Assembly: GCA_903885795.1 (NCBI GenBank)
Contig: CAISJV010000032.1
Coordinates: 1 to 64,000 of the forward strand
Direction: 5' to 3'
From: an uncultured delta proteobacterium
GTDB taxonomy: Bacteria > Desulfobacterota > Syntrophia > Syntrophales > UBA8958
Length of the DNA: 64,000 nucleotides
This document shows, piece after piece, positions 1 through 64,000 of this stretch (its first letter is position 1; every line of letters begins with the position of its first letter). The notes below the pieces were generated by a model, which saw only the letters and a list, made by a program, of their open reading frames with translations, had not been told where the DNA came from and ran no database searches. The translations under genes were made by a program, and so were the position numbers.

Positions 1-2
1 AC

Positions 3-131
3 AATAATGAGATATGTCAAGCATTAAATGAATATCCAGTGGCACTACGCTTTTTAAATTATCAAAGAGCACACCCAATATTTACAATGGGTTACAAAAA
101 ATATTTTGGCGACTTACACATCAAGTGTTAA
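3..131 (+). CDS. C-terminal end of an unidentified protein running in from the left edge
   Basis: A reading frame open from the window edge ends at a TAA at 129-131 and gives about 42 residues (…ALNEYPVALRFLNYQ…). It has no start inside the window. The aromatic, basic tail loosely recalls the end of a transposase catalytic domain, but I cannot assign a family. The DNA is AT-rich compared with the genes that follow, so a mobile-element remnant is possible. It may also be a chance open frame. Confidence 0.2.
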   Translation, partial: NNEICQALNEYPVALRFLNYQRAHPIFTMGYKKYFGDLHIKC

Positions 132-454
132 AGATGAGTCTCAGAGATGAATATGAAGAGCAGCCCGTTGATGAGCAAATGTGGTGAGGCTTACGAGGCG
201 TGCGTAGGGACTTGTCCGGCAAAATAGCCGTAGTTTTCTGATTTCTTATTCCGCGGGAAAATTTCATGCGGTGATTTTCCTTTTACAGATTCAGGTATTC
301 TTACGGCCCAGCAATGACGCTTCCATGATAAGTAACAATTCTTTGCCAAATTTACGAATATATCATGCAGACAAGTCTCCAAATACAAGTCTTCACCGTG
401 ACCATTCAACCGAATTCATTGAATACCGAATGTAAGGTTGTAAGGTTCAAATGA
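132..454. other. Intergenic stretch without a convincing gene
   Basis: No supported gene is seen in about 320 bases. A 72-codon minus-strand frame at 191-409 has no recognisable domain, no clear ribosome binding site and unusual composition, so it is not called. The right end runs into the promoter-like sequence ahead of the CoA-transferase gene. Confidence 0.4.
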
Positions 455-486
455 TTGACACAGATCGATTTTCAGTCCAATATAAT
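455..486 (+). promoter_or_regulatory. Candidate sigma-70 promoter of the acyl-CoA locus
   Basis: A perfect TTGACA (455-460) and a perfect TATAAT (481-486) lie 32-63 bases before the ATG at 518. The 20-base spacer is longer than the usual 16-18, so the promoter may be weak or need an activator. The TTG at 455 opens a longer in-frame version of the gene, but it belongs to the -35 box, which supports the later start. Confidence 0.4.
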
Positions 487-517
487 CCTCAAAATTAAAA
501 AAGGAGAAAATATCATC

Positions 518-1810
518 ATGGAGAATTGGAAAGAAATTTACAAAAGCAAGGTTGTCAGTGTTAAAGAAGCAGCGGCTATGGTCGGCTCCGGTGATAGAAT
601 CTGGTGTTCGCCCTGCGAAGGAGCTCCGTTTCAGCTCATGGAGGCGCTGGCGGACAGGAAGGACGAACTCCAGGATGTCAACGTTATCTCGGCGCTGGCC
701 CTTTATCCATTCAAGTTACTTCAGTCCCCTGAATATATCGGACGGATCAGCTACCATACCATATTCTACGGAGGCTACGAGCGGGCCTTCAAGAAGGCGG
801 GGAATGTAAGCGTCAATTCAGTCCATTTCTCTAAAGTTCATATTGCCCTAAAATCTTTTTACCGGGTCAACGTCCTCATGGCCGATGTATCTCTGCCCGA
901 TGAGGACGGATACCTCTATTACGGACCCATCGGCGCAGCGTGGAACGGCACGGCCGAAGAGATGGCAGAGAAGATCATCGTTCAGGTAAACAAACACCAA
1001 CCAAGAGTCGACGGGATGGAGCACCGTGTACACGTGAGCAAAGTGAGCTGCATTTGCGAACATGACCATCCCCTGCCCGCTTTAAAGCAAGACGCCCCAA
1101 CGGACATTGACAATAAAATTGCCGATTTTGTCGTGCCAGAGATCCCGGATGGCGCCACCATTCAGATTGGACTCGGCGCCCTCTCCAACGCCATCGGTTA
1201 CAAATTGGAGCAGAAGAAAAACCTGTCCGTCCACACGGAAATGTTCACAGACTCCATGATGGAACTGGTCAGGAAGGGGGTTATTAATGGCAAGATGGTG
1301 GCAGGTTTCGGTCTGGGCAGCGAGGAGCTTTATAACTTCATCGGTGAAGGTAAGGTAGAGTTGACGCCGATTCGCATTGTCAACGATCCTAGAACGGTTG
1401 CCAATGTCGACAAGATCATGTCCGTCAATGTGACGCTTATGGTGGACCTCACGGGCCAGGCCTGTTCCGAGTCCCTCGGCTTCATGCAATATAGCTCCAC
1501 GGGAGGCCAGGCGGATTTCGTCCGGGGCGCTGCCCTGTCGAAAGGTGGCAAGAGCTTCCTCTGCGTTCCCTCTACCGTGACATCTAAGGACGGCAAAGTA
1601 ACTTCAACGATCACGTCCGTTTTCCCCCCCGGCGCGGTGGTAACCACGACACGATCGGATATCATGTATGTTGTCACCGAGTACGGCATTGCCGATCTTT
1701 TCTGCAAACCCATCAGGGAGCGGGTAAAGGCTTTGATCGCTATTGCCCATCCGGACTTCCGTGAGCAATTGGGCAAGGAGGCCGTTGAACTGGGATTGAC
1801 GGGGACGTAA
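518..1810 (+). CDS. Acetyl-CoA hydrolase/CoA-transferase family protein (4-hydroxybutyrate/propionate CoA-transferase type)
   Basis: A 430-residue class I CoA-transferase that would move CoA between an acyl-CoA and a free carboxylic acid in the cytoplasm, activating a substrate acid without ATP. The catalytic Glu sits in the HTEMFTD motif (about residue 241), matching the AbfT/Cat2 family, and the usual C-terminal block TEYGIADLF is present. The ATG at 518 was chosen because AAAGGAG lies just upstream; an earlier in-frame TTG at 455 lies in the promoter. It is the first gene of the acyl-CoA locus, 42 bases before a crotonase. The exact acid cannot be read from the sequence; butyrate, propionate, acetate or a branched acid are all possible. 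Confidence 0.85.
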   Translation: MENWKEIYKSKVVSVKEAAAMVGSGDRIWCSPCEGAPFQLMEALADRKDELQDVNVISALALYPFKLLQSPEYIGRISYHTIFYGGYERAFKKAGNVSVNSVHFSKVHIALKSFYRVNVLMADVSLPDEDGYLYYGPIGAAWNGTAEEMAEKIIVQVNKHQPRVDGMEHRVHVSKVSCICEHDHPLPALKQDAPTDIDNKIADFVVPEIPDGATIQIGLGALSNAIGYKLEQKKNLSVHTEMFTDSMMELVRKGVINGKMVAGFGLGSEELYNFIGEGKVELTPIRIVNDPRTVANVDKIMSVNVTLMVDLTGQACSESLGFMQYSSTGGQADFVRGAALSKGGKSFLCVPSTVTSKDGKVTSTITSVFPPGAVVTTTRSDIMYVVTEYGIADLFCKPIRERVKALIAIAHPDFREQLGKEAVELGLTGT

Positions 1811-1852
1811 TTTTTACTGTTTTCACAAAAACAAGGGAGGGATTCAAGCGCT

Positions 1853-2641
1853 ATGACTTATGAAACTATTATCTTTGAAGTCAAAGAACAGGTTGCATAC
1901 ATTACCCTAAATCGGCCGGAAGCATTCAACGGATTGAATATTACCGTCGGCAAGGAACTCATGCACGCAGCGATTCACTGTGACGAGAACCCCGAAATCC
2001 GGGCCGTCGTTCTAACCGGCGCGGGTAAAGCCTTCAGCGCCGGGGGAGACCTGAAATTCTTTTCCGGATATGGGGATCAGCTTCCTGTCGTTCTTAAAGA
2101 AATGACGGTATATTGCCATGCCGCCGCTTCGCGCCTAATCAGGATGGAAAAACCTCTGATTACAGCTGTAAACGGAGCGGCAGCGGGAATGGGCATGAGC
2201 TTTGCCATTTCCGGCGATATAATCCTTGCCGCCGAGTCGGCATCGTTTACCGCAGCTTATACGGCAGCAGGACTCTCACCTGACGGAGCCATGACATATC
2301 TTTTGCCAAGGATGATCGGACTATCCAGAGCGCGGGAGATGATGATGACAAACCGGCGGTTGAAATCCCAGGATGCCCTTGAATGGGGTCTGGTCAACAA
2401 AGTGCTTCCCGATGCAGATCTTCTGAAAGAAGCCGAGTTGCTGGCGAAATCCTTCGCAAATGGACCGACACGTTCTTTCGGCATTGTAAAAAAACTCCTG
2501 AATGAAAGTTTTTCGGCCACCCTGGAGACGCAAATGGAACAGGAAGCCCGTGGCATTTGCGAAGCGGCGAGAACCGGCGATGGCATCGAGGGCGTTAAGG
2601 CATTTGTGGGGAAACGACGTCCCATATTCAAAGGTAATTAA
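1853..2641 (+). CDS. Enoyl-CoA hydratase/isomerase (crotonase family, PaaG-like)
   Basis: A 262-residue crotonase-fold protein acting on acyl-CoA thioesters in the cytoplasm. The two oxyanion-hole segments are visible: FSAGGDLKF near residue 65 and NGAAAGMGMSF near residue 108. The acidic pair of true hydratases is not obvious: the GLSPDGAMTYLLPR segment (about 140) carries an Asp as in PaaG-type isomerases rather than the second catalytic Glu of enoyl-CoA hydratase. It is therefore more likely an isomerase or other crotonase reaction than plain hydration; this is inference from motif positions. It lies between the CoA-transferase and a GNAT-like gene, probably in one transcript. Confidence 0.85.
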   Translation: MTYETIIFEVKEQVAYITLNRPEAFNGLNITVGKELMHAAIHCDENPEIRAVVLTGAGKAFSAGGDLKFFSGYGDQLPVVLKEMTVYCHAAASRLIRMEKPLITAVNGAAAGMGMSFAISGDIILAAESASFTAAYTAAGLSPDGAMTYLLPRMIGLSRAREMMMTNRRLKSQDALEWGLVNKVLPDADLLKEAELLAKSFANGPTRSFGIVKKLLNESFSATLETQMEQEARGICEAARTGDGIEGVKAFVGKRRPIFKGN

Positions 2642-2720
2642 ATCAACAAAATACTCCTTCGGGGGAATTCGTTGAATTCAGGATGAAGATGATACCTTTA
2701 GTGATGTGGGAAGATTTGCG

Positions 2721-3737
2721 ATGAACGAAAACATTGCGTCAGGTGCAAAGGTGCAAGAAATTGAGATCGATTTTTTCCGCTCGGAAGACGCACCGGGAAT
2801 TGCCCGGCTTTTTCGCCAGGTTTATGGGAAAGGTTATCCCATCAACATCTATTACTCCCCCAAGCGGCTGATCGAGGAGAACGCTGTCGGCCGCGTCCTG
2901 TCCTCCGTGGCCCGCACACATACCGGTGAGGTTGTAGGCCATGATGCCCTCGTTCTCCTGGACCCCGTAACCCGGCTCTACGAAAATGCCGCGGGAGCGG
3001 TTCTGCCTAGATTTCGCGGGCAGGGTGTATTCTTCCATCTTATGAAGCACAACGTCTTCGACTATGCAAAGCGTTTCGGTCTGCAGGAGATACTCGGCGA
3101 GCCCGTCTGCAACCACCTCCAGCTACAGAAGATGTGTCTTCAGCTTGGCTATCGGGAAACCGGGCTGGAAGTGGATCTAATGCCGGCAGCAGCCTATACC
3201 AAGGAGCAGAGTGCACACGGTAGGGTTTCTGTGTTACTGGGATATTTCCTTCATAAACCCATGCCGCAAACCGTTTTTCTGCCGCCGGTCTATCGAGATG
3301 AGCTGGAATACCTGTACGCCGGTATGGGGGTCGAGCGCACTTTTGCGGGAACGAAGGAAGACTTGTCGGCAAGGGAAGACAGCCAGGGGAAAATGGATGT
3401 ATTCACCTCTGCACAAGTTGCACGGATGTCAATTCATCAGATCGGATCGGATTTTGATTCATTTATCTCGCAACTGGAAAACGAGGCATGTGAAAGAGGT
3501 GTGGAGATCTTCCAAGTATGGCTGCCACTCACCTCGCCATTCGCCACTGCGGCGACGGAAATCCTGCGCATACACGGCTATTTTATCGGTGGCCTGCTGC
3601 CAAACAGGTTCGGTGGAGATGGTTTGCTGATGCAGAAGGTTAAATGCGAAACAGACTGGGGGAGCATTGCTCTTCATTCTGAACGTGCAAAGAGGATTGC
3701 AGACATTGTCAGAAGCGATCAGAAAAAAATGAAATGA
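2721..3737 (+). CDS. GNAT-family acetyltransferase-like protein
   Basis: About 338 residues. The N-terminal half carries a GNAT fold signature: RSEDAPGIARLFRQVYG at the start and the acetyl-CoA pyrophosphate-loop-like LPRFRGQGVFFHLM near residue 95. The C-terminal half is less clear and may be a second, degenerate GNAT domain. The ATG at 2721 is preferred over 2706 because GGGAAG precedes it. The acceptor is unknown. Its place inside an acyl-CoA operon suggests either protein acylation control or an acyl-CoA-handling role; both are inference. Confidence 0.6.
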   Translation: MNENIASGAKVQEIEIDFFRSEDAPGIARLFRQVYGKGYPINIYYSPKRLIEENAVGRVLSSVARTHTGEVVGHDALVLLDPVTRLYENAAGAVLPRFRGQGVFFHLMKHNVFDYAKRFGLQEILGEPVCNHLQLQKMCLQLGYRETGLEVDLMPAAAYTKEQSAHGRVSVLLGYFLHKPMPQTVFLPPVYRDELEYLYAGMGVERTFAGTKEDLSAREDSQGKMDVFTSAQVARMSIHQIGSDFDSFISQLENEACERGVEIFQVWLPLTSPFATAATEILRIHGYFIGGLLPNRFGGDGLLMQKVKCETDWGSIALHSERAKRIADIVRSDQKKMK

Positions 3738-4046
3738 AAACCGTAAGTCTTACTTCTACAATGATCGTGCAGATATTTTGACGAGTATTCACCCCTTCAA
3801 AGCAGCATGGTTTGCCAACTGTAAATTTTATTGACGCTTATTCGAAAGGTGCTAGGACTTGGCAGTCTTTTTTTTCGTCAATGTAAAAGGTTGCGGCGGA
3901 CTCCAAAGAAAGTCATCATTAGACATACACCAAGTCCTAAGGAAATTTGGTAGGATGGAAACCGTTTAAATTGTTTTATCGTTTGCGAACGATGTTCAAA
4001 AGCATTAGACCTCAACTTGTTTAACTGATCTCGTCGGAGGTGACTT
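3738..4046. other. Intergenic region with a 10-bp inverted repeat
   Basis: No gene is seen. A 10-bp inverted repeat, TAGGACTTGG at 3853-3862 and CCAAGTCCTA at 3930-3939, encloses 67 bases and an eight-T run near 3870. It could form a long hairpin or be a regulator site. This gap may separate the first three genes from the M24 gene and mutase as two transcripts. Confidence 0.35.
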
Positions 4047-5222
4047 GTGAAACCACAGGATCGCATCATCACATTTCAGGATAAACTAATCGAAGAAAAC
4101 CTGGATGTCGCCCTGCTCATGTATTCCCGTAATATCCTCTATTACACAGGTACGGCGCAGCCGTCCTATCTGGCCGTACAACCTGAGAATTTTCGGCTTT
4201 TCGTGAGAAGCGGCCTTGACTTTGCCCTTCAGGAAGTCTTCATCGATAGAGGAAAAATCGAGGAAGATCGCCGCCTGGATAACATCAGTAAAAAGCTATT
4301 CTCCGACAAGAAAAGCGGACCTCAGCAGATTGGAGCTGAATTGGATGTTTGGACCGTCGAGCAATTCGAACATTTCCGGAGGGCTTTTCCCGGTGTTGAT
4401 TTCGTCAATATCTCACCCTTCATTCTGGAACAGAGAAAAACCAAAGATTCCTCAGAAATCGACAAGATCAGGAAAGCATGCGAAGCGATCCACAAGGGAC
4501 ACGAGGCGGTACTGACGACGTTGCAGGAAGGCATTGCGGAACTGGAACTGGCAGCAGCGGTGGAAAACGCCCACCGCCTGGCCGGCCATGAAGGCATCTT
4601 CTTCATCCGGCAGCCGGATTTCTTCATGAGCCGTGGGCCCATTGCCTCCGGCCCTAACCTGCTTCGAAACAGCGGTGTCGTTTACACCATCACGGGCGTG
4701 GGACTCAGTCCCGCCGTCCCGGCCGGACCATCCCGGAGAAAAATCGAACGGGGAGACATCGTCATAGTAGATATTCCCACCCTGGTGGACGGCTATCACG
4801 CCGACCAAACAAGGACTTATTGCCTTGGCCAAGCCGCCAAACCGGCCAAGTCCATGTATGACGACCTGAAAACCATCGCGGATCATCTGATCAAACAGAT
4901 CAAACCGGGGATGAAATGCAGCGATATCTACCGGATGGCTTTGGAAAAAGCAACAGCGTTGGGGCGGGAAAAACAATTCCAGAGTTTCGGCAAGGGAAAG
5001 ATCTCACGCCTTATCGGCCACGGCATCGGTCTGGAACTGAATGAACCGCCCATTCCCTCTGAGTATGACCATTCCCCGGTGAAGGAAAACTTCGTGATCG
5101 CCCTGGACCTGCATATGCTGGATGAGGCACTGGGCGTCGTCAAGCTGGAAGACATGATCCTCATCGGAAAGGACGGCAACGAGATCATGACGAAAAGTCC
5201 ACGTGAACTCTTTGAGATTTAA
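4047..5222 (+). CDS. M24-family metallopeptidase-like protein (Xaa-Pro aminopeptidase/creatinase fold)
   Basis: A 391-residue pita-bread-fold protein with an N-terminal creatinase-type domain (about 1-135) and a C-terminal M24 domain. Metal-site residues are readable: VDIPTLVDGYHADQTRT gives the two Asp, IGHGIGLELNEPP the His, and VVKLEDMIL the last Glu. The first of the two Glu ligands, normally in an I-E-P-G context, reads ALDLHMLDE, so an Asp is at or near that site. GTG start with CGGAGGTGA upstream. It lies 30 bases before the mutase large subunit and probably shares its transcript. A peptidase in such an operon is unexpected; it may act on a small amide or ester rather than a peptide. 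Confidence 0.75.
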   Translation: MKPQDRIITFQDKLIEENLDVALLMYSRNILYYTGTAQPSYLAVQPENFRLFVRSGLDFALQEVFIDRGKIEEDRRLDNISKKLFSDKKSGPQQIGAELDVWTVEQFEHFRRAFPGVDFVNISPFILEQRKTKDSSEIDKIRKACEAIHKGHEAVLTTLQEGIAELELAAAVENAHRLAGHEGIFFIRQPDFFMSRGPIASGPNLLRNSGVVYTITGVGLSPAVPAGPSRRKIERGDIVIVDIPTLVDGYHADQTRTYCLGQAAKPAKSMYDDLKTIADHLIKQIKPGMKCSDIYRMALEKATALGREKQFQSFGKGKISRLIGHGIGLELNEPPIPSEYDHSPVKENFVIALDLHMLDEALGVVKLEDMILIGKDGNEIMTKSPRELFEI

Positions 5223-5252
5223 AAAACCTAACATGCAAAGGAGGACAATAAG

Positions 5253-6938
5253 GTGACGGCCGCTCTATTTAATAAAAATGAAGTGGGAAAAATCGGGAAA
5301 GCAGGTTCGACGTGGAGAGACGAAGTTTATTCCTGCCATAAGGAGATCAAGGAGAAATATGAGACCTTATCAGGTTTTGAAGTGAAGCCTCTTTATACAC
5401 CAAAAGATCTTGACAGCTTGGATTACCTTCGTGATCTCGGTTTTCCGGGAGAGGAGCCGTATGTACGAGGGGTCCATCCGACAATGTACAGAGGCCGTAC
5501 CTGGACACACCGGCAATTGGCCGGCTTCGGGCCTCCGGAAGAAACGAACAAACGGTATAAGTTCCTCCTCCACCAGGGTGCAACAGGGATAAACGGTGTC
5601 TTCGATTACCCGACCTTGCGGGGCTACGACAGCGATGACCCAGATGTTTATGCTGATGTAGGGCGTGGAGGCGTCTCAATAGATTCTATTGAAGATATGC
5701 GCATCCTCTTCGAGGGAATTCCCATTGATGAAGTCAGTGTTTCTCTCGTAACATGTCAGCCCATCTGCAACATATCGGTTCAGTCCATGTATTTTGCCAA
5801 TGCCCAGAACAGAGGAGTGCCGCTGAATAAACTGGCGGGAACAAGCCAGAATGATTTTCTGATGGAAACCGCTATCACTATCGCGCCCGGTGTTACACCG
5901 CCGAAGGTCTCCTTCAGGTTGAGTTGCGACGCCATTGAATTCTGCACAAAATACGCACCGCGATGGAATCCCATCAGCTACTCGGGATACAACTACCGCG
6001 AGGCAGGATGCACGGCCCCACAGGAAGTAGCATTTATGATTGCCAACGCCGTTGCCTGCTCGGAGGAGTTGATCAGGCGGGGGTACGATATTGACGTCTT
6101 TGCGCCGAGACTGAGCTTTTTCCTTTCCGCTCATAACGACTTCTTTGAGGAAATAGCAAAGTATCGTGCGGCGCGGCGGATCTACTGCAAAATCATGAAG
6201 GAGCGCTTCGCCCCGAAAGATCCCCGCTCACTGATGTTCAGGTTTCACGTCCAGACAGCGGGAGTAGCACTGACAGCCCAGCAGCCCCTGAACAACATCG
6301 CCCGCGCCTCGTATCATGCCCTCGCGGCAGTTCTGGGCGGCGCGCAGTCCGTCCATGTCGACGCTTATGATGAAGCACTGTGCGTGCCGACAGAACTGTC
6401 CTCTCTCACGGCCTTGAGGACACAGCAGATCCTGCAGTCTGAGACCGGCGTGACCAACGTGGTTGATCCCTTAGGAGGCTCCTATTTTCTGGAATCCCTG
6501 ACCAATCAAATGGAAGAAAACATCGGTAGCATCCTGGCTGAAATTGATTCGATGGGAGGCATCGTCAAAACCGTGGAGAAAGGGTGGATTCATGATGAAA
6601 TATCGGCGGCCGCATATCAATATCAAATGAGGGTCGAGTCAGGAGAAATGCCCATTGTCGGCGTAAACTGTTTTCAGATCGAGAATGAAAAGCTTCCAAT
6701 CGAACTTTTTCGCCTGCCGGAGACGCTTAAAATACAGAAAGCGAAACTCGAAAGAATCAAAAAAAAGAGGAATCCAGTGCAAGTGCAGAAGGCGTTAGAT
6801 GCGGTTACCCGCGGATGTGAAGAGGGACGAAACCTCATGGAACTGCTCGTGGAGGGAGTAAGGGTTCATTTGACGGAAGGAGAGGTGTCACAAGCGTTGA
6901 GAAAAGTTTACGGGGTTTGGAATCCTCCCCTATTTTAA
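5253..6938 (+). CDS. B12-dependent acyl-CoA mutase, large (substrate-binding) subunit, atypical active site
   Basis: A 561-residue TIM-barrel subunit of the methylmalonyl-CoA mutase superfamily, with the length and split form of isobutyryl-CoA (IcmA) and 2-hydroxyisobutyryl-CoA (HcmA) mutases. Conserved landmarks include YRGRTWTHRQLAGFG, TLRGYDSDDPD, FAPRLSFF and VDPLGGSYFLE. The substrate-setting residues differ from the known enzymes I could recall and align: Leu89 where MCM has Tyr89, ICM Phe80 and HCM Ile90; Val116 where HCM has Asp117; a Thr/Ile stretch (about 208-210) where MCM has Arg207 and ICM/HCM Gln; and Asn247 where MCM has the catalytic His244 (SGYN instead of SGYH). GTG start with AAGGAGG 5-10 bases upstream. 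The small subunit follows after 30 bases. The substrate is unknown and probably uncharged and bulky. Confidence 0.9.
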   Translation: MTAALFNKNEVGKIGKAGSTWRDEVYSCHKEIKEKYETLSGFEVKPLYTPKDLDSLDYLRDLGFPGEEPYVRGVHPTMYRGRTWTHRQLAGFGPPEETNKRYKFLLHQGATGINGVFDYPTLRGYDSDDPDVYADVGRGGVSIDSIEDMRILFEGIPIDEVSVSLVTCQPICNISVQSMYFANAQNRGVPLNKLAGTSQNDFLMETAITIAPGVTPPKVSFRLSCDAIEFCTKYAPRWNPISYSGYNYREAGCTAPQEVAFMIANAVACSEELIRRGYDIDVFAPRLSFFLSAHNDFFEEIAKYRAARRIYCKIMKERFAPKDPRSLMFRFHVQTAGVALTAQQPLNNIARASYHALAAVLGGAQSVHVDAYDEALCVPTELSSLTALRTQQILQSETGVTNVVDPLGGSYFLESLTNQMEENIGSILAEIDSMGGIVKTVEKGWIHDEISAAAYQYQMRVESGEMPIVGVNCFQIENEKLPIELFRLPETLKIQKAKLERIKKKRNPVQVQKALDAVTRGCEEGRNLMELLVEGVRVHLTEGEVSQALRKVYGVWNPPLF

Positions 6939-6968
6939 AGTGACTAAAACTTGAAAGGCGAGTAAATA

Positions 6969-7367
6969 ATGCAAAGAAAAATTCGCATACTCATGGCCCG
7001 TCTGGGGATGGATGCCCACTGGCGGGGAAGCATCATCGTCGCACGCGCTCTTCGCGATGCAGGGATAGAAGTTATTTATGTCGGTAACCAGATGCCGTCG
7101 AACATTGTAAAGATGGCAATGCAGGAAGATGTCGATTTCATCGGTCTGAGTTCTCTATCCGGGAACCACCTCATTCTCGCTCCCAAGGTCATCAAACTGC
7201 TGCAAAAGGAGAATTCCGGCGACATAAAGGTAATCTTCGGCGGAACCGTGGCTCCCAAAGACATTCCAGTGCTGAAAAAGGCAGGCATCGCCGAAGTTTT
7301 TGGTCCCGGGACCCCCCTGAAAAAGATCGTCGAATATATATCCGCGGCAGCGACGGATCTAAAATAG
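6969..7367 (+). CDS. B12-dependent acyl-CoA mutase, small cobalamin-binding subunit
   Basis: A 132-residue Rossmann-like B12-binding domain that completes the mutase encoded just upstream (compare HcmB/IcmB, about 136 residues). The cobalamin-ligand motif DxHxxG appears as MDAHWRGS (residues 14-21), followed by GLSSLSGNH and IFGGTVAP, which line the nucleotide tail. Two bases of the usual motif differ: Arg stands where MCM has Lys604 (ARLG for AKMG), and Trp follows the ligand His where Asp is common. The ligand His and its Asp partner are kept, so base-off/His-on cobalamin binding is expected. No MeaB/ArgK chaperone gene is visible nearby. Confidence 0.9.
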   Translation: MQRKIRILMARLGMDAHWRGSIIVARALRDAGIEVIYVGNQMPSNIVKMAMQEDVDFIGLSSLSGNHLILAPKVIKLLQKENSGDIKVIFGGTVAPKDIPVLKKAGIAEVFGPGTPLKKIVEYISAAATDLK

Positions 7368-7559
7368 TCCTGTTTATCTTTTACCTGTTATCCATAATGT
7401 GAAAGGGCGCAATTGAACATTTTGAAATAGGTAATCTGCACTCTTGGATTATCAAGCATGCTGAGGCTTTTTAGGTGCACACGAGCCCGTCTTTTTCTGT
7501 ATTTTACCAAGATCAACCTTACTGACAACAAATACTTAAGGAGCCTTGGGGGAATTTAT

Positions 7560-7690
7560 CCACCTAGGACGTCATATTTTCGACTTGGGATTAACGGGGT
7601 CGCCACCCGGTTGAATCGGGTTATCTTCCCCGGATGCCAGAGAGCCGCCAACATACGCGGGGAAAGGTGGACAAAGTTGTCCTTTTAAGT
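7560..7690 (+). promoter_or_regulatory. Structured leader RNA, candidate cobalamin-type riboswitch with terminator-like hairpin
   Basis: The 320-base gap after the mutase holds a dense set of complementary segments. ACCCG 7605-7609 pairs with CGGGT 7617-7621. TTCCCCG 7626-7632 pairs with CGGGGAA 7658-7664, or its CCCCG alternatively with CGGGG 7595-7599. CCACC 7603-7607 can pair with GGTGG 7666-7670. GGACA 7669-7673 pairs with TGTCC 7678-7682 and is followed by TTTT, like an intrinsic terminator that would compete with the GGTGG pairing. The loop at 7632-7651 (GATGCCAGAGAGCCGCCA) resembles the B12 box of cobalamin riboswitches, though with several mismatches. It precedes an HD phosphohydrolase and NrdD homologue. 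The upstream 7368-7559 part shows nothing else. The class assignment is tentative. Confidence 0.4.
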
Positions 7691-7725
7691 TGATATTTTT
7701 ACTCGAATATTATAAAAGTCAGCTC

Positions 7726-9144
7726 ATGATTGCCTACGAGACTACATATCCCCGTATCTACAAGGGCATGGCGCTGATTGCCGATCCGATCCACCAGTAT
7801 GCCTGTTTTACTGTACCGGACGGGAGCGACTCGACGGAAAAAACGGAGAAGGATCTTATCGATTCACCCTGGCTGCAGCGGTTGCGACGGATATACCAGT
7901 TGCAGAGCGCCCGCTGGGTCTATCCGGCGGCAGAGCATACCCGGTTTCAGCATTCCTTGGGGACCATGCATGTCGCGGGGGAATTTGCCCGGTCACTTTA
8001 TCCGAGTCTCCGTGAAATATGTGGAGATGTGCCCTCGGCAAGGTATGTTGAAGAGCTTTTACGCGTTGCCGGGTTGCTCCATGATGTTGGCCATGGTCCT
8101 TACGGGCATTTTTTCGACGATCATTTCCTTGATCAATACGGAATCACCCACGAGGACTTGGGGAGGCAGATCATTGTCAGCAAACTTGGAAGAATCATAA
8201 GGAAGATCAACAGAAGTCCCTCCGGACCGTTTGCGGAGGGCGAGTTACTGGACCCCCTCCAGGTAGCCTATCTCATCAAAATGCCAGGAGACAATAATGA
8301 ACCGGTGCCCCCGTGGCTCCCCTTTCTGCGGCAGCTTTTTTCGGGGATCTATACGGTGGACAATCTCGACTATGTCCAGCGGGATGCTTTCATGACAAGC
8401 ATTTCTCTCGATATGGTGGACATTGCCAGAATACGGTATTACTCCTTTTTTACCAATGCCGGCCTGACCCTTCATGAAGCGGGAATCTCCGCCCTGCGCC
8501 GCTTTCTGAACGCCCGGCTGACTCTATACGCCAATGTCTATTTCCATCGAACCACCCGAGCCCTGGATCTGCATCTACAGGAGATCTTTCGTGATACGAT
8601 GAATATCCTCTTTCCCCGTAATCCCCTGGAGGATCTGGATGCATATGGCCAATTGGATGAATGGAGGCTGTTCGAAGCGGTTCGGCATTGGACGAATGAC
8701 GAAGATCCTGTCAGGAAAAAACTTGGCAAGGAATGGCAGCGACTATACAGTAGGCAGGTGAAATGGAAGATGTCCTTTTCAACGGAGATATCCCTCGAAA
8801 GCGTTCAGAAGGGCACCCGCTTTTCCGAGGCCGGGGATTATGAAAGGCAGATCAGAAACTGTCTGCCAAGATCCCTCAGGAATTTGGCCATCCGAGTTGA
8901 TCTGGCGACACAGGACCCACGGCCGATCAATCCCATGTCGCAGACGGACAAACAGGTCAATATCTTCAACCCCGCTGTGGGTCGTACCTCCCAGGAACCC
9001 CTGCGGGACATCTACCGGTTTATTCCGGCCCGGATAGTTCATTTCCGTGTCTTTACCATGACCCACGACCATGATGCCGAAGTTACTATGGCGGCGGAAA
9101 GTGTCCTGGATAACCCACGGACGACGTCGAGAACAAATATTTAA
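7726..9144 (+). CDS. HD-domain phosphohydrolase (dNTPase/SAMHD1-like)
   Basis: About 472 residues. The HD metal-site motifs are clear: HTRFQHSLG (first His), LLHDVGHGPYGH (HD pair) and the later TVDNLDYVQRD. This pattern belongs to the dGTPase/SAMHD1-type branch that removes triphosphate from (deoxy)nucleotides, and the whole N-terminal half fits it. Start choice is uncertain: a TTG at 7690 touches the leader hairpin, while ATG at 7726 and at 7768 are in frame; 7726 is used. The next gene is an NrdD homologue, so both could act on the deoxynucleotide pool. The substrate is not known. Confidence 0.75.
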   Translation: MIAYETTYPRIYKGMALIADPIHQYACFTVPDGSDSTEKTEKDLIDSPWLQRLRRIYQLQSARWVYPAAEHTRFQHSLGTMHVAGEFARSLYPSLREICGDVPSARYVEELLRVAGLLHDVGHGPYGHFFDDHFLDQYGITHEDLGRQIIVSKLGRIIRKINRSPSGPFAEGELLDPLQVAYLIKMPGDNNEPVPPWLPFLRQLFSGIYTVDNLDYVQRDAFMTSISLDMVDIARIRYYSFFTNAGLTLHEAGISALRRFLNARLTLYANVYFHRTTRALDLHLQEIFRDTMNILFPRNPLEDLDAYGQLDEWRLFEAVRHWTNDEDPVRKKLGKEWQRLYSRQVKWKMSFSTEISLESVQKGTRFSEAGDYERQIRNCLPRSLRNLAIRVDLATQDPRPINPMSQTDKQVNIFNPAVGRTSQEPLRDIYRFIPARIVHFRVFTMTHDHDAEVTMAAESVLDNPRTTSRTNI

Positions 9145-9171
9145 TGAACCCGCTGAAAGTCACATTTACCT

Positions 9172-9233
9172 TCATCCCGGCGGAAGCCGAGAACCATGAA
9201 AAATTAACTGGATTCTGGCTTCCACCGGAATGA
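9172..9233. repeat. Palindromic REP-like element
   Basis: Two 25-base arms, 9172-9196 and 9209-9233, are imperfect inverted copies around a short AT-rich loop. The right arm read on the minus strand (TCATTCCGGTGGAAGCCAGA…) is of the 'GTCATTCC…GGAATCC' style common as dispersed repeats in Proteobacteria. It lies between the HD gene and NrdD and could fold in the transcript. Confidence 0.6.
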
Positions 9234-9292
9234 CTAAAACGGTAATTTTATACTTTTTGCGAACATATCAATTTTATTGAAGGAATTTAAGC

Positions 9293-11347
9293 ATGTTCCC
9301 ACCGGAAACAACCGATATGACACTGTTTGTCCGGACCTCCGGAGAGGAGGTGGATCAGTGGAACCGACAGCGGATAGTGGATACCTTGATCCGCGAAACG
9401 GGAATTGACCTCGAAACAGCGACGGCCATCAGTAAAGATGTGGAAAAAGGCTTGTTTGCTTCCGGGGTTTCTGTTCTGACAACGTCTCTGGTCCGAGAAC
9501 TAGTAGATGCAAAGCTTGTGGAGCGGGGATTGGAGAAGGCCAGGCGTATGCATTCCCGCCTCGGTTTTTCCCTGTATGATGTCGATCGCCTTATTCTGCA
9601 TCAGAATAAGGAAGACGCCAACGTCCCCCATGGCCCCGAAGGAACAAATCTTGTTCTGGCGCAGGGGATCAAGCGGGAGTATGCCCTCCACAGCATCTTT
9701 CCCCAGGAAATAAGCGACGCCCATATCCTCGGTGATTTCCATATCCATGGCCTGGGATATATCGATCGGCCGTTCGCCATCTGTCAATCCCTGGAGTATC
9801 TGAAAAAATACGGTCTGAATCTTCCTCGTTCCCTTACTGTTGCCAAGCCGGCTAAACATGCGGAGGTTCTACTGGCCCATATGGTTCGTTTCGGCGCCAT
9901 TCTACAGGGATATTTTGCCGGGATCATCAGCTGGAATTTCGTGAACCTGTCTTTTGCCCCTTATCTGGAGGGCATGTCAGACCGGGAAGTCCGGCAATTG
10001 GCCCAGATGCTCATCTATGAGTTTTCTCAATTAACGGCGGCCCGGGGAGGGCAGGCCATGTTTACAGACATCCATGTCTTCTGGGAGGTTCCCGAGTATC
10101 TTCGGGGTCTTCCCATGATCGGTCCGGCAGGGGAAATTACAGGGCGTACCTGCGGAGAATATGAAGGTGAATCGCAACGATTCGCCTGGGCCCTCTTCGA
10201 TGTCTTCAAAAAGGGAGATGGCACGGGCAAACCTTTTATCTTTCCCAGACCCCTCGTTCATCTTACCCCTAGATTTTTTGAAACTTCCGGTCACGAAGAT
10301 TTCCTTCTCCATGTCTGTGAGGCCGCTGCCGACAAGGGCAATCCCTGCTTCGTTCTGGAGAGAAGGAGTGAAGAGGATACTCTCTGTGCTTTCGGTATTC
10401 CCAGTGATCTTGATGAAATGGAAATACCATGGCAGCAGGGGCGCTATGCCGCACTCCAGAGCATCAGTATGAATCTGCCCCGTCTGGGATACCGTGCCGA
10501 AGGGGATGAAGGGCGGTTGTTTAATGGCCTCAAGGACATCATGGCCCTGGCTGCAAGGGCCCATGAGCAGAAAAGGGTCTTTCTGGAGAGGTTGCTTTCC
10601 CATGGAGACCAGGGGCCTCTGTCCGTGCTGGCGATGAATCTGGATGGATTGCCATATTTGCGCATGGATCGCGCCTCTTACCTGCTGGGAATGGTGGGGT
10701 TGAATGAGTTGGTACAGATCCACACGGGAAAGCCCATGCACGAGTCTCCAGCATCCTTTGATTTTGGGTTTAAGGTCATAGACTTTATGGAGAAACAGGC
10801 AGCGGAACTCAGCACCCGGCATGGCATCAGGATGATTCTGGACCAGCCGCACGCAGAAACAACATCTCACCGCTTTGCCCGTCTCGATCTCCGCTATTTT
10901 TCTCCCCAGGCGGGCCGCCATGTCCGGGGAAATATGACCAATGGATGTCTTTATTATACAAACTCAACTCATATCCCTGTTTCTGCGCCATTAAAACCAC
11001 AGGAACTGGTCAGTATGGAGGGTCGCTTTCATCCCCTGATTAAGACTGGGGCTGCCAGTCAGTTGTGGATAGGGGAATACCAGCCTCCTGCTAGTGATTT
11101 GGCAGAATTCATCATCTGGGCCTACGGGGAAACCACCTGCCGTCAGCTAATTTTTTCCCCCGATTTTACCACCTGCCTGGATTGCGGTAAGACCACCCGC
11201 GGACTCACGGAGCTATGTGGTCACTGTTCATCGGTAAATGTGGATGGTATTGCCAAAATCACCCAGTATTACAGTCGGGTGTCGGATTGGAACAAAGGAA
11301 AGATTGCCGAACTGCAGGATCGTTTCCGCCAAGAACACTTCACCTAA
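9293..11347 (+). CDS. nrdD: Anaerobic ribonucleoside-triphosphate reductase (NrdD) homologue lacking the glycyl-radical Gly
   Basis: A 684-residue class III ribonucleotide reductase homologue. It has an N-terminal ATP-cone (about 5-95: RTSGEEVDQWNRQRI), the catalytic barrel (DFHIHGLGYIDRPF, SINLPR-like SMNLPRLGYRA) and a C-terminal zinc site (CLDCG…CGHC). Cys365 (TLCAFG) lies where the finger-loop cysteine is expected. In the family the zinc site is followed by RxTGYx6WN with the glycyl-radical Gly; here this reads KITQYYSRVSDWNKGK, so Gln658 replaces it (codon CAG). The frame is intact through the usual end. No NrdG activase gene is adjacent. It could be a paralogue with another role, a regulator, or inactive as a reductase. 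Confidence 0.85.
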   Translation: MFPPETTDMTLFVRTSGEEVDQWNRQRIVDTLIRETGIDLETATAISKDVEKGLFASGVSVLTTSLVRELVDAKLVERGLEKARRMHSRLGFSLYDVDRLILHQNKEDANVPHGPEGTNLVLAQGIKREYALHSIFPQEISDAHILGDFHIHGLGYIDRPFAICQSLEYLKKYGLNLPRSLTVAKPAKHAEVLLAHMVRFGAILQGYFAGIISWNFVNLSFAPYLEGMSDREVRQLAQMLIYEFSQLTAARGGQAMFTDIHVFWEVPEYLRGLPMIGPAGEITGRTCGEYEGESQRFAWALFDVFKKGDGTGKPFIFPRPLVHLTPRFFETSGHEDFLLHVCEAAADKGNPCFVLERRSEEDTLCAFGIPSDLDEMEIPWQQGRYAALQSISMNLPRLGYRAEGDEGRLFNGLKDIMALAARAHEQKRVFLERLLSHGDQGPLSVLAMNLDGLPYLRMDRASYLLGMVGLNELVQIHTGKPMHESPASFDFGFKVIDFMEKQAAELSTRHGIRMILDQPHAETTSHRFARLDLRYFSPQAGRHVRGNMTNGCLYYTNSTHIPVSAPLKPQELVSMEGRFHPLIKTGAASQLWIGEYQPPASDLAEFIIWAYGETTCRQLIFSPDFTTCLDCGKTTRGLTELCGHCSSVNVDGIAKITQYYSRVSDWNKGKIAELQDRFRQEHFT

Positions 11348-11472
11348 TTCGGATTCTAAATCAAAGCGCTATCTTCGTTGGCATCGTCATCGGCTCCTCG
11401 ACATATGTAAGATACGCCTGCGTCGCCTCTTCCTCGTCGCTTTGATATCCCCATTTGATTTAGAATCCGAAT
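11347..11472. repeat. 126-bp element with 19-bp perfect terminal inverted repeats (MITE- or REP-like)
   Basis: ATTCGGATTCTAAATCAAA at 11347-11365 is repeated as its exact complement at 11454-11472. A second, inner pairing is possible between ATCAAAGCG (11360-11368) and CGCTTTGAT (11438-11446). It starts on the stop codon of nrdD. No coding potential is seen inside. A 21-of-23 match to positions 11360-11382 occurs in inverse orientation at 15621-15643, so the sequence is dispersed. It may also act as a bidirectional transcription stop. Confidence 0.65.
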
Positions 11473-11538
11473 AAGAGTCTCCCCTTTTTTACCTCGGGTC
11501 AAACCCTGACTGCCCTCCGTTTTATTCTTCTCCTGACC

Positions 11539-11567
11539 TTGACACGGGAAGAGGGGATAAATATATT
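11539..11567 (+). promoter_or_regulatory. Sigma-70 promoter of gmhA-grpE-dnaK
   Basis: TTGACA (11539-11544), a 17-base spacer and TATATT (11562-11567), ending 25 bases before the gmhA start. No CIRCE inverted repeat and no convincing sigma-32 box were seen, so heat control of grpE-dnaK is not visible here. Confidence 0.65.
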
Positions 11568-11592
11568 AGCGCCGCTTTGAAGGCAGGGAGAA

Positions 11593-12177
11593 ATGGAAGA
11601 TCTCATAGTAAAGATATTTAAGGAGAGCAGTCAGCTCAAGGAAAGCTTTGTAAACGACAATCTCTCGATCATTGTCCGGGTTGTCAATGTTATGACCGCG
11701 GCTCTGAAGGCGGGAAACAAGGTCATGATCTTCGGGAACGGCGGCAGTGCCGCCGATGCCCAGCACCTCGCAGCGGAGTTCGTCAATCGATTCATGATCG
11801 AGAGGCCGCCGCTGCCGGCTATTTCATTGAGCACAGATACTTCCATAATAACCAGCATTGGCAACGATTATGATTTTTCCGAGATCTTCAGCAAGCAGAT
11901 TCGCGCCCTCGGGCAGCCCGGAGATATCGCCTGGGGAATAAGCACCAGTGGGAGATCAAAAAATGTTTTCAAGGGGTTGGAACAGGCAAAAAAGATGGGG
12001 TTAATCACCTTGGCCCTGACGGGAAAAGATGGGGGAGATATAGCTGGCATCGCCGATTATAACCTTAATGTGGCATCCGACAGCACCCCCCGGATTCAGG
12101 AAGTGCACATCACCGTGGGGCACGTTCTCTGTCAGATGATCGATCTCAAACTCTTTCAGAGACCGGATATTAAATAA
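11593..12177 (+). CDS. gmhA: Phosphoheptose isomerase (SIS domain)
   Basis: A 194-residue SIS-domain protein that would convert sedoheptulose 7-phosphate to D-glycero-D-manno-heptose 7-phosphate, the first step of ADP-heptose synthesis for lipopolysaccharide. The family block FGNGGSAADAQHLAAEFVNRF is present (residues 48-68), with a Ser/Thr-rich phosphate loop STDTS and STSGRSKN. Length equals the family. AGGGAG precedes the ATG. A DiaA-type role is the main alternative, but the intact active-site block favours GmhA. It is first in a likely transcript with grpE and dnaK. Confidence 0.85.
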   Translation: MEDLIVKIFKESSQLKESFVNDNLSIIVRVVNVMTAALKAGNKVMIFGNGGSAADAQHLAAEFVNRFMIERPPLPAISLSTDTSIITSIGNDYDFSEIFSKQIRALGQPGDIAWGISTSGRSKNVFKGLEQAKKMGLITLALTGKDGGDIAGIADYNLNVASDSTPRIQEVHITVGHVLCQMIDLKLFQRPDIK

Positions 12178-12209
12178 AAACAGTTACCGAAATAGTTGTG
12201 GATTAATTA

Positions 12210-12791
12210 ATGGTGAAGAAGACAAAGAAGGATGCAAAGGATAGCATTGGCGTAGAGTCAGAAGCTAATGATCCTTTAGGGACAGAGGAGTCGAAGGCGC
12301 CGGAAGTTCAGGATGACCAAACCCTGAAACTTCAGGAAAAGGTCAAGGAAGCTGCGGAAAACTATGACAGATATCTGCGCGCCATTGCTGAACTCGACAA
12401 CTATAAAAAACGGGCCGTAAAAGAAAAGGCCGATGCGATCAAATACGGCAATGAGACGCTTATCAGGGACTTACTTCCCTTGGTAGACAATATTGACCGG
12501 GCCCTGAAGCATGCAGAAACATCATGTGATTTTGAGGCCTTTAAGAAGGGATTGGCGATGCTTCATGCGCAGCTGATCTGCTCCCTGGAAAAACACGGCG
12601 TGGAGGCCATCGACTGTGCAAGCAAGGCCTTTGATCCTCATTATCATGAGGCCCTGATGCAGGTCGTAAGTACGGATCATGAGACCAATCAGGTAGTGGA
12701 TGAATTGGAAAAGGGGTATCTATTGAACGGCAGGCTGCTGAGGCCTTCCAAGGTTTCAGTATGCAAGCGGCCTGATGAAGGCAATCAATGA
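12210..12791 (+). CDS. grpE: GrpE, nucleotide exchange factor of DnaK
   Basis: A 193-residue protein with the GrpE layout: a charged, disordered N-terminus, a long helix (about 50-90; RYLRAIAELDNYKKRA) and the C-terminal beta domain with AFDPHYHEALM near residue 150. It speeds ADP release from DnaK. It sits 48 bases before dnaK. The ribosome binding site is weak. Confidence 0.95.
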   Translation: MVKKTKKDAKDSIGVESEANDPLGTEESKAPEVQDDQTLKLQEKVKEAAENYDRYLRAIAELDNYKKRAVKEKADAIKYGNETLIRDLLPLVDNIDRALKHAETSCDFEAFKKGLAMLHAQLICSLEKHGVEAIDCASKAFDPHYHEALMQVVSTDHETNQVVDELEKGYLLNGRLLRPSKVSVCKRPDEGNQ

Positions 12792-12839
12792 AAATAAGTT
12801 GCAGGTCCTTAAACGGGACATAAAGGAGGAGGATTAATC

Positions 12840-14762
12840 ATGGGAAAGATTATCGGGATTGATTTGGGAACCACTAATTCCTGTGTGGCGGTCATGGAAG
12901 GCGGCGACCCGGTTGTAATTGCAAACCAGGAAGGGAACCGGACGACCCCGTCCGTTGTAGCCTTTACGGAGAGCGGGGAAAGATTGGTTGGGCAGGTGGC
13001 CAAACGTCAGGCCATTACCAACTCGGAAAATACAGTCTATGCCGTCAAAAGGATGATCGGAAGAAAATTCAGCACCAAGGAAGTCCAGTATGACAAAGGC
13101 ATCAGTTCTTACCGGATTACCGAGGCGCCCAACGGCGATGGCCAGATAACGGTACGGGGAAGGGATTACAGCCCTGCGGAAATTTCCTCGATGATCCTTG
13201 TCAAGATGAAGCAGACGGCGGATGATTATTTAGGTGAAAAGATTACCGACGCCGTGATCACCGTCCCGGCCTATTTTAATGACTCACAGCGGCAGGCGAC
13301 CAAGGACGCCGGCAGAATAGCCGGTCTGAATGTCCGTAGGATTATCAATGAGCCGACGGCGGCAGCCCTGGCCTATGGTCTGGACAAGAAAAAAGAAGGC
13401 AAGATTGCCGTATTTGATCTCGGTGGCGGGACTTTTGATATCTCGATCCTCGAGATCGGCGACGGTGTCTTTGAGGTGAAGTCAACAAACGGTGACACCC
13501 ATCTGGGTGGTGAGGACTTTGACCAGCGTCTGATTGATTTCCTGGCGACTGAATTCAAGAAAGATCAGGGAATTGACATCCGGAGTGACCGGATGGCCCT
13601 CCAGCGCCTCAAAGAGGCGGCGGAGAAGGCGAAGATCGAGCTTTCAACGGCCATGGAAACAGACATCAATCTTCCGTTTGTCACCGCTGACGCCTCGGGA
13701 CCGAAGCACATGAATATCAAACTCACCCGGGCAAAGTTGGAGGGTCTGGTCGAGGATCTCATCGAGAAGCTGGAGGCGCCCTGTCGTACAGCCCTAAAGG
13801 ACGCTAACCTGTCCTCTCAGGAGGCATATGAAGTCATCCTCGTCGGCGGTATGACCCGGATGCCTCGGGTGCAGCAGAAAGTGAAGGAAATTTTTGGTAA
13901 GGAGCCGAGTAAGGGTGTGAATCCCGATGAAGTCGTCGCTATTGGCGCAGCCATTCAAGGCGGCGTCCTGGCCGGTGATGTCAAGGATGTCCTCCTGCTG
14001 GATGTGACGCCCCTGTCTTTGGGGATCGAGACCTTGGGTGGTGTCCTGACCAAACTGATTGAGAAAAATACGACCATTCCTACCCGGAAGAGCCAGATCT
14101 TTTCGACGGCGGCGGATAATCAGCCGGCAGTGAGTATCCATGTCCTTCAGGGAGAGCGTCCCATGGCGGCGGATAACCGTACTCTGGGCAGATTTGAACT
14201 CGTCGGTATTCCCCCCGCGCCCCGGGGCTTGCCCCAGGTAGAGGTGACCTTTGACATCGATGCCAACGGTATTGTCCATGTGTCGGCAAAGGATCTGGGC
14301 ACGGGGAAGGAACAGAGCATCAAGATTACCGCCTCCAGTGGTTTGTCGGAGGAAGAGATTCAGAAACTAGTCAAGGATGCCGATGCCCACGCCGAAGACG
14401 ACAAACGGAAGCGTGAGCTTGTGGAGACGAGAAATCAGGCCGACGCCTTTGTTTACAGTGTGGAAAAGAATATCAAGGAATTCGGCGACAAGATCGACGC
14501 CGCGGAGAAGGCCAAGATCGAAGACGCAATGGCGAGAACCAAAAAGGCCATCGAGGGCGACGACATTGAGGCCATCAAGAAGGTCCAAGAGGAACTGACG
14601 ACGGCCTCCCACAAATTGGCCGAGGCGATGTATGCTAAAACGGCAGGTGAGCAGCAGGCAGGTCAGGGTGCCGGAGCGGGGGCAGGCGCCCAGGCGGGTG
14701 CTCAGCCCGGCGGTAAAAAGGATGACGACGTTGTCGATGCCGACTTCGAAGAGGTAAAATAA
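12840..14762 (+). CDS. dnaK: DnaK, Hsp70 chaperone
   Basis: A 640-residue Hsp70. The ATPase domain begins [16 protein letters not shown] and contains [15 protein letters not shown]; the substrate domain carries [14 protein letters not shown]. The C-terminal lid ends in a Gly/Ala/Gln-rich linker and the acidic tail [13 protein letters not shown] typical of bacterial DnaK. AAGGAGGA is placed ideally before the ATG. No dnaJ follows; a terminator and surE come next. Confidence 0.98.
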
Positions 14763-14797
14763 TACAATCACCTCCGATAAATTAATCTTCTCATATG

Positions 14798-14829
14798 CCC
14801 GGAAGTTTGTTATTAACTTCCGGGTTTTT
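14798..14829 (+). terminator. Intrinsic terminator after dnaK
   Basis: A perfect 10-bp stem CCCGGAAGTT / AACTTCCGGG (14798-14807, 14815-14824), a 7-base loop and TTTTT. It lies only 16 bases before the surE start, so surE expression must depend on readthrough or an undetected promoter. Confidence 0.9.
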
Positions 14830-14845
14830 CATTCATGGTGGACAC

Positions 14846-15616
14846 ATGCGTTTTCTTCTTACCAATGATGACGGGATCTACGCGAAAGGATTGGCTTCCT
14901 TATATCAGGAACTTTCCCGGGATGCCGAGTGTCTCGTTGTCGCCCCGGAGATCGAACAGAGCGCCGTCGGGCACGCCATTACCATCTTTCGGCCCCTTAT
15001 GGTACGGGAGGCCCGGAAAAACGGGACCGCCCTTGGCTATGCCGTTGCGGGGACGCCGGCGGACTGCGTCAAGCTCGGTATTCGGGAATTGGCCGGGGGA
15101 CCCGTCGGTCTGGTCGTCTCCGGCATCAACCGCGGAGCCAATGTCGGCATCAATGTCCTTTATTCGGGAACTGTGTCCGCGGCAACCGAAGCGGTCATTC
15201 TCGGGGTACCATCCCTGGCGATATCCCTCGATTCCCACAGGGATGCGGATTATACTTATGCTGCGCGTTTTGCCCGGAAAATGGCGGCCTTCATCCTCAG
15301 ACATTCATGGAAAGATATTGCTGTAAACGTCAATATCCCCGCCCTGCCGGAAGCGGAAATCAAGGGTGTTGTCGTCGTCAAGCAAGGAAGAGCGCGATTG
15401 CTGGAGAATTTTGAAAAGCGGGTGGATCCCCGGGACAACATCTATTACTGGTTGGCCGGTGAGACCCATTTGGCCGACGACGAATCACCAGATTCTGACG
15501 CCTGCGCCCTGCGCCAGGGATACATAACAATAACTCCCATTTATTATGATCTGACCCGCCACGATGTTCTGAAGGAACTTGGCGATAAGGTAAAGGCCGA
15601 TAAAGATATTTTCTGA
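14846..15616 (+). CDS. surE: SurE, 5'/3'-nucleotidase (survival protein E)
   Basis: A 256-residue SurE-family phosphatase acting on nucleoside monophosphates. Metal and substrate motifs are visible: LLTNDDGIYAKGL at the N-terminus (two Asp), EQSAVGHAIT (Ser) near 40 and VSGINRGANVG (Asn) near 95. The ATG at 14846 starts exactly at the conserved MRFLLTNDDG and follows a GGTGG; an earlier in-frame ATG at 14795 would run through the terminator hairpin and is rejected. Confidence 0.95.
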   Translation: MRFLLTNDDGIYAKGLASLYQELSRDAECLVVAPEIEQSAVGHAITIFRPLMVREARKNGTALGYAVAGTPADCVKLGIRELAGGPVGLVVSGINRGANVGINVLYSGTVSAATEAVILGVPSLAISLDSHRDADYTYAARFARKMAAFILRHSWKDIAVNVNIPALPEAEIKGVVVVKQGRARLLENFEKRVDPRDNIYYWLAGETHLADDESPDSDACALRQGYITITPIYYDLTRHDVLKELGDKVKADKDIF

Positions 15617-15620
15617 CAAA

Positions 15621-15643
15621 GCCAACGATAATAGCGCTTTGAT
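15621..15643. repeat. Partial second copy of the element next to nrdD
   Basis: These 23 bases (GCCAACGATAATAGCGCTTTG…) match the complement of 11360-11382 at 21 positions. Only one arm is present. It lies between the surE and usp stop codons, which converge here. Confidence 0.5.
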
Positions 15644-15655
15644 CTGAAACCGGAA

Positions 15656-16495
15656 TTAGCGGGTCAGCAGTACCGGGATGGTGCTCTTGCGAATGACCTG
15701 GGAGGTGGTGCTGCCGATGAAAAGCTCGTGCAGGCGGTTACGCCCGTATGCCCCCATGACCATGAGTTCGACAGCCCCTTCTTTGATGAATTGCAGGATC
15801 GCCCGGTCCTCCTTTCCTCCCATGACAATCACTTCGCAATCGATCTGAAACGCTTCGAGATAAGTCTCGGCCTTCTTTGAACATTTCGCGGCCCGACCCT
15901 GGTCATCCGTTACCATGAGAATAGTCAGGGGCCAGGCCATCTTGTCAGCTAAAAAAACGGCTAATTCCAGGGCATGCTGCGCAGGCGGGCTGCCATCATA
16001 AGCCAAGCCTATACTTTCAATATCCTGGTAGGACTGGGGGGTTACCATTACCGGTTTCCCGGCGTTACGGACAACAGCCTCGGCGGTGGAGCCAAGAATT
16101 CCGCCCTTGGCGATATGGAAATGTTCGCCCCGTTGGGCCAGGATGATCCAGTCGTGATTTTTTCCTTCCTCAATGATCGCTTCATTGATGATCCCGACCG
16201 CCTTAAGCGTTCCCGCCGGAATCCCTTCCTTGGTACAACGCTCCTCGAAAGTCTTCAGTATGATATCTGCCCGATCTTCGAGACCCTTTTCTATAATCGG
16301 GTATAATTCCTGGTAGGGCGGCAGACCAATGGAACCGGAGATGTCGGTAATCACTGGTCCCTGAATCAGGCGAATGTCCATAACGTGCAGGCCCGTTAGC
16401 CTTGCCTCCATGCGTTTGGCGATGTAAACGCCATAATCGATGGCCGTGTTCCCATAATCTGAACCGTCGGTGGGAATCAGGATCGTCTTAATCAT
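15656..16495 (-). CDS. Tandem universal stress protein (two Usp domains)
   Basis: A 279-residue cytoplasmic protein of two Usp folds (about 1-150 and 160-279). The second domain has the ATP-binding pattern GAYGRNRLHELFIGSTT; the first has a looser RGEHFHIAKGGILGST. Such tandem proteins usually bind ATP or AMP and help survival under stress. Its ATG overlaps the stop of the MORN-type gene in an ATGA, with AAGGAG upstream, so the two are translationally coupled. Confidence 0.9.
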   Translation of the reverse strand: MIKTILIPTDGSDYGNTAIDYGVYIAKRMEARLTGLHVMDIRLIQGPVITDISGSIGLPPYQELYPIIEKGLEDRADIILKTFEERCTKEGIPAGTLKAVGIINEAIIEEGKNHDWIILAQRGEHFHIAKGGILGSTAEAVVRNAGKPVMVTPQSYQDIESIGLAYDGSPPAQHALELAVFLADKMAWPLTILMVTDDQGRAAKCSKKAETYLEAFQIDCEVIVMGGKEDRAILQFIKEGAVELMVMGAYGRNRLHELFIGSTTSQVIRKSTIPVLLTR

Positions 16496-17190
16496 TTTGG
16501 CTCCTTTCCCTGTTTGCTGAAATCTCCGAGATTTTTCATGAGATCATCTACCATTTGTTCTCTTTCCCGGACATCATGCTCGTCTTCCTCCATCTCTCCC
16601 TGGTCATCGAATTGTGATTTTTTGATTTCCAGACTGTTTTCATCATAGAAGTGAAACTTGCCGACAAGCTTACCGTTACGGTGGCTGGCTTGCTCTCTGA
16701 TCCGGCCGTTCTTGTAATATGAGAGGTATTCCCCCTCCCGCTTGTCGTTCTTAAAACTTCCCTTTTCCCGGATTTGCCCGTTTTTGTAGTAGGAGACATA
16801 ATTGCCCTCAAAAAGGCCGTTGCGGAAGTTTTCTTCGTCCTTGATCTGTCCATCTCGATAATAGAGCAGGTATTTGCCATGGAGCTTTCCGGCTTCGTTG
16901 TAGTATTCCTCTTCCCGGATTTGCCCGTTGTCGTAATAGCAGACATACTTGCCGACGAGGTGGTTATTCTTGAACGTTCCCTGTTCACGAAGCTGCCCGT
17001 CCCGATAGTAAGACGTCGATTCCCCGTTTTTCACGCCCCCACGGAATTGCACGCTAACCATGACCTGTCCGTTGCCGAAATAAGAGGTGTACTCCCCCTC
17101 GGGCTTACCGTTCATGATAAAGCGCCGCTCAATGACATTTTCTTTGTCATTATGCTGTATTTCTTCTTTAAGATTTCCCTTCAGGGGCAT
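16492..17190 (-). CDS. MORN-type repeat protein (MORN_2 / YwqK-like)
   Basis: About 232 residues made mostly of roughly 23-residue repeats with the pattern Y-Y-x-N/D-G-Q-I-R-E…G…K-x-G-x-Y (about seven copies), ending in an acidic tail. These repeats form flat beta-sheets and often bind partners or lipids. The ATG at 17190 is chosen over a GTG at 17208 because GGAAAGGA precedes it. YwqK-like proteins are sometimes annotated as antitoxins, but no toxin gene is next to this one; the coupled partner is the universal stress protein. Confidence 0.75.
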   Translation of the reverse strand: MPLKGNLKEEIQHNDKENVIERRFIMNGKPEGEYTSYFGNGQVMVSVQFRGGVKNGESTSYYRDGQLREQGTFKNNHLVGKYVCYYDNGQIREEEYYNEAGKLHGKYLLYYRDGQIKDEENFRNGLFEGNYVSYYKNGQIREKGSFKNDKREGEYLSYYKNGRIREQASHRNGKLVGKFHFYDENSLEIKKSQFDDQGEMEEDEHDVREREQMVDDLMKNLGDFSKQGKEPK

Positions 17191-17267
17191 GGGTTTGATC
17201 CTTTCCACGCTTGCATATAAGTGAACGGCGGACTTGTGTCAATGCAGATTGTATGTTTCGTCTTCTT

Positions 17268-18284
17268 TCAACTGTGATTCCTCAGCATAAGCTCGGCAGG
17301 ATGGGGATTGAGATAGATTTGACCGTCCAGGTAAGATTCCTCGAACTTCCGGACATAATGGGCCAGCATGGTCACCGGCACGATTAATGGCAGAGCACCC
17401 TGGCGGTATCTCTCAATGATTTCGAGGAGTTCCTGTTTTTCATCCTTAGTAAGGTGCTTCTTGAAATACCCCAGCATGTGCATGAGGACATTGGTCTGCT
17501 TCTTGGGGGTTGCGATCAACTTCAATCCTGCCATCAAAATCTGCCGGTATTCGGATGCCGCCCGGGAGAGAGGCATATTCTCGTGATTGGCGGTGATACG
17601 GCCCAGCAGGGTCAGGTGTTTCGTACTGTGAGACATCATGAGCAGTTTGTGATCGCGGTGGAAAATTTCGAGATCCTTGAATTTAAACTCCTTCCCCATC
17701 ATGACTTGCCAGCGATGGGAGACAAAAACCCTTTCTATGAAATTTTCCCGCAGTATGGGATCGTGAAGCCGGCCGTCATCCTCGACGGGCATCAAAGGGA
17801 AACGAGCCATGAACGCCGCGGCAAAAATCCCTATTCCCTGGCGGGAAGGGATTCCTGCATCACCATATACCTTGACCGCTGTCATACCGGAACTCGGGGA
17901 CTTGCTCTTGAAGATGAAGCCGCAGAGGGATTCTTTTGCAAGGGAGAGGAGTTTCTCTTCCGCCCAGGCCTTCATTCCGGCGGTGTGATCGATTCCCGAT
18001 CTTGTCGTCACAAGGCGGGGTGCGACGGGATCGCCGACCAGGCGCATGGGTTCCCGGGGCACAGGCAGGCCATACTCGACCTCTGGACATACCGGGACCC
18101 ACTCAAAATAACGGCCTAGGGTCTGAGTAAGATAACGGTCCCATTGATGCCCCCCGTCGTAACGGACATTCTCCCCCAAAAGACAGGCGCTGACCCCTAT
18201 TTTGATCTTTTCCATCATGGAGGTCCATCCGTTTTCACAGGAATGACTGAAAGCGGCAATCCTCGACTTTTGCGACAGAGTCAT
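17268..18284 (-). CDS. DUF523-DUF1722 fusion protein
   Basis: A 338-residue protein with a DUF523 domain (VSACLLGENVRYDGGH, VCPEVEYGLPVPREPMRL, FKSKSPSSG) and a C-terminal DUF1722/YbgA domain (VFVSHRWQVMMGKEF, LMMSHSTKHLTLLGR). Conserved Cys and His in the first half suggest a metal or Fe-S site. Links to DNA repair and 2-thiouracil handling have been proposed for the two families, without a settled reaction. A later start at 18218 (MMEKIKIG) is also possible and fits the DUF523 beginning better. Confidence 0.8.
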   Translation of the reverse strand: MTLSQKSRIAAFSHSCENGWTSMMEKIKIGVSACLLGENVRYDGGHQWDRYLTQTLGRYFEWVPVCPEVEYGLPVPREPMRLVGDPVAPRLVTTRSGIDHTAGMKAWAEEKLLSLAKESLCGFIFKSKSPSSGMTAVKVYGDAGIPSRQGIGIFAAAFMARFPLMPVEDDGRLHDPILRENFIERVFVSHRWQVMMGKEFKFKDLEIFHRDHKLLMMSHSTKHLTLLGRITANHENMPLSRAASEYRQILMAGLKLIATPKKQTNVLMHMLGYFKKHLTKDEKQELLEIIERYRQGALPLIVPVTMLAHYVRKFEESYLDGQIYLNPHPAELMLRNHS

Positions 18285-18504
18285 TTAATGGCATCTCCGT
18301 TCCCCCTGCCGGTCCGGGAAATCCTGATTATGGTCACCGATTTCTGCTTCTGTTTTTTATTGGATCATTGTCGTTAACGATTTGATTCTATAGCACTGTT
18401 AAGCAAGAGTGCCAAGTATTTTCTAGTACGCATTCATTAAGCCCATTTGACAAATCAAGGTTTTTTTCATAACCTGTCCTTATGAATTTTCTAGAGACTT
18501 TTTC

Positions 18505-19617
18505 ATGGTAAAGGTTTCCGTTCGAAGAACTTCCTATGCCTACGAGGAACTGCGGGAATGTTTCTTTGAGATCATGGAAGCAATTGGAGGGACTGAGATC
18601 GGCAAGGGCAGCCGGGTCCTGATCAAGCCGAATCTCCTCTCCCCGGCTCGACCGGAAGAGGCCATCCTTACCCACCCTCTGATGGTGCGGGCGGCAGCCG
18701 AGTACGTCCTGGAGCGGGGAGGACTGCCGGTTGTGGCGGATAGCCCGGCCATCGGTTCCTTCAAGCGTATACTACGGGAAGGCGTCATCGAAGAAGCTCT
18801 CAAAGGATTGGCCGTCGTCTGTAAGCCCCTGAATATATCTGTCCCGGTGGATATCGGGAAGCCTTTCGGCCTCATCGAGGTGGCGGAAGAGGCCATAACA
18901 TCGGATATCGTAATCAACCTTCCGAAGTTGAAAACCCATTCCCAGATGCTTTTGACCCTGGGCGTCAAGAACCTCTTCGGGTGTGTGGTAGGTTACCGCA
19001 AACCAGAGTGGCATATGCGGACCGGTGTGGATACGGCCATGTTTGCACGGCTCCTGGTCCTGATTCATGAACGCATCCAGCCAAGGTTCACTATCCTGGA
19101 CGCTGTCCTTGCCCTGGAAGGGGAAGGCCCCGGCAAAGGGGGGAAACCCAGATGGGTAGGTCTGCTCATGGGCGGCAGCAATGCCCACGGCGTAGATGCG
19201 GCGGTCTGTCGGATGCTCGGCGTCGTTCCGGAGGAGCTTTTAACTTTGAAGATCGCCGGGGAACTTAATGTCTGGGACGGGGGCCTGGAGATGGATGGAA
19301 ATCTGCCGGCTATCAGGGACTATGCTCTGCCCGGTCGGGAATCCCTTGTATTCGGACCGAAGATACTGCACGGATTAATGAGGCGTCAGCTTATCCAGCG
19401 TCCAGTTGTGGAAGCGTCCCGATGTAAACTTTGTGGAGAATGCCGGCAGATCTGTCCGGCCAAGGCAATCAGTCACGATCGAAATTCCCTGAATATCGAT
19501 TATGATCAGTGCATCCGATGTTATTGCTGCCTCGAAGTTTGCCCTCATGGAGCCATGCACAAACGGGAAACCATGACGGGCTGGCTGCTGAGAGGGCTGG
19601 CGGAGAAATTATTGTGA
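18505..19617 (+). CDS. DUF362 protein with C-terminal 2x[4Fe-4S] ferredoxin domain
   Basis: A 370-residue protein: a DUF362 domain (about 1-290; VLIKPNLLSP, INLPKLKTHSQMLLTLGVKN) followed by two clusters, CKLCGECRQICP and CIRCYCCLEVCP, near residues 312-350. DUF362 proteins of this shape are common in anaerobes and likely carry electrons in an unknown redox step. A TTGACA at 18449 with a fair TAACCT could serve as promoter. No functional partner is clear next door. Confidence 0.85.
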   Translation: MVKVSVRRTSYAYEELRECFFEIMEAIGGTEIGKGSRVLIKPNLLSPARPEEAILTHPLMVRAAAEYVLERGGLPVVADSPAIGSFKRILREGVIEEALKGLAVVCKPLNISVPVDIGKPFGLIEVAEEAITSDIVINLPKLKTHSQMLLTLGVKNLFGCVVGYRKPEWHMRTGVDTAMFARLLVLIHERIQPRFTILDAVLALEGEGPGKGGKPRWVGLLMGGSNAHGVDAAVCRMLGVVPEELLTLKIAGELNVWDGGLEMDGNLPAIRDYALPGRESLVFGPKILHGLMRRQLIQRPVVEASRCKLCGECRQICPAKAISHDRNSLNIDYDQCIRCYCCLEVCPHGAMHKRETMTGWLLRGLAEKLL

Positions 19618-19740
19618 ACTTTGTTATTTGACCTTTTTCATCAAGCTGCATTAATGATATAAGGGCCTTTAAATAATGACTTCTGTTTTTCTGTGGTCAT
19701 GCAAAACTCACACATTATGAATATTTATGGGAGGTGAAAA

Positions 19741-20235
19741 ATGTTCGGAACAAATATCTTATCCTGGGAACTGCCATGGAATCGAAAAACTGTCGGCGTG
19801 ATACTGATGCTGGTGTTCGTGCCCAACATCCTCAGTATGGTTAATCTGACAACTCCCGGAGGGGTAAAGATTCACACCTTCCAAGTGGCCATCTTCCTAG
19901 CCGCATCGCTGTTGGGACCCTTGGGAGGGTTCCTGTCCGGCATGATCGGATCGCTCTTCTCAGCCTTGACCCTGTCGAATCCCTACCTCATGATCGGCAA
20001 CGGTATCCTTGGGTTCTTTGCCGGTTGGTTTCTCCGGTGTGGTATCCGCCCCCTCTTTGCCGTCTGGATGGCCTTTTGTCTCCAGTTGCTTTGGTTGATT
20101 CCGGCAGATTACTTTCTTGCCGGCCTTTCCGCAGCCTTTATTCAAAATCTGGTGCTGATGCTCTTTCTGTCAGATACCCTCTGGGCGGTCGTCGCCGCCC
20201 GGCTGAGTGGGCCGCTAAAAAGGTGGCTCGCGTGA
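19741..20235 (+). CDS. Membrane protein resembling an ECF transporter S component
   Basis: A 164-residue protein with about five or six membrane segments. The stretch ASLLGPLGGFLSGMIGSLF followed by a Gly-rich helix GNGILGFFAGW resembles the substrate-binding S subunits of ECF vitamin importers. No energising T or ATPase subunit genes are close, which is normal for group II ECF systems. GGGAGGTG lies just before the ATG. The last bases overlap the next start (GTGA), so the DUF1893 protein is coupled to it. Substrate unknown. Confidence 0.6.
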   Translation: MFGTNILSWELPWNRKTVGVILMLVFVPNILSMVNLTTPGGVKIHTFQVAIFLAASLLGPLGGFLSGMIGSLFSALTLSNPYLMIGNGILGFFAGWFLRCGIRPLFAVWMAFCLQLLWLIPADYFLAGLSAAFIQNLVLMLFLSDTLWAVVAARLSGPLKRWLA

Positions 20236-20717
20236 CAAAGCCAGAGTTTAAGGACTATTCTCTCGCCATGTACTGCGGAGGGAGAAGGGTTTTTACGTCC
20301 AGTAAGCCAGGGCTCAAGCCCCTGGTGGAGTGGTTGGAGATCTACAGGGGCAAGTATCAAGGCTGTCTGCTTCATGACAAGGTCGTGGGATTGGCGGCGG
20401 CGAAACTGATTGTCTATTCGGGGCTTATTTCTGAAGTGGTCACTGGGGTTTCCTCCGCACCGGCCAGAGCTTTTCTGCTTGATCATGGAGTTCCCGTCCA
20501 TGCGGCTCTGCTCGTGAATAACATTATGACCAGAGACGGCACAGCGATTTGTCCCGGGGAGGTGATTGCACTGGAAACGGATGACCGGGACGAATTCCTA
20601 ATTAAAATCTACCGGATGGTCAAGGTAAACATAGACGATTTTGATGGTTGCCGAGGCCAGTGCGGTTATACCATCTGGTGCCGTGAGTGCAAGGAATCAA
20701 GAGGTCTTACAACTTGA
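20232..20717 (+). CDS. DUF1893 family protein with a Cys-rich tail
   Basis: A 161-residue protein with the DUF1893 pattern: SKPGLKPLVEWLE, HDKVVGLAAAKLIVYSG, and DGTAICPGEVIAL. The family (for example TM1506) has a cytidine deaminase-like fold but no proven reaction. This copy has an additional tail with four Cys (CRGQCGYTIWCREC) that could bind a metal. GTG start at 20232 overlaps the upstream stop, with AGGTGG at 20221. Being coupled to an S-component-like membrane protein suggests it may process the imported compound; this is inference. Confidence 0.75.
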   Translation: MTKPEFKDYSLAMYCGGRRVFTSSKPGLKPLVEWLEIYRGKYQGCLLHDKVVGLAAAKLIVYSGLISEVVTGVSSAPARAFLLDHGVPVHAALLVNNIMTRDGTAICPGEVIALETDDRDEFLIKIYRMVKVNIDDFDGCRGQCGYTIWCRECKESRGLTT

Positions 20718-20746
20718 ATTACGTGGCATGGTGAGGAGTTGTTCAA

Positions 20747-21556
20747 GTGGAAAAACAAAGGGAAGCTGTGAGAAATCGTGAACCATCGCCGGAGATCGGT
20801 GAACTCCTTGCCCTGATCAGGACCCTCCGTTCTCCCGAGGGATGTCCCTGGGACCGCCTTCAAAAAGAAAAAGACCTCGGACGTTATCTTCTGAGTGAGG
20901 CATATGAAGTCATCGATGCCGTCATAGAAGGTTCGCCGGCAGATCTCCGGGAGGAGTTGGGGGACCTGCTCTTTCAGATCCTGTTCCTTGTCGTTCTTGC
21001 AGAGGAACAGGGACATTTCGACCTTGCCGGGGTGGTCCGGGGGATATCGGAAAAGATGATTCGCCGCCATCCCCATGTCTTTGCCGGCAAGTCGGTACGG
21101 GATGTCTCCGAGGTGAAAGCCAACTGGGAGAAAATCAAGGCGACTCAGGAACATAAGGACAAGCATGCAAGTCCACTTTTTGATGGTATATCACGTTCCC
21201 TACCCGCCCTGTCAAGGGCTCAGGACATAACCACCCGAGCCGCAAAGATCGGCTTTGACTGGGAAAGGGCAGATCAGGTCATTGAGAAGATCGAAGAAGA
21301 ACTTCAGGAGTTCAAAGAAGCCGTTCGGCTAAAAAATCAGGACGGGATGGAGGAGGAGATCGGGGATCTTCTCTTTTCCGTGGTCAACCTTTCCCGGTTT
21401 GCCAATGTTCGGGCAGAAGAAGCCCTACGCCGGACAACGGGTAAATTCCTGAGACGGTTCCAATACATCGAGAAACGTTTGCAGGAAGAAGGCGTCAACC
21501 TGGAAGAGGCCACCCTTGCCGCGATGGATCGCCTCTGGGAAGAGGCGAAAAGTTGA
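20747..21556 (+). CDS. mazG: MazG, nucleoside triphosphate pyrophosphohydrolase
   Basis: A 269-residue two-domain MazG that hydrolyses NTPs to NMP and pyrophosphate. Both domains show the metal-binding EExxE…D pattern: YEVIDAV…LREELGDLLFQ (about 50-80) and EELQEFKEA…MEEEIGDLLFS (about 185-220). GTG start with AGGAG eight bases upstream. It lies 29 bases after the DUF1893 gene. Length matches E. coli MazG. Confidence 0.93.
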   Translation: MEKQREAVRNREPSPEIGELLALIRTLRSPEGCPWDRLQKEKDLGRYLLSEAYEVIDAVIEGSPADLREELGDLLFQILFLVVLAEEQGHFDLAGVVRGISEKMIRRHPHVFAGKSVRDVSEVKANWEKIKATQEHKDKHASPLFDGISRSLPALSRAQDITTRAAKIGFDWERADQVIEKIEEELQEFKEAVRLKNQDGMEEEIGDLLFSVVNLSRFANVRAEEALRRTTGKFLRRFQYIEKRLQEEGVNLEEATLAAMDRLWEEAKS

Positions 21557-21645
21557 ATATTTAACTAACATTGCTGTACGGATTGACGAATTATCGCAAA
21601 TATGCAAAACTCCACCTGATAATCAAGAAAATGGAGGCTCTCAAG

Positions 21646-22503
21646 ATGAAAAATGCTTTCCTCGTTTTATTGCTTTTTATCTGCATTTACTCCCCCCTTT
21701 ACGCAGCCCAATCCACCATTGTGGATGTTGAGGGCAATGCCTGCATGGGAGACGACAAATCGAGAAAACAGACGGAACAAGCGGCGATGGCTGACGCTAA
21801 ACGGAATGCTGCGGAGAGGGCCGTGACCTATTTGAGAAGTGAAACGCAGGTGAAAGATCTGGCCGTTGAGAAGGATCTCATCGAAGCCTATTCCAATGCC
21901 GCGGTGAAGGTAATCCAAGAGATAGAAAAAGCCTGGTTCAAAGATGCCGCCACCGGCGAATGCTACCGGACAAAGATCAAGGCGGAGGTCGTTCCTGATG
22001 AAAAATCAATGAAAAAGGCTGCGCAGGTAAAGGACTTTGCCGACGATCCGGCGGCGCCGTTGAAAGTGAAATTATGGACTGACAAGCAGGAATATAAACA
22101 GGGTGACCGGATAAAAATTTACCTCAAAGGCAACAAACCCTTCCATGCCCGTATTCTATACAAAGATACGTCCGGTAATCTCCTTCAACTCTTACCTAAT
22201 CCTTATCGCAGCGAAAATTATTTCAATGGTGGTATCATATATGAGATCCCATCGGGAAACGACCGTTTTGATCTGGAAGTCTCTCCTCCCTTCGGTCAGG
22301 AAAGTATATCGATATATACCAGTACTGCCCCGTTAGGGGATATTAATCTAGCGGCCCAGGGCGACGTTTATCGGGTGATGACAAAATCGGCGGATGTATC
22401 CCGGTTGACCAGGGGGGTGAAGATTCAGGAAAAATCAGGCGTCAGGAAAGATTCTCCCTCCGAATTTTCCGAGGAAGCCTTATCGATCAAAACCGGGCAG
22501 TAA
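21646..22503 (+). CDS. Exported DUF4384-domain protein
   Basis: About 285 residues. A signal peptide (KNAFLVLLLFICIYSPLYAAQ) is followed by an Ala/Glu-rich helical part (about 30-125) and a DUF4384-like beta domain (LWTDKQEYKQGDRIKIYLKG … LLQLLPNPY). It is probably periplasmic or outer-membrane associated. The ATG at 21646 is preferred over 21571 because it starts the signal peptide and has GGAGG upstream. Function unknown; DUF4384 often occurs with peptidase or LPP20-like domains. Confidence 0.75.
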   Translation: MKNAFLVLLLFICIYSPLYAAQSTIVDVEGNACMGDDKSRKQTEQAAMADAKRNAAERAVTYLRSETQVKDLAVEKDLIEAYSNAAVKVIQEIEKAWFKDAATGECYRTKIKAEVVPDEKSMKKAAQVKDFADDPAAPLKVKLWTDKQEYKQGDRIKIYLKGNKPFHARILYKDTSGNLLQLLPNPYRSENYFNGGIIYEIPSGNDRFDLEVSPPFGQESISIYTSTAPLGDINLAAQGDVYRVMTKSADVSRLTRGVKIQEKSGVRKDSPSEFSEEALSIKTGQ

Positions 22504-22576
22504 CAGTAATAATAAATTTTCCTTCCGGAGGGAAATCAGACGATTTATCTGCGATACATAAAGAAGGAGTGGTAAC

Positions 22577-23803
22577 ATGACGGAAGAAACAGCGGGAGCA
22601 GAAACAACGGAAACTGTCGGAGACAAGGCCTCTTCACCCGAGGAGGAATTTGGGGTGTTGTTTGAAAAAGAGAACAAAATGCCAGTAAGGCTAAAGCCCG
22701 GCCAAAAAATAAAGGCAACTATAATAAGTATTTCCAGTGATATGGTGTACGTTGACATGGGCGAGAAAAGCGAAGGCGTCATAGGGCTGGCCGAGTTCAA
22801 GGATGCCGATGGAAGCTGTATGGTGCAGGAAGGAGACGAGGTAGAGGCCTACTTTCTACATGTCCGGGACGGAGCAAAGAGGCTCACGACCATCAGGCAC
22901 GGCTATTCAACCCTGGATATGGCCGAGATACGCGATGCCCATCAGGCGAACTTACCGGTTTCCGGAAAGGTTAAATCTGCCGTGAAAGGCGGATTTGAGG
23001 TAATGGTGGGTGGCGTCAGATGCTTTTGTCCCTTTTCCCAGATTGATTTGAAGCGAGACAAGGACAGCGAATCTTACGTCAACCAGACCTTCCCTTTCAA
23101 AGTGGTTGAATTTGAAGAAGAAAGCCAGAACGTTGTCCTTTCACGACGTGTCCTGTTTGAAGAAGAAAGGCAGACCCAGGCTGACCGCATCAAAGAGACC
23201 CTTGCCGTGGGGGCGGATCTGATTGGCACGGTTCGTTCTCTGGCGAGTTTCGGCGCCTTCGTAGATATCGGAGGAGTGGATGGTTTGATACCTATGAGCG
23301 AGATGGCCTGGGACAGGACGGAGAAAGCAGAGAATATCCTGTCTCCCGGTCAGGAGGTGAAGGTAAGGGTTATCGGTCTTGATTGGGAAAAAGGCCGCCT
23401 GACCCTGAGCCTCAAGGCCCTGCAGTCCGATCCCTGGGAGAGAGTGGCTGCTACGTACCGTCCAGGCAGCAAGGTAAAGGGGCCTGTTGTCAGGCTTACC
23501 ACCTTTGGCGCCTTCGTTAATCTGGCGCCGGGGATAGACGGTTTGATCCACATCTCCAACCTTGGGGCGGGAAAGCGCATAAATCACCCCAAAGATGTGG
23601 TCGAGGTAGGTCAATTGGTGGAACCGTATGTACTTGCCGTTGATCCGGTTAAGCACAAGATTTCCCTGTCTCTTGAAGCCCCGTCAGGGGAGGTGGAGTC
23701 TTTTGTTCCCGATTCAGGAGAGGCCGTGGAGGGTCTTTCCGGCGGCTTTGGAAGCTTTGGCGAGCTGATCCATAAGCGCCTGCAAAACAAGAAAAAAAAG
23801 TAG
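22577..23803 (+). CDS. S1 RNA-binding domain protein (ribosomal protein S1-like, four S1 repeats)
   Basis: A 408-residue cytoplasmic protein of four S1/OB folds: about 36-105, 118-185, 207-275 and 292-360. The third and fourth carry the classic GTVRSLASFGAFVDIGG and GPVVRLTTFGAFVNLAPG. It binds RNA and may be a short S1 paralogue; the full bacterial S1 has six repeats, so a second true rpsA is likely elsewhere. AAGGAG is well spaced before the ATG. Confidence 0.85.
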   Translation: MTEETAGAETTETVGDKASSPEEEFGVLFEKENKMPVRLKPGQKIKATIISISSDMVYVDMGEKSEGVIGLAEFKDADGSCMVQEGDEVEAYFLHVRDGAKRLTTIRHGYSTLDMAEIRDAHQANLPVSGKVKSAVKGGFEVMVGGVRCFCPFSQIDLKRDKDSESYVNQTFPFKVVEFEEESQNVVLSRRVLFEEERQTQADRIKETLAVGADLIGTVRSLASFGAFVDIGGVDGLIPMSEMAWDRTEKAENILSPGQEVKVRVIGLDWEKGRLTLSLKALQSDPWERVAATYRPGSKVKGPVVRLTTFGAFVNLAPGIDGLIHISNLGAGKRINHPKDVVEVGQLVEPYVLAVDPVKHKISLSLEAPSGEVESFVPDSGEAVEGLSGGFGSFGELIHKRLQNKKKK

Positions 23804-23880
23804 ACTTCCCCATCTCGATAAACAGGCGGCGATATAAGAAATCTGTTTCTTTTTCCCTCTGATCCCAAAAAGGCGGAACC

Positions 23881-25530
23881 ATGAAGTTGGTCCTGGCGGC
23901 CATCCACATCAAAGCAACTCCCCGGGCCGTTCCGCTGGGCCCCGCCATGCTCGCGGCAGTAATTAGGAGGGCTTTCGGGGATGAGATCCAGACCCGCATC
24001 CTGGATCTTTTTCTGAATCAACCGGCGGTCGAGTGTGCGGACCAAATCCTCGAATTGGATCCGGACCATGTCGGGCTTTCGATCTACGTCTGGAACCGCG
24101 GTCTGGCCCTGGAGATTGCCTCGATCCTGAAACAACGGCGACCGGACCTCGTCATCTTCGCAGGAGGGGCCGAAGTCACGGCAGATCAAGGGGGTATCCT
24201 GGCCAATCCCGCAATGGATTTCGTTCTGGCGGGCGAAGGGGAGGAACTCATTGTCGAAACCTTGGGCCGTCTCCGCAAGGGTGCGACAATCCAGGAGATC
24301 GCCGCCTCCGCAAGACCGATTCCCGTGAAGGATCTCGCCACTCTGCCCTCTCCGTTTCTGGACGGCACGCTTAAGCTGGCCGACTACGGTGGCGCGCTAT
24401 GGGAATTGTCCCGGGGCTGCCCCTTCACATGCGATTTCTGCTTCGAATCACGCGGCACGGCAGGCACCCGCAGGTTTCCCCTGGACCGGGTGGAAGCCGA
24501 GCTGGAGCTCTTCGCCACCAGCGGCATCGGCGAGGTCTTCGTGCTGGACCCCACCTTCAACTACCACAAGGCCAACGCGAAACATGTGCTGCGTTTCATC
24601 GCGGCGAAGGCCCCGGATATACAATTCTTCTTCGAGATCCGCAGTGAATTCATCGACCGGGAAATGGTCAAACTGTTCGCGGCCATCCGTTGCTCCCTGC
24701 AGATCGGTCTGCAGAGCGTCCACGACGAGGTGCTCCGGAACATTGGCCGCAGCTTCGATTCCGCAGATTTCGAGGCCAAGATGCTCCTTCTTCACAAGGC
24801 CGATGTCACCTACGGCTTCGACCTCATCTACGGGTTACCTGGCGACTCCCTGGAAGGCTTCCGCGCAAGCCTGGATTTCGCCATGAGCCTTGCTCCCAAT
24901 CACATAGACATCTTCCGCCTCTCCGTCCTTCCGGGCACTCGCCTGGCCGAAACCGCACCTGATCTGAATTTGGAACACGAGGCGTGCAACCCCTATCATG
25001 TGATCGCCTCGCCGACCTTCAGCCGCGCGGACATGGCGCTGGCCGCGCGGGTTGCTCACGGTTGCGATGTCCTCTATAACCAAGGCAAGGCAGTGCCCTG
25101 GTTCGGCATTATCATGGAGGCCCTGGAAATATCGCCATCGGAGGTATTTGAGCGCTTCGCTACCTGGCTTGAATCCAGTCCTTCCGAGGATCTAACCCAA
25201 ACCCAACGGGATTTCATTGGGTCTCTCTTCGAGGAAGGTGGCAATTCCCTGATGGGAAGCGTCGCCGCGGACATCGTCAGCTATTTCGGCTATTCAGCGG
25301 AGCTGCTGGATGCCCGACCGATGGAGTCGGACCGCCAGTATCCGCCTTCCCGTTGCGTGGCCTTCAACCATGACCCCGTAGACCTGCTGACCCAGATGCA
25401 GGCCGGAACCATCAGCCTGGAGGAACTCGTCTGCACCCTGCCGGGTAAGGCCTGCGATGCGGTTCTTTCTGCAAACGACGGAACAATCGGTATCCATTCT
25501 TGCAACCTTCCAGGTGGGTCATGTCTATGA
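23881..25530 (+). CDS. B12-binding-type radical SAM protein (DUF4080-like)
   Basis: A 549-residue protein with a cobalamin-binding-like N-domain (about 1-130; GGAEVTADQGG, DFVLAGEGEE) and a radical SAM core whose CxxxCxxC is CPFTCDFC (about residue 180), followed by LDPTFNY and GLPGDSLEGF. The C-terminal region (about 370-549) resembles DUF4080. The N-domain lacks the DxHxxG ligand, as in many of these enzymes. The substrate is unknown. Its TGA overlaps the start of the downstream symporter, so the two may serve the same compound. G+C looks higher than in the neighbours. Confidence 0.8.
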   Translation: MKLVLAAIHIKATPRAVPLGPAMLAAVIRRAFGDEIQTRILDLFLNQPAVECADQILELDPDHVGLSIYVWNRGLALEIASILKQRRPDLVIFAGGAEVTADQGGILANPAMDFVLAGEGEELIVETLGRLRKGATIQEIAASARPIPVKDLATLPSPFLDGTLKLADYGGALWELSRGCPFTCDFCFESRGTAGTRRFPLDRVEAELELFATSGIGEVFVLDPTFNYHKANAKHVLRFIAAKAPDIQFFFEIRSEFIDREMVKLFAAIRCSLQIGLQSVHDEVLRNIGRSFDSADFEAKMLLLHKADVTYGFDLIYGLPGDSLEGFRASLDFAMSLAPNHIDIFRLSVLPGTRLAETAPDLNLEHEACNPYHVIASPTFSRADMALAARVAHGCDVLYNQGKAVPWFGIIMEALEISPSEVFERFATWLESSPSEDLTQTQRDFIGSLFEEGGNSLMGSVAADIVSYFGYSAELLDARPMESDRQYPPSRCVAFNHDPVDLLTQMQAGTISLEELVCTLPGKACDAVLSANDGTIGIHSCNLPGGSCL

Positions 25531-26765
25531 TTAAAATCCCTGGTTTGTTAAAGTCGTACGGGTTTTCGCTTCTACTGATCACTTCTGTGATCTTAGGCTG
25601 CGTCCTCGGCATCGTTTTCAAAAAAGACGCTGCCGTCCTCAAACCGTTTGGTGATGCTTTTCTGAATCTCCTCTTCACTACTATCGTGCCGCTAGTATTT
25701 TTCTCCATCTCCTCGGCGGTTGCGGGAATGTCTAACCTGAAACGCCTTGGCAAGATATTGTCATCTATGCTGGCCTTCTTCATTCTGACCGGCCTTATAG
25801 CATCTGCCATCATGGTAATCGCCATCCAGTTTTATCCGCCGGCAGCGACACTCGCTGTCGATCTGAGTGCAAAAGTGCAAATCGATCAATTCAAAACCTC
25901 CGAACAAATCGTCAAGGCCTTTACCGCTTCTGATTTCATGGAGATTCTGTCGAAGAGGAATATGCTGGCGCTGATTGTCTTTGCGATTTTGGTAGGGTTG
26001 GCCACTTCATCATGCGGTGAAAAAGGGAGAGCCTTTTCAGACTTCCTGTCTTCGGCAAATGAAGTGATGATGAAGGTCATCTCTTACATCATGTACTACG
26101 CCCCGGTCGGCCTGTGCGCTTATTTTGCCAATTTTATTGGCGTTTACGGCTCCGACCTAATGGGTTCCTATTTCAGAGCCATGCTCTTGTACTATCCAAT
26201 TGCCATTCTATACTTTTTTATCGGGTTTTCGGCGTATGCCTACATCGCAGCAAAAAAGCGGGGGGTACAAACTTTCTGGAGGAACATTATTCCGCCATCA
26301 TTGACGGCCCTTGCCACGGGCAGTAGCGTAGCCACGATACCTGTAAATCTTGAGGCGGCGAATAAAATAGGAATTCCCAGAGACATCAGCGAAGTGGTCA
26401 TCCCAATTGGGGCAACGATTCACATGGACGGATCTTGCCTGGGAGCTGTTTTGAAGATTGCCTTTCTTTTCGGAATGTTTCATCTCGATTTCACCGGTCC
26501 TGCTACCATGCTAACGGCTGTCGGCATCGCCATACTCGCCGGCACCGTTATAACGGGAATCCCCAGTGGAGGAGTTATCGGCGATATACTGATCATCTCC
26601 CTGTATGGGTTTCCTCTGGAGGCATTTCCCCTGATATCTATGATCGGGGCCTTGATTGACCCGCCGGCAACCATGATTAACGCCATAGGCGACAATGTGG
26701 CCAGCATGGTCGTTGCCAGAGTAATCAACGGCAAGGATTGGATGAGCGATGGTGAACAGGCATGA
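25527..26765 (+). CDS. Dicarboxylate/amino acid:cation symporter (DAACS family)
   Basis: About 412 residues, a GltP/DctA-like inner-membrane secondary transporter using Na+ or H+. Eight membrane segments and two re-entrant loops are expected; motifs ATGSSVATIPVNLEAA, HMDGSCLGAVLKIAF and GALIDPPATMINAIGDNVAS are seen. The binding-site Arg/Asp pattern of glutamate carriers is altered (IDPPATM), so the substrate may not be glutamate. ATG at 25527 overlaps the upstream stop (ATGA), with AGGTGGG eight bases before; 25521 is the alternative. Confidence 0.88.
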   Translation: MIKIPGLLKSYGFSLLLITSVILGCVLGIVFKKDAAVLKPFGDAFLNLLFTTIVPLVFFSISSAVAGMSNLKRLGKILSSMLAFFILTGLIASAIMVIAIQFYPPAATLAVDLSAKVQIDQFKTSEQIVKAFTASDFMEILSKRNMLALIVFAILVGLATSSCGEKGRAFSDFLSSANEVMMKVISYIMYYAPVGLCAYFANFIGVYGSDLMGSYFRAMLLYYPIAILYFFIGFSAYAYIAAKKRGVQTFWRNIIPPSLTALATGSSVATIPVNLEAANKIGIPRDISEVVIPIGATIHMDGSCLGAVLKIAFLFGMFHLDFTGPATMLTAVGIAILAGTVITGIPSGGVIGDILIISLYGFPLEAFPLISMIGALIDPPATMINAIGDNVASMVVARVINGKDWMSDGEQA

Positions 26766-27070
26766 TATTGTGTATTCCTGCGTCACAAAAAAAATTACTA
26801 TTGCTGGTTGAAGCAATCGTGAAGTATATTGGCAAGATCTACGCAAAGGTATGGACAAAAGGGTTTACCGCCACAAACGACTGCTATCCGGGAAAGATGT
26901 TCTTGGGGATGTACTTAGGCGAGATCGCAAGGCTGGTAGTCTTTCAGATGATGGAGCGGGGGCTGCTTTTTAGGGGGACAAGTCTGTCCGCTTTTGCTAG
27001 AGGATATGCTCTGACCCGGATACGACAGATATCGAATCTGAACTCACAAAGATTGAATTACGTTTTATGA
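26762..27070 (+). pseudogene. Remnant resembling part of a eukaryotic-type hexokinase
   Basis: The 102-codon frame holds a segment (about residues 43-75: GKMFLGMYLGEIARLVVFQM then ERGLLFRG) that matches the hexokinase block 'EKMISGMYLGEIVRL…GLLFRG', followed by a degraded ARGYALTRIRQIS where SFETKxVSxIE is usual. The motif NPGKQLFEKMIS appears shortened by a deletion. Everything else of the roughly 450-residue enzyme is missing. The ATG overlaps the symporter stop, probably by chance. Likely a pseudogene fragment. Confidence 0.45.
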
Positions 27071-27103
27071 ACCATTGATCTGGGATATCGGAGGTTTGGC
27101 TGC

Positions 27104-28738
27104 ATGGGAACGTATCGCCACAGTGAAGGGGATAACCGAACTGCATTGCGCATAATCGTGATTATTCTTTGGATAACGCTGCTCATGGTTCTCCTGGGCT
27201 GTCAGACCATGCCCATGTACCATAGCACCAAACCCACTTTCGCACTAGTCAACCCGGAAGACAGCCCTGGTGGGAAAAAAATCGCCCCCATCCTGGCGTC
27301 CCACCCCGGCCTGTCGGGGTTTTATCTTCTCGACAACGGGCTGGAGGCATTTGCCGCCCGGGCGCTCATTGTGGACGCGGCCCAGCGAACCATCGATGTC
27401 CAGTACTACATGTATCTCAATGATAATACGGGGAAACTGCTCATGGAGCGCCTCCTGCGAGCCGCTGATCGCGGGGTCCGGGTCCGGCTACTCTTAGATG
27501 ATCTCAACACTGCCGGGGCTGACGAGGCCTTGGAAGCCCTGAATACTCATCACAATATCGAAGTTCGTCTCTTCAATCCTTTTCTCTATCGGGGTAGCGT
27601 CTCCCGGATATTCGACATGATAGAGGATTTTGGCCGATTGAACCGGCGGATGCACAACAAACTCATTGCCGCTGACAACATCCTGGCCATTACCGGCGGC
27701 AGGAATATCGGCGACGAATACTTCGGCGCCCGGACGGACGTAAATTTTAGCGATATCGACTTGCTGGCCGCTGGCCCCATTGTGAAGGAACTTTCCGAAG
27801 AATTTGACGTTTACTGGAACAGTGATGTCGTTTTTTCAATCAAGGCGAATCGAACCAGGGAAGACAAGGCGGATCTGCAAAAGGTCCGTCAGCACCTGGG
27901 TGCCCATCTAGAGGAGATGAAGGATTCCGAGTACATAAAGGCCATCAGGCAGACGGCGATGATCCAGGATCTTCTTGCCGGCAGACAACGCATGATATTT
28001 GCCCAGGCCAAGGCCGTCTATGACGCCCCGCAAAAAGTCGTCACCGACCGGGACAACTTGGCCAACACAACCCTGGCTGCCAAACTTAAAAAGGCAGTGC
28101 CGGAAGTTAGGACCGAGGTTATCATCTGGTCCCCCTATTTTGTCCCTGGTAAATCGGGGATGACCTTTCTGAAGAAAATTCGCAACAAAGGAGTACGTAT
28201 CCGCGTGCTGACAAATTCTCTCTCAGCTACCGATGTCGCCGCCGTCCATGCCGGTTATTCCCGTTACCGAATCGACATGCTGAAGATGGGAATTGAGCTT
28301 TACGAGCTCAAAAGGCAGGTGGACAACGCCCCAGCCAAGGGCAAGAAATGGACAGCCGGGGGGAGCAGCGGGGCGAGTCTCCACGCCAAGACCTTCGTCT
28401 ATGATCGCCAGACCGTCTTCATCGGGTCCATGAATCTTGACCCTCGCTCTCTCCTTCTGAATACGGAAATCGGTCTGGTTATCTACAGTGGCGACCTGGC
28501 CGGTCAGGTCGCCGATCATTTTGAAGAAGGAGTCCTTCCGGAAGTGAGTTACCGCGTTATGCTTGCGGGGGGGAAAGAGGGACAGGGAAAAGACGCACCC
28601 ACCAACGGAGAGCAACTGGTCTGGATAGCGAAGGAACACGGGAATGAGGTCCGCTACATAGAAGAGCCAGAGGTCGGTTTCTGGCAGCAGGTTCAGGTAA
28701 GTATTATATCTTTATTCCCCATCGAGGGGTTGCTTTGA
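27104..28738 (+). CDS. Phospholipase D-family lipoprotein (cardiolipin synthase/ClsC-like)
   Basis: A 544-residue protein with an N-terminal membrane segment ending in a lipobox (VLLGC, about residue 30) and two HxKxxxxD motifs: HNKLIAADNILAITGGRN (about 185) and HAKTFVYDRQTVFIGSMN (about 427). This is the YmdC/ClsC arrangement that joins or exchanges phospholipid head groups. It likely sits on the periplasmic face of a membrane. GGAGG is eight bases before the ATG. Confidence 0.88.
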   Translation: MGTYRHSEGDNRTALRIIVIILWITLLMVLLGCQTMPMYHSTKPTFALVNPEDSPGGKKIAPILASHPGLSGFYLLDNGLEAFAARALIVDAAQRTIDVQYYMYLNDNTGKLLMERLLRAADRGVRVRLLLDDLNTAGADEALEALNTHHNIEVRLFNPFLYRGSVSRIFDMIEDFGRLNRRMHNKLIAADNILAITGGRNIGDEYFGARTDVNFSDIDLLAAGPIVKELSEEFDVYWNSDVVFSIKANRTREDKADLQKVRQHLGAHLEEMKDSEYIKAIRQTAMIQDLLAGRQRMIFAQAKAVYDAPQKVVTDRDNLANTTLAAKLKKAVPEVRTEVIIWSPYFVPGKSGMTFLKKIRNKGVRIRVLTNSLSATDVAAVHAGYSRYRIDMLKMGIELYELKRQVDNAPAKGKKWTAGGSSGASLHAKTFVYDRQTVFIGSMNLDPRSLLLNTEIGLVIYSGDLAGQVADHFEEGVLPEVSYRVMLAGGKEGQGKDAPTNGEQLVWIAKEHGNEVRYIEEPEVGFWQQVQVSIISLFPIEGLL

Positions 28739-28936
28739 ACTGTCTTTAGCAAATGCCTGAACTTGCTTCCGGGAGTCTTTATCGCTTTTGTTTTCCTTTT
28801 CATAGTAGATTTCTCATGTGAGGAATGATAATTGGAAACAAAACATGTAATGTCGTGGATGAAATTTTATAAAGCATTTATCCTGAGCTTCACGAGATCT
28901 GACAATTAACATCTTACAGATCACAATGAGAACGCC

Positions 28937-30115
28937 ATGCGCCAAAAAAAGGAATACAGTGGTATCGACCGGAGAGAATTTCTGAGGGTTGGTCTGGCTG
29001 GAACGACCTCGGTTCTGTTTGGTTGGGAAGGCCTCGCCGACGCCATGCAGATCGCAGCATCTGAGTCCTTCGTTTTTCCCGCACCAGTCTACCGAGTCCT
29101 GGGTCGCACGGGATTGAAGATTACCATCGTCAGTTTCGGGGCCATGCTGACGCCTGAGCCGGAGGTGATGGCAATCGCCTTTGATCGTGGCGTCAACTAT
29201 GTCGATACGGCAAGACGATACATGGGCGGCAAGAACGAGGAAATTGTTGCCAGGGCATTGAAAGGCAAACGTGACAGGGTCTATGTGGCGACGAAAATTG
29301 CTCCGGCCTCACGGTCGAAAGAGGCCATTTTTAAAGATGTTGAAACCAGCCTGAAGGCTCTGGAGACCGACTATGTCGATATCATCCAGCTCCACAACGT
29401 GACCGGCAGGGAGGATCGCATCTTTAATCCGGAGATTCGCGAGACCCTGGTCAGGCTGAAAGAGCAGGGGAAGGTTCGTTTCTTCGGAGTCACTTCGCAC
29501 ACGAATGAAGCAGAGGTGCTAAACGCCCTTGCGGAAGATAAAGACCGATTTTTCGACACGGCCCTCGTGAAATACAACTTCAAGAGCAGCCAAGAAACAA
29601 AAGAGGCCATCGCCAGGGCAGCCCGGGCAGACATCGGGGTCATTGCGATGAAGACGCAGGCAGGCGGTTACACAACGGGCGCACTTGGTCCCTTCAGCCC
29701 CCATCAGGCCGCCCTCAAATGGGCCCTTCAGGATAAGCATGTCACGGCTGCCATTCCCGGCATGAGGAACATCACAGAGCTTCGGGAAGATATCTCGGTC
29801 ATGGGGATGCGCTTCGGCTACCTCGACAAACTGATCTTGAAACGCTATGGTACAGCCGTAGCGCCCTACTACTGCCACCTCTGCGGTCAATGTGAAGCAA
29901 CATGCCCCCAGGGCACGGCCATCAGCAACATCAACCGCAGTCTGATGTATGCGGAGGCCTACAGGAGCCCTGCTCTTGCCAGATCCACCTACCGTGAAAT
30001 CCCCTTGTCCCTGTCCGCCTCCGCCTGTCTGGACTGCTCGGACTGTGTGGCAAAATGCGTCAACGGACTAGATATTCCCGCAAAAATGAGGCGGGCCAGA
30101 AAATTACTGGCTTGA
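28937..30115 (+). CDS. Tat-exported aldo/keto reductase with C-terminal ferredoxin domain
   Basis: 392 residues. A twin-arginine signal (DRREFLRVGLAGTTS) leads to an aldo/keto reductase barrel with tetrad Asp/Tyr (YVDTARRYMGGKNE), Lys (VATKIAP) and His (IQLHNV). The C-terminus has two Cys clusters, CHLCGQCEATCP and CLDCSDCVAKC, of a [4Fe-4S] type. Export as a folded cofactor-bearing protein fits Tat. The electron donor may be the clusters rather than NADPH. It precedes a DUF6599-like and a CHAT gene with spacers of 7 and 26 bases. Confidence 0.88.
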   Translation: MRQKKEYSGIDRREFLRVGLAGTTSVLFGWEGLADAMQIAASESFVFPAPVYRVLGRTGLKITIVSFGAMLTPEPEVMAIAFDRGVNYVDTARRYMGGKNEEIVARALKGKRDRVYVATKIAPASRSKEAIFKDVETSLKALETDYVDIIQLHNVTGREDRIFNPEIRETLVRLKEQGKVRFFGVTSHTNEAEVLNALAEDKDRFFDTALVKYNFKSSQETKEAIARAARADIGVIAMKTQAGGYTTGALGPFSPHQAALKWALQDKHVTAAIPGMRNITELREDISVMGMRFGYLDKLILKRYGTAVAPYYCHLCGQCEATCPQGTAISNINRSLMYAEAYRSPALARSTYREIPLSLSASACLDCSDCVAKCVNGLDIPAKMRRARKLLA

Positions 30116-30122
30116 AGAAACT

Positions 30123-31085
30123 ATGAACGGTCATTATCGACAATTAAGGATGCGATCCCTGTGGCGGTCTGCTTTAATTGCTTTCACGATCATGTGCGTC
30201 TTTGTGATCATTATGAGCGCGCCAGTTTTTGTTTTCGCTGCAGAGGATTCTATAAAAAATACTCTGCCCACACCCGGATTTGCTCCAGACTGGATCATGA
30301 AGGATCGGGTTACCCTCTACAACAGTGATACTCTTTTCGATCATATCAACGGCGAGGCCGAGCTCTATTTCCCCTATGGTTTCAACAGGCTCGCCACAGC
30401 CACCTATCTAAACCAAAAGGACCCCGAGGTGTGGGTTGTGGTCGATGTTTACAGGATGGGTTCTCTGCTCGATGCCTTCGGGATTTATTCCAACTACCGA
30501 AAAGCGGATGGGGCGGGGATTATGATCGGTGCCGAAGGGTTCGTCTCTTCATCTCAATTGATGTTCTATCAGGACAGGTATTTTGTGAGGATTCAGGTCA
30601 CGGGAGCGACGAGTTTAGCACAGGATCTCTTTATTGCGTGCGGTCGTGCTGTCTCACGGAATCTTCCACCCAACAAAGGCCGTCCAGGAGAGCTTGAAAT
30701 ACTGGCGGGGATACCGGGTGTGGTGACGAAAAGCGAACGGTATCTCGCGCAAAGCCTCATAGGGTATGCCTTTTTCCGCCGAGGAATGATCGCCGACGTT
30801 ATACTGGGAGGCGAACCAGTACAGGTATTTGTGGTGTTTGAGAATTCGACCGATGCGGCTCGAAAGGCCTTTGATGATTACCGTTCCTATCTGAAGACAG
30901 AAGGGAAGGAGATGAGCGTAATCAAGGCAATCGACCGGATATCCCTGACCGCTGTCGATCCTCTATATAGGGGTGTGTTTGTGGAACAGTCCGGCCCCTA
31001 TCTTATCGGCGCTATCCGGATGAATGAGGCTTCTGCTGCGAAACCGATTGTTGAACAATTGCGGGAACGGCTTTTAAAACGGTAA
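30123..31085 (+). CDS. Exported protein resembling DUF6599
   Basis: 320 residues with a long signal peptide (about 12-40, ending VFVFAAED). The mature part has LYNSDTLFDHINGEAELYFPYGF, a block typical of the DUF6599-like exported proteins, and no catalytic motif that I recognise. It is probably periplasmic. It lies seven bases after the Tat aldo/keto reductase and before the CHAT lipoprotein, so the three may form an envelope unit. Confidence 0.6.
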   Translation: MNGHYRQLRMRSLWRSALIAFTIMCVFVIIMSAPVFVFAAEDSIKNTLPTPGFAPDWIMKDRVTLYNSDTLFDHINGEAELYFPYGFNRLATATYLNQKDPEVWVVVDVYRMGSLLDAFGIYSNYRKADGAGIMIGAEGFVSSSQLMFYQDRYFVRIQVTGATSLAQDLFIACGRAVSRNLPPNKGRPGELEILAGIPGVVTKSERYLAQSLIGYAFFRRGMIADVILGGEPVQVFVVFENSTDAARKAFDDYRSYLKTEGKEMSVIKAIDRISLTAVDPLYRGVFVEQSGPYLIGAIRMNEASAAKPIVEQLRERLLKR

Positions 31086-31111
31086 TGCTTTAAGAGCTGT
31101 GGGACCCCTGT

Positions 31112-34100
31112 ATGATGATCAGACGCAATCTCTTCAGAACGGCTTTTCTTGTAGGATTGATCCTCCTCATGACGTCGGGTTGCGCCACAAAGATGTCTCT
31201 GGAGGAAGCAAAAAAGGTTACCATCTCCATGGCGGAATCGCCGGCCTTTATTCCTCCCCCCCGCAGAATTAACGATATTCTCTCTGTTCTGGATCAGCCC
31301 GGCCAGTTTGATTCTCAGGTAACCGAAAAATTCAAGACGAAGGCTGATGCCAAACCACCCGATACAGAAAATCTGAGGACCCTCAAAGGATTTTACAGAG
31401 ACCGCGGGGGGGCCGCCTTTGAATTTAACCGCTTCAGGCAGGCCAAGGATGATCTACAGCAATCATTGGCTTACAGGATTAATGATGATTCCGATGGATT
31501 CATCAAATGCCGTCTCGGCATCATAGAACAACGCTATGGTAATTTTCAAAAAGCAATTGCATTATATAGAGAGAGTCTAACCTATCCGGCTCTAATGATC
31601 TCATCATTGGATACTCCTTCCAGCCCCATTCGAGCCTATCTGCAACTGGTCGGTCTCTATGCCGCAATCGGCGATCTGGAGGCTGCTAAAAGCGCCAGGC
31701 AGAGCGGTGTTGGATTCATTAACACAATTAGGTCCGGTCCGACAGGAGGATTCCTGAATGAGATGCAACTGCGATTGATGGATGCCTTTATTTTGGAGGC
31801 ACAGGGAAACTACAAGGAAGCTGATGCAGAATATCGAAAGATCAAGAGTCTCGGATCGGGGCCGGGCCGGGTGCTCCTGGAAAAATATCCGACGTCTTTT
31901 ATCTCCGTGGATATGTTCCATGCAAGGAATTTATTGAATCAGCAACGTCTGCTGGAGGCGGAAGTAGGAGCCAGAAATGTCCTGACAGCCTCTCTGGCGC
32001 ACACCGGCAAGGAATCGGGGCTTACGGGGCAGGCACTTATATTACTTACCCGCATATTGCTGGTGCAGGGTCGCATGGAAGAAGCGGAACGGCTGTCGGA
32101 TGCCTCCATTCGTATTCTTGAGGTTGCGGGCACCCCTGCTGATTCTCAACTCATGGGCTTTGCCAGGGTCACAAAGGGTGATATCATGGCGTCAATGGAG
32201 AATTACGTCGGCGCCATGTCCCAATACGATCGGGCCAAAGTCGGCATGAAAGAGAATCATTTTTTATATGAAAGATCCTTTACACAGGATCCCTTGATGG
32301 TTTTGTCCATGCTCATGACCGACCGCTATGACGACGCGAAAAAACTTGCGGCCCAAAACTACGCGAAATTTGCGTTACGTTTTGGTGAAAGGAACGGATT
32401 CACTGCGGAGATGCTGGCCCTCAGGGGCATGGCTGAGGAACACTTGAATCAAATATACGAAGCCGTTAAGGACCTTTCCACCGCAACCGCACTAATAATG
32501 GAACACCGAACGGAAGATGGAGAGTTTGCCAGTCACAGGAAATTGCGAAGAATAATCATTGATGACTATATCCGTTTGCTCGCGAAAATTCAGGGCACGC
32601 CCCACGAAAGGGAACTGGGAATCGATGCGGTGGCCGCATCGTTCAATCTGGCAGAAGCAAATAGAGGCCGGAGCGTCCAGGGAGCCCTCATAGCAAGCAG
32701 CGCTCGTGCCGCCGTGACAGATCCGGAACTGGCTGACCTGGTCCGCAAGGAACAGGATGCGGACAGACAGGTTCTCACCATGGAAAGCACGATTCTGAAT
32801 CTTCTGGCGGCTCCGGCCGATCAGCAGGGTCCAAATGCCGTTCGTAATCTCCAAATCAGCGTCGAAAATTTGCGCCGCGCCCGGAATACCATTCAGGATG
32901 AGACCAAACGCCGCTTCCCCAGATATGCCGATTTTGTAAATCCCTCGCCCCGGTCCGTTTCTTCTATCCGGACAATACTGCGCCCCAGGGAAGCGCTGCT
33001 CTCTTTTTATACCACTAAAGATCAAACCTTTATCTGGGCCATTCCCCACGAAGGAAGCGCTAAATTTGCCGCCGTCGGCGCAGGCAGAAGCGATCTCATT
33101 CCTGTTGTGGCCAAACTGAGAAGCTCCCTGGACCCAAAACCGGGAACCCTGGGAGATATCCCCGATTTTGATGTCTCTTTGGCATATGATCTTTACTTGA
33201 AATTATTTTCTCCTGTTGAATCGGCATTAAAGAGCGCCACCGACCTGTTCATTGTCGCAAATAATCCCCTGGACCAGATTCCCCTCGCCATTCTTCCGAC
33301 GGCGCCATTTAAACTTGGTCGTGAAGGGGGAGAGCTTTTTTCCCGTTACCGGCAGGCGCCCTGGTTGATACGTAAGGTCTCTATTACCATGGAGCCTTCC
33401 GTATCGGCCCTTTTCAATCTGAGGACGATGCCGACCGGTGATCCTGGTCGTAAGGCCTTTTTGGGATTCGGTGATCCCCTCTTTAGCCGGGAACAATTGG
33501 CGCTAATGAAAGCAGAGCAGAGCCGCAATAAACAGATTAAGATTCAAGAAGAGGGTCCTCTTGATAACATAACGGCAGGTCATGTTCGGGTCAGGAGTAT
33601 CCGTATCACTGCGAAGGGGTCCCTTGATAATCAGAAGATCGCCTCCATTCAAACCGAAAGTCTGAACCGCCTCCCCGACACAGCAGAAGAGATCAAAACT
33701 ATTGCCCAAGTATTGAATGCCGACCCGGTGGAAGATGTATTTTTACAAGAGCAAGCTTCCAAGCACCGCGTCAAAACGATGAATCTGTCGGACCGGAAGA
33801 TCATTGCCTTTGCCACCCACGCCTTGGTTCCCGGTGATTTGGACGGTTTGGATCAACCTGCCCTGGCCCTATCCTCGCCCACTGTTACGGGAGACCAGGA
33901 GGATGGATTGCTGACGATGAAAGATATCATGAAGTTGAAACTGAATGCCGATTGGATTATTCTTTCAGCTTGTAATACGGGAGCCGCGAGCGGTACCGGG
34001 GCAGAGGCTCTTTCGGGACTTGGTCAGGCCTTTTTCTATGCGGGCAGCCGGGCGATCTTGGCCAGTATGTATCCTGTCGAAACGACATCGGCACGGAAAC

Positions 34101-34291
34101 TGGTCACCGGTCTTTTCAGGCTTCAGGGCAGTGACGGTGATCTGACCCGATCACAGGCATTGAGGAAATCTATGCTGGACCTGATCGATAGGGAGACATT
34201 GAAGGATCAAATCTCAGATAAGATCGTTGCCAGTTATGCCCATCCCCTTTTCTGGGCTCCTTTTGTACTGATGGGCGATCCTGGGCCATGA
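31112..34291 (+). CDS. TPR-CHAT protein, predicted lipoprotein
   Basis: 1059 residues. A signal peptide ends in a lipobox (LLMTSGC, Cys at about 25). The middle (about 100-520) is helical with TPR-like repeats, and about 690-1055 is a CHAT domain of the caspase/separase clan. The His/Cys pair is seen in IIAFATHALVPG and ILSACNTGAASGTGAEALSG, and the closing YAHPLFWAPFVLMGDPG is typical. It is likely an active Cys protease facing the periplasm. The target is unknown. Most CHAT proteins are cytoplasmic, so the lipid anchor is noteworthy. Confidence 0.88.
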   Translation: MMIRRNLFRTAFLVGLILLMTSGCATKMSLEEAKKVTISMAESPAFIPPPRRINDILSVLDQPGQFDSQVTEKFKTKADAKPPDTENLRTLKGFYRDRGGAAFEFNRFRQAKDDLQQSLAYRINDDSDGFIKCRLGIIEQRYGNFQKAIALYRESLTYPALMISSLDTPSSPIRAYLQLVGLYAAIGDLEAAKSARQSGVGFINTIRSGPTGGFLNEMQLRLMDAFILEAQGNYKEADAEYRKIKSLGSGPGRVLLEKYPTSFISVDMFHARNLLNQQRLLEAEVGARNVLTASLAHTGKESGLTGQALILLTRILLVQGRMEEAERLSDASIRILEVAGTPADSQLMGFARVTKGDIMASMENYVGAMSQYDRAKVGMKENHFLYERSFTQDPLMVLSMLMTDRYDDAKKLAAQNYAKFALRFGERNGFTAEMLALRGMAEEHLNQIYEAVKDLSTATALIMEHRTEDGEFASHRKLRRIIIDDYIRLLAKIQGTPHERELGIDAVAASFNLAEANRGRSVQGALIASSARAAVTDPELADLVRKEQDADRQVLTMESTILNLLAAPADQQGPNAVRNLQISVENLRRARNTIQDETKRRFPRYADFVNPSPRSVSSIRTILRPREALLSFYTTKDQTFIWAIPHEGSAKFAAVGAGRSDLIPVVAKLRSSLDPKPGTLGDIPDFDVSLAYDLYLKLFSPVESALKSATDLFIVANNPLDQIPLAILPTAPFKLGREGGELFSRYRQAPWLIRKVSITMEPSVSALFNLRTMPTGDPGRKAFLGFGDPLFSREQLALMKAEQSRNKQIKIQEEGPLDNITAGHVRVRSIRITAKGSLDNQKIASIQTESLNRLPDTAEEIKTIAQVLNADPVEDVFLQEQASKHRVKTMNLSDRKIIAFATHALVPGDLDGLDQPALALSSPTVTGDQEDGLLTMKDIMKLKLNADWIILSACNTGAASGTGAEALSGLGQAFFYAGSRAILASMYPVETTSARKLVTGLFRLQGSDGDLTRSQALRKSMLDLIDRETLKDQISDKIVASYAHPLFWAPFVLMGDPGP

Positions 34292-34330
34292 ATCTTCTAT
34301 AGGTAATTTCCTTTGGAAACGTAACTTGGC

Positions 34331-35233
34331 CTATTTATAGGGAGTAAGCGAGCGGACTACGTCTCTTGCCACGTCGAGAAAATTATGGAGAACCAGAGAT
34401 TGATTGTTGGTAATCCAGGCCATTTTGAGAACCGTCTCAGCTCCTCCTGCAATCGTTCTGAAGACAACCCCTTTGAAACGGGAACGCTGCATGGTGGCAG
34501 GGACTATCGCTATCCCGATCTCCGCCGCAACCAAGCCAATAATCGTGTGGAATTGTGATGCTTCAAGGACGATATGAGGACTGAAACCTTCCTTTTGACA
34601 GAGCGCAATAATGTAGTCGAAAAATCCGGGACCTCGTTGTCTCGGGATCATGATAAAAGATTCTTTTGCCAGCATGCGGAGAGGAATAGACGTTTCCCCT
34701 TTGATATAGTGATTCCGCGGCATAGCTACCATAAGTGGTTCCCTGAAAACAGGCGTTACAGACAGGCCTTCATTCTCAATCCCCTGTGGAGGGCGAAGGA
34801 AGCCCACATGAATCCTACCATCGCGGAGAGCCTCAAGCTGATTACTTGTGTTCAATTCCGCCAGGGAAAGATCAACATCCTGAAACCTCTTCCTGAACTC
34901 GCGAACTATTTGGGGGAGAAGGCTGTAATTGGCCGACCCGATATAGCCAACGGCCAGCCTCCCGATCTCCCCTTTGTCAGCACGGATAGTTCTTCGAACC
35001 GCATCTTCTGAGAGAACCATGATCTTCCTGGCTTCATCTAGAAAAACCAATCCGGCAGGGGTGATTTCAACACGACGTTTGGTACGTTTGAAGAGTCTGA
35101 CGCCTATTTCTTTTTCCAGTTGCATGATCTGCTGACTGAGGGGCGGCTGGGAAATATTCAGTTTTTTCGCTGCCCGGCCGAAATGGAGCTCATCGGCGAC
35201 CGCGATAAAATACCTCAGATGTCTTAATTCCAT
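34331..35233 (-). CDS. LysR-family transcriptional regulator
   Basis: 300 residues: an N-terminal winged helix-turn-helix (1-65; FGRAAKKLNISQPPLSQQIMQLEKEIG) and a periplasmic-binding-like effector domain. It resembles CatM/BenM-like and other aromatic- or acid-responsive regulators. It is divergent from the acyl-CoA dehydrogenase, with 125 bases between, so that gene is the likely target. The effector cannot be told. Confidence 0.92.
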   Translation of the reverse strand: MELRHLRYFIAVADELHFGRAAKKLNISQPPLSQQIMQLEKEIGVRLFKRTKRRVEITPAGLVFLDEARKIMVLSEDAVRRTIRADKGEIGRLAVGYIGSANYSLLPQIVREFRKRFQDVDLSLAELNTSNQLEALRDGRIHVGFLRPPQGIENEGLSVTPVFREPLMVAMPRNHYIKGETSIPLRMLAKESFIMIPRQRGPGFFDYIIALCQKEGFSPHIVLEASQFHTIIGLVAAEIGIAIVPATMQRSRFKGVVFRTIAGGAETVLKMAWITNNQSLVLHNFLDVARDVVRSLTPYK

Positions 35234-35240
35234 TGATTCT

Positions 35241-35270
35241 TTAATAATATCAAATTGAGATTAATAATAT
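35241..35270. promoter_or_regulatory. Candidate LysR operator: direct repeat two helical turns apart
   Basis: TTAATAATAT occurs at 35241-35250 and again at 35261-35270, a 20-base period that puts both on one DNA face. It lies 8 bases from the LysR start and about 90 from the acyl-CoA dehydrogenase start. A TATAAT at 35291-35296 could be the -10 of the dehydrogenase promoter. The region is AT-rich. Confidence 0.4.
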
Positions 35271-35358
35271 ATTTTACATTCCAAGGAACCTATAATACGC
35301 CTACGGTCAAGTCAATATATACTTACAATAAATGGACATCAACATATGAAGAGGTATT

Positions 35359-36507
35359 ATGGATTTTAGATTGTCGGAAGAACAGGAACTTATTCGGAAG
35401 AACATGCAGGAATTTGGTGAGAGGCATGTGAATTCGATCGCCGCAGAGATCGACGAGAACAGCCGCCACCCTACAGAGCTTTTCAGGAAACTCGGAGAGG
35501 ATGGCTGGATGGGTATACCTATCCCCGAGCAATATGGAGGCGCCGGTTCAGATTTTTTAACGCACATTATTGCCGTAGAAGAGCTTTCCCGTTTTTGTTC
35601 ATCCACAGGATTCACTCTGTCATTCCATGCCGGTATTATCGGTATGTCGCTATTAGTCTTTGGAAACGAGGAGCAGAAGAAAAAGTATCTGGTTCCGTTG
35701 GCCAAGGGCCAGCATCTGGGTTCTTTCGCATTGACAGAACCGGGAGCCGGTACGGACATCATGGCCGTCGCTACTACTGCCGTGCATCAGGGAGACGACT
35801 ATGTGATCAACGGAACGAAAACTTTCGTTTCCAATGGTCCCATCGCCGACACCTACATTATTTTTGGTTGGTCAGACAAAACGGCGGGAAGGAAGGGCAT
35901 GAGCGCCTTTATCGTCCCCCAGGGAACCCCGGGTTTGAATCCAGGTCAGCATTTCCAGAAAATGGGGCTCCGATCGTCTCAGACATCGGAAGTGGTCCTC
36001 AGGCATTGTCGTGTCCCGGAGGAAAATCTACTCGGAAAGGAGGGAGATGGCCTTTTCATAGCCATGACGGGATTCGACCGTGGCAGGATTGGTATTGCCG
36101 CGCAGGCCATAGGAATCCTGCAGGCGGCTTTAGATGAATCGATCAAATATTCCAAGGAGAGAATCCAGTTTGGCAAACCCATCGCACGTCAACAGGCGAT
36201 CGCATGGATGATCGCCGACATAGCGACCGATCTTTCCGCTGCCCGATACCTCACTTATCTTGCCGCCTGGTTGAAGGACAATAATCAACCCTTCGGCAAA
36301 GAGGCCGCTATGGCCAAGCTTTTCGCGACGGAGGCCGCCGCAAGGCACACCGTCAAGGCTGTACAGATTCACGGTGGCTACGGATACATCAAGGGAGCGA
36401 AAGTGGAGCGACTGATGCGGGATGCCAAGATTGCTGAAATCTACGAAGGCACATCGGAAGCCCAGAGAATGGTAATATCCGGAAACATTTTACGAGGGGG
36501 GAATTGA
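35359..36507 (+). CDS. Short-chain acyl-CoA dehydrogenase
   Basis: 382 residues, an FAD enzyme that makes a 2,3-enoyl-CoA and hands electrons to electron-transfer flavoprotein. Family blocks are visible: FALTEPGAGTDIMAV, RRSQ-like MGLRSSQTSEV, QAIAWMIADIAT and the end IYEGTSEAQRMVISGNILR, whose Glu is the catalytic base of short-chain (butyryl-CoA) enzymes. AGAGG precedes the ATG. It would fit butyrate/benzoate-type beta-oxidation in a syntroph. Confidence 0.92.
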   Translation: MDFRLSEEQELIRKNMQEFGERHVNSIAAEIDENSRHPTELFRKLGEDGWMGIPIPEQYGGAGSDFLTHIIAVEELSRFCSSTGFTLSFHAGIIGMSLLVFGNEEQKKKYLVPLAKGQHLGSFALTEPGAGTDIMAVATTAVHQGDDYVINGTKTFVSNGPIADTYIIFGWSDKTAGRKGMSAFIVPQGTPGLNPGQHFQKMGLRSSQTSEVVLRHCRVPEENLLGKEGDGLFIAMTGFDRGRIGIAAQAIGILQAALDESIKYSKERIQFGKPIARQQAIAWMIADIATDLSAARYLTYLAAWLKDNNQPFGKEAAMAKLFATEAAARHTVKAVQIHGGYGYIKGAKVERLMRDAKIAEIYEGTSEAQRMVISGNILRGGN

Positions 36508-36618
36508 TATGCAGGATTTGCAATGTAAGAAGAGGGATGGTTTTTACTAATCTGCATAAGATGCCTTGATAAACCATCAAGGTATCATTGGTTCACAACA
36601 TTTAAGGGGGTGGCCGAG

Positions 36619-38139
36619 ATGGATAACGACGGAAGCGAAAAAAAAATCCTGGCGGTAAAGGATGCTCATGAGGGCATAACCCGGAGGGGATTTCTCGGAA
36701 CACTTAGCACCGGTGTGGCGGCGACCATCCTCATGATGCCGACGTTTTCATCTGCCTTGTCCAAAGATAAAACATGGGGTTCGCCCGTTCGTCCTCCGGA
36801 TGGCTCGTTAAGCACCGAGGAGACTTTTTTCGCCGAGTTCGCGAAGACCTTCACCATCGATCCCCGTGATCGCTATTTCGCAGCGGCTCAAAAAGGCTCC
36901 ATGCCAACACCAATCATGAAACGCTATAAGGATGGCCTCGATCAAGTCGCCCGTGACCCGTTCCCGGTCTACCTGGAGCCGTCGGCGGAAACGAGGGAGA
37001 AGATCGCCCGCTGCTACGGAGCGAATACCGATGAGATCGCGATCGCTCGCAACACCACCGATGCGGTAGCCATGATTTTGAGTGGCATAGACTGGAAACC
37101 GGGAGATGAGCTCCTGACATCGACCATGGAATATCCTAATTGTGTTGCTACTATGCTTCGAGTTGCGACACGTTTTGGAGTCACTATCCGCGAGTTCGGC
37201 GTGCCGATGCACCCGTCCGCTACCGCTGAAGAGGTCATAGAATCGGCGCGCCGCCAGATCAAGCCAGGCAAAACGAAAGTCATCTTCTTTTCAGCTATCA
37301 CCCAGTCTAACGGCCAGAAGATCCCTCCCCGCAGGATGGCCAAGTTGGCCCAGCAGTACGGATTGATCACCGTAGTTGACGGAGCTCACTATGGCGGGAT
37401 GTTCGACCCGAAGCTCAATGATATCGGCGTAGATTTTTGGGGCATTTCAGGTCACAAGTGGCAATGTGGTCCCGGTGGCACCGGCATCCTTTATGCCCGC
37501 AACGGTCACCATTCCCCTAATCCTGCCCCCTTGCCTCGGTTCCACCTTGTACGGAGTGGGCAACTGGATACTCCCCTCGACGGCTCTCGTCCGACAGGTT
37601 TCGACATAGGAAATGCCCTCAGCATATATGGTTTCCCTGAATCGGCGGACTGGCGGGCGCTCGGGGATGTCTGCGAGCTGTGGGACGTGATTGGCCGGGG
37701 GCGTATTCAAAATTACATCCTTGCCCTGGCCGATTACTTGCGCCAACGCCTCATTGCACGGTTCGGCGACGGCTGCTTGCTCCAGCCCACGAAAGACCCC
37801 GAACTGAAATCAGGTATCGTGGCTTTCACACCCTTCGTCGATCAGTCCCAACGTCGGGACTTCAAGCTTGCAGTGACCTTTCAGGATCGTATGCTCAAGG
37901 AGCATCTCTTTCACGTGGGCATGGGGGGACTCGACAGCCGGGGTCTTACCAGGGCACCTTCTCTGGAAGCGACCGCTCTCTTCAGCGGTTGCATCCCCAA
38001 CCGAAACTCTGTAACCAATGCACCGGAACCGACCGACATTCCCTTTCGTGCAAGCACTGGTGTTTGGCTTACCCGGCGCGACATCAATGTGTTCGTCGAT
38101 GCCTGTGAGGAGACTGCGAAGAAACTCGTAATGAGGTGA
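36619..38139 (+). CDS. Tat-exported class V aminotransferase-family PLP enzyme
   Basis: About 506 residues with a twin-arginine signal (ITRRGFLGTLSTGVAA, about residues 22-37). The body is a class V aminotransferase fold with the PLP Lys in WGISGHKWQCGPGGTGI, similar to isopenicillin N epimerase and cysteine desulfurase relatives. A periplasmic PLP enzyme is uncommon. The ATG at 36619 has AAGGGGG eight bases upstream and is preferred over the GTG at 36610. A hairpin (36560-36586) lies between it and the acyl-CoA dehydrogenase. Confidence 0.85.
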   Translation: MDNDGSEKKILAVKDAHEGITRRGFLGTLSTGVAATILMMPTFSSALSKDKTWGSPVRPPDGSLSTEETFFAEFAKTFTIDPRDRYFAAAQKGSMPTPIMKRYKDGLDQVARDPFPVYLEPSAETREKIARCYGANTDEIAIARNTTDAVAMILSGIDWKPGDELLTSTMEYPNCVATMLRVATRFGVTIREFGVPMHPSATAEEVIESARRQIKPGKTKVIFFSAITQSNGQKIPPRRMAKLAQQYGLITVVDGAHYGGMFDPKLNDIGVDFWGISGHKWQCGPGGTGILYARNGHHSPNPAPLPRFHLVRSGQLDTPLDGSRPTGFDIGNALSIYGFPESADWRALGDVCELWDVIGRGRIQNYILALADYLRQRLIARFGDGCLLQPTKDPELKSGIVAFTPFVDQSQRRDFKLAVTFQDRMLKEHLFHVGMGGLDSRGLTRAPSLEATALFSGCIPNRNSVTNAPEPTDIPFRASTGVWLTRRDINVFVDACEETAKKLVMR

Positions 38140-38398
38140 ACACACATATTCAAGCACCCGAATACAGCAGGATAATAAGGTCAAGTCCATAATCGGCATG
38201 AGGCAGGAAAGGTTGCGGCTCTCGACGTACACGCTCATTACCACAGACTATTTCAGGACATATAAAGAGATTCTTGACTGAGAGTTTGTATAAAGGTAAA
38301 GGAGAGGTAGACTTTGCGGAATCAAAACAAATCGGTATAAGTGTTTTAAAAGAGCATCGAGGTGCTGCGAGCAAGGGTTTTAACGGAGAAAAAGATAA

Positions 38399-39193
38399 AT
38401 GATTAAGCATAAGTACGTATTCATGGTGGCTGCTTTATTGTTAACCATGTTTTATTTCGCACCTTACTCAATGGCCCAAAAGAAAGGATCAAATTCATTT
38501 ACCAGCCCTACACTGGGTGCGAAGTTTGTCCTCATCCCAGCTGGTACTTTTATGATGGGTTCTCCCAGCGACGAACTGGGACGGGATAGCGACGAGACCC
38601 CCCAGCACCAGATAACAATCAGCCGTCCTTATTACATGCAGACAACTGAGGTGACCCAGGGACAGTGGAAGAAGGTTATGGGGAACAATCCCTCGCATTT
38701 CAGCAGTTGCGGCGACGACTGCCCCGTGGAGTATGTGTCTTGGGATGATGTACAAGGTTTCATCAAGAAGCTCAACAGTATGGAAGGGACAGATAAATAC
38801 CGTTTGCCCACAGAGGCACAGTGGGAGTATGCAGCCCGGGCGGGGACGACAACGAGGTTTCACGCAGGGGTTAGCAATGATGATTTATCACGTGCCGGTT
38901 GGTTAAAAGCCAATTCCGGATCGAAGACGCACCAGGTGGGGCAGATGACATCTAACTCCTGGGGCTTGTACGACATGCACGGCAACGTCTATGAGTGGGT
39001 GCAGGACTGGTTCCATTTATATTCGGCCGACCGTTTGACGGATCCAGCAGGACCATCATCAGGCTCGAAGCGTGTGCGTCGTGGCGGCTCTTGGAACAGC
39101 ATTGCCAGATACTGCCGGTCAGCGAATCGCGATTACTTCGGCCCGGGTCAACGTAGCGGTCTCCTGGGTTTTCGCCTTATCAGGACACAGTAG
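38399..39193 (+). CDS. Exported SUMF1/formylglycine-generating-enzyme-like protein
   Basis: 264 residues with a signal peptide (FMVAALLLTMFYFAPYSMAQ). The fold signature is complete: FVLIPAGTFMMGS, TEVTQGQWKKVMG, YRLPTEAQWEYAAR, GLYDMHGNVYEWVQDW and GGSWNS…LGFRLIR. The reactive Cys pair of true formylglycine-generating enzymes is not apparent (one Cys in YCRSANR), so it is probably a non-oxidase SUMF1 relative. GGAG lies ten bases before the ATG. The 260-base gap before it (38140-38398) shows no gene. Confidence 0.88.
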   Translation: MIKHKYVFMVAALLLTMFYFAPYSMAQKKGSNSFTSPTLGAKFVLIPAGTFMMGSPSDELGRDSDETPQHQITISRPYYMQTTEVTQGQWKKVMGNNPSHFSSCGDDCPVEYVSWDDVQGFIKKLNSMEGTDKYRLPTEAQWEYAARAGTTTRFHAGVSNDDLSRAGWLKANSGSKTHQVGQMTSNSWGLYDMHGNVYEWVQDWFHLYSADRLTDPAGPSSGSKRVRRGGSWNSIARYCRSANRDYFGPGQRSGLLGFRLIRTQ

Positions 39194-39252
39194 CCTTTTG
39201 TTTTTTACCTTTTGAAAAAAGAACGTAGGGATGAATCAAGGAGGATTTAACA

Positions 39253-39852
39253 ATGCCTATAATCAAAGGAAGCGAGATACGGAAAGCTGATCACCCGATT
39301 GATAATATTTTTCTTGACCGCTGGTCACCGCGTGCCACATCGGGCGAAGAAATTCCAGAAGCAGAACTTATGTCCCTGTTTGAGGCGGCAAGATGGGCGC
39401 CGTCATCCAACAACAATCAACCATGGCGTATCCTGTATGCCAGACGAAATATGGAACACTGGCCACTGTTCTTCAACTTGCTTGCCGATTCAAATAAGAT
39501 TTGGGCCAGGAATTCTTCCGTGCTCCTTCTCATCGTTTCGAAAAACACCTTTGACAACGGAAAGCCGTCGCGGACCCACTCCTTTGATGCCGGTGCGGCG
39601 TGGGAGAATCTGGCCCTGCAGGGGAATCTCCGTGGTTATGTTGTTCATGGGATGCAGGGGTTCGATTACGAGCTTGCCCGTTCTTCCCTCAACGTCCCTG
39701 ATGGTTTCACGGTTGAGGCCATGGCAGCCATAGGCATACCAGGTAACAAGGAAGATTTGCCCGATTACCTCAAGGAGCGCGAATCACCGAACGATAGACG
39801 AAAACTAGCGGAAACTATTTTCGAAGGACCTTTGGTATCGCCTAGCCAATAA
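39253..39852 (+). CDS. Nitroreductase-family flavoprotein
   Basis: 199 residues, an FMN-binding fold that reduces nitro groups or other acceptors with NAD(P)H. FMN-contact blocks RWSPRATSGE and ARWAPSSNNNQPWR are near the N-terminus, and IGIPGNKEDLP near the C-terminus. AAGGAGG is eight bases before the ATG. The physiological substrate is unknown. Confidence 0.88.
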   Translation: MPIIKGSEIRKADHPIDNIFLDRWSPRATSGEEIPEAELMSLFEAARWAPSSNNNQPWRILYARRNMEHWPLFFNLLADSNKIWARNSSVLLLIVSKNTFDNGKPSRTHSFDAGAAWENLALQGNLRGYVVHGMQGFDYELARSSLNVPDGFTVEAMAAIGIPGNKEDLPDYLKERESPNDRRKLAETIFEGPLVSPSQ

Positions 39853-40217
39853 TCATATAAGTATTCGTATACTAAGTACTTTGCCGAACAACGCACAGAC
39901 CCTCAAACTGCACCTGGGACTGCCTATTGGTAACCAGAATTCCACCGGACAGGTCGGATCGATGTTTGACTATCATAAAGACCTTCAGCCCGACGAAATA
40001 TTGGAAGTATCTCTTGCTGATTTCTTTCAGACAGAAGGCGAGCGTCAATACGGGAATCTATGGTTCTTCACCAGATGCTGAATCGCAGCCACATCATCAA
40101 TTAAATGGAAAAGTAGTGAATTTCCTTTTTCAGGTATGTGCCTACAGATTCAGGGGGTCATTTGGATGTGCCTGATCCGCGGCGGTGGTGATATTTTAAG
40201 TTTTAAAGGTGGATTGC
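39853..40217. other. Intergenic region with one doubtful small frame
   Basis: No recognised gene lies in 365 bases. A TTG-started plus-strand frame at 39881-40081 (66 codons; …LADFFQTEGERQYGNLWFFTRC) has protein-like composition but no start signal and no family I know; it might be a remnant of a longer gene. No terminator-like hairpin was noticed. Confidence 0.3.
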
Positions 40218-41402
40218 CTAATGCGGTGCGTCACCCCCGGCCAGGGATCGGACTGCCTCCAGGGCCAGATCGATTTCCTCATCTTTGTTGAAATAACTGA
40301 ACCCGAAGCGGATTGTCCCCTGGGAGAAGGTCCCGATGGTCCGGTGGGCCGCGGGGGCACAGTGGAGCCCCGGCCGGCAGAGAATCCCGAAACGTTCGTC
40401 TAATTCCAGGGACGCCTCGGAGGGAGAAACGCCGGTGATGTTAAATGATACTACCGACGTCCGGTTTGCGGCGTCGGGAGGCCCATAGACGGTTATGCCG
40501 GGCAGGACAGCGAGTCCTGCGAGGAATCGCGTGGTCAGCATTTCCTCTTTGCTGCGGATGGTTTCCACTCTTTCGGTCAGGACAAAACGGACCCCAGCGC
40601 CAAGACCGGCCAGTCCTATGGTGTTAGGGGTCCCCGACTCGAATTTGTCGGGCATGAAATCTGGTTGTCCCTCAAACTCCGAGCGGCTCCCCGTGCCGCC
40701 CATCATCAAAGGCCGAAGCTGCTTTTCCAATCCCTCGCGGATATAAAGTCCCCCCGTCCCCTGAGGTCCGAAGAGGGATTTATGCCCGGAAAAGGCGAGG
40801 AGATCGATGACCATTTCGTCAACATGGATGGGCAATGACCCCGCCGTCTGTGCGGCGTCCACACAGAAAAGAATTCCATGGCGACCGGCGATTTCCCCCA
40901 GTTCAGCTATTGGCTGGATGGTTCCCGTCACGTTTGATGCATGAGTTACGACCAGTAGGCGGGTATGGGGCCGAATCGCCGCCCGGACATCCTCGGTATC
41001 CAGTCTGCCGTCGCCGGAACAGGAAACAACGGATAATTGCACCCCTTGAGATTCCAGATATCGCAACGGCCGCATGACGGAATTGTGCTCCATGCTGGAG
41101 GTAATAACATGATCCCCCGGATTGAGGATACCGGACAGGGCAATGTTTAGCGCCTCCGTGGCATTTTTTGTGAAGGCAATCCGGAGGGAATCGTCGCACC
41201 CAAAAAGCTCCGCCAAGGCCTCCCTGGTTTCCAGAATAACCCGTCCCGCATCGAGGGAGCGCTGGTGTCCGGAGCGGCCGGGACTGCCGCCGATCAGCTC
41301 ATTATAATTGATCATCGCCGCCATCATCGCCGCAGGTTTGGGCCAGGAGGTGGCGGCGTTATCGAAATAGATAATCGGGTGGTTTAATTGATCAAGGGGC
41401 AT
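40218..41402 (-). CDS. Class V aminotransferase / cysteine desulfurase-like protein
   Basis: 394 residues, a PLP enzyme of the small cysteine desulfurase-like family that occurs with YedF. The PLP Lys is in FSGHKSLFGPQGTGG and the reactive Cys in LCRPGLHCAPAAHRTIG, both intact. It would release sulfur or selenium from (seleno)cysteine for the partner sulfurtransferases. GGAGA is six bases before the ATG. It is last of a three-gene operon with yedF and the DUF3343 gene. Confidence 0.88.
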   Translation of the reverse strand: MPLDQLNHPIIYFDNAATSWPKPAAMMAAMINYNELIGGSPGRSGHQRSLDAGRVILETREALAELFGCDDSLRIAFTKNATEALNIALSGILNPGDHVITSSMEHNSVMRPLRYLESQGVQLSVVSCSGDGRLDTEDVRAAIRPHTRLLVVTHASNVTGTIQPIAELGEIAGRHGILFCVDAAQTAGSLPIHVDEMVIDLLAFSGHKSLFGPQGTGGLYIREGLEKQLRPLMMGGTGSRSEFEGQPDFMPDKFESGTPNTIGLAGLGAGVRFVLTERVETIRSKEEMLTTRFLAGLAVLPGITVYGPPDAANRTSVVSFNITGVSPSEASLELDERFGILCRPGLHCAPAAHRTIGTFSQGTIRFGFSYFNKDEEIDLALEAVRSLAGGDAPH

Positions 41403-41458
41403 GGCCTATCTCCAGGTTTCACGATCCAACGGAATCTCTCTCGCTTTTCAATCTTTAC

Positions 41459-41683
41459 CTACAACAGTAATACCTTGTCCCATTCCACTTTCCCAAGAAG
41501 CTCCCTCTCTACATCCTGCTGCTTATCCTCGGTAATGCGCACACAGACTCCGCAGTCCGAACTGATATGGCGGGGCACGGGAATCAGCTTATGGGCGATT
41601 CTCGCGACCTTGAGGATTTTCTCCGCTTTCAGGGCATAGCTGACGGAGGGAAACAGGAATACGACGTACCTTTGTTCTTCCAT
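41459..41683 (-). CDS. DUF3343 putative Se/S carrier protein
   Basis: 74 residues with the family block FLFPSVSYALKAEKIL and a CxxC-like SDCGVCVRI near residue 45. DUF3343 proteins are small and usually sit beside YedF. The start overlaps the yedF stop by one base (TGATG), so translation is coupled. The Cys pair may carry a persulfide or selenide; this is inference. Confidence 0.8.
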   Translation of the reverse strand: MEEQRYVVFLFPSVSYALKAEKILKVARIAHKLIPVPRHISSDCGVCVRITEDKQQDVERELLGKVEWDKVLLL

Positions 41684-42309
41684 CAGGGGCGGAGCAGACG
41701 GCCGGCGCCGGCCATCGTTTCGGCGATGTCGTACATGTTGGAGATATGGCCCGCCGCCACCTGATCGCCAACTTCGAAATAGTTGACACAGGTTCCACAG
41801 ACCAGAATATCCACCCCGTCCTTTGCCAATTGCTGCAGATCATCGAGAACCGCCGAATCCTTTACAGCCAATTTTACCCCGGCATTGTAGCAAATGATCG
41901 TATCCGGCAGGGGTTTCAACTGGAGCAGGGTGTGGACAAAACCCCGGATCAGGATATCCCCCAGAACATCGTCACCCCGTCCCATGTGATTATCGGACAG
42001 GACGACCACGAGAGGTCCCGTTTCCTTTCCCGCAACAACGGCGCAGGATATCTCGGCGGCAATCGCCTCTGAATCTATCGGGGTCTGACTCGTCGCCCCG
42101 GTCCGCACCAGGGCAATCTCCCTGATTCCTCCCTCTTTTTCAGTTACGGAGAATCCACAGGCCATTTTTACGGCCAGGCGCCGGATATTCTCCACGGCCA
42201 TGTCATTGTCAACCACTACGTTGATCTGTTCATTCTCTTCGATCGCTTTTTTCGCCATAATGACTGGCTGGGGGCAGGCCAGCCCTCGGGCGTCAATGGT
42301 TACCTGCAT
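41683..42309 (-). CDS. yedF: YedF, sulfurtransferase-like selenium metabolism protein (TusA-DsrE fusion)
   Basis: 208 residues: a TusA domain (1-75; ARGLACPQPVIMAKKAI with the CPxP motif) and a DsrE-like C-terminal domain (about 90-205; VVLSDNHMGRGDD, CGTCVNYFEVGD). The TIGR03527-type YedF is tied by phylogenetic co-occurrence to SelD-containing genomes. It probably passes a sulfur or selenium atom within the trio. GGAGG precedes the ATG. Confidence 0.88.
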   Translation of the reverse strand: MQVTIDARGLACPQPVIMAKKAIEENEQINVVVDNDMAVENIRRLAVKMACGFSVTEKEGGIREIALVRTGATSQTPIDSEAIAAEISCAVVAGKETGPLVVVLSDNHMGRGDDVLGDILIRGFVHTLLQLKPLPDTIICYNAGVKLAVKDSAVLDDLQQLAKDGVDILVCGTCVNYFEVGDQVAAGHISNMYDIAETMAGAGRLLRP

Positions 42310-42384
42310 AGCTCATAACCTCCTCTCCTCTTGACGTATTTATCAACCATTATTCAAGTCAGATTACCCCTTCTTTAGCGCCGA

Positions 42385-42846
42385 TCATGATCCTGTCTCA
42401 TGGGTTTGTCGTTTCAGGAGCTGAGTGCATAAAACCGTTTGCACCGTTTCATCCCGCTGGTTCAAGGTTGCACAACGCAGGCGCACGGTGCCGCGATCCG
42501 GTCGCGAGGCCGACGGACGGACATCGAGGACCTCGGCGACGGCCCGCAGTGTGTCGCCAGGCCGCACCGGGTGCAACCAGCGCAGCTCATCGAAGCCGGG
42601 CGAACCCAGGTTGTTGGTCAGGACGCCGGTCATGAGGAGCAACCTGAAGGTGACGGCAACGGTGTGGATGCCGCTGGCGATAAGACCCCCATAAAGTGAC
42701 TTTTTCGCCGCTTCCTGATCCATATGGAATGATTGCGGATCAAAGTGCATGGCAAAGTCAATGATGGCGCTCTCGGTCATGGTAAGGCCGGGCGACTCAA
42801 TACGATCCCCGGGCTGGAAGTCGTCAAAATAGAAAGATTCCATCAT
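42385..42846 (-). CDS. MaoC-like (R)-specific enoyl-CoA hydratase
   Basis: About 153 residues, a hot-dog-fold hydratase with the active-site pattern DFAMHFDPQSFHMDQEAA and GGLIASGIHTVAV (Asp and His near 39 and 44). It hydrates 2-enoyl-CoA to (R)-3-hydroxyacyl-CoA. The longer start at 42867 is in frame, but GGGGGATG sits just before the later ATG pair at 42846/42843, so 42846 is used. Upstream is a gap and then an ICMT-like gene on the same strand. Confidence 0.82.
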   Translation of the reverse strand: MMESFYFDDFQPGDRIESPGLTMTESAIIDFAMHFDPQSFHMDQEAAKKSLYGGLIASGIHTVAVTFRLLLMTGVLTNNLGSPGFDELRWLHPVRPGDTLRAVAEVLDVRPSASRPDRGTVRLRCATLNQRDETVQTVLCTQLLKRQTHETGS

Positions 42847-42942
42847 ATGTTCATCCCCCGTTGACATGTAATTATTGACAAAAACGCAAAAAGACCCGTT
42901 TCGTTTCTATTTATCATTCCCCCCTCCGAACGCGGCATATCG

Positions 42943-43398
42943 TTACAGAATGAAAGGGATAATTCTTTTCGTCCCTTCCATATATGCCGGGTAGTCCCGG
43001 AAGTGCCGTTTCAATATTCCTTCCTCATACAACATTTTAATCATCAGGTCAGCCGTAAGGATCAACCCGACAATCAAGCGTAGCAGCGTAAATTGATCAA
43101 TGATAACCGCCCATATGGTCAATAAGACGGACGCATACATCGGATGCCTGATTAAACGGTAAGGTCCTTTGATGACGAGTTGGGCGCCGTCCCTTACCGT
43201 CGGGGCAATATTCAGATTTTTCCTCCCCATAACCACCATGGACCATACCCCCAAGGCAATCCCGGCAGCTTCAGCAACCATGAGCATACGGTTCGCTGCG
43301 AAAAGAGGTCCTGACGCCAGAATCAGCAGGATGCAGGCAATCTGGATGGAAACCAGTATGAAGGCTTTGATTCTGTCGGAGTTCATTGAGATTTTCAT
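42943..43398 (-). CDS. Isoprenylcysteine carboxyl methyltransferase-like membrane protein
   Basis: About 151 residues with four or so membrane helices and the ICMT/PEMT signature GPYRLIRHPMYAS (residue about 80-92) and EEGILKRHFRDYPAYM. It is an integral membrane SAM-dependent methyltransferase of unknown substrate. A longer start at 43461 falls in the hairpin at 43451-43498 and is rejected; 43398 is chosen, with 43386 as alternative. Confidence 0.75.
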   Translation of the reverse strand: MKISMNSDRIKAFILVSIQIACILLILASGPLFAANRMLMVAEAAGIALGVWSMVVMGRKNLNIAPTVRDGAQLVIKGPYRLIRHPMYASVLLTIWAVIIDQFTLLRLIVGLILTADLMIKMLYEEGILKRHFRDYPAYMEGTKRIIPFIL

Positions 43399-43450
43399 AC
43401 ACTCATCCGTAAAGATCTTCAATCTTAATCTACTATGGCTCAGGACATTA

Positions 43451-43498
43451 AATAAACGCAACTATTATCGCCTCAAAGCAAAATCAGTTGCGTTTATT
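43451..43498. terminator. 13-bp inverted repeat with T-rich tail, possible terminator or regulator site
   Basis: AATAAACGCAACT (43451-43463) and AGTTGCGTTTATT (43486-43498) form a perfect 13-bp stem with a 22-base loop; T residues follow on the plus strand. It lies between the divergent ICMT-like and antitoxin-like genes, where a terminator is not expected, so an operator is also possible. Confidence 0.45.
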
Positions 43499-43569
43499 TT
43501 TGCTTTATTGATAAATAATACCTATGATTATAACGAGATTAACTACAAGAGAATAAAGAGGTCAGTAAA

Positions 43570-43797
43570 ATGCCGCCGACAAGAGATTCCAGAGAAACAG
43601 TTATGGCACGGGTTAAATCGGCCCCGGTTTTTGGGGGTGAATTGATCGTTGAAACGATGAAAAGAAAAACAAACTTCGGCAAACATCTTGATAAACAACT
43701 CAGTGATCAAGGATTTGCCGATCGCTTCAAACAAGCTGGAGAGGCTTGTGATGTCGCGTTGGAATTAGCTGCAAGGCAAGCTGAGAAAGGGCCATGA
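43570..43797 (+). CDS. Truncated XRE/HigA-type antitoxin-like protein
   Basis: 75 residues. The middle (FGKHLDKQLSDQGFADRFKQ) and the end (ALELAARQAEKG) look like the N-terminal region that leads into the helix-turn-helix of HigA-type antitoxins (…LREEKGLTQ). Here a stop follows KGP, so the DNA-binding domain is absent. AGAGG is eight bases before the ATG. The TGA overlaps the start of the PAP2 gene (ATGA). It could be a decayed antitoxin or a short stand-alone protein. Confidence 0.4.
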   Translation: MPPTRDSRETVMARVKSAPVFGGELIVETMKRKTNFGKHLDKQLSDQGFADRFKQAGEACDVALELAARQAEKGP

Positions 43798-44522
43798 TGG
43801 TTGATGCCCTGAAAAATATTAGGCTACTTCTCCTTCTGGCGCTGGTTTTATCGCTGGGGGCCTGCACTTCTGCTGTCGTCAAAAAGACGCTGGCGGGGAC
43901 AGGGGGCGTCTATTACCTTGATCCCGCGCAAGGACAATTCCCCCTGTTTCCTCCCCCGCCCCTGCCCGGCTCGGCCACGGACCAGGCAGACCTTAAGGTG
44001 CTGCAGACGTGGCAAGCAAAACGGACGGCGGCGGAATGCACCCGCGCCCGCGCCGAGGCCCGCGGCAATTTCGAAAGCATGTTCGGGAACGTCAACCCTT
44101 TTCGCCGTCCTCTGCCCCCGGAAGTCGCCGCTTTTTTCAATCATGTCCATGGCGATCTGGATTATACGGTCGAGGTCGTCAAAGAGCGTTACCAACGTCC
44201 GCGACCTGCTTGGCGCTGCTGCGGGATAGAACCCTGCGTAAATATAATTGGCGGTTATTCCTATCCGAGCGGACACGCCACGAACGCCCGTTTGTTCGCC
44301 CTTATTCTGTCGGATCTGGCGCCGGAGCGACGCGTCGAGTTTATGGCGCGGGCCGACGAAGCGGCCCTGGACCGGGTCATCGGCGGGGTGCATTATCCCA
44401 CGGATATTGAGGCAGGCAAAAGGCTTGGGGAGGCAATTTACGCCGAGCTACGGAAAAATCCGGCGTTTCAGAGGGACGAGAAAGCCCTGGAGAAATACAT
44501 CGTAAAGAAGGATGACGGATAA
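43794..44522 (+). CDS. PAP2-family phosphatase, predicted lipoprotein
   Basis: 242 residues with a signal ending in a lipobox (LSLGAC, Cys about 24). The three acid-phosphatase motifs are present: KERYQRPRP, YPSGHATNAR and DRVIGGVHYPTD, the last with Asp in place of the usual Ser before Arg. It is related to bacterial class A acid phosphatases and is likely periplasmic. Its ATG overlaps the stop of the antitoxin-like gene. A short hairpin, ACCTTC/GAAGGT (44524-44543), follows. Confidence 0.87.
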   Translation: MMVDALKNIRLLLLLALVLSLGACTSAVVKKTLAGTGGVYYLDPAQGQFPLFPPPPLPGSATDQADLKVLQTWQAKRTAAECTRARAEARGNFESMFGNVNPFRRPLPPEVAAFFNHVHGDLDYTVEVVKERYQRPRPAWRCCGIEPCVNIIGGYSYPSGHATNARLFALILSDLAPERRVEFMARADEAALDRVIGGVHYPTDIEAGKRLGEAIYAELRKNPAFQRDEKALEKYIVKKDDG

Positions 44523-44552
44523 AACCTTCTTCGACCCGAAGGTGGGCTCTCA

Positions 44553-46895
44553 TTAAGGTTCGTCGAGTATCTTTCTTATTCTTCGTGTTAATTCATGCAG
44601 TTGAAAAGGTTTCTGGATAAAGTCTCGGCAACCCCTCTCCATGATGGAGCGGGCTTCACCGTTAACGCTGTAACCGCTTGCCAGCATGACCTTTACCTTG
44701 GGATTTATGCCTTTCAGGTAATCAAAAGTCTTGCCGCCGCCAATACCGGGCATGATCATATCCATGATCACCAGATCGATCTCATCCCCTCTTTCTGAAT
44801 AGATGGCAAGTGCTTCCTGTCCGCTGCCTGCTGCATAAATATTATAACCAATCATCTCCAACATTTCCTTCATGACGATGATATTCATCTGTTCATCGTC
44901 GACAATCAGGATGGTTTCGGTTCCCGTGACGAGATTATGCTCCTGCTCCTTTTCTGTCTTGGGAACCTTATCGGACGCAGGAAGATAGATGTTGAAGGTT
45001 GTACCTTTCCCCTTTTCACTGTAGGCGTGAATCACACCTTTATGGTTTTTGATAATCCCATAGGTAGAGGCAAGACCCAGTCCTGTTCCGGCGCCCTTGG
45101 CCTTGGTCGTAAAAAAAGGCTCGAAGATCCGATCCAGAACCTCTTTTTCCATACCCACGCCCTCGTCGGTTACCGAGATTTTGATATATTCCCCCTCCCG
45201 AATTCCAATCGGTTTCAGCTCATTTTCCTGAAAGGCGACATTACGGGTTTCCAGGTAGAGGTTACCCCCTTCCGTCATGGCCTGGGCGGCGTTAATGAAC
45301 AGATTGAGAAATACCTGGTCCATCTGTCCCCGGTCAATATCCACATTCCAGAGTGGTTCTTCAAAGTGCCTGTGTATCCAGATTTCCTTACACGTTCTTG
45401 AGAACATCGCGGCGCTCTTTTCAAGAAAGGCGTTGAAATTGGTCGTTTGGACATCGTATTTGCCACCCTGTGCAAATCCCAGCAATTGACGCGTCAGATC
45501 TGCACCTCTTTTGATATAAATTTCCATGTTCTCGAGTTTGTTGCGGTGCGGGTGATCCGCTGACAGCTCATAGAGGAGCAGGGAAATGAACCCCTGGATG
45601 CCCATGAGGATATTGTTGAAATCATGGGCCATACCGCTGGACATAACGCCGATGGCCTCCATTTTTTGCGACTGAAGCAGCTGTTCCTGGAGTTTTTTCC
45701 TTTCCTCCTCAGTCTCTTTGAGGTGTGTCCTGTCCATGGCGACCGCCAGGATCCGGGAACAGTTGCCCTTAGTTTCAATGAGGGGCACCTTATAGGTAGA
45801 GAGCCAATGAATGGATCCATCCGCATGGGTTATTTTTTCTTCAGCAATATATTTTGCCTTCCTGCTTTGCATGACCTCCTGATCGTCGTTCAGAAAACTC
45901 TCAAACTCATCAGCGGGGATATGCAACTCAGCATCTGTTCTACCTATTATCTTCTCCACTGTTGTTCCGTAGGCATCGGCAACAGCCACATTAACCAGTT
46001 CATAGCGACCTTCGGCGTCCCTGACGCCGATTAAGGCGGGAACGGCGTCAATAATCTGCCTCAGGAATCGCTGCTCCGCTTTAATCCTCTCTTCCGCTTT
46101 TTTGTAGCGGGTGATTTCATATTGAAAGATGGCGATCTGGATGAGTTTTCCTTCTTTGTCGAAGATGGGATGGATGTCGTTATAGAAATTACGGTCATTA
46201 ATTACCCTCTCAAATCTGGAAGATCGACCCGTTTCTTTGACTTTTTGCAGGTGGTCTGTCCAGACTGACACCCATTCCGGGGGCAGACAGCTGTAGAAAT
46301 TGTCCCCCACGAGTTCCCGGACTCCTTTCTCCATGGCCTTCGCCACAAATTTGTTTGCGGCCAGGATATTGCCTTCCTTATCCATCAGCAGGGCGGCGTT
46401 GTGCATTGCGTCGATCAAGGCGCGGTTGACGGCCAGGCTCTCATACCACTTCTCCTGGATGTCGATCCGCTGGGAAATATCGCGGGCAGTTATTACAATC
46501 CCGTGGATGGAGGGATTAGCGAGGAGATTCTGACCGATGGTTTCCAAATGCACCCATTCCCCATCGGCCCTCCGGAAGCGAAAGATCGTCGGTATGCCGA
46601 TGTTGACTGACAAGACCACCTCTTTAAATGCTTCTTTCACAAGGGGCAGATCGTCGGGATGAATAAGGGTAAAAGGATTCTTACCGACAAGAAATTGCTC
46701 CTGATAACCAAGGACCTTAACTGCCGAAGGGGTTGAATAGGTGATGAGTCCCTGATCATCGAGAATAAAAATCATATCGGAAAGATTCTGGAGAATCGCG
46801 TGGAAATGTTGTTCCCTTTCCTCAAGAACCTGCACCCGATGACGAAGGGACGCCAGTTCCCCACTATGCTTATCGATGTTTACCGGATCATCCAT
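44553..46895 (-). CDS. Hybrid sensor histidine kinase (three PAS, HisKA, HATPase, receiver)
   Basis: 780 residues, no membrane segment seen. A short coiled coil (10-30) leads to PAS domains at about 30-135, 155-260 and 270-385. The phospho-His is in [12 protein letters not shown] (about 425). The ATPase has [15 protein letters not shown] and [16 protein letters not shown]. The receiver (about 655-778) has [10 protein letters not shown] as phospho-acceptor. There is no DNA-binding output, so a phosphorelay is likely. It is probably cytoplasmic and senses an internal signal. Confidence 0.93.
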
Positions 46896-47000
46896 AGATT
46901 AAGAGGCCTTTGTTTTCTGATTCTACTATCGGGTGAAAACGCCACAAACTTTAGTAACAATAACAGTAAGGCAGAACAGAAAGATATTGATGCTTTCCGA

Positions 47001-47774
47001 TTATTCGATGTCAAAATCAAAATAGGTATCCGGAAAGGGTTCGTCTTTCAGAGTATAATGCCACCATTCTTTATCATAATTGACGAAGCCATGCTTTTCC
47101 ATGATGGTTTTCAGCAGGGCCCGGTGGAGCCGTGGCGATGACCCGATGGTCTTATCCAGAGTATGGGCCTTTTCATCGAAACAGTCAAAGCCGGTGCCCA
47201 TATCTATCCCGTTGTCGCGGAAACGCTTCTCCCGGGTGAAATAACAGGCCCGAAGGTTTTTGTGGGGCATGTATCTTTCCTGGGGCGCAGCAGGGATCGT
47301 TACGATCGTCAGGTCGATGGTACTGCCCCGGCTGTGTCCTGATTTCTCGGCGATATAGCCGTCCTTGAACAGGTTTTTCTTATCCACTTTGGGATAGAAT
47401 TCAGCCTTTGTCTGGGTGTCTCCCATAGCGGCTGCCCAGCGGACAAAGTGGTTCACCGCCTTCTGGGGGCGGTAACAGTCATATATCTTGAGGGTCAGGC
47501 CGGATGCGATTAGATCCCTCTGCACGCCTGCCAAGGCCTGGGCAGCCTTACGGGTAAGATAGCATTTAGGCGCCTTATATCCGTCTACCCTTGTACCTAC
47601 GAAATTATGGGGTGTGTAATAACGGATATCCATAATTACGGCGGGAAGGACGGCACGGATTTCCGTAAATTCGGCAGGGATGGAAATTGCCCCCCCAATG
47701 GCCGTCCCGGGATTAAAAAGCAAAGACAGGCACCAGGCGACTAAGACACATTTTCCAATCATGGTTTGGGACAT
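47001..47774 (-). CDS. D-alanyl-D-alanine dipeptidase (M15D, VanX/DdpX-like)
   Basis: 257 residues with a signal peptide (about 7-27). The zinc-site motifs are SGHSRGSTIDLTI (His and Asp) and EWWH near the C-terminus, with IYDCYRPQKAV before them. It cuts D-Ala-D-Ala in the periplasm, either for peptidoglycan recycling or use of the dipeptide. AGGAG is eight bases before the ATG. No vanH/vanA-like genes are near. Confidence 0.9.
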   Translation of the reverse strand: MSQTMIGKCVLVAWCLSLLFNPGTAIGGAISIPAEFTEIRAVLPAVIMDIRYYTPHNFVGTRVDGYKAPKCYLTRKAAQALAGVQRDLIASGLTLKIYDCYRPQKAVNHFVRWAAAMGDTQTKAEFYPKVDKKNLFKDGYIAEKSGHSRGSTIDLTIVTIPAAPQERYMPHKNLRACYFTREKRFRDNGIDMGTGFDCFDEKAHTLDKTIGSSPRLHRALLKTIMEKHGFVNYDKEWWHYTLKDEPFPDTYFDFDIE

Positions 47775-47996
47775 TCGGGATCTCCTGAAATCACGTTCAA
47801 GGCAAAATATTCACAACAGGTAGGCATGCATCACAAAGGAGGAGGGAAACGACCGTCCCTGGGACGAATACCAACGGTGCTGGGGATTTTGCACAGCCTA
47901 AAAAAAATGGCAAGCTTTTTTCCAGATAGACGGTGGTTGACAATGGCAGTATGAAGACGTGTTTAATTCATAATTCTGCCATCGCGCTACTTACTG

Positions 47997-48025
47997 TTGA
48001 CACCGGGGGCGGTTTTCCATATATA
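47997..48025 (+). promoter_or_regulatory. Sigma-70 promoter of the decarboxylase genes
   Basis: TTGACA (47997-48002), a 17-base spacer and TATATA (48020-48025), ending 34 bases before the OadG-like start. The rest of the 285-base gap from the dipeptidase shows nothing else. Confidence 0.6.
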
Positions 48026-48059
48026 AGAAGCGAAGATAGTTCACCCCGAGGAATCTCAG

Positions 48060-48200
48060 ATGGACAAATGGACTTTCGGCGTCACCATGCTTGTAGTCGG
48101 CATGGGTGGGACCATGCTGACTCTTGGTATCATGAGCGTGATCATTGCGCTGCTAAAAAAGGTATTCCCATATAAAAAAGAAGCGGAGGAAAAGTCATGA
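48060..48200 (+). CDS. OadG-like gamma/delta subunit of a Na+-pumping decarboxylase
   Basis: A 46-residue peptide with one membrane helix (VTMLVVGMGGTMLTLGIM) and a short basic/acidic tail, the usual form of OadG/GcdD-type assembly subunits. GAGGA is eight bases before the ATG. It lies 108 bases before the beta subunit. It is very small and easily missed. Confidence 0.75.
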   Translation: MDKWTFGVTMLVVGMGGTMLTLGIMSVIIALLKKVFPYKKEAEEKS

Positions 48201-48308
48201 TCGCAATGGCTTCGTTCAGACAATCCGCAACCAATCTAACTTTATGAGCATTATTAACGCGCCATAGAAATCTTGCCGTCAGTTGGCAGGACATTAAGGT
48301 AAAAAGAC

Positions 48309-49448
48309 ATGTTAGAGGCCTTTGCCAACGGATTCTCCGGTCTGCTCGCCGGTTTTTCGCACCTGCAGCTAACCAATGTGGTGATGATTGTCGTCGGCTG
48401 CACCCTCCTCTACCTGGGCATCAAAAAGGATTTTGAACCTCTGCTCCTGGTCCCCATCGGCTTTGGATGTATTCTGGTAAATATCCCACTGGCGGATCTG
48501 ATGGAACCCCACGGTTTCCTCAGAACCATCTACGATGCCGGCATCATGACGGAACTCTTTCCCCTCCTGATCTTTGTCGGCATCGGGGCCATGACCGATT
48601 TCAGCCCGGTCCTGGAGAATCCGGTGACACTCCTTCTGGGCGCCGCCGGTCAGTTCGGAATCTTTCTCACTCTAGGCCTTGCTCTCGCCCTGGGATTCAA
48701 TGAAATGGACTCTGTCGCCATCGGCGTCATCGGTGCTTGCGATGGTCCCACGGCAATCTATGTAACCTCACAGTATGCTCCCCATCTTTTAGGTGCCGTA
48801 TCGGTCGCCGCTTATTCCTATATGTCCCTCGTTCCCATTATCCAGCCGCCGATCATGAGAGCCCTGACCACCGAAAAAGAACGAATTGTGGTTATGAAGG
48901 CGACAAGAAAATCCGTATCCAGAACGACGCGCATCCTTTTCCCTGTGATTATCACTATCATCGGTGGTATCATCGCCCCCAAGGGCCTGCCGCTCTTAGG
49001 CACGATCATGCTTGGCAATCTCATGCGGGAATGCGGAACTGTGGAAAGACTGACGAAAGCCTCGGCCAATGAAATCGCTAATGTCGTCACCCTGCTTCTG
49101 GGCATTTCCATCGGTGCTACAATGGACGGCAAGATTTTCCTCCAGACCCAAACACTGATTGTTCTTGCCCTGGGATTTATTGCCATTTGCCTGGATACGG
49201 CCTGCGGGGTCCTCCTTGGCAAGGTTCTCTATGTCACAACCAAAGGTAAAATTAACCCCCTAATTGGAGCGGCGGGCATCTCTGCCTTTCCCATGTCCGC
49301 CCGGGTAGTCATGAAGGAGGGGCAGAAATACAACAAGAAAAATTATCTCCTTATGCATGCCATGGGGGCCAATGCCGCCGGACAGATCGGCTCGGTGATC
49401 GCCGCCGCCGTAATGCTTTCGGTATTAAAGGGGATGGGGATCATTTAA
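48309..49448 (+). CDS. Na+-translocating decarboxylase, beta subunit (OadB/GcdB/MmdB)
   Basis: 379 residues, nine or so membrane helices, the subunit that couples decarboxylation of carboxybiotin to sodium export. Family blocks include LPLLIFVGIGAMTDFSPVL, GACDGPTAIYVTSQYAPHLLGAVSVAAYSYMSLVP and AANEIANVVTLLLGISIGATM-like SANEIANVVTLLLG. It lies 19 bases ahead of a biotin carrier gene. The acceptor (oxaloacetate, methylmalonyl-CoA or glutaconyl-CoA) depends on an alpha subunit not in this window. Confidence 0.93.
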   Translation: MLEAFANGFSGLLAGFSHLQLTNVVMIVVGCTLLYLGIKKDFEPLLLVPIGFGCILVNIPLADLMEPHGFLRTIYDAGIMTELFPLLIFVGIGAMTDFSPVLENPVTLLLGAAGQFGIFLTLGLALALGFNEMDSVAIGVIGACDGPTAIYVTSQYAPHLLGAVSVAAYSYMSLVPIIQPPIMRALTTEKERIVVMKATRKSVSRTTRILFPVIITIIGGIIAPKGLPLLGTIMLGNLMRECGTVERLTKASANEIANVVTLLLGISIGATMDGKIFLQTQTLIVLALGFIAICLDTACGVLLGKVLYVTTKGKINPLIGAAGISAFPMSARVVMKEGQKYNKKNYLLMHAMGANAAGQIGSVIAAAVMLSVLKGMGII

Positions 49449-49467
49449 TAGCAGGGAGGACGATAGC

Positions 49468-49692
49468 ATGAAGATTGAACTGACATCACCCATACCGGGA
49501 AAAATCATGAAAGTCCTCGTCGGTGTGGGAGACGCGGTCAATGAAGACGACGAGGTCATGAAGATCGAATCCATGAAGATGGAAAATCCCATCTACGCCC
49601 CGGCGACTGGAACGATCATAGCGGTATGCGCTAAGGAAAACAACGAGGTCGAAGTTGATGACTTGCTCCTTGTCATCGAAGAAGCATGCTGA
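49468..49692 (+). CDS. Biotin carboxyl carrier protein (biotinyl domain)
   Basis: 74 residues, a single biotinyl/lipoyl domain whose biotinylated Lys is in IESMKMENPIYAPATG. It carries CO2 as carboxybiotin from a carboxyltransferase to the membrane beta subunit just upstream. GGGAGG precedes the ATG. Its end faces the convergent biotin carboxylase gene across 74 bases. Confidence 0.92.
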   Translation: MKIELTSPIPGKIMKVLVGVGDAVNEDDEVMKIESMKMENPIYAPATGTIIAVCAKENNEVEVDDLLLVIEEAC

Positions 49693-49766
49693 AACCATAA
49701 GACAAAATCCTGTGGCCCAATCATGGCGAGACTGAGGTTTTCTTCAAAGAATTTCGTAAGTGAAAC

Positions 49767-51521
49767 TTAGCGGCGAACGGTCACCATGACCAAGGTATCG
49801 CCCACGTCCACCGCATCACCCGGTTCCACAAGAATATCGGCTACCTTCCCATCAACTTCGCAAATTATATGGGTATGCATCTTCATTGCTTCCAGATCCA
49901 CCAAGGCATCCCCCACCATCACCTCGTCACCCACTTCCACAAGAATATCCGTTACTTTTCCTTTGATGGAAGACTTGACGACCCCCTCCTTCTTGAGTTC
50001 ATCGATTTCCTGGGCTGTCAGGGTGCGCTTATACATCCACCACCCTGCCTGGCGATCCTTTTTTTGATCCTCTTCCGATCGTCCTTCCATCCCCTCATGA
50101 GGCGCCAGCATTAGTTTATAGAGGGCATCGTCAAAAACATAGTGATCTGCATCGGGATACTTGAAAAGATCTGGATGGGTCTCCAGATAACCGGTATCGA
50201 ATTTTCTGCCTTGAAAATCGGGTTCGTCGCATATGGCCAGGTACAGGGGAATCGTCGTTTTCGGCCAGACGATATTGAAATCCTTCAGCGCTCGCTGGAG
50301 GCGTTTTATCGTCTGGTCCCATTCATATCCCCAGACAATTAGTTTGGCCAGCAGGGAATCGTAAACGGATGGGACAAAATAGCCTTTATAAGCATTTCCG
50401 TCCACACGGATCCCCGGCCCTCCCGGGGGATTGTAAATCTCGATGAGCTTGCCCCCCTCGGGCATAAAGTTGTTTTTCGGATCCTCGGCATTAATGCGAA
50501 CCTCAATGGCAATACCGTTGAGGCGGACATCCTCCTGGCGAATCTGTAGGGGCCTGCCTTCGGCGATACGAATCTGCTCCTGAACAAGGTCTTCGCCAGT
50601 AATCATCTCCGTAACTGTGTGTTCCACCTGCAGGCGGGTGTTTACCTCCATGAACCAGAACTCATTAGTCCGGGAATCGACAAGAAACTCGACGGTTCCC
50701 GCATTGACATATTTCGCTGCCCGGGCCGCCTTGACCGCCGCCTGCTGGATGGCATCGATAACAATTTCGGGAAGATCCGCGGGCGCGATCTCCAGCAATT
50801 TTTGATGACGCCTCTGAATCGAACAATCCCTGGTCCCCAGATGCACGACATGACCATATTGATCGGCCAGGATCTGAACCTCGACATGGCGGGGGGATTC
50901 GATATATTTTTCGGCGTAAATGCGGTCATCGCGGAAGGCAGCCAGGGCCTCCGCCCGAGCCGAAGAAATATTGAGTTTTAATTCCTGATCGTTGTTGACC
51001 CTTCTCACCCCCCGACCGCCGCCACCCGCCGTCGCCTTGAGGATAATGGGATAACCTACCTTTTTAGCAAAGGCCGTCGCCTCACTTAAACCCTCCGGTC
51101 CCACGGGCAGGCTTTCCGTCCCCGCAACCACTGGAATTCCCGCCTTCACCATCATCTCCCGGGCCAAAACCTTATTTCCCAGATCGCGAATGACGGCAGG
51201 GGGAGGTCCGATAAAAATGATCCCTTCCCGCAGGCAGGCCTCTGCAAAAGCAGCATTTTCCGATAAAAAACCGTATCCGGGGTGAATTGCATCGGATCCC
51301 GTATTCACGGCCGCCTGAATGATCCTTTCAATATCAAGGTATCCCCGGTTCGGTTCAATCCCTATTTGAATGACCCGGTCGGCAAAACGATGGAAATAGG
51401 CGTCACTGTCAGGCTTTTCGTAGACGGCAATGGCTTCGATATTCATGTCCCGGACCGTCCGGATGATCCGGAGGGCGATCTCGCCCCGGTTGGCAATCAA
51501 TATACGTTGGATCTTCTTCAT
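49767..51521 (-). CDS. Biotin carboxylase fused to a C-terminal biotinyl domain
   Basis: 584 residues: biotin carboxylase domains (1-450; ILIANRGEIALRI, DAIHPGYGFLSEN, ATAGGGGRGVRRV, FMEVNTRLQVEHTVTE), an about 60-residue linker, and a biotinyl domain (about 515-584; LEAMKMHTHI). It carboxylates its own biotin with ATP and bicarbonate. The fusion resembles the alpha subunit of acyl-CoA carboxylases but is shorter; it fits a pyruvate or acyl-CoA carboxylase whose carboxyltransferase is elsewhere. It converges on the BCCP gene. Confidence 0.92.
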   Translation of the reverse strand: MKKIQRILIANRGEIALRIIRTVRDMNIEAIAVYEKPDSDAYFHRFADRVIQIGIEPNRGYLDIERIIQAAVNTGSDAIHPGYGFLSENAAFAEACLREGIIFIGPPPAVIRDLGNKVLAREMMVKAGIPVVAGTESLPVGPEGLSEATAFAKKVGYPIILKATAGGGGRGVRRVNNDQELKLNISSARAEALAAFRDDRIYAEKYIESPRHVEVQILADQYGHVVHLGTRDCSIQRRHQKLLEIAPADLPEIVIDAIQQAAVKAARAAKYVNAGTVEFLVDSRTNEFWFMEVNTRLQVEHTVTEMITGEDLVQEQIRIAEGRPLQIRQEDVRLNGIAIEVRINAEDPKNNFMPEGGKLIEIYNPPGGPGIRVDGNAYKGYFVPSVYDSLLAKLIVWGYEWDQTIKRLQRALKDFNIVWPKTTIPLYLAICDEPDFQGRKFDTGYLETHPDLFKYPDADHYVFDDALYKLMLAPHEGMEGRSEEDQKKDRQAGWWMYKRTLTAQEIDELKKEGVVKSSIKGKVTDILVEVGDEVMVGDALVDLEAMKMHTHIICEVDGKVADILVEPGDAVDVGDTLVMVTVRR

Positions 51522-51793
51522 GGCAGTATACTTCCTCAGATAATCATTTAAGGCGATGTTGCATAACCCAGATTCCTTATGCTGTCAACAAACTCTCCAA
51601 GAGATAAATCAAAGGAACGACAACCGGGCATTTCCTGAACAAAATCCTGACCACCGTTCAAACGTGGAGAAGACAAAACATTTGATAATATTCATAAATG
51701 CTGATAGACTTTCCCTCAAGCGGGAGATGAAAGTATCATGCAGAGGCGCTTCTCAACAAAGGATGGCTTGCCGCCGGAAAGGGGGTACATGGA

Positions 51794-52744
51794 ATGAGCA
51801 ATAGTCTACCAGGGTCGAGAGGGTCTGTCGAGAAAGTTCACATTATCGGCGCCGGGGCCGTCGGGGCTGCCTACGCGAGTATTTTCTACGATATGGACCC
51901 GAGCTGTGTTTCCTTTATTGCCGGGGATGAGCGTTTTGAACGACTCCACAGGGAAGGGGTCCTCGTCAACGGGAAGACCTATCCCATACCGGTGCTGAAC
52001 AGTAACGAGCCCTTCCCCACCGCTGATCTGCTTATAGTTACGGTAAAGCATCATCATCTTGATCAGGCCATCGGGGAGATGAAAAACGGCGTCGGACCCA
52101 ATACGATCATTATTTCTTTGATGAACGGCATCGACAGTGAAGAGCGCATCGGCGCCATCTATGGTGAAGAGAATATCCTTTACGCCACTGTGGTGGGTAT
52201 CGACGCCCTGCGGGAGGGAAATAGCGTAATCTATACCACCCAGGGAAAGATCTTTTTTGGGGAAAAGCGGAACAATGTCCTTTCCGATCGGGTCCGGCGG
52301 GTCGTGGATATTTTCAACAGAGCCGGGATTATTCACGAGATACCAGCCGACATGATCCGTATTCTCTGGTGGAAATTCATGATCAATGTAGGCATCAATC
52401 AGGCATCGGCGGCACTTAGGGGACCCTATGGCGTTTTTCAGACATCCATCGAGGCCCAGCAACTCATGGAGGCATCCATGCGGGAGGTCATCACCTTGGC
52501 GCGGGCACTGGCCATTGACCTTTCCGATCAGGATATTGAAAAATGGTATAAGGTCCTCGCGAGCCTCAGCCCCACCGGGAAAACCTCGATGCTCCAGGAC
52601 GTGGAGGCAGGTAGAAAAACGGAAGTGGAGATGCTGGCAGGAAAAATCATTGAATTGGGCAGGCGGCATGGAGTCCCGACACCTGTAAATGAACAGCTAA
52701 TGGATACGATCAAAAAGATTGAAGCCATGTGCCGAGTGAAATAA
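51794..52744 (+). CDS. 2-dehydropantoate 2-reductase (ketopantoate reductase)-like
   Basis: 316 residues. N-terminal NADP site HIIGAGAVGAAYASIFY, then the catalytic Lys in WWKFMINVGINQASA (about residue 192). It reduces ketopantoate to pantoate for CoA synthesis, or is a paralogue with another 2-oxo acid. A CoA supply role would suit a CoA-rich metabolism, but no other pantothenate genes are close. The 270 bases before it hold no gene. Confidence 0.85.
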   Translation: MSNSLPGSRGSVEKVHIIGAGAVGAAYASIFYDMDPSCVSFIAGDERFERLHREGVLVNGKTYPIPVLNSNEPFPTADLLIVTVKHHHLDQAIGEMKNGVGPNTIIISLMNGIDSEERIGAIYGEENILYATVVGIDALREGNSVIYTTQGKIFFGEKRNNVLSDRVRRVVDIFNRAGIIHEIPADMIRILWWKFMINVGINQASAALRGPYGVFQTSIEAQQLMEASMREVITLARALAIDLSDQDIEKWYKVLASLSPTGKTSMLQDVEAGRKTEVEMLAGKIIELGRRHGVPTPVNEQLMDTIKKIEAMCRVK

Positions 52745-52800
52745 AAACCGGCCACCACTCCTCGGAAAATGGCGTTACGTTTTACTAATACCCATTGGAG

Positions 52801-53625
52801 CTATTCTTTTTCCTTTTGTTCTTCTTCCTTCCCGGCGGCATCCGAAACGATCGGGAGCGGGGGATCTTCCCCTATTTCCTCTTTAACTTCATCCACGGGC
52901 CCCGGCTCCATTTTTACTTCCCTTGCAGGTCCAGGCTCCTTTTTGACTTCATCAACAGGCCCCATCTCCTTAATCCATAGTGGATGCCGGTGTCGGGCAT
53001 AATCGAGGCGAACGGTTCCGGTGAAGATCCCCCGGATCATGGGCTGGTTTGGCTTCAGCAGGATCGCGCCGATATGGGACACAAAGGCCATGATAAAGAT
53101 CATGAAGAAGACATTGTGGACCCACGTCGCCCATAGGACCAGGGTCAGGGACATATCCGGGGCATATAGGTTCTTGTAAGTCTTGACGAGTCCCGATAGA
53201 ATGAGCATGGCGATAATAAACGCCATCCCTACATAGGCCAGGCGCTGTTCCGGCAGGTACTTATGAAAGGGCGGCTCCTCCCCTTTGCCAAAGAAGCTCT
53301 TCATGACCTCGATGGAGGCCTTAAAATCGCCCCGCCGGGGAATCATTCCCCCTTCGCCCAGGATACCATGATATAGAAGATGAAAAACTGCGGCGGCGAT
53401 GAAGACCACCGAGGCGGCGTAATGAATGTACAGGGACGTTATGAAATCTCCTGACCAGGACAACCCGGGAAGAGAGGTGATGTAATAACGGTTGGCCATG
53501 GGCAGCTCAAATATCCCCGTAACCAGCAGCAGCAGACCGGACAGGGCAATGGCCCAATGCTCGACAAGCTCAATGAGATCGTGACGGATAACAAGCCCCC
53601 CGTCATTTATTATCTTGTCACTCAC
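52801..53625 (-). CDS. Cytochrome b561/formate-dehydrogenase-gamma-like membrane subunit
   Basis: 274 residues with four membrane helices and His residues for heme (VEHWAIALSG, FHLLYHGIL, HNVFFMIFI, VSHIGAILL). The tail (about 225-274) is Glu/Lys/Pro-rich with an imperfect tandem repeat GPVDEVKKEP / GPAREVKMEP / GPVDEVKEEI. It passes electrons between quinone and the coupled Fe-S protein. GTG start overlaps the upstream stop (GTGA) with AGGAGGGG before it. Confidence 0.87.
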   Translation of the reverse strand: MSDKIINDGGLVIRHDLIELVEHWAIALSGLLLLVTGIFELPMANRYYITSLPGLSWSGDFITSLYIHYAASVVFIAAAVFHLLYHGILGEGGMIPRRGDFKASIEVMKSFFGKGEEPPFHKYLPEQRLAYVGMAFIIAMLILSGLVKTYKNLYAPDMSLTLVLWATWVHNVFFMIFIMAFVSHIGAILLKPNQPMIRGIFTGTVRLDYARHRHPLWIKEMGPVDEVKKEPGPAREVKMEPGPVDEVKEEIGEDPPLPIVSDAAGKEEEQKEKE

Positions 53626-54623
53626 GGCTCCCCTCCTTTCACCCGGTCTTTCCTCCGGGAAAGGGCCATAAAGGCCCCGGCCACCCCGACGACAATGCCA
53701 TAGAGCGGCGCCTGGAGAACGGCTTTCCCCATTTTATGAGTTTTGGCCATCCGTCTTTCTTCGGGACCCATGTCTGGTTTTCCAGGTTGTTTTTTCATCG
53801 TCCCGTTGAGGGCGGCAAAAGAAACGGGGGACACATACAGGGTTGCCGTACCACCGTTCTCCTTCTTCCCATAAATAAAGCCTTTCATCGCCCTGGCCCG
53901 TTCTTCCGCAAGGGCATAGATTTCCTTGCGGTCACCGATGAGCATGGCCTGTTGCGGACAGGCTTCAATGCAACCTGGAAGCTTTCCTCCCTCCAGGCGG
54001 TCATTACAGAGATCGCACTTGTACATGACGCCGTTGCCGGCCAAAGACGGCAGGATGTGCAGGTAAATCCCTACACCTGACTGGCGCTGGGGAATCTCCC
54101 AAGGACAGACGGTCTTGCATTTGGCTCCACCGAAACAGAGCTCCTGGTCTATAACCACGGCCCCGTTTTCATATTTATGATTCGCTGAAAAGGGACAGAT
54201 CGTGGCGCAGGCCGGATTATCGCAGTGCATGCACCGTCGGGGCACAAAAACAATTCGCTTTTGCCCTCCTTCATCTATCTCGGCCTGGTGGACATAAATA
54301 AAGTTATAGGGGGTCAGGCGGTTGAAAACCTCCCGCTTTCTCGACCAGTCCTCAATAGTCTTCCGAGGCCATGGTTCCGCTATGGGTTCGTGTATCTTCG
54401 GGATTTTGTCCCTGTTGATGGTCTTGCACGCCCCCACGCAGGCCGGTATATCCTTCCCCGGACATCCATCGCACCGGCTCAGATCGATGAGGGTCGCCAG
54501 GCGCTTCTGGCCAGCGGCAAATCCCTTCCTCGGAATGGCAAGACCGGCGCCCGCGGCGGCAACACCTGTCGATACCTTGAGGAACGCCCGCCGGTTCAAT
54601 CCGGTTTTCTTATCTACACTCAT
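53622..54623 (-). CDS. Tat-exported four-cluster ferredoxin subunit (FdnH/HybA-like)
   Basis: 333 residues. A Tat signal (LNRRAFLKVSTGVAAAGAG) precedes four Cys groups: CDGCPGKDIPACVGAC, CMHCDNPACATICP, CFGGAKCKTVCP and CDLCNDR…CIEACP. A C-terminal helix (APLYGIVVGVAGAFMAL) anchors it. It relays electrons to the cytochrome b encoded next. No formate dehydrogenase or hydrogenase catalytic gene is adjacent, so the pair probably teams with an enzyme encoded elsewhere or an unknown one. Confidence 0.9.
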   Translation of the reverse strand: MSVDKKTGLNRRAFLKVSTGVAAAGAGLAIPRKGFAAGQKRLATLIDLSRCDGCPGKDIPACVGACKTINRDKIPKIHEPIAEPWPRKTIEDWSRKREVFNRLTPYNFIYVHQAEIDEGGQKRIVFVPRRCMHCDNPACATICPFSANHKYENGAVVIDQELCFGGAKCKTVCPWEIPQRQSGVGIYLHILPSLAGNGVMYKCDLCNDRLEGGKLPGCIEACPQQAMLIGDRKEIYALAEERARAMKGFIYGKKENGGTATLYVSPVSFAALNGTMKKQPGKPDMGPEERRMAKTHKMGKAVLQAPLYGIVVGVAGAFMALSRRKDRVKGGEP

Positions 54624-54637
54624 AATAAAGTCCTTCC

Positions 54638-54724
54638 TTAAGCAAGATCGACATAACGGGTCAGAGCCTTCTGAAAATCCGCCATTGCCTGCTCCGGATT
54701 CTGGATGGATTTCTGAATAGGCAT
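54638..54724 (-). CDS. Candidate 28-residue small protein upstream of the ferredoxin subunit
   Basis: ATG to TAA of 29 codons with AGGTG nine bases before the start; the product (MPIQKSIQNPEQAMADFQKA…) is helical and amphipathic, with an aromatic tail. Its stop is 14 bases before the ferredoxin start and its TAAGGAAGGA contains that gene's binding site. It may be a leader peptide or a small subunit, or chance. Confidence 0.3.
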   Translation of the reverse strand: MPIQKSIQNPEQAMADFQKALTRYVDLA

Positions 54725-54777
54725 TAAAAAGACACCTGTCAAGACCTTTTTCATTGACCTTTTCCTTGGTGAAACCC

Positions 54778-54805
54778 TTGACAAGATGAGGATCGTGATT
54801 ATATT
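54778..54805 (+). promoter_or_regulatory. Sigma-70 promoter of groES-groEL
   Basis: TTGACA (54778-54783), a 16-base spacer and TATATT (54800-54805), 82 bases before groES. The TTGACA is half of an inverted pair TGTCAAG (54737-54743) / CTTGACA (54777-54783). The standard CIRCE element was not found. Confidence 0.6.
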
Positions 54806-54886
54806 GGCAGCGTAATTTTATTTCTAAGATTTCAATAATTTATTCAGAGAGCAATCAAATTAATTTTTCTATGGGAGGTATGGCCT

Positions 54887-55177
54887 ATGAAGTTTAGACC
54901 GCTGCACGATCAAGTATTGGTTATCCGGGAGGAAAGCGAACAGAAATCCGCCGGGGGCATCATCATCCCCGATACGGCAAAGGAAAAACCCCAAAAGGGT
55001 AAGCTCGTGGCCGTCGGTCCGGGGAGGATGGATCGGGAAGGAAAGCGTATCCCGTTGGAAGTCAAGGCAGGGGATCGCGTTTTGTTTGGCCGCTATGGGG
55101 GCACGGAAATCAAGATCGATGGTGTGGAACATCTCATGATGAGAGCAGACGACATCTTCGGCGTTTTGGAATCATAA
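54887..55177 (+). CDS. groES: GroES, 10 kDa chaperonin
   Basis: 96 residues with the conserved start [11 protein letters not shown] and the mobile loop [20 protein letters not shown] (residues 16-35). It caps GroEL. GGGAGG is nine bases before the ATG and groEL follows after 18 bases. Confidence 0.97.
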
Positions 55178-56872
<1,695 letters not shown>

Positions 56873-56976
56873 TAATTCATGTCGGATTGGTTTCAGAAGA
56901 ATAACGAGCCAACGGCGAAGTTATTAAGATCATCCGACTAAAGGCGATTCGGAGTCGCCCATCTGCAACGGATCAA

Positions 56977-57010
56977 AACGGCTGGAGATTTTATTCTCCA
57001 GCCGTTTTTT
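56977..57010 (+). terminator. Intrinsic terminator after groEL
   Basis: AACGGCTGGAG (56977-56987) pairs with CTCCAGCCGTT (56996-57006) and T residues follow to 57010. A smaller hairpin GGCGA…TCGCC lies just before it. Confidence 0.88.
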
Positions 57011-57064
57011 ATTACAACTCCAAGAACAGTCAGAGATCATAAAGCTGGAAGGACAGCTTTGTCC

Positions 57065-57093
57065 TTGACATGACCCGGTCCTTTCTTTATAAA
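57065..57093 (+). promoter_or_regulatory. Sigma-70 promoter of the SPFH module
   Basis: TTGACA (57065-57070), a 17-base spacer and TATAAA (57088-57093), 35 bases before the ATG at 57129. It is one of the best promoter matches in the window. Confidence 0.65.
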
Positions 57094-57128
57094 ATTCGTG
57101 AAATCTTTAAAGGTGAGGGGTGATGATA

Positions 57129-58259
57129 ATGGCTACAGACAGTGTCGTCTTTCTGGAAGTAATCGAGTGGTTTGATGAATCTGGTAAACAAATGGTGCAA
57201 AGAATTCCCCAAGAGGGCTCCGGCGAAATCAAGTGGGGGGCCCAATTAACCGTCCGGGAAAGCCAGGCGGCCGTATTCTTTTATAAAGGCAAGGCCTGCG
57301 ACGCCTTCGGCCCGGGACGTCATACCCTGAAAACGGCAAACATTCCTGTTTTAACCAAAATCCTCAGCCTGCCCTGGGGCATGACCAGTCCCCTACGAGC
57401 GGAGGTCTATTTCGCCAATCTGAAAATCTTTACAAACCTGACTTGGGGAACAAGGGATCCCGTTGCCTTTCGCGACGCGGAGCTGGGTCTGATCCGTCTG
57501 CGGGCCTTCGGGGTATTCAATATTCAGATTCTGCAACCGATCCTGTTTATCAACAGTCTCGTTGGCACTCAGGGCGTCTATACCACGGAAGCAATATCTG
57601 AATACCTAAATCGCGTCATCGTTTCCCGGTTCAATGACTTCATGGGGGAAAAAATTGACACGATCTTCAATCTTCCCGCCCGTTACAATGAACTCTCCGA
57701 CGGCCTTAAAGATATGTTAACAAAAGATTTCAACCAGTTTGGCCTTGGTTTGACGTCATTGTATATCAACTCCATAACCCCGCCTCCGGAGGTACAGAAG
57801 GCCATCGACGACAAAAGCAAGCTGGGCGTCTTCGATGATCTCAATAAACTACTGAAAATGAAGGCCGCCATGGCTCTGGAAAACGCCTCCCTGAATCAGG
57901 GAGAAACGGGGGCCGCTATGGGCATGGGCATGGGATTCATGATGCCCGCCATGTTCGCCGATGCCTTCCGGCCTCCGTCACCGGCTCAGTCGGCAGCGCC
58001 CACCATCGAGGTCTTCCATTGTCCGGACTGCCGGCAGACAATCCCCAAAGAGGCCAAATTCTGTCCAAGTTGCGGTCATCAGCTCCTTGTGTTCCAACAA
58101 TGCCCGCATTGCGGACAAAACCTGCCCGCCACGGCCATATTTTGCATCCAGTGCGGCAAACAGGTGGAACAAAAACCTCAACCAAAGAAATGCCTGAAGT
58201 GCGGAACGGAAAGCCTCTCTAACTCCATGTTCTGCAACCAATGTGGTGAACGGATCTAA
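57129..58259 (+). CDS. SPFH-domain protein with three C-terminal zinc ribbons (YdjI-like)
   Basis: About 376 residues. An SPFH/band 7-type domain (about 5-235; VVFLEVIEWFDES, GPGRHTLKTANIPVL), then a Met/Gly-rich linker (GAAMGMGMGFMMP), then three double-Cys knuckles: CPDCRQTIP…CPSCG, CPHCGQNLP…CIQCG and CLKCGTES…CNQCG. This is the 'virion core protein'-like type of B. subtilis YdjI, which helps place PspA at stressed membranes. The ATG at 57129 is preferred over 57120/57123 for its GGGGTGA spacing. It overlaps the next gene's start by 17 bases. Confidence 0.82.
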   Translation: MATDSVVFLEVIEWFDESGKQMVQRIPQEGSGEIKWGAQLTVRESQAAVFFYKGKACDAFGPGRHTLKTANIPVLTKILSLPWGMTSPLRAEVYFANLKIFTNLTWGTRDPVAFRDAELGLIRLRAFGVFNIQILQPILFINSLVGTQGVYTTEAISEYLNRVIVSRFNDFMGEKIDTIFNLPARYNELSDGLKDMLTKDFNQFGLGLTSLYINSITPPPEVQKAIDDKSKLGVFDDLNKLLKMKAAMALENASLNQGETGAAMGMGMGFMMPAMFADAFRPPSPAQSAAPTIEVFHCPDCRQTIPKEAKFCPSCGHQLLVFQQCPHCGQNLPATAIFCIQCGKQVEQKPQPKKCLKCGTESLSNSMFCNQCGERI

Positions 58260-59463
58260 CTGGCAGATTCAGCATCAATGCCCCCAGTGTGGGGGGCCCG
58301 TAATCATGGAGGAAACAGACCGCCTGCTGGACTGCACCTTCTGCCGGACTCGTTTGTTTATTGTTTCCACCGGTCCTTTGCACTACTATATTCCCGCTGC
58401 TGCCGCGGATGACCTCATCTATATGCCCTACTGGCGGATCCGTGGCCTCGCCTACACGATCAAACCCCTGGAGACCACAAACCGCTATATCGATACGAAC
58501 CTCAAGGCCCTTCCCCTCAAAGATCTGGTTCCTTCTTTGGGTGTGCGCCCACAGGCCATGAAGCTGAGATTTCTCTCCCCGGATACGCCGGGCCAGTTCC
58601 TCCGGCCGGCGCTGAAGGCGCAGCAGGTCATTCTCCAGAGCGCTCCGGCGCCTGGCGCCCAATCCCACGACGTATTCATCGGCGACACCGTCAGCCTCAT
58701 CTACACCCCCATGATCTTGAAAAACAATGCCTTACATGACGCCTTCGCTCAGAGACCGGTCGTGCCCTGGACGGCCGACGACAGCAAAATGTACCCCGTC
58801 CTGACCCCATCAGAACGGGACCATACCAGGTTTATCGCCACCCTTTGTCCCCACTGCGGTCAGGATCTGCAGGGGGCAAAGGATACCCTGTTGATGACGT
58901 GCAAGAACTGCCAATCCATGTGGACCTGTGAGGGAACATCTCTTCAGAATATTCCGTTTGCCGTCATGGAGGGTTCGGGAACCCCTCTTCATTATTTGCC
59001 CTTCTGGCGCATGAAGCTCCGGTTCGACGGGATTCCCCTGGCCTCGCTTGCCGATCTGGTCCGTATCGCCAACCTTCCCAAGCCCGTCACACCAGACATG
59101 GAAGATAAGCAGGTCTTCTTCTGGGCCCCGGCATTCAAGATCAATCCCGCCCTCTTTCTGAGATGGGCGCGGCAGACTACCATTTTCCAGCCCGATGGAG
59201 ATTACCTGGAAACGGTTCCTACCCAACCCATTTATCCGGCAACCCTGCCTCTTAAAGAAGCGGTGGAAAGCGTCTTCATTACCCTGGGCAGCATTGTAAC
59301 AGATAAGCGGATGTTTTTCGCAAATCTCGGTCGCATGCAAATGAATCTTGAAGACTCCCTCCTGGTTTATCAACCTTTTGTTGAAAAAGGACGGGAATTG
59401 ATTCATGAAAAAATGAAGGTTGTCATGGACAGGAACGCCCTGACCTTTGGCGCTTTAATGTAA
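58243..59463 (+). CDS. Duplicated zinc-ribbon protein, partner of the SPFH protein
   Basis: 406 residues of unknown family. It has two similar halves, each beginning with a zinc ribbon (CPQCGGPVI…CTFC at about 12; CPHCGQDLQ…CKNC at about 205) followed by a beta-rich part with a shared LHY-x-P-x-WR pattern (IYMPYWRIRG / HYLPFWRMKL). No membrane helix is seen. The GTG start lies inside the end of the SPFH gene, so translation is coupled. The pair recalls B. subtilis YdjI and the zinc-ribbon YdjG, but I could not establish homology. Confidence 0.65.
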   Translation: MVNGSNWQIQHQCPQCGGPVIMEETDRLLDCTFCRTRLFIVSTGPLHYYIPAAAADDLIYMPYWRIRGLAYTIKPLETTNRYIDTNLKALPLKDLVPSLGVRPQAMKLRFLSPDTPGQFLRPALKAQQVILQSAPAPGAQSHDVFIGDTVSLIYTPMILKNNALHDAFAQRPVVPWTADDSKMYPVLTPSERDHTRFIATLCPHCGQDLQGAKDTLLMTCKNCQSMWTCEGTSLQNIPFAVMEGSGTPLHYLPFWRMKLRFDGIPLASLADLVRIANLPKPVTPDMEDKQVFFWAPAFKINPALFLRWARQTTIFQPDGDYLETVPTQPIYPATLPLKEAVESVFITLGSIVTDKRMFFANLGRMQMNLEDSLLVYQPFVEKGRELIHEKMKVVMDRNALTFGALM

Positions 59464-59482
59464 AATAACAAATGGAGGACCC

Positions 59483-60277
59483 ATGAGCAAGATCATCGCC
59501 TTATGCAATCAGAAGGGCGGCGTCGGGAAAACAACGTGCACCCTGAATATCGCCGCTGGAATGGAAAAAATCGGGAAAAAGGTCCTTCTCATCGATCTCG
59601 ACCCCCAGGCGCATCTCACTTATTGCCTGGGAATACAGGCCCATGAGCTTACGCAGACCATCTACGATGTCTTCAAGGGAAACCGCCGGATCGATGATGT
59701 CGTTCTTCAGATAGACGGAATCGCAGTGATTCCTTCCTCTCTCGATCTTGCGGGGCTGGAAATGGAGCTGGCCGGGGTTCCAGGTCGTGAGTTTCTCCTA
59801 CGGGAAGCCCTTAGCCAAACGAATGGCTATGACTTTATCCTCGTTGATTGCCCGCCATCCCTCGGCATCCTGACCCTCAACGCCCTCACCGCCGCCCAAG
59901 AGATTTACATACCCTTACAGACCGAATTTCTGGCCCTCAAGGGGATGAGCAAGCTGATCGAGACGATAGATACGGTCAAGAAGAGACTCAACAAAGACCT
60001 GGAGATTACGGGGATCATCGGCACCCGTTACGACGCTCGGAGAAAGCTTAACAAGGGAATCATCGAAACCATCAGCGAACGCTTCGGCGGCAAACTTTTC
60101 CAGACGATCATTCGGGAAAATATCAGTCTCGCCGAGGCCCCCGGCTACGGCCAGACGATATTCGCCTATGCCCCGAAGAGCTACGGCGCCGAGGATTATC
60201 TCGCCCTGGCAGTCGAAATCGTGGCACGGGAACAGCCATTCCGTCCCGCTTCCGGGAGGAAGCGTCGAAAGGCTTAA
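59483..60277 (+). CDS. ParA/MinD-family ATPase (Soj-like)
   Basis: 264 residues with the deviant Walker A LCNQKGGVGKTTCTLNIA at the start, LLIDLDPQAHLTYCLG and FILVDCPPSLG (Walker B). This is the chromosomal ParA/Soj form, which binds DNA non-specifically with ATP. No parB or origin-like repeats follow, and it is 19 bases after the zinc-ribbon gene, so it is more likely part of this module than of chromosome partition. The C-terminus is basic (GRKRRKA). Confidence 0.88.
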   Translation: MSKIIALCNQKGGVGKTTCTLNIAAGMEKIGKKVLLIDLDPQAHLTYCLGIQAHELTQTIYDVFKGNRRIDDVVLQIDGIAVIPSSLDLAGLEMELAGVPGREFLLREALSQTNGYDFILVDCPPSLGILTLNALTAAQEIYIPLQTEFLALKGMSKLIETIDTVKKRLNKDLEITGIIGTRYDARRKLNKGIIETISERFGGKLFQTIIRENISLAEAPGYGQTIFAYAPKSYGAEDYLALAVEIVAREQPFRPASGRKRRKA

Positions 60278-60345
60278 AAAGTATCAAGAGTGATGATATT
60301 GCAAAACGCCCCGTTATCCAAGAATGCTTTTATCAAGGACAATAT

Positions 60346-60651
60346 ATGTGGCTTTTCACTAATAAAGGATTCCTGTCTATTATTCAGGACTTCCGCGACC
60401 CGGATACACTTATCGTCCGCTCCCGTTTTCCCGATCATATCCAGAATATCTTTCCCGGAGCCAAGGTTACAAAGACAACCAGCCGGGATTACTTATATCG
60501 GACCTTGCTTCCTCGGGGGGAAGTTGTGGACGTGATAAAAAAGTATACAGAGGAAATGAACTATACGAACTTCAAGGATTCGGTGGATGAACCGATCTAC
60601 CACCGGGCCTGTTCCGAAGTATGGGGTATCATGCGCCGGCATCAGAATTGA
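60346..60651 (+). CDS. Conserved small protein of unknown function
   Basis: 101 residues beginning MWLFTNKGFLSIIQD and containing DTLIVRSR near 25, TSRDYLYRTLLPR and NYTNFKDSV. The pattern is like a small family often written as hypothetical in bacteria ('MWLFT…DPDxLLVRAR…DYxxFKxxV'). AAGGA is seven bases before the ATG. It converges with, and overlaps by 23 bases, the end of the sensor kinase. No function can be given. Confidence 0.65.
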   Translation: MWLFTNKGFLSIIQDFRDPDTLIVRSRFPDHIQNIFPGAKVTKTTSRDYLYRTLLPRGEVVDVIKKYTEEMNYTNFKDSVDEPIYHRACSEVWGIMRRHQN

Positions 60652-63600
60652 AGATGCTTTTCAGCGTTGTCCTTATCTGATCTATGGAAACTGGTTTAAC
60701 CCATGCCGCTTTAAATCCATAGGCTCCACAGTGGGACATGACCGGGTCATCGGTGTATCCACTGCATATAATGGCTATGACTGCGGGATCGACATCAAGC
60801 AACCGCTGGATAGTCTCCTGCCCCCCCCAACCGCCCCGGACGGTCAAATCCAGAACGACCAAGTCATATGGTCTTCCCGAAGCCATGGCCTCGCGATACA
60901 TCTCCACCGCTTTGGCGCCCTCAATGCAGGTTGTTATGCCATACCCGAGGAAAGACATTGTCTCCTCCATGAAGGACCGAATCAATGCCTCATCGTCCAT
61001 CACAAGGATGCGTTTGACAGATGCTTCGGGCCGTCCTGAAATCGGGGACTCGTCTTCGCCATTCATCTTGGCCTGCGTAACCTCCCCATATACCGGCAGA
61101 TAAATGCTAACTGATGTTCCTTTGCCAACCTGCGATTGTACAGTGATATCACCACCGTGCTTTTTAACGATAGAATAGCTGATTGAGAGCCCCAACCCTG
61201 TTCCTTTCAGAGACCCCATGTCTTTGGTCGTAAAGTAGGGGTCGAAGATTTTTTTCAGATATTCCTTGGTAATGCCTTTACCATGATCGGAAATCGTGAT
61301 TTTCGTAAAAGGTTGCTCTTTCTGCCCCGTTCCTTCCCTGCTTCGGTAATGGACATTCTCCCCCTTGACCGAAATCGTCCCTCCTGGCTGAGAGGCCTCC
61401 ACAGCATTCATGATAATATTACCGATTGCCTGCCTGATCTGCGCCTCATCCACCCTGACCGGATGGAGATATTTTGCCAGATAATAACGGCACTGGATAT
61501 TGGATCCGCTAAGGATCAATTTCACGGATTCGCGAACCGCATCTCTAATATCTATGGGTTTCATCAGGGGATCGCCACCCCGGGAAAAGGTAAGTAGACG
61601 CCGGGCAAGCTCCTTGGCACGCATACAGGATTCTTCCGCCTTACTTAGACTTCTTTCAACGACCATCTCTTGCCGGACGTTTAATTTGGCAAGTCCGATA
61701 TAACCTAAAATGCCCATCAAGAGATTATTGAAATCGTGGGCAACACCTCCCGCCAGGGTCCCTATGGATTCGAGTTTCTGGGACTTGATCATTTCTTCCT
61801 GGAGCTTCTTTGTTTCCGAAATATCCCGCAGAATTCCCCGGTAGCCACCAAAGCGGCCTTCTTTGATGTAGAAAGGATTCCCGCTGACTTCCACGTCCAC
61901 ATGAGCGCCCCGTTTATGAACAATTATCCCCTCGACAGCAGTAAAGGAAACATGATCGTCTAACAAATTGAGAAAGCTTCCTTTGAGTTTTTCCATATCC
62001 TTAGCCCATGCGAATTCATACGGCATTCTACCAATTATTTCGTGTTGCTCGTATCCCATCAGTTTCTCGATTCCTGGACTTATATAAGTAAAGCGGCCCG
62101 TAGCGTCGATCTCCCAAACGCTTTCGTTTATGCTCTCTACGAGATCCTGGTAACTTTTTCTGCTTTCATCGAGGGCATCCTCCGCACGCTTTTGCTCGGT
62201 AATATCCAGCACCATCCCGTTGAAAACAACCTCCCCCGGGCGCTGCTCGGGAATGGAAACACCACGGACATATTTCTCTTCCCCTGTCGGCGTAATAAAT
62301 CTGCCCTCGTATTCCCAACCGCTGATGGTGAGTGCTGCATGGTGAATCGATTCCACAAATCTTGACCTGTCCTCCTCAGGGATACAAGCCGACACCCGTT
62401 CAAATACATCCGGCAGATTGTTGTCCACTCCCAAAACATCAATGGATCTTTCTGATATGAAGTAAAATCCCATGTCGCCATCCAGTCTCACGAAAAACTG
62501 ATAGATGACACCGGGCAGTTTGTTGGCCAGGTTTTTCAGGCGCTGTTTGCGTTCCCGCAGTGCCACCTCCATGCGCTTGCGCTCGGTGATGTTTCTCAAG
62601 AACGCATTTATGATGCCTTTCCCTTCACGACTAACGACTTTCTCGCTGACTTCCACGTGTATCAATGACCCGTCCTTGCAAATGTTTTCCCGTTCGAAAA
62701 CATTTTTTCCATCCTTTAGAAGCTCATAGAGCTCCACACTTACCGGGTCATGCAAATCCTTGTCGATCTTTGCGAGATTGGCGCCGACAAGTTCATCCCG
62801 CTTGTAGCCCACCATCCGGCATGCATTGTCGTTTACATCAATAATATTACCATCGAAATCATGGACATAGATCGCCTCGTTGGTGTTTTCCACGATTGTT
62901 CGGTATCGTTCCTCACTCCGTCGCAGGGCCTCTTCGGTATGTTTTCGTTCCGTGACATCCAGGCAGGTTCCGAAGCTGCCTGCAAATCGACCGCCACTGT
63001 CATAGAGTGGCCGGGGAGAGATAAGAAGACACAGGGGGCGACCATCCTTGGATTTGACGGTTATTTCATAACGATGGAAGCCCCCCCTGGATCGCTGCGA
63101 AAATGCCGATTGAAATATGCCGAGATTCTCCGGATCAAGGAAGGCAGATACAGGGCGGCCGCAAATCTCATCCTGCTTATAACCAGTCATTTCACAGAAG
63201 CGCTGATTGACAAAGATCGGAATACCATATTCATTAAAGGTGATGAAACCTTCATTCATGGTATCCAACAGGAGTCGCCACTGCTCTTCTTTATCCCTTA
63301 GGAATTCCTCAGATTTGCCGTAACCGGTGATATCCGTCAACATCGATATCACTGTTCCGTCTGTAACGGTTATCATGTTGAATTCTATGGATTTCGACTT
63401 TCCATCTTTGCAGGTGACTTGAAATATCTTTTCGGCAATTATCTGCTGAGTCTGATACTTTACCCAGACGTACAGCGCCTTGCGCCGGTATTCCTTATCC
63501 GGATAGGCCTTTTGAAACCATTTCTTCTCCCTATCAATATCGGGGAGGGTATAACCGGTCAATTTGACGAAAGCGGGATTGACATAGGTGAAGAATCCAT

Positions 63601-63787
63601 CTTTCCGGATCACAGAGATACCAAGGGGAAACTGATCAAAAATCATGGCATAGAGTCCATCGGGAATGATCGGAATCGCCTCGGAACGGATCGTGTCCTC
63701 GCCCCCGCCTTTCCTCAGTTCAAGCTGGGACCGCAGGGATGCCACTTCCTCGATCAATTGCTGTTTTGTCTTGTATTTGTCTTGCAT
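60629..63787 (-). CDS. Hybrid sensor histidine kinase (five PAS, HisKA, HATPase, receiver)
   Basis: 1052 residues, no membrane segment. PAS domains begin near residues 45, 180, 300, 415 and 555 (for example GISVIRKDGFFTYVNPAFV, VHDFDGNIIDVNDNACRM). The phospho-His is in AGGVAHDFNNLLMGI (about 690), the ATPase has DHGKGITKEYLKKIF and GTGLGLSISYSIVKKHGG, and the receiver (about 930-1050) has LVVLDLTVRGG. It lacks DNA-binding output. The domain order is close to the kinase at 44553-46895, which is likely a paralogue. Confidence 0.93.
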   Translation of the reverse strand: MQDKYKTKQQLIEEVASLRSQLELRKGGGEDTIRSEAIPIIPDGLYAMIFDQFPLGISVIRKDGFFTYVNPAFVKLTGYTLPDIDREKKWFQKAYPDKEYRRKALYVWVKYQTQQIIAEKIFQVTCKDGKSKSIEFNMITVTDGTVISMLTDITGYGKSEEFLRDKEEQWRLLLDTMNEGFITFNEYGIPIFVNQRFCEMTGYKQDEICGRPVSAFLDPENLGIFQSAFSQRSRGGFHRYEITVKSKDGRPLCLLISPRPLYDSGGRFAGSFGTCLDVTERKHTEEALRRSEERYRTIVENTNEAIYVHDFDGNIIDVNDNACRMVGYKRDELVGANLAKIDKDLHDPVSVELYELLKDGKNVFERENICKDGSLIHVEVSEKVVSREGKGIINAFLRNITERKRMEVALRERKQRLKNLANKLPGVIYQFFVRLDGDMGFYFISERSIDVLGVDNNLPDVFERVSACIPEEDRSRFVESIHHAALTISGWEYEGRFITPTGEEKYVRGVSIPEQRPGEVVFNGMVLDITEQKRAEDALDESRKSYQDLVESINESVWEIDATGRFTYISPGIEKLMGYEQHEIIGRMPYEFAWAKDMEKLKGSFLNLLDDHVSFTAVEGIIVHKRGAHVDVEVSGNPFYIKEGRFGGYRGILRDISETKKLQEEMIKSQKLESIGTLAGGVAHDFNNLLMGILGYIGLAKLNVRQEMVVERSLSKAEESCMRAKELARRLLTFSRGGDPLMKPIDIRDAVRESVKLILSGSNIQCRYYLAKYLHPVRVDEAQIRQAIGNIIMNAVEASQPGGTISVKGENVHYRSREGTGQKEQPFTKITISDHGKGITKEYLKKIFDPYFTTKDMGSLKGTGLGLSISYSIVKKHGGDITVQSQVGKGTSVSIYLPVYGEVTQAKMNGEDESPISGRPEASVKRILVMDDEALIRSFMEETMSFLGYGITTCIEGAKAVEMYREAMASGRPYDLVVLDLTVRGGWGGQETIQRLLDVDPAVIAIICSGYTDDPVMSHCGAYGFKAAWVKPVSIDQIRTTLKSIFNSDAGA

Positions 63788-63846
63788 AAAAGGTTGAATG
63801 CCTTACCCCTTTTTCCCGTCGGATTCCCAACTGAGATGAGGAAGAA

Positions 63847-63879
63847 GCGCCCTTCCGCCATCAAGTGGCGAAAGGGCGT
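63847..63879 (-). terminator. Strong hairpin between the sensor kinase and the right-edge gene
   Basis: GCGCCCTTCCGCCA (63847-63860) and TGGCGAAAGGGCGT (63866-63879) form a 14-bp stem with one mismatch and one wobble, loop TCAAG. Read on the minus strand the tail is CTTCTTCC, moderately T-rich. It would end the transcript of the gene that stops at 63908. Confidence 0.6.
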
Positions 63880-63907
63880 CCCTGACTTACGATCAATCCG
63901 TTATTTT

Positions 63908-64000
63908 TTAATAGAAGTTTTTACCAAACAAAAGCCGGCTCATACCGGTCAGATCGGCCCACTTCATAGGACCGCCCTTGTCCGCCGGAAAACCGACTCC
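63908..64000 (-). CDS. 3-hydroxyacyl-CoA dehydrogenase family protein, C-terminal end (partial)
   Basis: Only the last 30 residues are in the window; they read GVGFPADKGGPMKWADLTGM…LLFGKNFY and then TAA. This closing block (GFPxxxGGPMxWAD) is typical of FadB/FadJ and related 3-hydroxyacyl-CoA dehydrogenase/enoyl-CoA hydratase proteins. The rest lies beyond the right edge. Confidence 0.75.
   Translation of the reverse strand, partial: GVGFPADKGGPMKWADLTGMSRLLFGKNFY

Follow-up and report, generated by a model that had tools for sequence, protein, structure and literature searches.

A pair of adjacent genes on contig C32 of an uncultured delta proteobacterium (genome of 4.0 Mb in 95 contigs) raises the question of which acyl-CoA is rearranged by a mutase whose substrate pocket departs from those of known B12-dependent enzymes. 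The window analysed here is the first 64 kb of this contig. The large subunit (5253..6938, forward strand, 561 amino acids) carries the TIM-barrel substrate domain, and the small subunit (6969..7367, forward strand, 132 amino acids) is the B12-binding chain. Both open reading frames are uninterrupted, and an AGGAGG box (Shine-Dalgarno) precedes the GTG start at 5253. The large subunit matched PF01642 with 615.2 bits (cut-off 22.1) and the small subunit matched PF02310 with 71.7 bits. With its PF01642 large domain, DxHxxG B12 subunit and mutase TIM-barrel fold, the gene pair belongs to the mutase family. An AF2 model of the large subunit built from 35 aligned sequences (pLDDT 88.6, pTM 0.91) had HCM as its best structural match (4r3u; Z 50.5, rmsd 1.8, 547 residues, 42% identity), followed by MCM (catalytic chains, Z 39.8-49.5) and IcmF (Z 25.7-41.6).

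Residues were read from the PDB alignment and from a MAFFT alignment, from which HSPs that spanned <400 residues, contained stops or were identical had been dropped. The MCM and HCM numbers used here are what we take to be the published ones; they match the counts in the alignment, our own counts being one low for 1req and eleven high for 4r3u (tag). Because the query aligned with MCM and HCM ungapped around positions 89, 116 and 247 in the PDB alignment, these residues are not shifted. Leu89 (codon 5517..5519, computed as 5253+3x88) occupies the place of MCM Tyr89 and HCM Ile90, Val116 (5598..5600) that of HCM Asp117 and an MCM Ala, and Asn247 (5991..5993) that of the catalytic His (MCM His244, HCM His245), inside the ungapped block GY(N/H)xxEAG. 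Residues 202-215 (5856..5897) form a loop in place of the Arg207/Gln208 segment; it reads QND-FLMETAITIAPGV where MCM has QND-ILKEFMVRNTYIY, is one residue longer and has neither Arg nor Gln at the Arg207/Gln208 place. All these coordinates, like that of Asn114 (5592..5594) at the place of MCM Ser114, are computed and refer to the forward strand. The original prediction of a B12 acyl-CoA mutase with a re-shaped pocket had named Leu89, for the Tyr, Phe or Ile of other mutases, together with Val116, the changed segment and Asn247. All four replacements were confirmed, and the carboxylate-binding Arg is absent. Asn114 was missing from its residue list. In the AF2 model, Leu89 lies in the predicted strand 85-90, Val116 in 112-117, and Asn247 directly after the predicted strand 238-244. 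Compared with the known mutases, Tyr/Phe89, Arg207/Gln208, Ser114 and His244 were lost, and the barrel residues Met78, Arg82, Thr85, Arg87, Thr197, Gln199, Tyr246, Phe290 and Gln334 were retained.

The same residues recur well beyond this genome. Two peptide patterns that did not contain position 247, applied to the contigs of named records, returned 50 loci; 40 were deltaproteobacterial, all of them MAGs, and the four records not titled as MAGs were actinomycetes. Asn247 was found in 47 of the 48 readable loci (in two further loci the sequence ends ahead of this position), the exception being Ala in L070. Leu89 was present in all 47 readable loci that cover it, and Asn114 in 45 of 48, the remaining three comprising a Ser, a masked residue and a locus without coverage. 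A second scan of 395 genomes of the phylum used a DNA pattern for QNDF..(M/L)ET, again without position 247, and gave 15 places in 13 genomes, the source genome included, against 0 for the reversed control pattern. Asn247 was encoded at all 15 places, two of which are the genome's own copies and some of which probably belong to the same organisms as in the 50-locus scan; Ile replaced Leu at 89 in two places (L168 and L169). Given this conservation, Asn247 can be neither a sequencing error nor a private mutation. Judged from these scans, the Asn-type clade is rare and patchy, yet fixed for Asn.

When the inner columns of 38 Asn-type and 23 His-type sequences were compared with thresholds of 95% and 80% for a clean switch, only two columns passed, namely 247 (Asn in 38/38 versus His in 23/23) and 114 (Asn in 37/38 versus Ser in 23/23). 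Three further columns were nearly clean. MCM Lys202, kept in 23/23 His-type rows, was Met or Leu in 38/38 Asn-type rows; Phe/Tyr204 was Thr in 38/38, one His-type row having Asp; and Asn168, kept in 22/23 His-type rows, was Cys, Ser or His in 38/38. Leu89 occurred in all 38 Asn-type rows and also in 6 of the 23 His-type rows, including mutase B (described below), and Val116 in 32 of 38.

Two deviating members were observed in addition. A single in-frame TAG interrupts the Asn-type gene at L060:6435-6437, where the relative L092 has GAG, so that the TAG is probably an assembly or sequencing error. The Ala-bearing L070 (558-2165) shares its MAG with L049 as a second copy; it reads RFNVQT for RFHVQT and is a diverged paralog of the Asn-type clade.

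Two trees placed the window mutase. In the quick tree (91 rows, 3 of 94 having been dropped as one duplicate and two partial sequences), the node uniting the Asn rows with L070 had an SH-aLRT of 94, and the Asn rows need two changes because L070 falls inside them. For the careful tree of 61 rows, columns 87-91, 114-117, 202-215 and 245-249 were removed. Seven rows were left out (the duplicate L004, the partial L091 and L089, the long-branch L095, L096 and L099, and L070), as were a further 27, made up of near-copies and all six Asp-type rows, and one IcmF row was added. The 38 Asn rows were separated from the 23 His rows by a branch supported at 100/100, a value that holds for Asn versus His rows only, because the Asp-type rows had been left out. 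The His rows include HCM 4r3u, MCM 1req, an annotated IcmF on a long branch and the genome's own ICM-like enzyme. The references thus comprise HCM, MCM, IcmF and ICM-like enzymes, and relative to them the window mutase fell outside the MCM, HCM and IcmF branches even with the trait columns removed, in line with the original prediction. A grouping with pivalyl-CoA, ethylmalonyl-CoA or benzylmalonyl-CoA mutases would be compatible with this placement. Drift or a pseudogene was ruled out by the clade support together with the near-fixed Asn247.

Clade members in the tree come from Desulfobacterota, a Rokubacterium and Actinomycetota (Microbispora, Umezawaea, Lentzea and actinobacterial MAGs), and the nearest named relatives of the window mutase are from Syntrophaceae MAGs. 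A Chloroflexi row (L089) also has Asn; it is partial and stands outside the tree. Most members come from uncultured organisms; the named strains among them are Umezawaea tangerina DSM 44720, Lentzea sp. NBRC 105346 and Microbispora amethystogenes NBRC 101907. No description of a His244-to-Asn mutase clade was found in searches of an open-licence literature library.

Genomes of the same order contain up to 14 matches to the window mutase each. In one of them (G020), three mutases (L107:7722-9422, L108:4818-6497 and L110:5159-6838) have Asn, Asp and Tyr, respectively, at the His244 place, all in uncertain alignments. The first of these (41% identity) aligns Asn in the 247 column, lacks the QNDF segment and is in no tree; because of it, Asn may have had a second origin. 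The mutases of these order-mates would represent an uncharted radiation of B12 mutases, and the Asp-type and other His-less relatives show that the His244 position can change in more than one way.

The small subunit changed as well. In the window, the axial-ligand loop reads D15-A-H17-W-R-G20 (DAHWRG, residues 15-20), and its D, H and G were invariant in all 17 sequences of a first alignment, 14 of which were Asn-type subunits picked by hand. A fuller reading took, in each of the 50 loci, the small subunit directly following the Asn-type gene; it recovered 43, with 7 loci having none in reach. D(A/S/I)HWRG was present in 42 of the 43, the exception being HWTG in L070, and Trp adjoined the axial His in all 43. 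The 15 readable other small subunits of the same loci all had DGHDRG, as did the nearest PDB relatives of the small subunit. The expectation that the other B12 landmarks are kept therefore stood for the D, H and G of DxHxxG and failed for the loop itself, which is HWRG and not HDRG in 42 of 43. Likewise, the proposed Arg for Lys604 is present in the window subunit (Arg11, in MARLGMDAH), but its use as a functional marker was not supported; across the 43 clade subunits this place was Arg in 33 and Lys in 10, and Lys604Arg was discarded as a mark of the clade. Taken with the large-subunit switches, the loop shows that two protein chains changed together, near the substrate and near the cobalt.

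The mutase genes close a forward run of six genes. Upstream lie a CoA-transferase of the 4-hydroxybutyrate/butyryl-CoA:acetate type (455..1810; PF13336, match to 3eh7 with E 1e-87), an enoyl-CoA hydratase/isomerase family protein (1853..2641; PF00378), a 343-amino-acid protein (2706..3737) without a match in either Pfam (E 1e-4) or NCBIfam (E 1e-5), and an M24 protein of the prolidase/creatinase fold (4047..5222; PF00557 and PF01321), in which Asp is aligned to one metal-ligand Glu of prolidase. The M24 gene is preceded by a gap of 309 bases; 30 bases separate its end from the mutase start and another 30 separate the two mutase genes, and M24 and the mutase pair are likely to share a transcript. 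MeaB is absent from the window operon. The genome holds only three PF01642 mutases. Two are of the Asn type, one in the window and one on contig C55, 94% identical and in different gene settings. The third (L001) is ICM-like, keeps Phe, Gln and His at the 89, 207 and 244 places, and adjoins the one strong MeaB match of the genome. The C55 copy has AtoS/AtoC-like genes upstream and glutaconate-type CoA-transferase subunits and an M24 gene downstream. The presence of two unrelated CoA-transferase families at the two copies suggests that a free acid is activated by CoA transfer. Because neighbours vary widely, this CoA-transferase/hydratase link rests mainly on one genome. Beyond the large and small subunit pair, none of the partner genes tested was present in most loci of the neighbour survey, which does not settle the substrate, and the assignment of function from neighbours was dropped.

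One arrangement recurred in deltaproteobacterial MAGs. A divergent TetR gene, mutase A (large and small subunits), MeaB, mutase B (large and small subunits) and the Asn mutase (large and small subunits) followed each other in L047, L049 and L063, and L085 and L086 show the same three-mutase order as far as their contigs extend. Mutase B directly before the Asn mutase was found in 8 of the 50 loci (these five plus L052, L064 and L087), and mutase A in 6 of 50 (these five plus L069). At the His244 place, all 6 mutase A rows have Asp and all 8 mutase B rows have His. The mutase A proteins (for example, L047:4765-6456) also carry N(M/L)YDLREQG and an unusual QNDP(I/V)HFRYCGFRPA segment in 6/6 rows and form one clade. 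L052 additionally encodes biotin-carboxylase and carboxyltransferase genes, a thiolase, a BadI/MenB-like crotonase and, judged from the start sequence alone, a 3-hydroxyacyl-CoA dehydrogenase. The L063 contig encodes an HMG-CoA-synthase-like/OB protein, a thiolase, a PrpD-family gene and, again by start sequences only, TRAP transporter genes. These surroundings would fit a catabolic island for branched acids.

Two other neighbours were considered and set aside. M24 genes lie near both copies in the genome and in six named loci. The same M24 subfamily was found beside a 250-amino-acid crotonase or an ICM-like mutase-MeaB operon (L143-L160; the operon in L148, L154 and L156), in genomes without an Asn-type match, and M24 was therefore rejected as a dedicated partner. 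A second M24 of divergent sequence comes next in L148 and L154. On the Roseovarius plasmid pTHAF8_b (L095:1430-6552), M24, TetR, small and large mutase subunits and MeaB stand together, and the large subunit keeps His and has an odd Arg207 segment. Actinobacterial loci contain a short aminotransferase-fold protein (L082:9195-10013, L079:13085-14017, L088:3309-4190 and L084:323-913), assigned by Pfam scan in L082 and L079 and by similarity in L088 and L084. Its gene immediately precedes the Asn-type mutase in L082 and L084, and L079, L082 and L088 have a NAT-family gene nearby. Read by eye, the protein apparently lacks the PLP lysine, and a role for it was dropped.

The reading that we favour, and hold to be probable rather than secure, is that the pair forms a working AdoCbl-dependent acyl-CoA mutase of a clade for which no description was found, acting on an acyl-CoA that has no second carboxylate, is probably branched and is made by a CoA-transferase. 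AdoCbl homolysis, hydrogen abstraction and a 1,2-shift of the thioester group are established for MCM, ICM and HCM. By analogy, the small subunit would deliver AdoCbl, and substrate binding in the barrel would break the Co-C bond; the 5'-deoxyadenosyl radical would then abstract an acyl-chain hydrogen, and the thioester carbonyl group would shift to the adjacent carbon. His244 is regarded as the general acid and radical-protecting residue of the mutase family. Asn247 could keep a neutral hydrogen bond to the thioester carbonyl but, unlike the His, is unable to protonate it as well. Without proton donation, the reaction may be slower, the substrate may need no proton, or protection from oxygen may have been traded away. 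Actinomycetes are aerobes; because they include clade members, oxygen would not be the only reason for Asn. With Leu89, Val116 and neither Arg nor Gln, the pocket would suit an uncharged, probably branched acyl group. The loss of Arg207 and Tyr89 underlies the proposal of a probably uncharged substrate, and once Arg207/Gln and Tyr/Phe89 are missing, the pocket is unlikely to take a free carboxylate and likely to take an uncharged group that is bulkier or branched. The CoA-transferase would form the CoA ester, and the product would enter hydratase and beta-oxidation steps.

An alternative that we consider fairly unlikely is an enzyme of the isobutyryl-CoA, pivalyl-CoA or 2-methylbutyryl-CoA type with a drifted pocket, serving ordinary branched-chain fatty-acid metabolism of a syntroph. 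The many ICM-like mutases of the order-mates speak for it, as do the IcmF crystals with isovaleryl- and pivalyl-CoA (according to structure entry titles) and the AtoS/AtoC-like two-component genes upstream of the C55 copy and of the relatives L043, L073 and L075 (AtoC alone in L074); moreover, position 89 would have room for one more methyl group if its residue were smaller than Phe. However, an ICM-like enzyme that retains Phe, Gln and His is already encoded separately in the genome, and an Asn247 that is near-fixed and an Asn114 that is almost so across several phyla argue against drift. The pairing of two Asn at two pocket columns could instead mean that Asn114 and Asn247 are specificity residues, not stand-ins for His, which bind a polar acyl-CoA (hydroxy, amide or amino). 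The nearby M24 genes, whose fold includes amide or C-N hydrolases, and the aminotransferase-like gene adjoining copies in four actinobacterial loci would agree with such a substrate. Since M24 is no specific partner and the aminotransferase-like protein apparently has no lysine, we regard this as distinctly improbable.

The missing catalytic His also brings to mind a protein that has lost mutase activity and serves in B12 sensing, as a scaffold or as a slow side enzyme. A structure has been solved for an H244A mutant of MCM (title of 1e1c), and MCM mutants of this type are slow. But both subunits are strongly conserved across phyla, the axial His and the barrel residues are kept, and the pair of large and small subunit genes is retained and even duplicated within the genome, which leaves loss of activity with very little probability. 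A working mutase is the preferred reading. More speculatively, and only as a tentative extension of it, Ser114Asn, His244Asn and HWRG together might define a new natural class of AdoCbl mutase that performs its rearrangement without a proton-donating His on a novel mutase substrate. In several deltaproteobacteria, its place in the three-mutase (Asp/His/Asn) operon could then reflect a pathway with several radical carbon-skeleton shifts, for example on multiply branched or quaternary-carbon acids. A natural clade without His244 in anaerobes and actinomycetes across phyla makes the role of this residue testable without engineered mutants, and because members occur in named strains, the enzyme is accessible in cultured hosts. 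The clade also points to an acyl-CoA rearrangement for which no assignment was found.

Among the known systems, HCM (HcmA/HcmB, 4r3u) shares separate large and small subunits, the fold, Q199, Y246 and the B12 ligand with the window mutase, whereas none of its Ile90, Asp117, Gln208 and His245 is found here: Leu, Val and Asn stand for Ile90, Asp117 and His245, Gln208 is absent, Asn replaces Ser at 114, and the small subunit has HWRG versus HDRG. MCM (1req and 4req) is alike in its barrel fold (Z 49.1-49.2), B12 DxH motif and the equivalents of Gln197 and Gln330. Unlike in MCM, the B12 domain here is a separate subunit, and Tyr89, Arg207, Ser114 and His244 are all replaced, Leu and the lack of Arg taking the place of the Tyr89 and Arg207 that serve a free carboxylate, and Asn that of His244. 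IcmF (4xc6 and 5cjt-5cjw) has the same fold (Z 41.0-41.6) at 30-31% identity and likewise no Arg at the 207 place; however, the annotated IcmF keeps Phe, Gln and His and a fused GTPase, and neither these three residues of IcmF/ICM nor the GTPase fusion of IcmF is present here. Mutase B (for example, L047:7924-9561), the upstream neighbour of the Asn mutase in eight loci, shares Leu at 89, but it retains His, a Gln-type 207 segment (YQAQK) and Ser114 and forms a separate clade.

Follow-up and report, generated by a model that had tools for sequence, protein, structure and literature searches.

The open reading frame at 9293-11347 (forward strand) of the window, by which we mean the whole 64,000-nucleotide stretch analyzed here, encodes a homolog of the class III ribonucleotide reductase (RNR) NrdD that is almost certainly not a radical enzyme. 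Class III RNRs are oxygen-sensitive enzymes that make DNA building blocks. As judged from sequence comparisons, this homolog has lost its catalytic residues, has no activase, and has stayed under purifying selection, and its gene is paired with an upstream HD-domain gene whose active-site residues are intact. On balance, we favor reading the protein as a pseudoenzyme with a class III RNR as its ancestor, and we propose it as a nucleotide-sensing partner of the adjacent HD-domain dNTPase.

An NrdD Homolog without Radical Residues

The frame is intact, begins with ATG, and encodes 684 amino acids. It matched the Pfam NRDD profile over 560 of 562 positions (373 bits) and narrowly passed the NCBI NrdD cut-off (328.9 versus 326.35 bits). 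The protein was aligned to E. coli NrdD and about 150 relatives. The column of E. coli Gly681, the glycyl-radical position, holds Gln658 in the query (codon CAG, 11264-11266, forward strand), as an earlier note on this DNA had proposed; the alignment with E. coli NrdD placed no other glycine at this site. A sequencing error at the CAG codon was excluded because independent genomes carry the same residue: all seven other genomes of the same genus read KITQYY, and independent assemblies across the order Syntrophales share the trait. Loci 89-94% identical to the query belong to Syntrophus or Deltaproteobacteria MAGs.

Further catalytic features are changed on the same strand. Ala162 (9776-9778) replaces the active-site cysteine equivalent to E. 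coli Cys175, and the alignments show a remodeled finger-loop segment (10361-10447) from which the SxCCR motif with the thiyl cysteine is deleted. The radical glycine, the thiyl cysteine, and the Cys175-equivalent expected of an active NrdD are all missing from the query. In the alignment of relatives, Gly153 (9749-9751) takes the place of the aspartate of the HxHD triphosphate-binding motif. The zinc site (11174-11227, forward strand) is intact; its ligands Cys628, Cys631, Cys642, and Cys645 were invariant across 45 aligned sequences including the query.

AlphaFold2 predicts an NrdD fold for the query (pLDDT 85.4), and the top structural matches of the model were the NrdD proteins of P. copri, S. 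thermophilus, and T. maritima. These matches and the four zinc cysteines identify both the NrdD barrel fold and the zinc domain. The low-confidence parts of the model are the N-terminal 18 residues, the flap, and the remodeled finger loop (about residues 361-380).

Residues 9-100 (9317-9592, forward strand) form an N-terminal ATP-cone-like domain, recognized through a weak Pfam match and through its preferential conservation. The query scored 17.7 bits against a Pfam ATP-cone cut-off of 25.8, and most relatives tested scored 18.7-30.7 bits; one canonical relative (L211) passed the cut-off with 30.7 bits. The usual KRDG hairpin is replaced in the cone of the query, which, together with the score below the cut-off, makes nucleotide binding by the cone uncertain. 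The earlier description of frame, zinc site, and ATP-cone as intact is therefore correct for the first two, while the cone is only weakly matched.

An inverted repeat at 11344-11475, with 22-nt arms that are 95% complementary and an 88-nt center, begins at the stop codon of the gene. It may be a terminator or a small mobile element of palindromic structure.

Loss of Catalytic Residues across the Syntrophales

Matches to the query were found in 147 of 155 Syntrophales genomes, mostly through the query's own subfamily; the class-level search covered the same 155 genomes as the order-level search. Many Syntrophales genomes additionally contain a second, canonical NrdD of the SRVVGYLRPV type. At the radical position, the 107 aligned Syntrophales sequences have Gln (43), Lys (27), Gly (26), Arg (8), or, in one sequence each, Pro, Leu, and Asn. 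The subfamily was present in 133 of 395 genomes sampled from the phylum, a few Syntrophales among them. Outside the order, 44 of 46 loci of the subfamily have the glycine and the canonical motif, and the remaining two, L201 and L217 from one family, have Asn. Both of these loci read Tyr-Gly where the cysteine pair stands elsewhere, another loss; L201 has Ser for Cys175, and the L217 sequence is truncated at that site. In both genomes (G276 and G248, respectively), the HD gene lies on another contig.

The Cys175-equivalent was retained in none of the 81 non-Gly members, where Ser, Ala, Gly, Asn, or Ile replaces it. The thiyl cysteine, which is the second cysteine of SxCCR in the canonical sister clade, was retained in 13 of the 81; the other 68 have Gly or Phe in its place, a deletion, or some other change. 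Consequently, no non-Gly member has the full set of residues. Alanine at either cysteine of the SCCR motif abolishes the activity of T. maritima NrdD, the enzyme from which the role of the HxHD aspartate is also known (PMC4493059). This aspartate is present in all canonical relatives and is Gly, Ala, or Ser in nearly all non-Gly members.

Among the 26 Syntrophales members that retain the radical glycine, seven (L124-L128, L130, and L131) keep all three radical residues; these form a single lineage, and the HD gene is adjacent in none of them. In their family (f16, L124-L131), the radical glycine and Cys175 are kept, the cysteine pair is kept in 7 of 8 sequences, CCN replaces CCR, and neither an activase gene nor the HD gene is adjacent.

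In a FastTree phylogeny of 159 sequences, the canonical sequences with both cysteine sites, the glycine, and an activase (C/CC/G) form one tight clade, and the Syntrophales members branch off around that clade, having lost these features to varying degrees. Support is weak at several deep nodes; the order of the losses is therefore something we infer.

Activase and Other Ribonucleotide Reductases

A gene for the NrdG2 activase (TIGR02495) adjoins 41 of the 44 canonical loci and all 8 loci of the SRVVGYLRPV type. It was found beside none of the 69 Syntrophales loci of the subfamily, whose flanks were mostly 1.5 kb or more, some being ended by contig ends. The earlier observation that no activase gene is near was confirmed in the examined flanks of the query and extends to the genome, in which no gene reached the NrdG or NrdG2 cut-off; the best NrdG2-like match scored 54 bits, under half of the cut-off of 131. 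NrdG2 was above the cut-off in 9 of the 11 genomes of the query's family. The two without it, the query genome and G007, are likewise the only two without a canonical NrdD.

The query assembly contains no NrdD-family match besides the protein at 9293-11347. The genome encodes a single intact large chain of a class I/II-type RNR; judged by its sequence features, this is most likely a B12-dependent NrdJ.

Purifying Selection and Shift of Constraint

Between the query and its close relatives, dN/dS was 0.08-0.12 for the whole protein and 0.03-0.11 for the cone, and by this estimate of about 0.1 the protein is under purifying selection. Of the 288 sites invariant in canonical sequences, 153 are kept at 90% or more among the non-Gly members, and the losses are concentrated in the finger loop, around Cys175, and at the radical site. 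The ratio of cone identity to that of the whole protein, computed on a less redundant set with gaps left out, was 0.89 for canonical and 1.20 for non-Gly members; the corresponding ratio for the finger loop dropped from 1.15 to 0.63. Constraint, as these ratios measure it, has shifted from chemistry to the cone. Decay in a single genome is ruled out by the dN/dS values and the conservation across the order, and the earlier view that this is not simple decay stands.

Pairing with an HD-Domain dNTPase-like Gene

The earlier note had missed both the spread of the trait across the order and the gene directly upstream (7690-9144, forward strand; the true start is probably near 7768), which encodes an HD-domain dNTPase-like protein of the SAMHD1/EF1143 type. 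Further upstream of the pair, 5253-7367 encodes a methylmalonyl-CoA mutase large subunit and a separate B12-binding subunit.

The HD protein contains the Pfam domains HD and HD_assoc_2. Its sequence matches in the PDB are bacterial HD phosphohydrolases, the E. faecalis HD protein, and SAMHD1; its predicted structure (pLDDT 83.6) matches SAMHD1 and also the structure of the E. faecalis HD protein determined in the presence of dGTP and dATP. H88, H131, D132, and D232 are invariant in 109 homologs, so that the H..HD..D metal and active site occurs together with a SAMHD1-type fold. The enzyme probably degrades DNA building blocks (dNTPs). By our reading of its sequence, residues resembling the allosteric site of SAMHD1 itself are kept, and the HD protein may therefore need no partner.

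Of the 119 Syntrophales genomes in which both genes were listed, 107 have the HD gene immediately before the NrdD gene in the same orientation, and the other 12 have the two genes unlinked. The gap has a median of 20 nt and is 25 nt or less in 62 genomes. Counted over the Syntrophales genomes, 120 have both genes, 12 only the NrdD gene, 9 only the HD gene, and 14 neither, which gives an odds ratio of 15.6, uncorrected for phylogeny. The 12 genomes in which NrdD was found and no HD gene was detected include near-complete genomes of family f13, and about 15% of all genomes searched lack the NrdD gene. At locus L232 (G002), the HD gene is followed by gmhA and grpE, and the pseudo-NrdD is cleanly missing between them; the HD gene can therefore exist without it.

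The order gmhA-grpE-dnaK downstream is also conserved in many families, and part of the linkage is therefore inherited synteny. In family f12, the HD-NrdD pair is kept in 9 of 9 sampled loci, 8 of which have lost the gmhA-grpE-dnaK context. HD homologs occur elsewhere in the phylum, and none was found beside a canonical NrdD of the query's subfamily. Long frames at L141 and L150 looked like in-frame fusions of the two proteins; the genes occupy different frames there, hence these are not fusions, and no HD-NrdD fusion was found. A role in anti-phage defense was considered and rejected: in a PADLOC scan, the HD protein matched a dGTPase only weakly and NrdD matched nothing.

Discussion

The loss of radical chemistry is strongly supported. 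The earlier note had offered a non-radical paralog as one possibility, and this now has good support, given that the radical glycine, the Cys175-equivalent, the thiyl cysteine, the HxHD aspartate, and the activase are all gone. What the protein does instead is a matter of graded confidence. We infer a partnership with the dNTPase from gene order, co-occurrence, and conservation, and we give about even chances to the proposition that the protein regulates that enzyme. The wider proposition, that throughout a bacterial order an RNR has become the allosteric subunit of a SAMHD1-like dNTPase that degrades the RNR's own products, we hold a little more tentatively.

A plausible course of events would start in an ancestor of the Syntrophales, where a canonical NrdD with an ATP-cone became detached from its NrdG2 activase and then paired with the upstream gene for an HD-domain dNTPase. 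With selection for radical chemistry lost, the thiyl cysteine, the second cysteine, the HxHD aspartate, and finally the radical glycine would have drifted. The parts retained would have been the ATP-cone in particular, along with the zinc domain and the barrel fold. In NrdD proteins with a cone, ATP or dATP switches the conformation and the oligomeric state (PMC11226230; PMC12662201). The pseudo-NrdD may have kept this switch and discarded the chemistry: it would read ATP/dATP or other nucleotides through the cone, and perhaps through the old substrate and effector pockets, and would pass the nucleotide state by direct contact to the neighboring dNTPase, on which the switch would now act, raising or lowering dNTP breakdown. 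The allosteric nucleotide sensor named in the earlier note fits the preferential conservation of the cone, from which the sensing itself would be a deduction.

Known systems resemble parts of this arrangement. Canonical NrdD with a cone, SxCCR, and NrdG2 in the Desulfobacterota sister clade (compare the NrdDh subclass with T. maritima NrdD) has about 57% sequence identity to the query and has the fold, zinc site, cone, and HxH motif in common with it; the query differs in lacking the radical glycine, the thiyl cysteine, the second cysteine, the HxHD aspartate, and the activase gene, and in the pairing of its gene with a dNTPase-like gene. The inactive homologs of the RNR large subunit in betaherpesviruses (HCMV UL45) are likewise an RNR catalytic subunit turned non-enzymatic (PMC5469499); however, UL45 is of the class I type, viral, and active in host signaling, with no link to a dNTPase. 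E. faecalis EF1143 (3irh, 4lrl), a SAMHD1-like dNTPase, is an HD dNTPase under nucleotide control. In Clover, the dGTPase CloA is controlled by a nucleotide signal from the neighboring gene, CloB (PMC12265719), but the partner there is a nucleotidyltransferase, whereas the partner proposed here is derived from an RNR. A literature search of open-licence papers found no description of a pseudo-NrdD.

The partnership does not account for every genome: nine hold the HD gene without NrdD, twelve the reverse, and in twelve the genes are unlinked. Genomes with NrdD but no linked HD gene would be expected if the protein bound nucleotides independently of the HD enzyme, as a gene regulator like NrdR or as a storage protein, and the retained ATP-cone and zinc site would suit such a role. 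We consider this unlikely, though the strongest of the alternatives, as no DNA-binding domain was found and the tight pairing with the HD gene in 107 genomes would go unexplained.

A regulator of the active RNR in the same cell, whether the canonical NrdD or the NrdJ-like enzyme, is less probable again. Most genomes examined do contain another RNR, NrdD is a dimer and so heterodimers are conceivable, and allosteric features could be common to both proteins, so that mixed dimers or effector titration can be imagined. However, the genes pair with the HD gene and not with another RNR, the two NrdD types within one genome are only about 27% identical, and in the query genome and G007, which have no other NrdD, the target would have to switch to another class of RNR.

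Slow decay of a relic after class III ribonucleotide reduction was lost would agree with the stepwise loss of catalytic residues and the absence of the gene from a minority of genomes. It is disfavored, and we think it very improbable, given the low dN/dS, the canonical-invariant sites still kept, a cone relatively more conserved than before, and frames that are full-length in most families.

Least credible is another radical site, an idea of the earlier note, for instance an alpha-carbon radical on Gln, Lys, or Arg: Ala, Ser, and Thr radicals are stable in homologs of glycyl radical enzymes (Fu et al. 2024, PMC11528403) and the loop around the site (TxYFS, WNKGK) is still conserved in the query's subfamily, but these aminoacyl radical enzymes, which like the query belong to the glycyl-radical-enzyme family and have a changed radical residue, form their radicals with the catalytic cysteine and adjacent activase retained (PMC11528403), whereas the query has no thiyl cysteine and its genome no recognizable NrdG or NrdG2, losses that argue against such a site, and within one order the position has drifted between Q, K, R, L, N, and even P.

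The class III RNRs examined by Fu et al. 2024 carried only the canonical radical glycine (PMC11528403). Here, an entire order has members without it. The query passes NCBI's NrdD cut-off despite its missing radical residues, and because members of the Syntrophales lack the radical glycine, it can be misleading to take an NrdD annotation as proof that dNTPs are made anaerobically. The graded losses of residues across families provide a natural series for studying the passage from enzyme to regulator. Our comparisons suggest that a copy of NrdD in the Syntrophales has turned from a producer of dNTPs into a sensor of nucleotide levels; if the partnership with the HD enzyme is true, the allosteric machinery of dNTP synthesis would have been reused to control dNTP breakdown.
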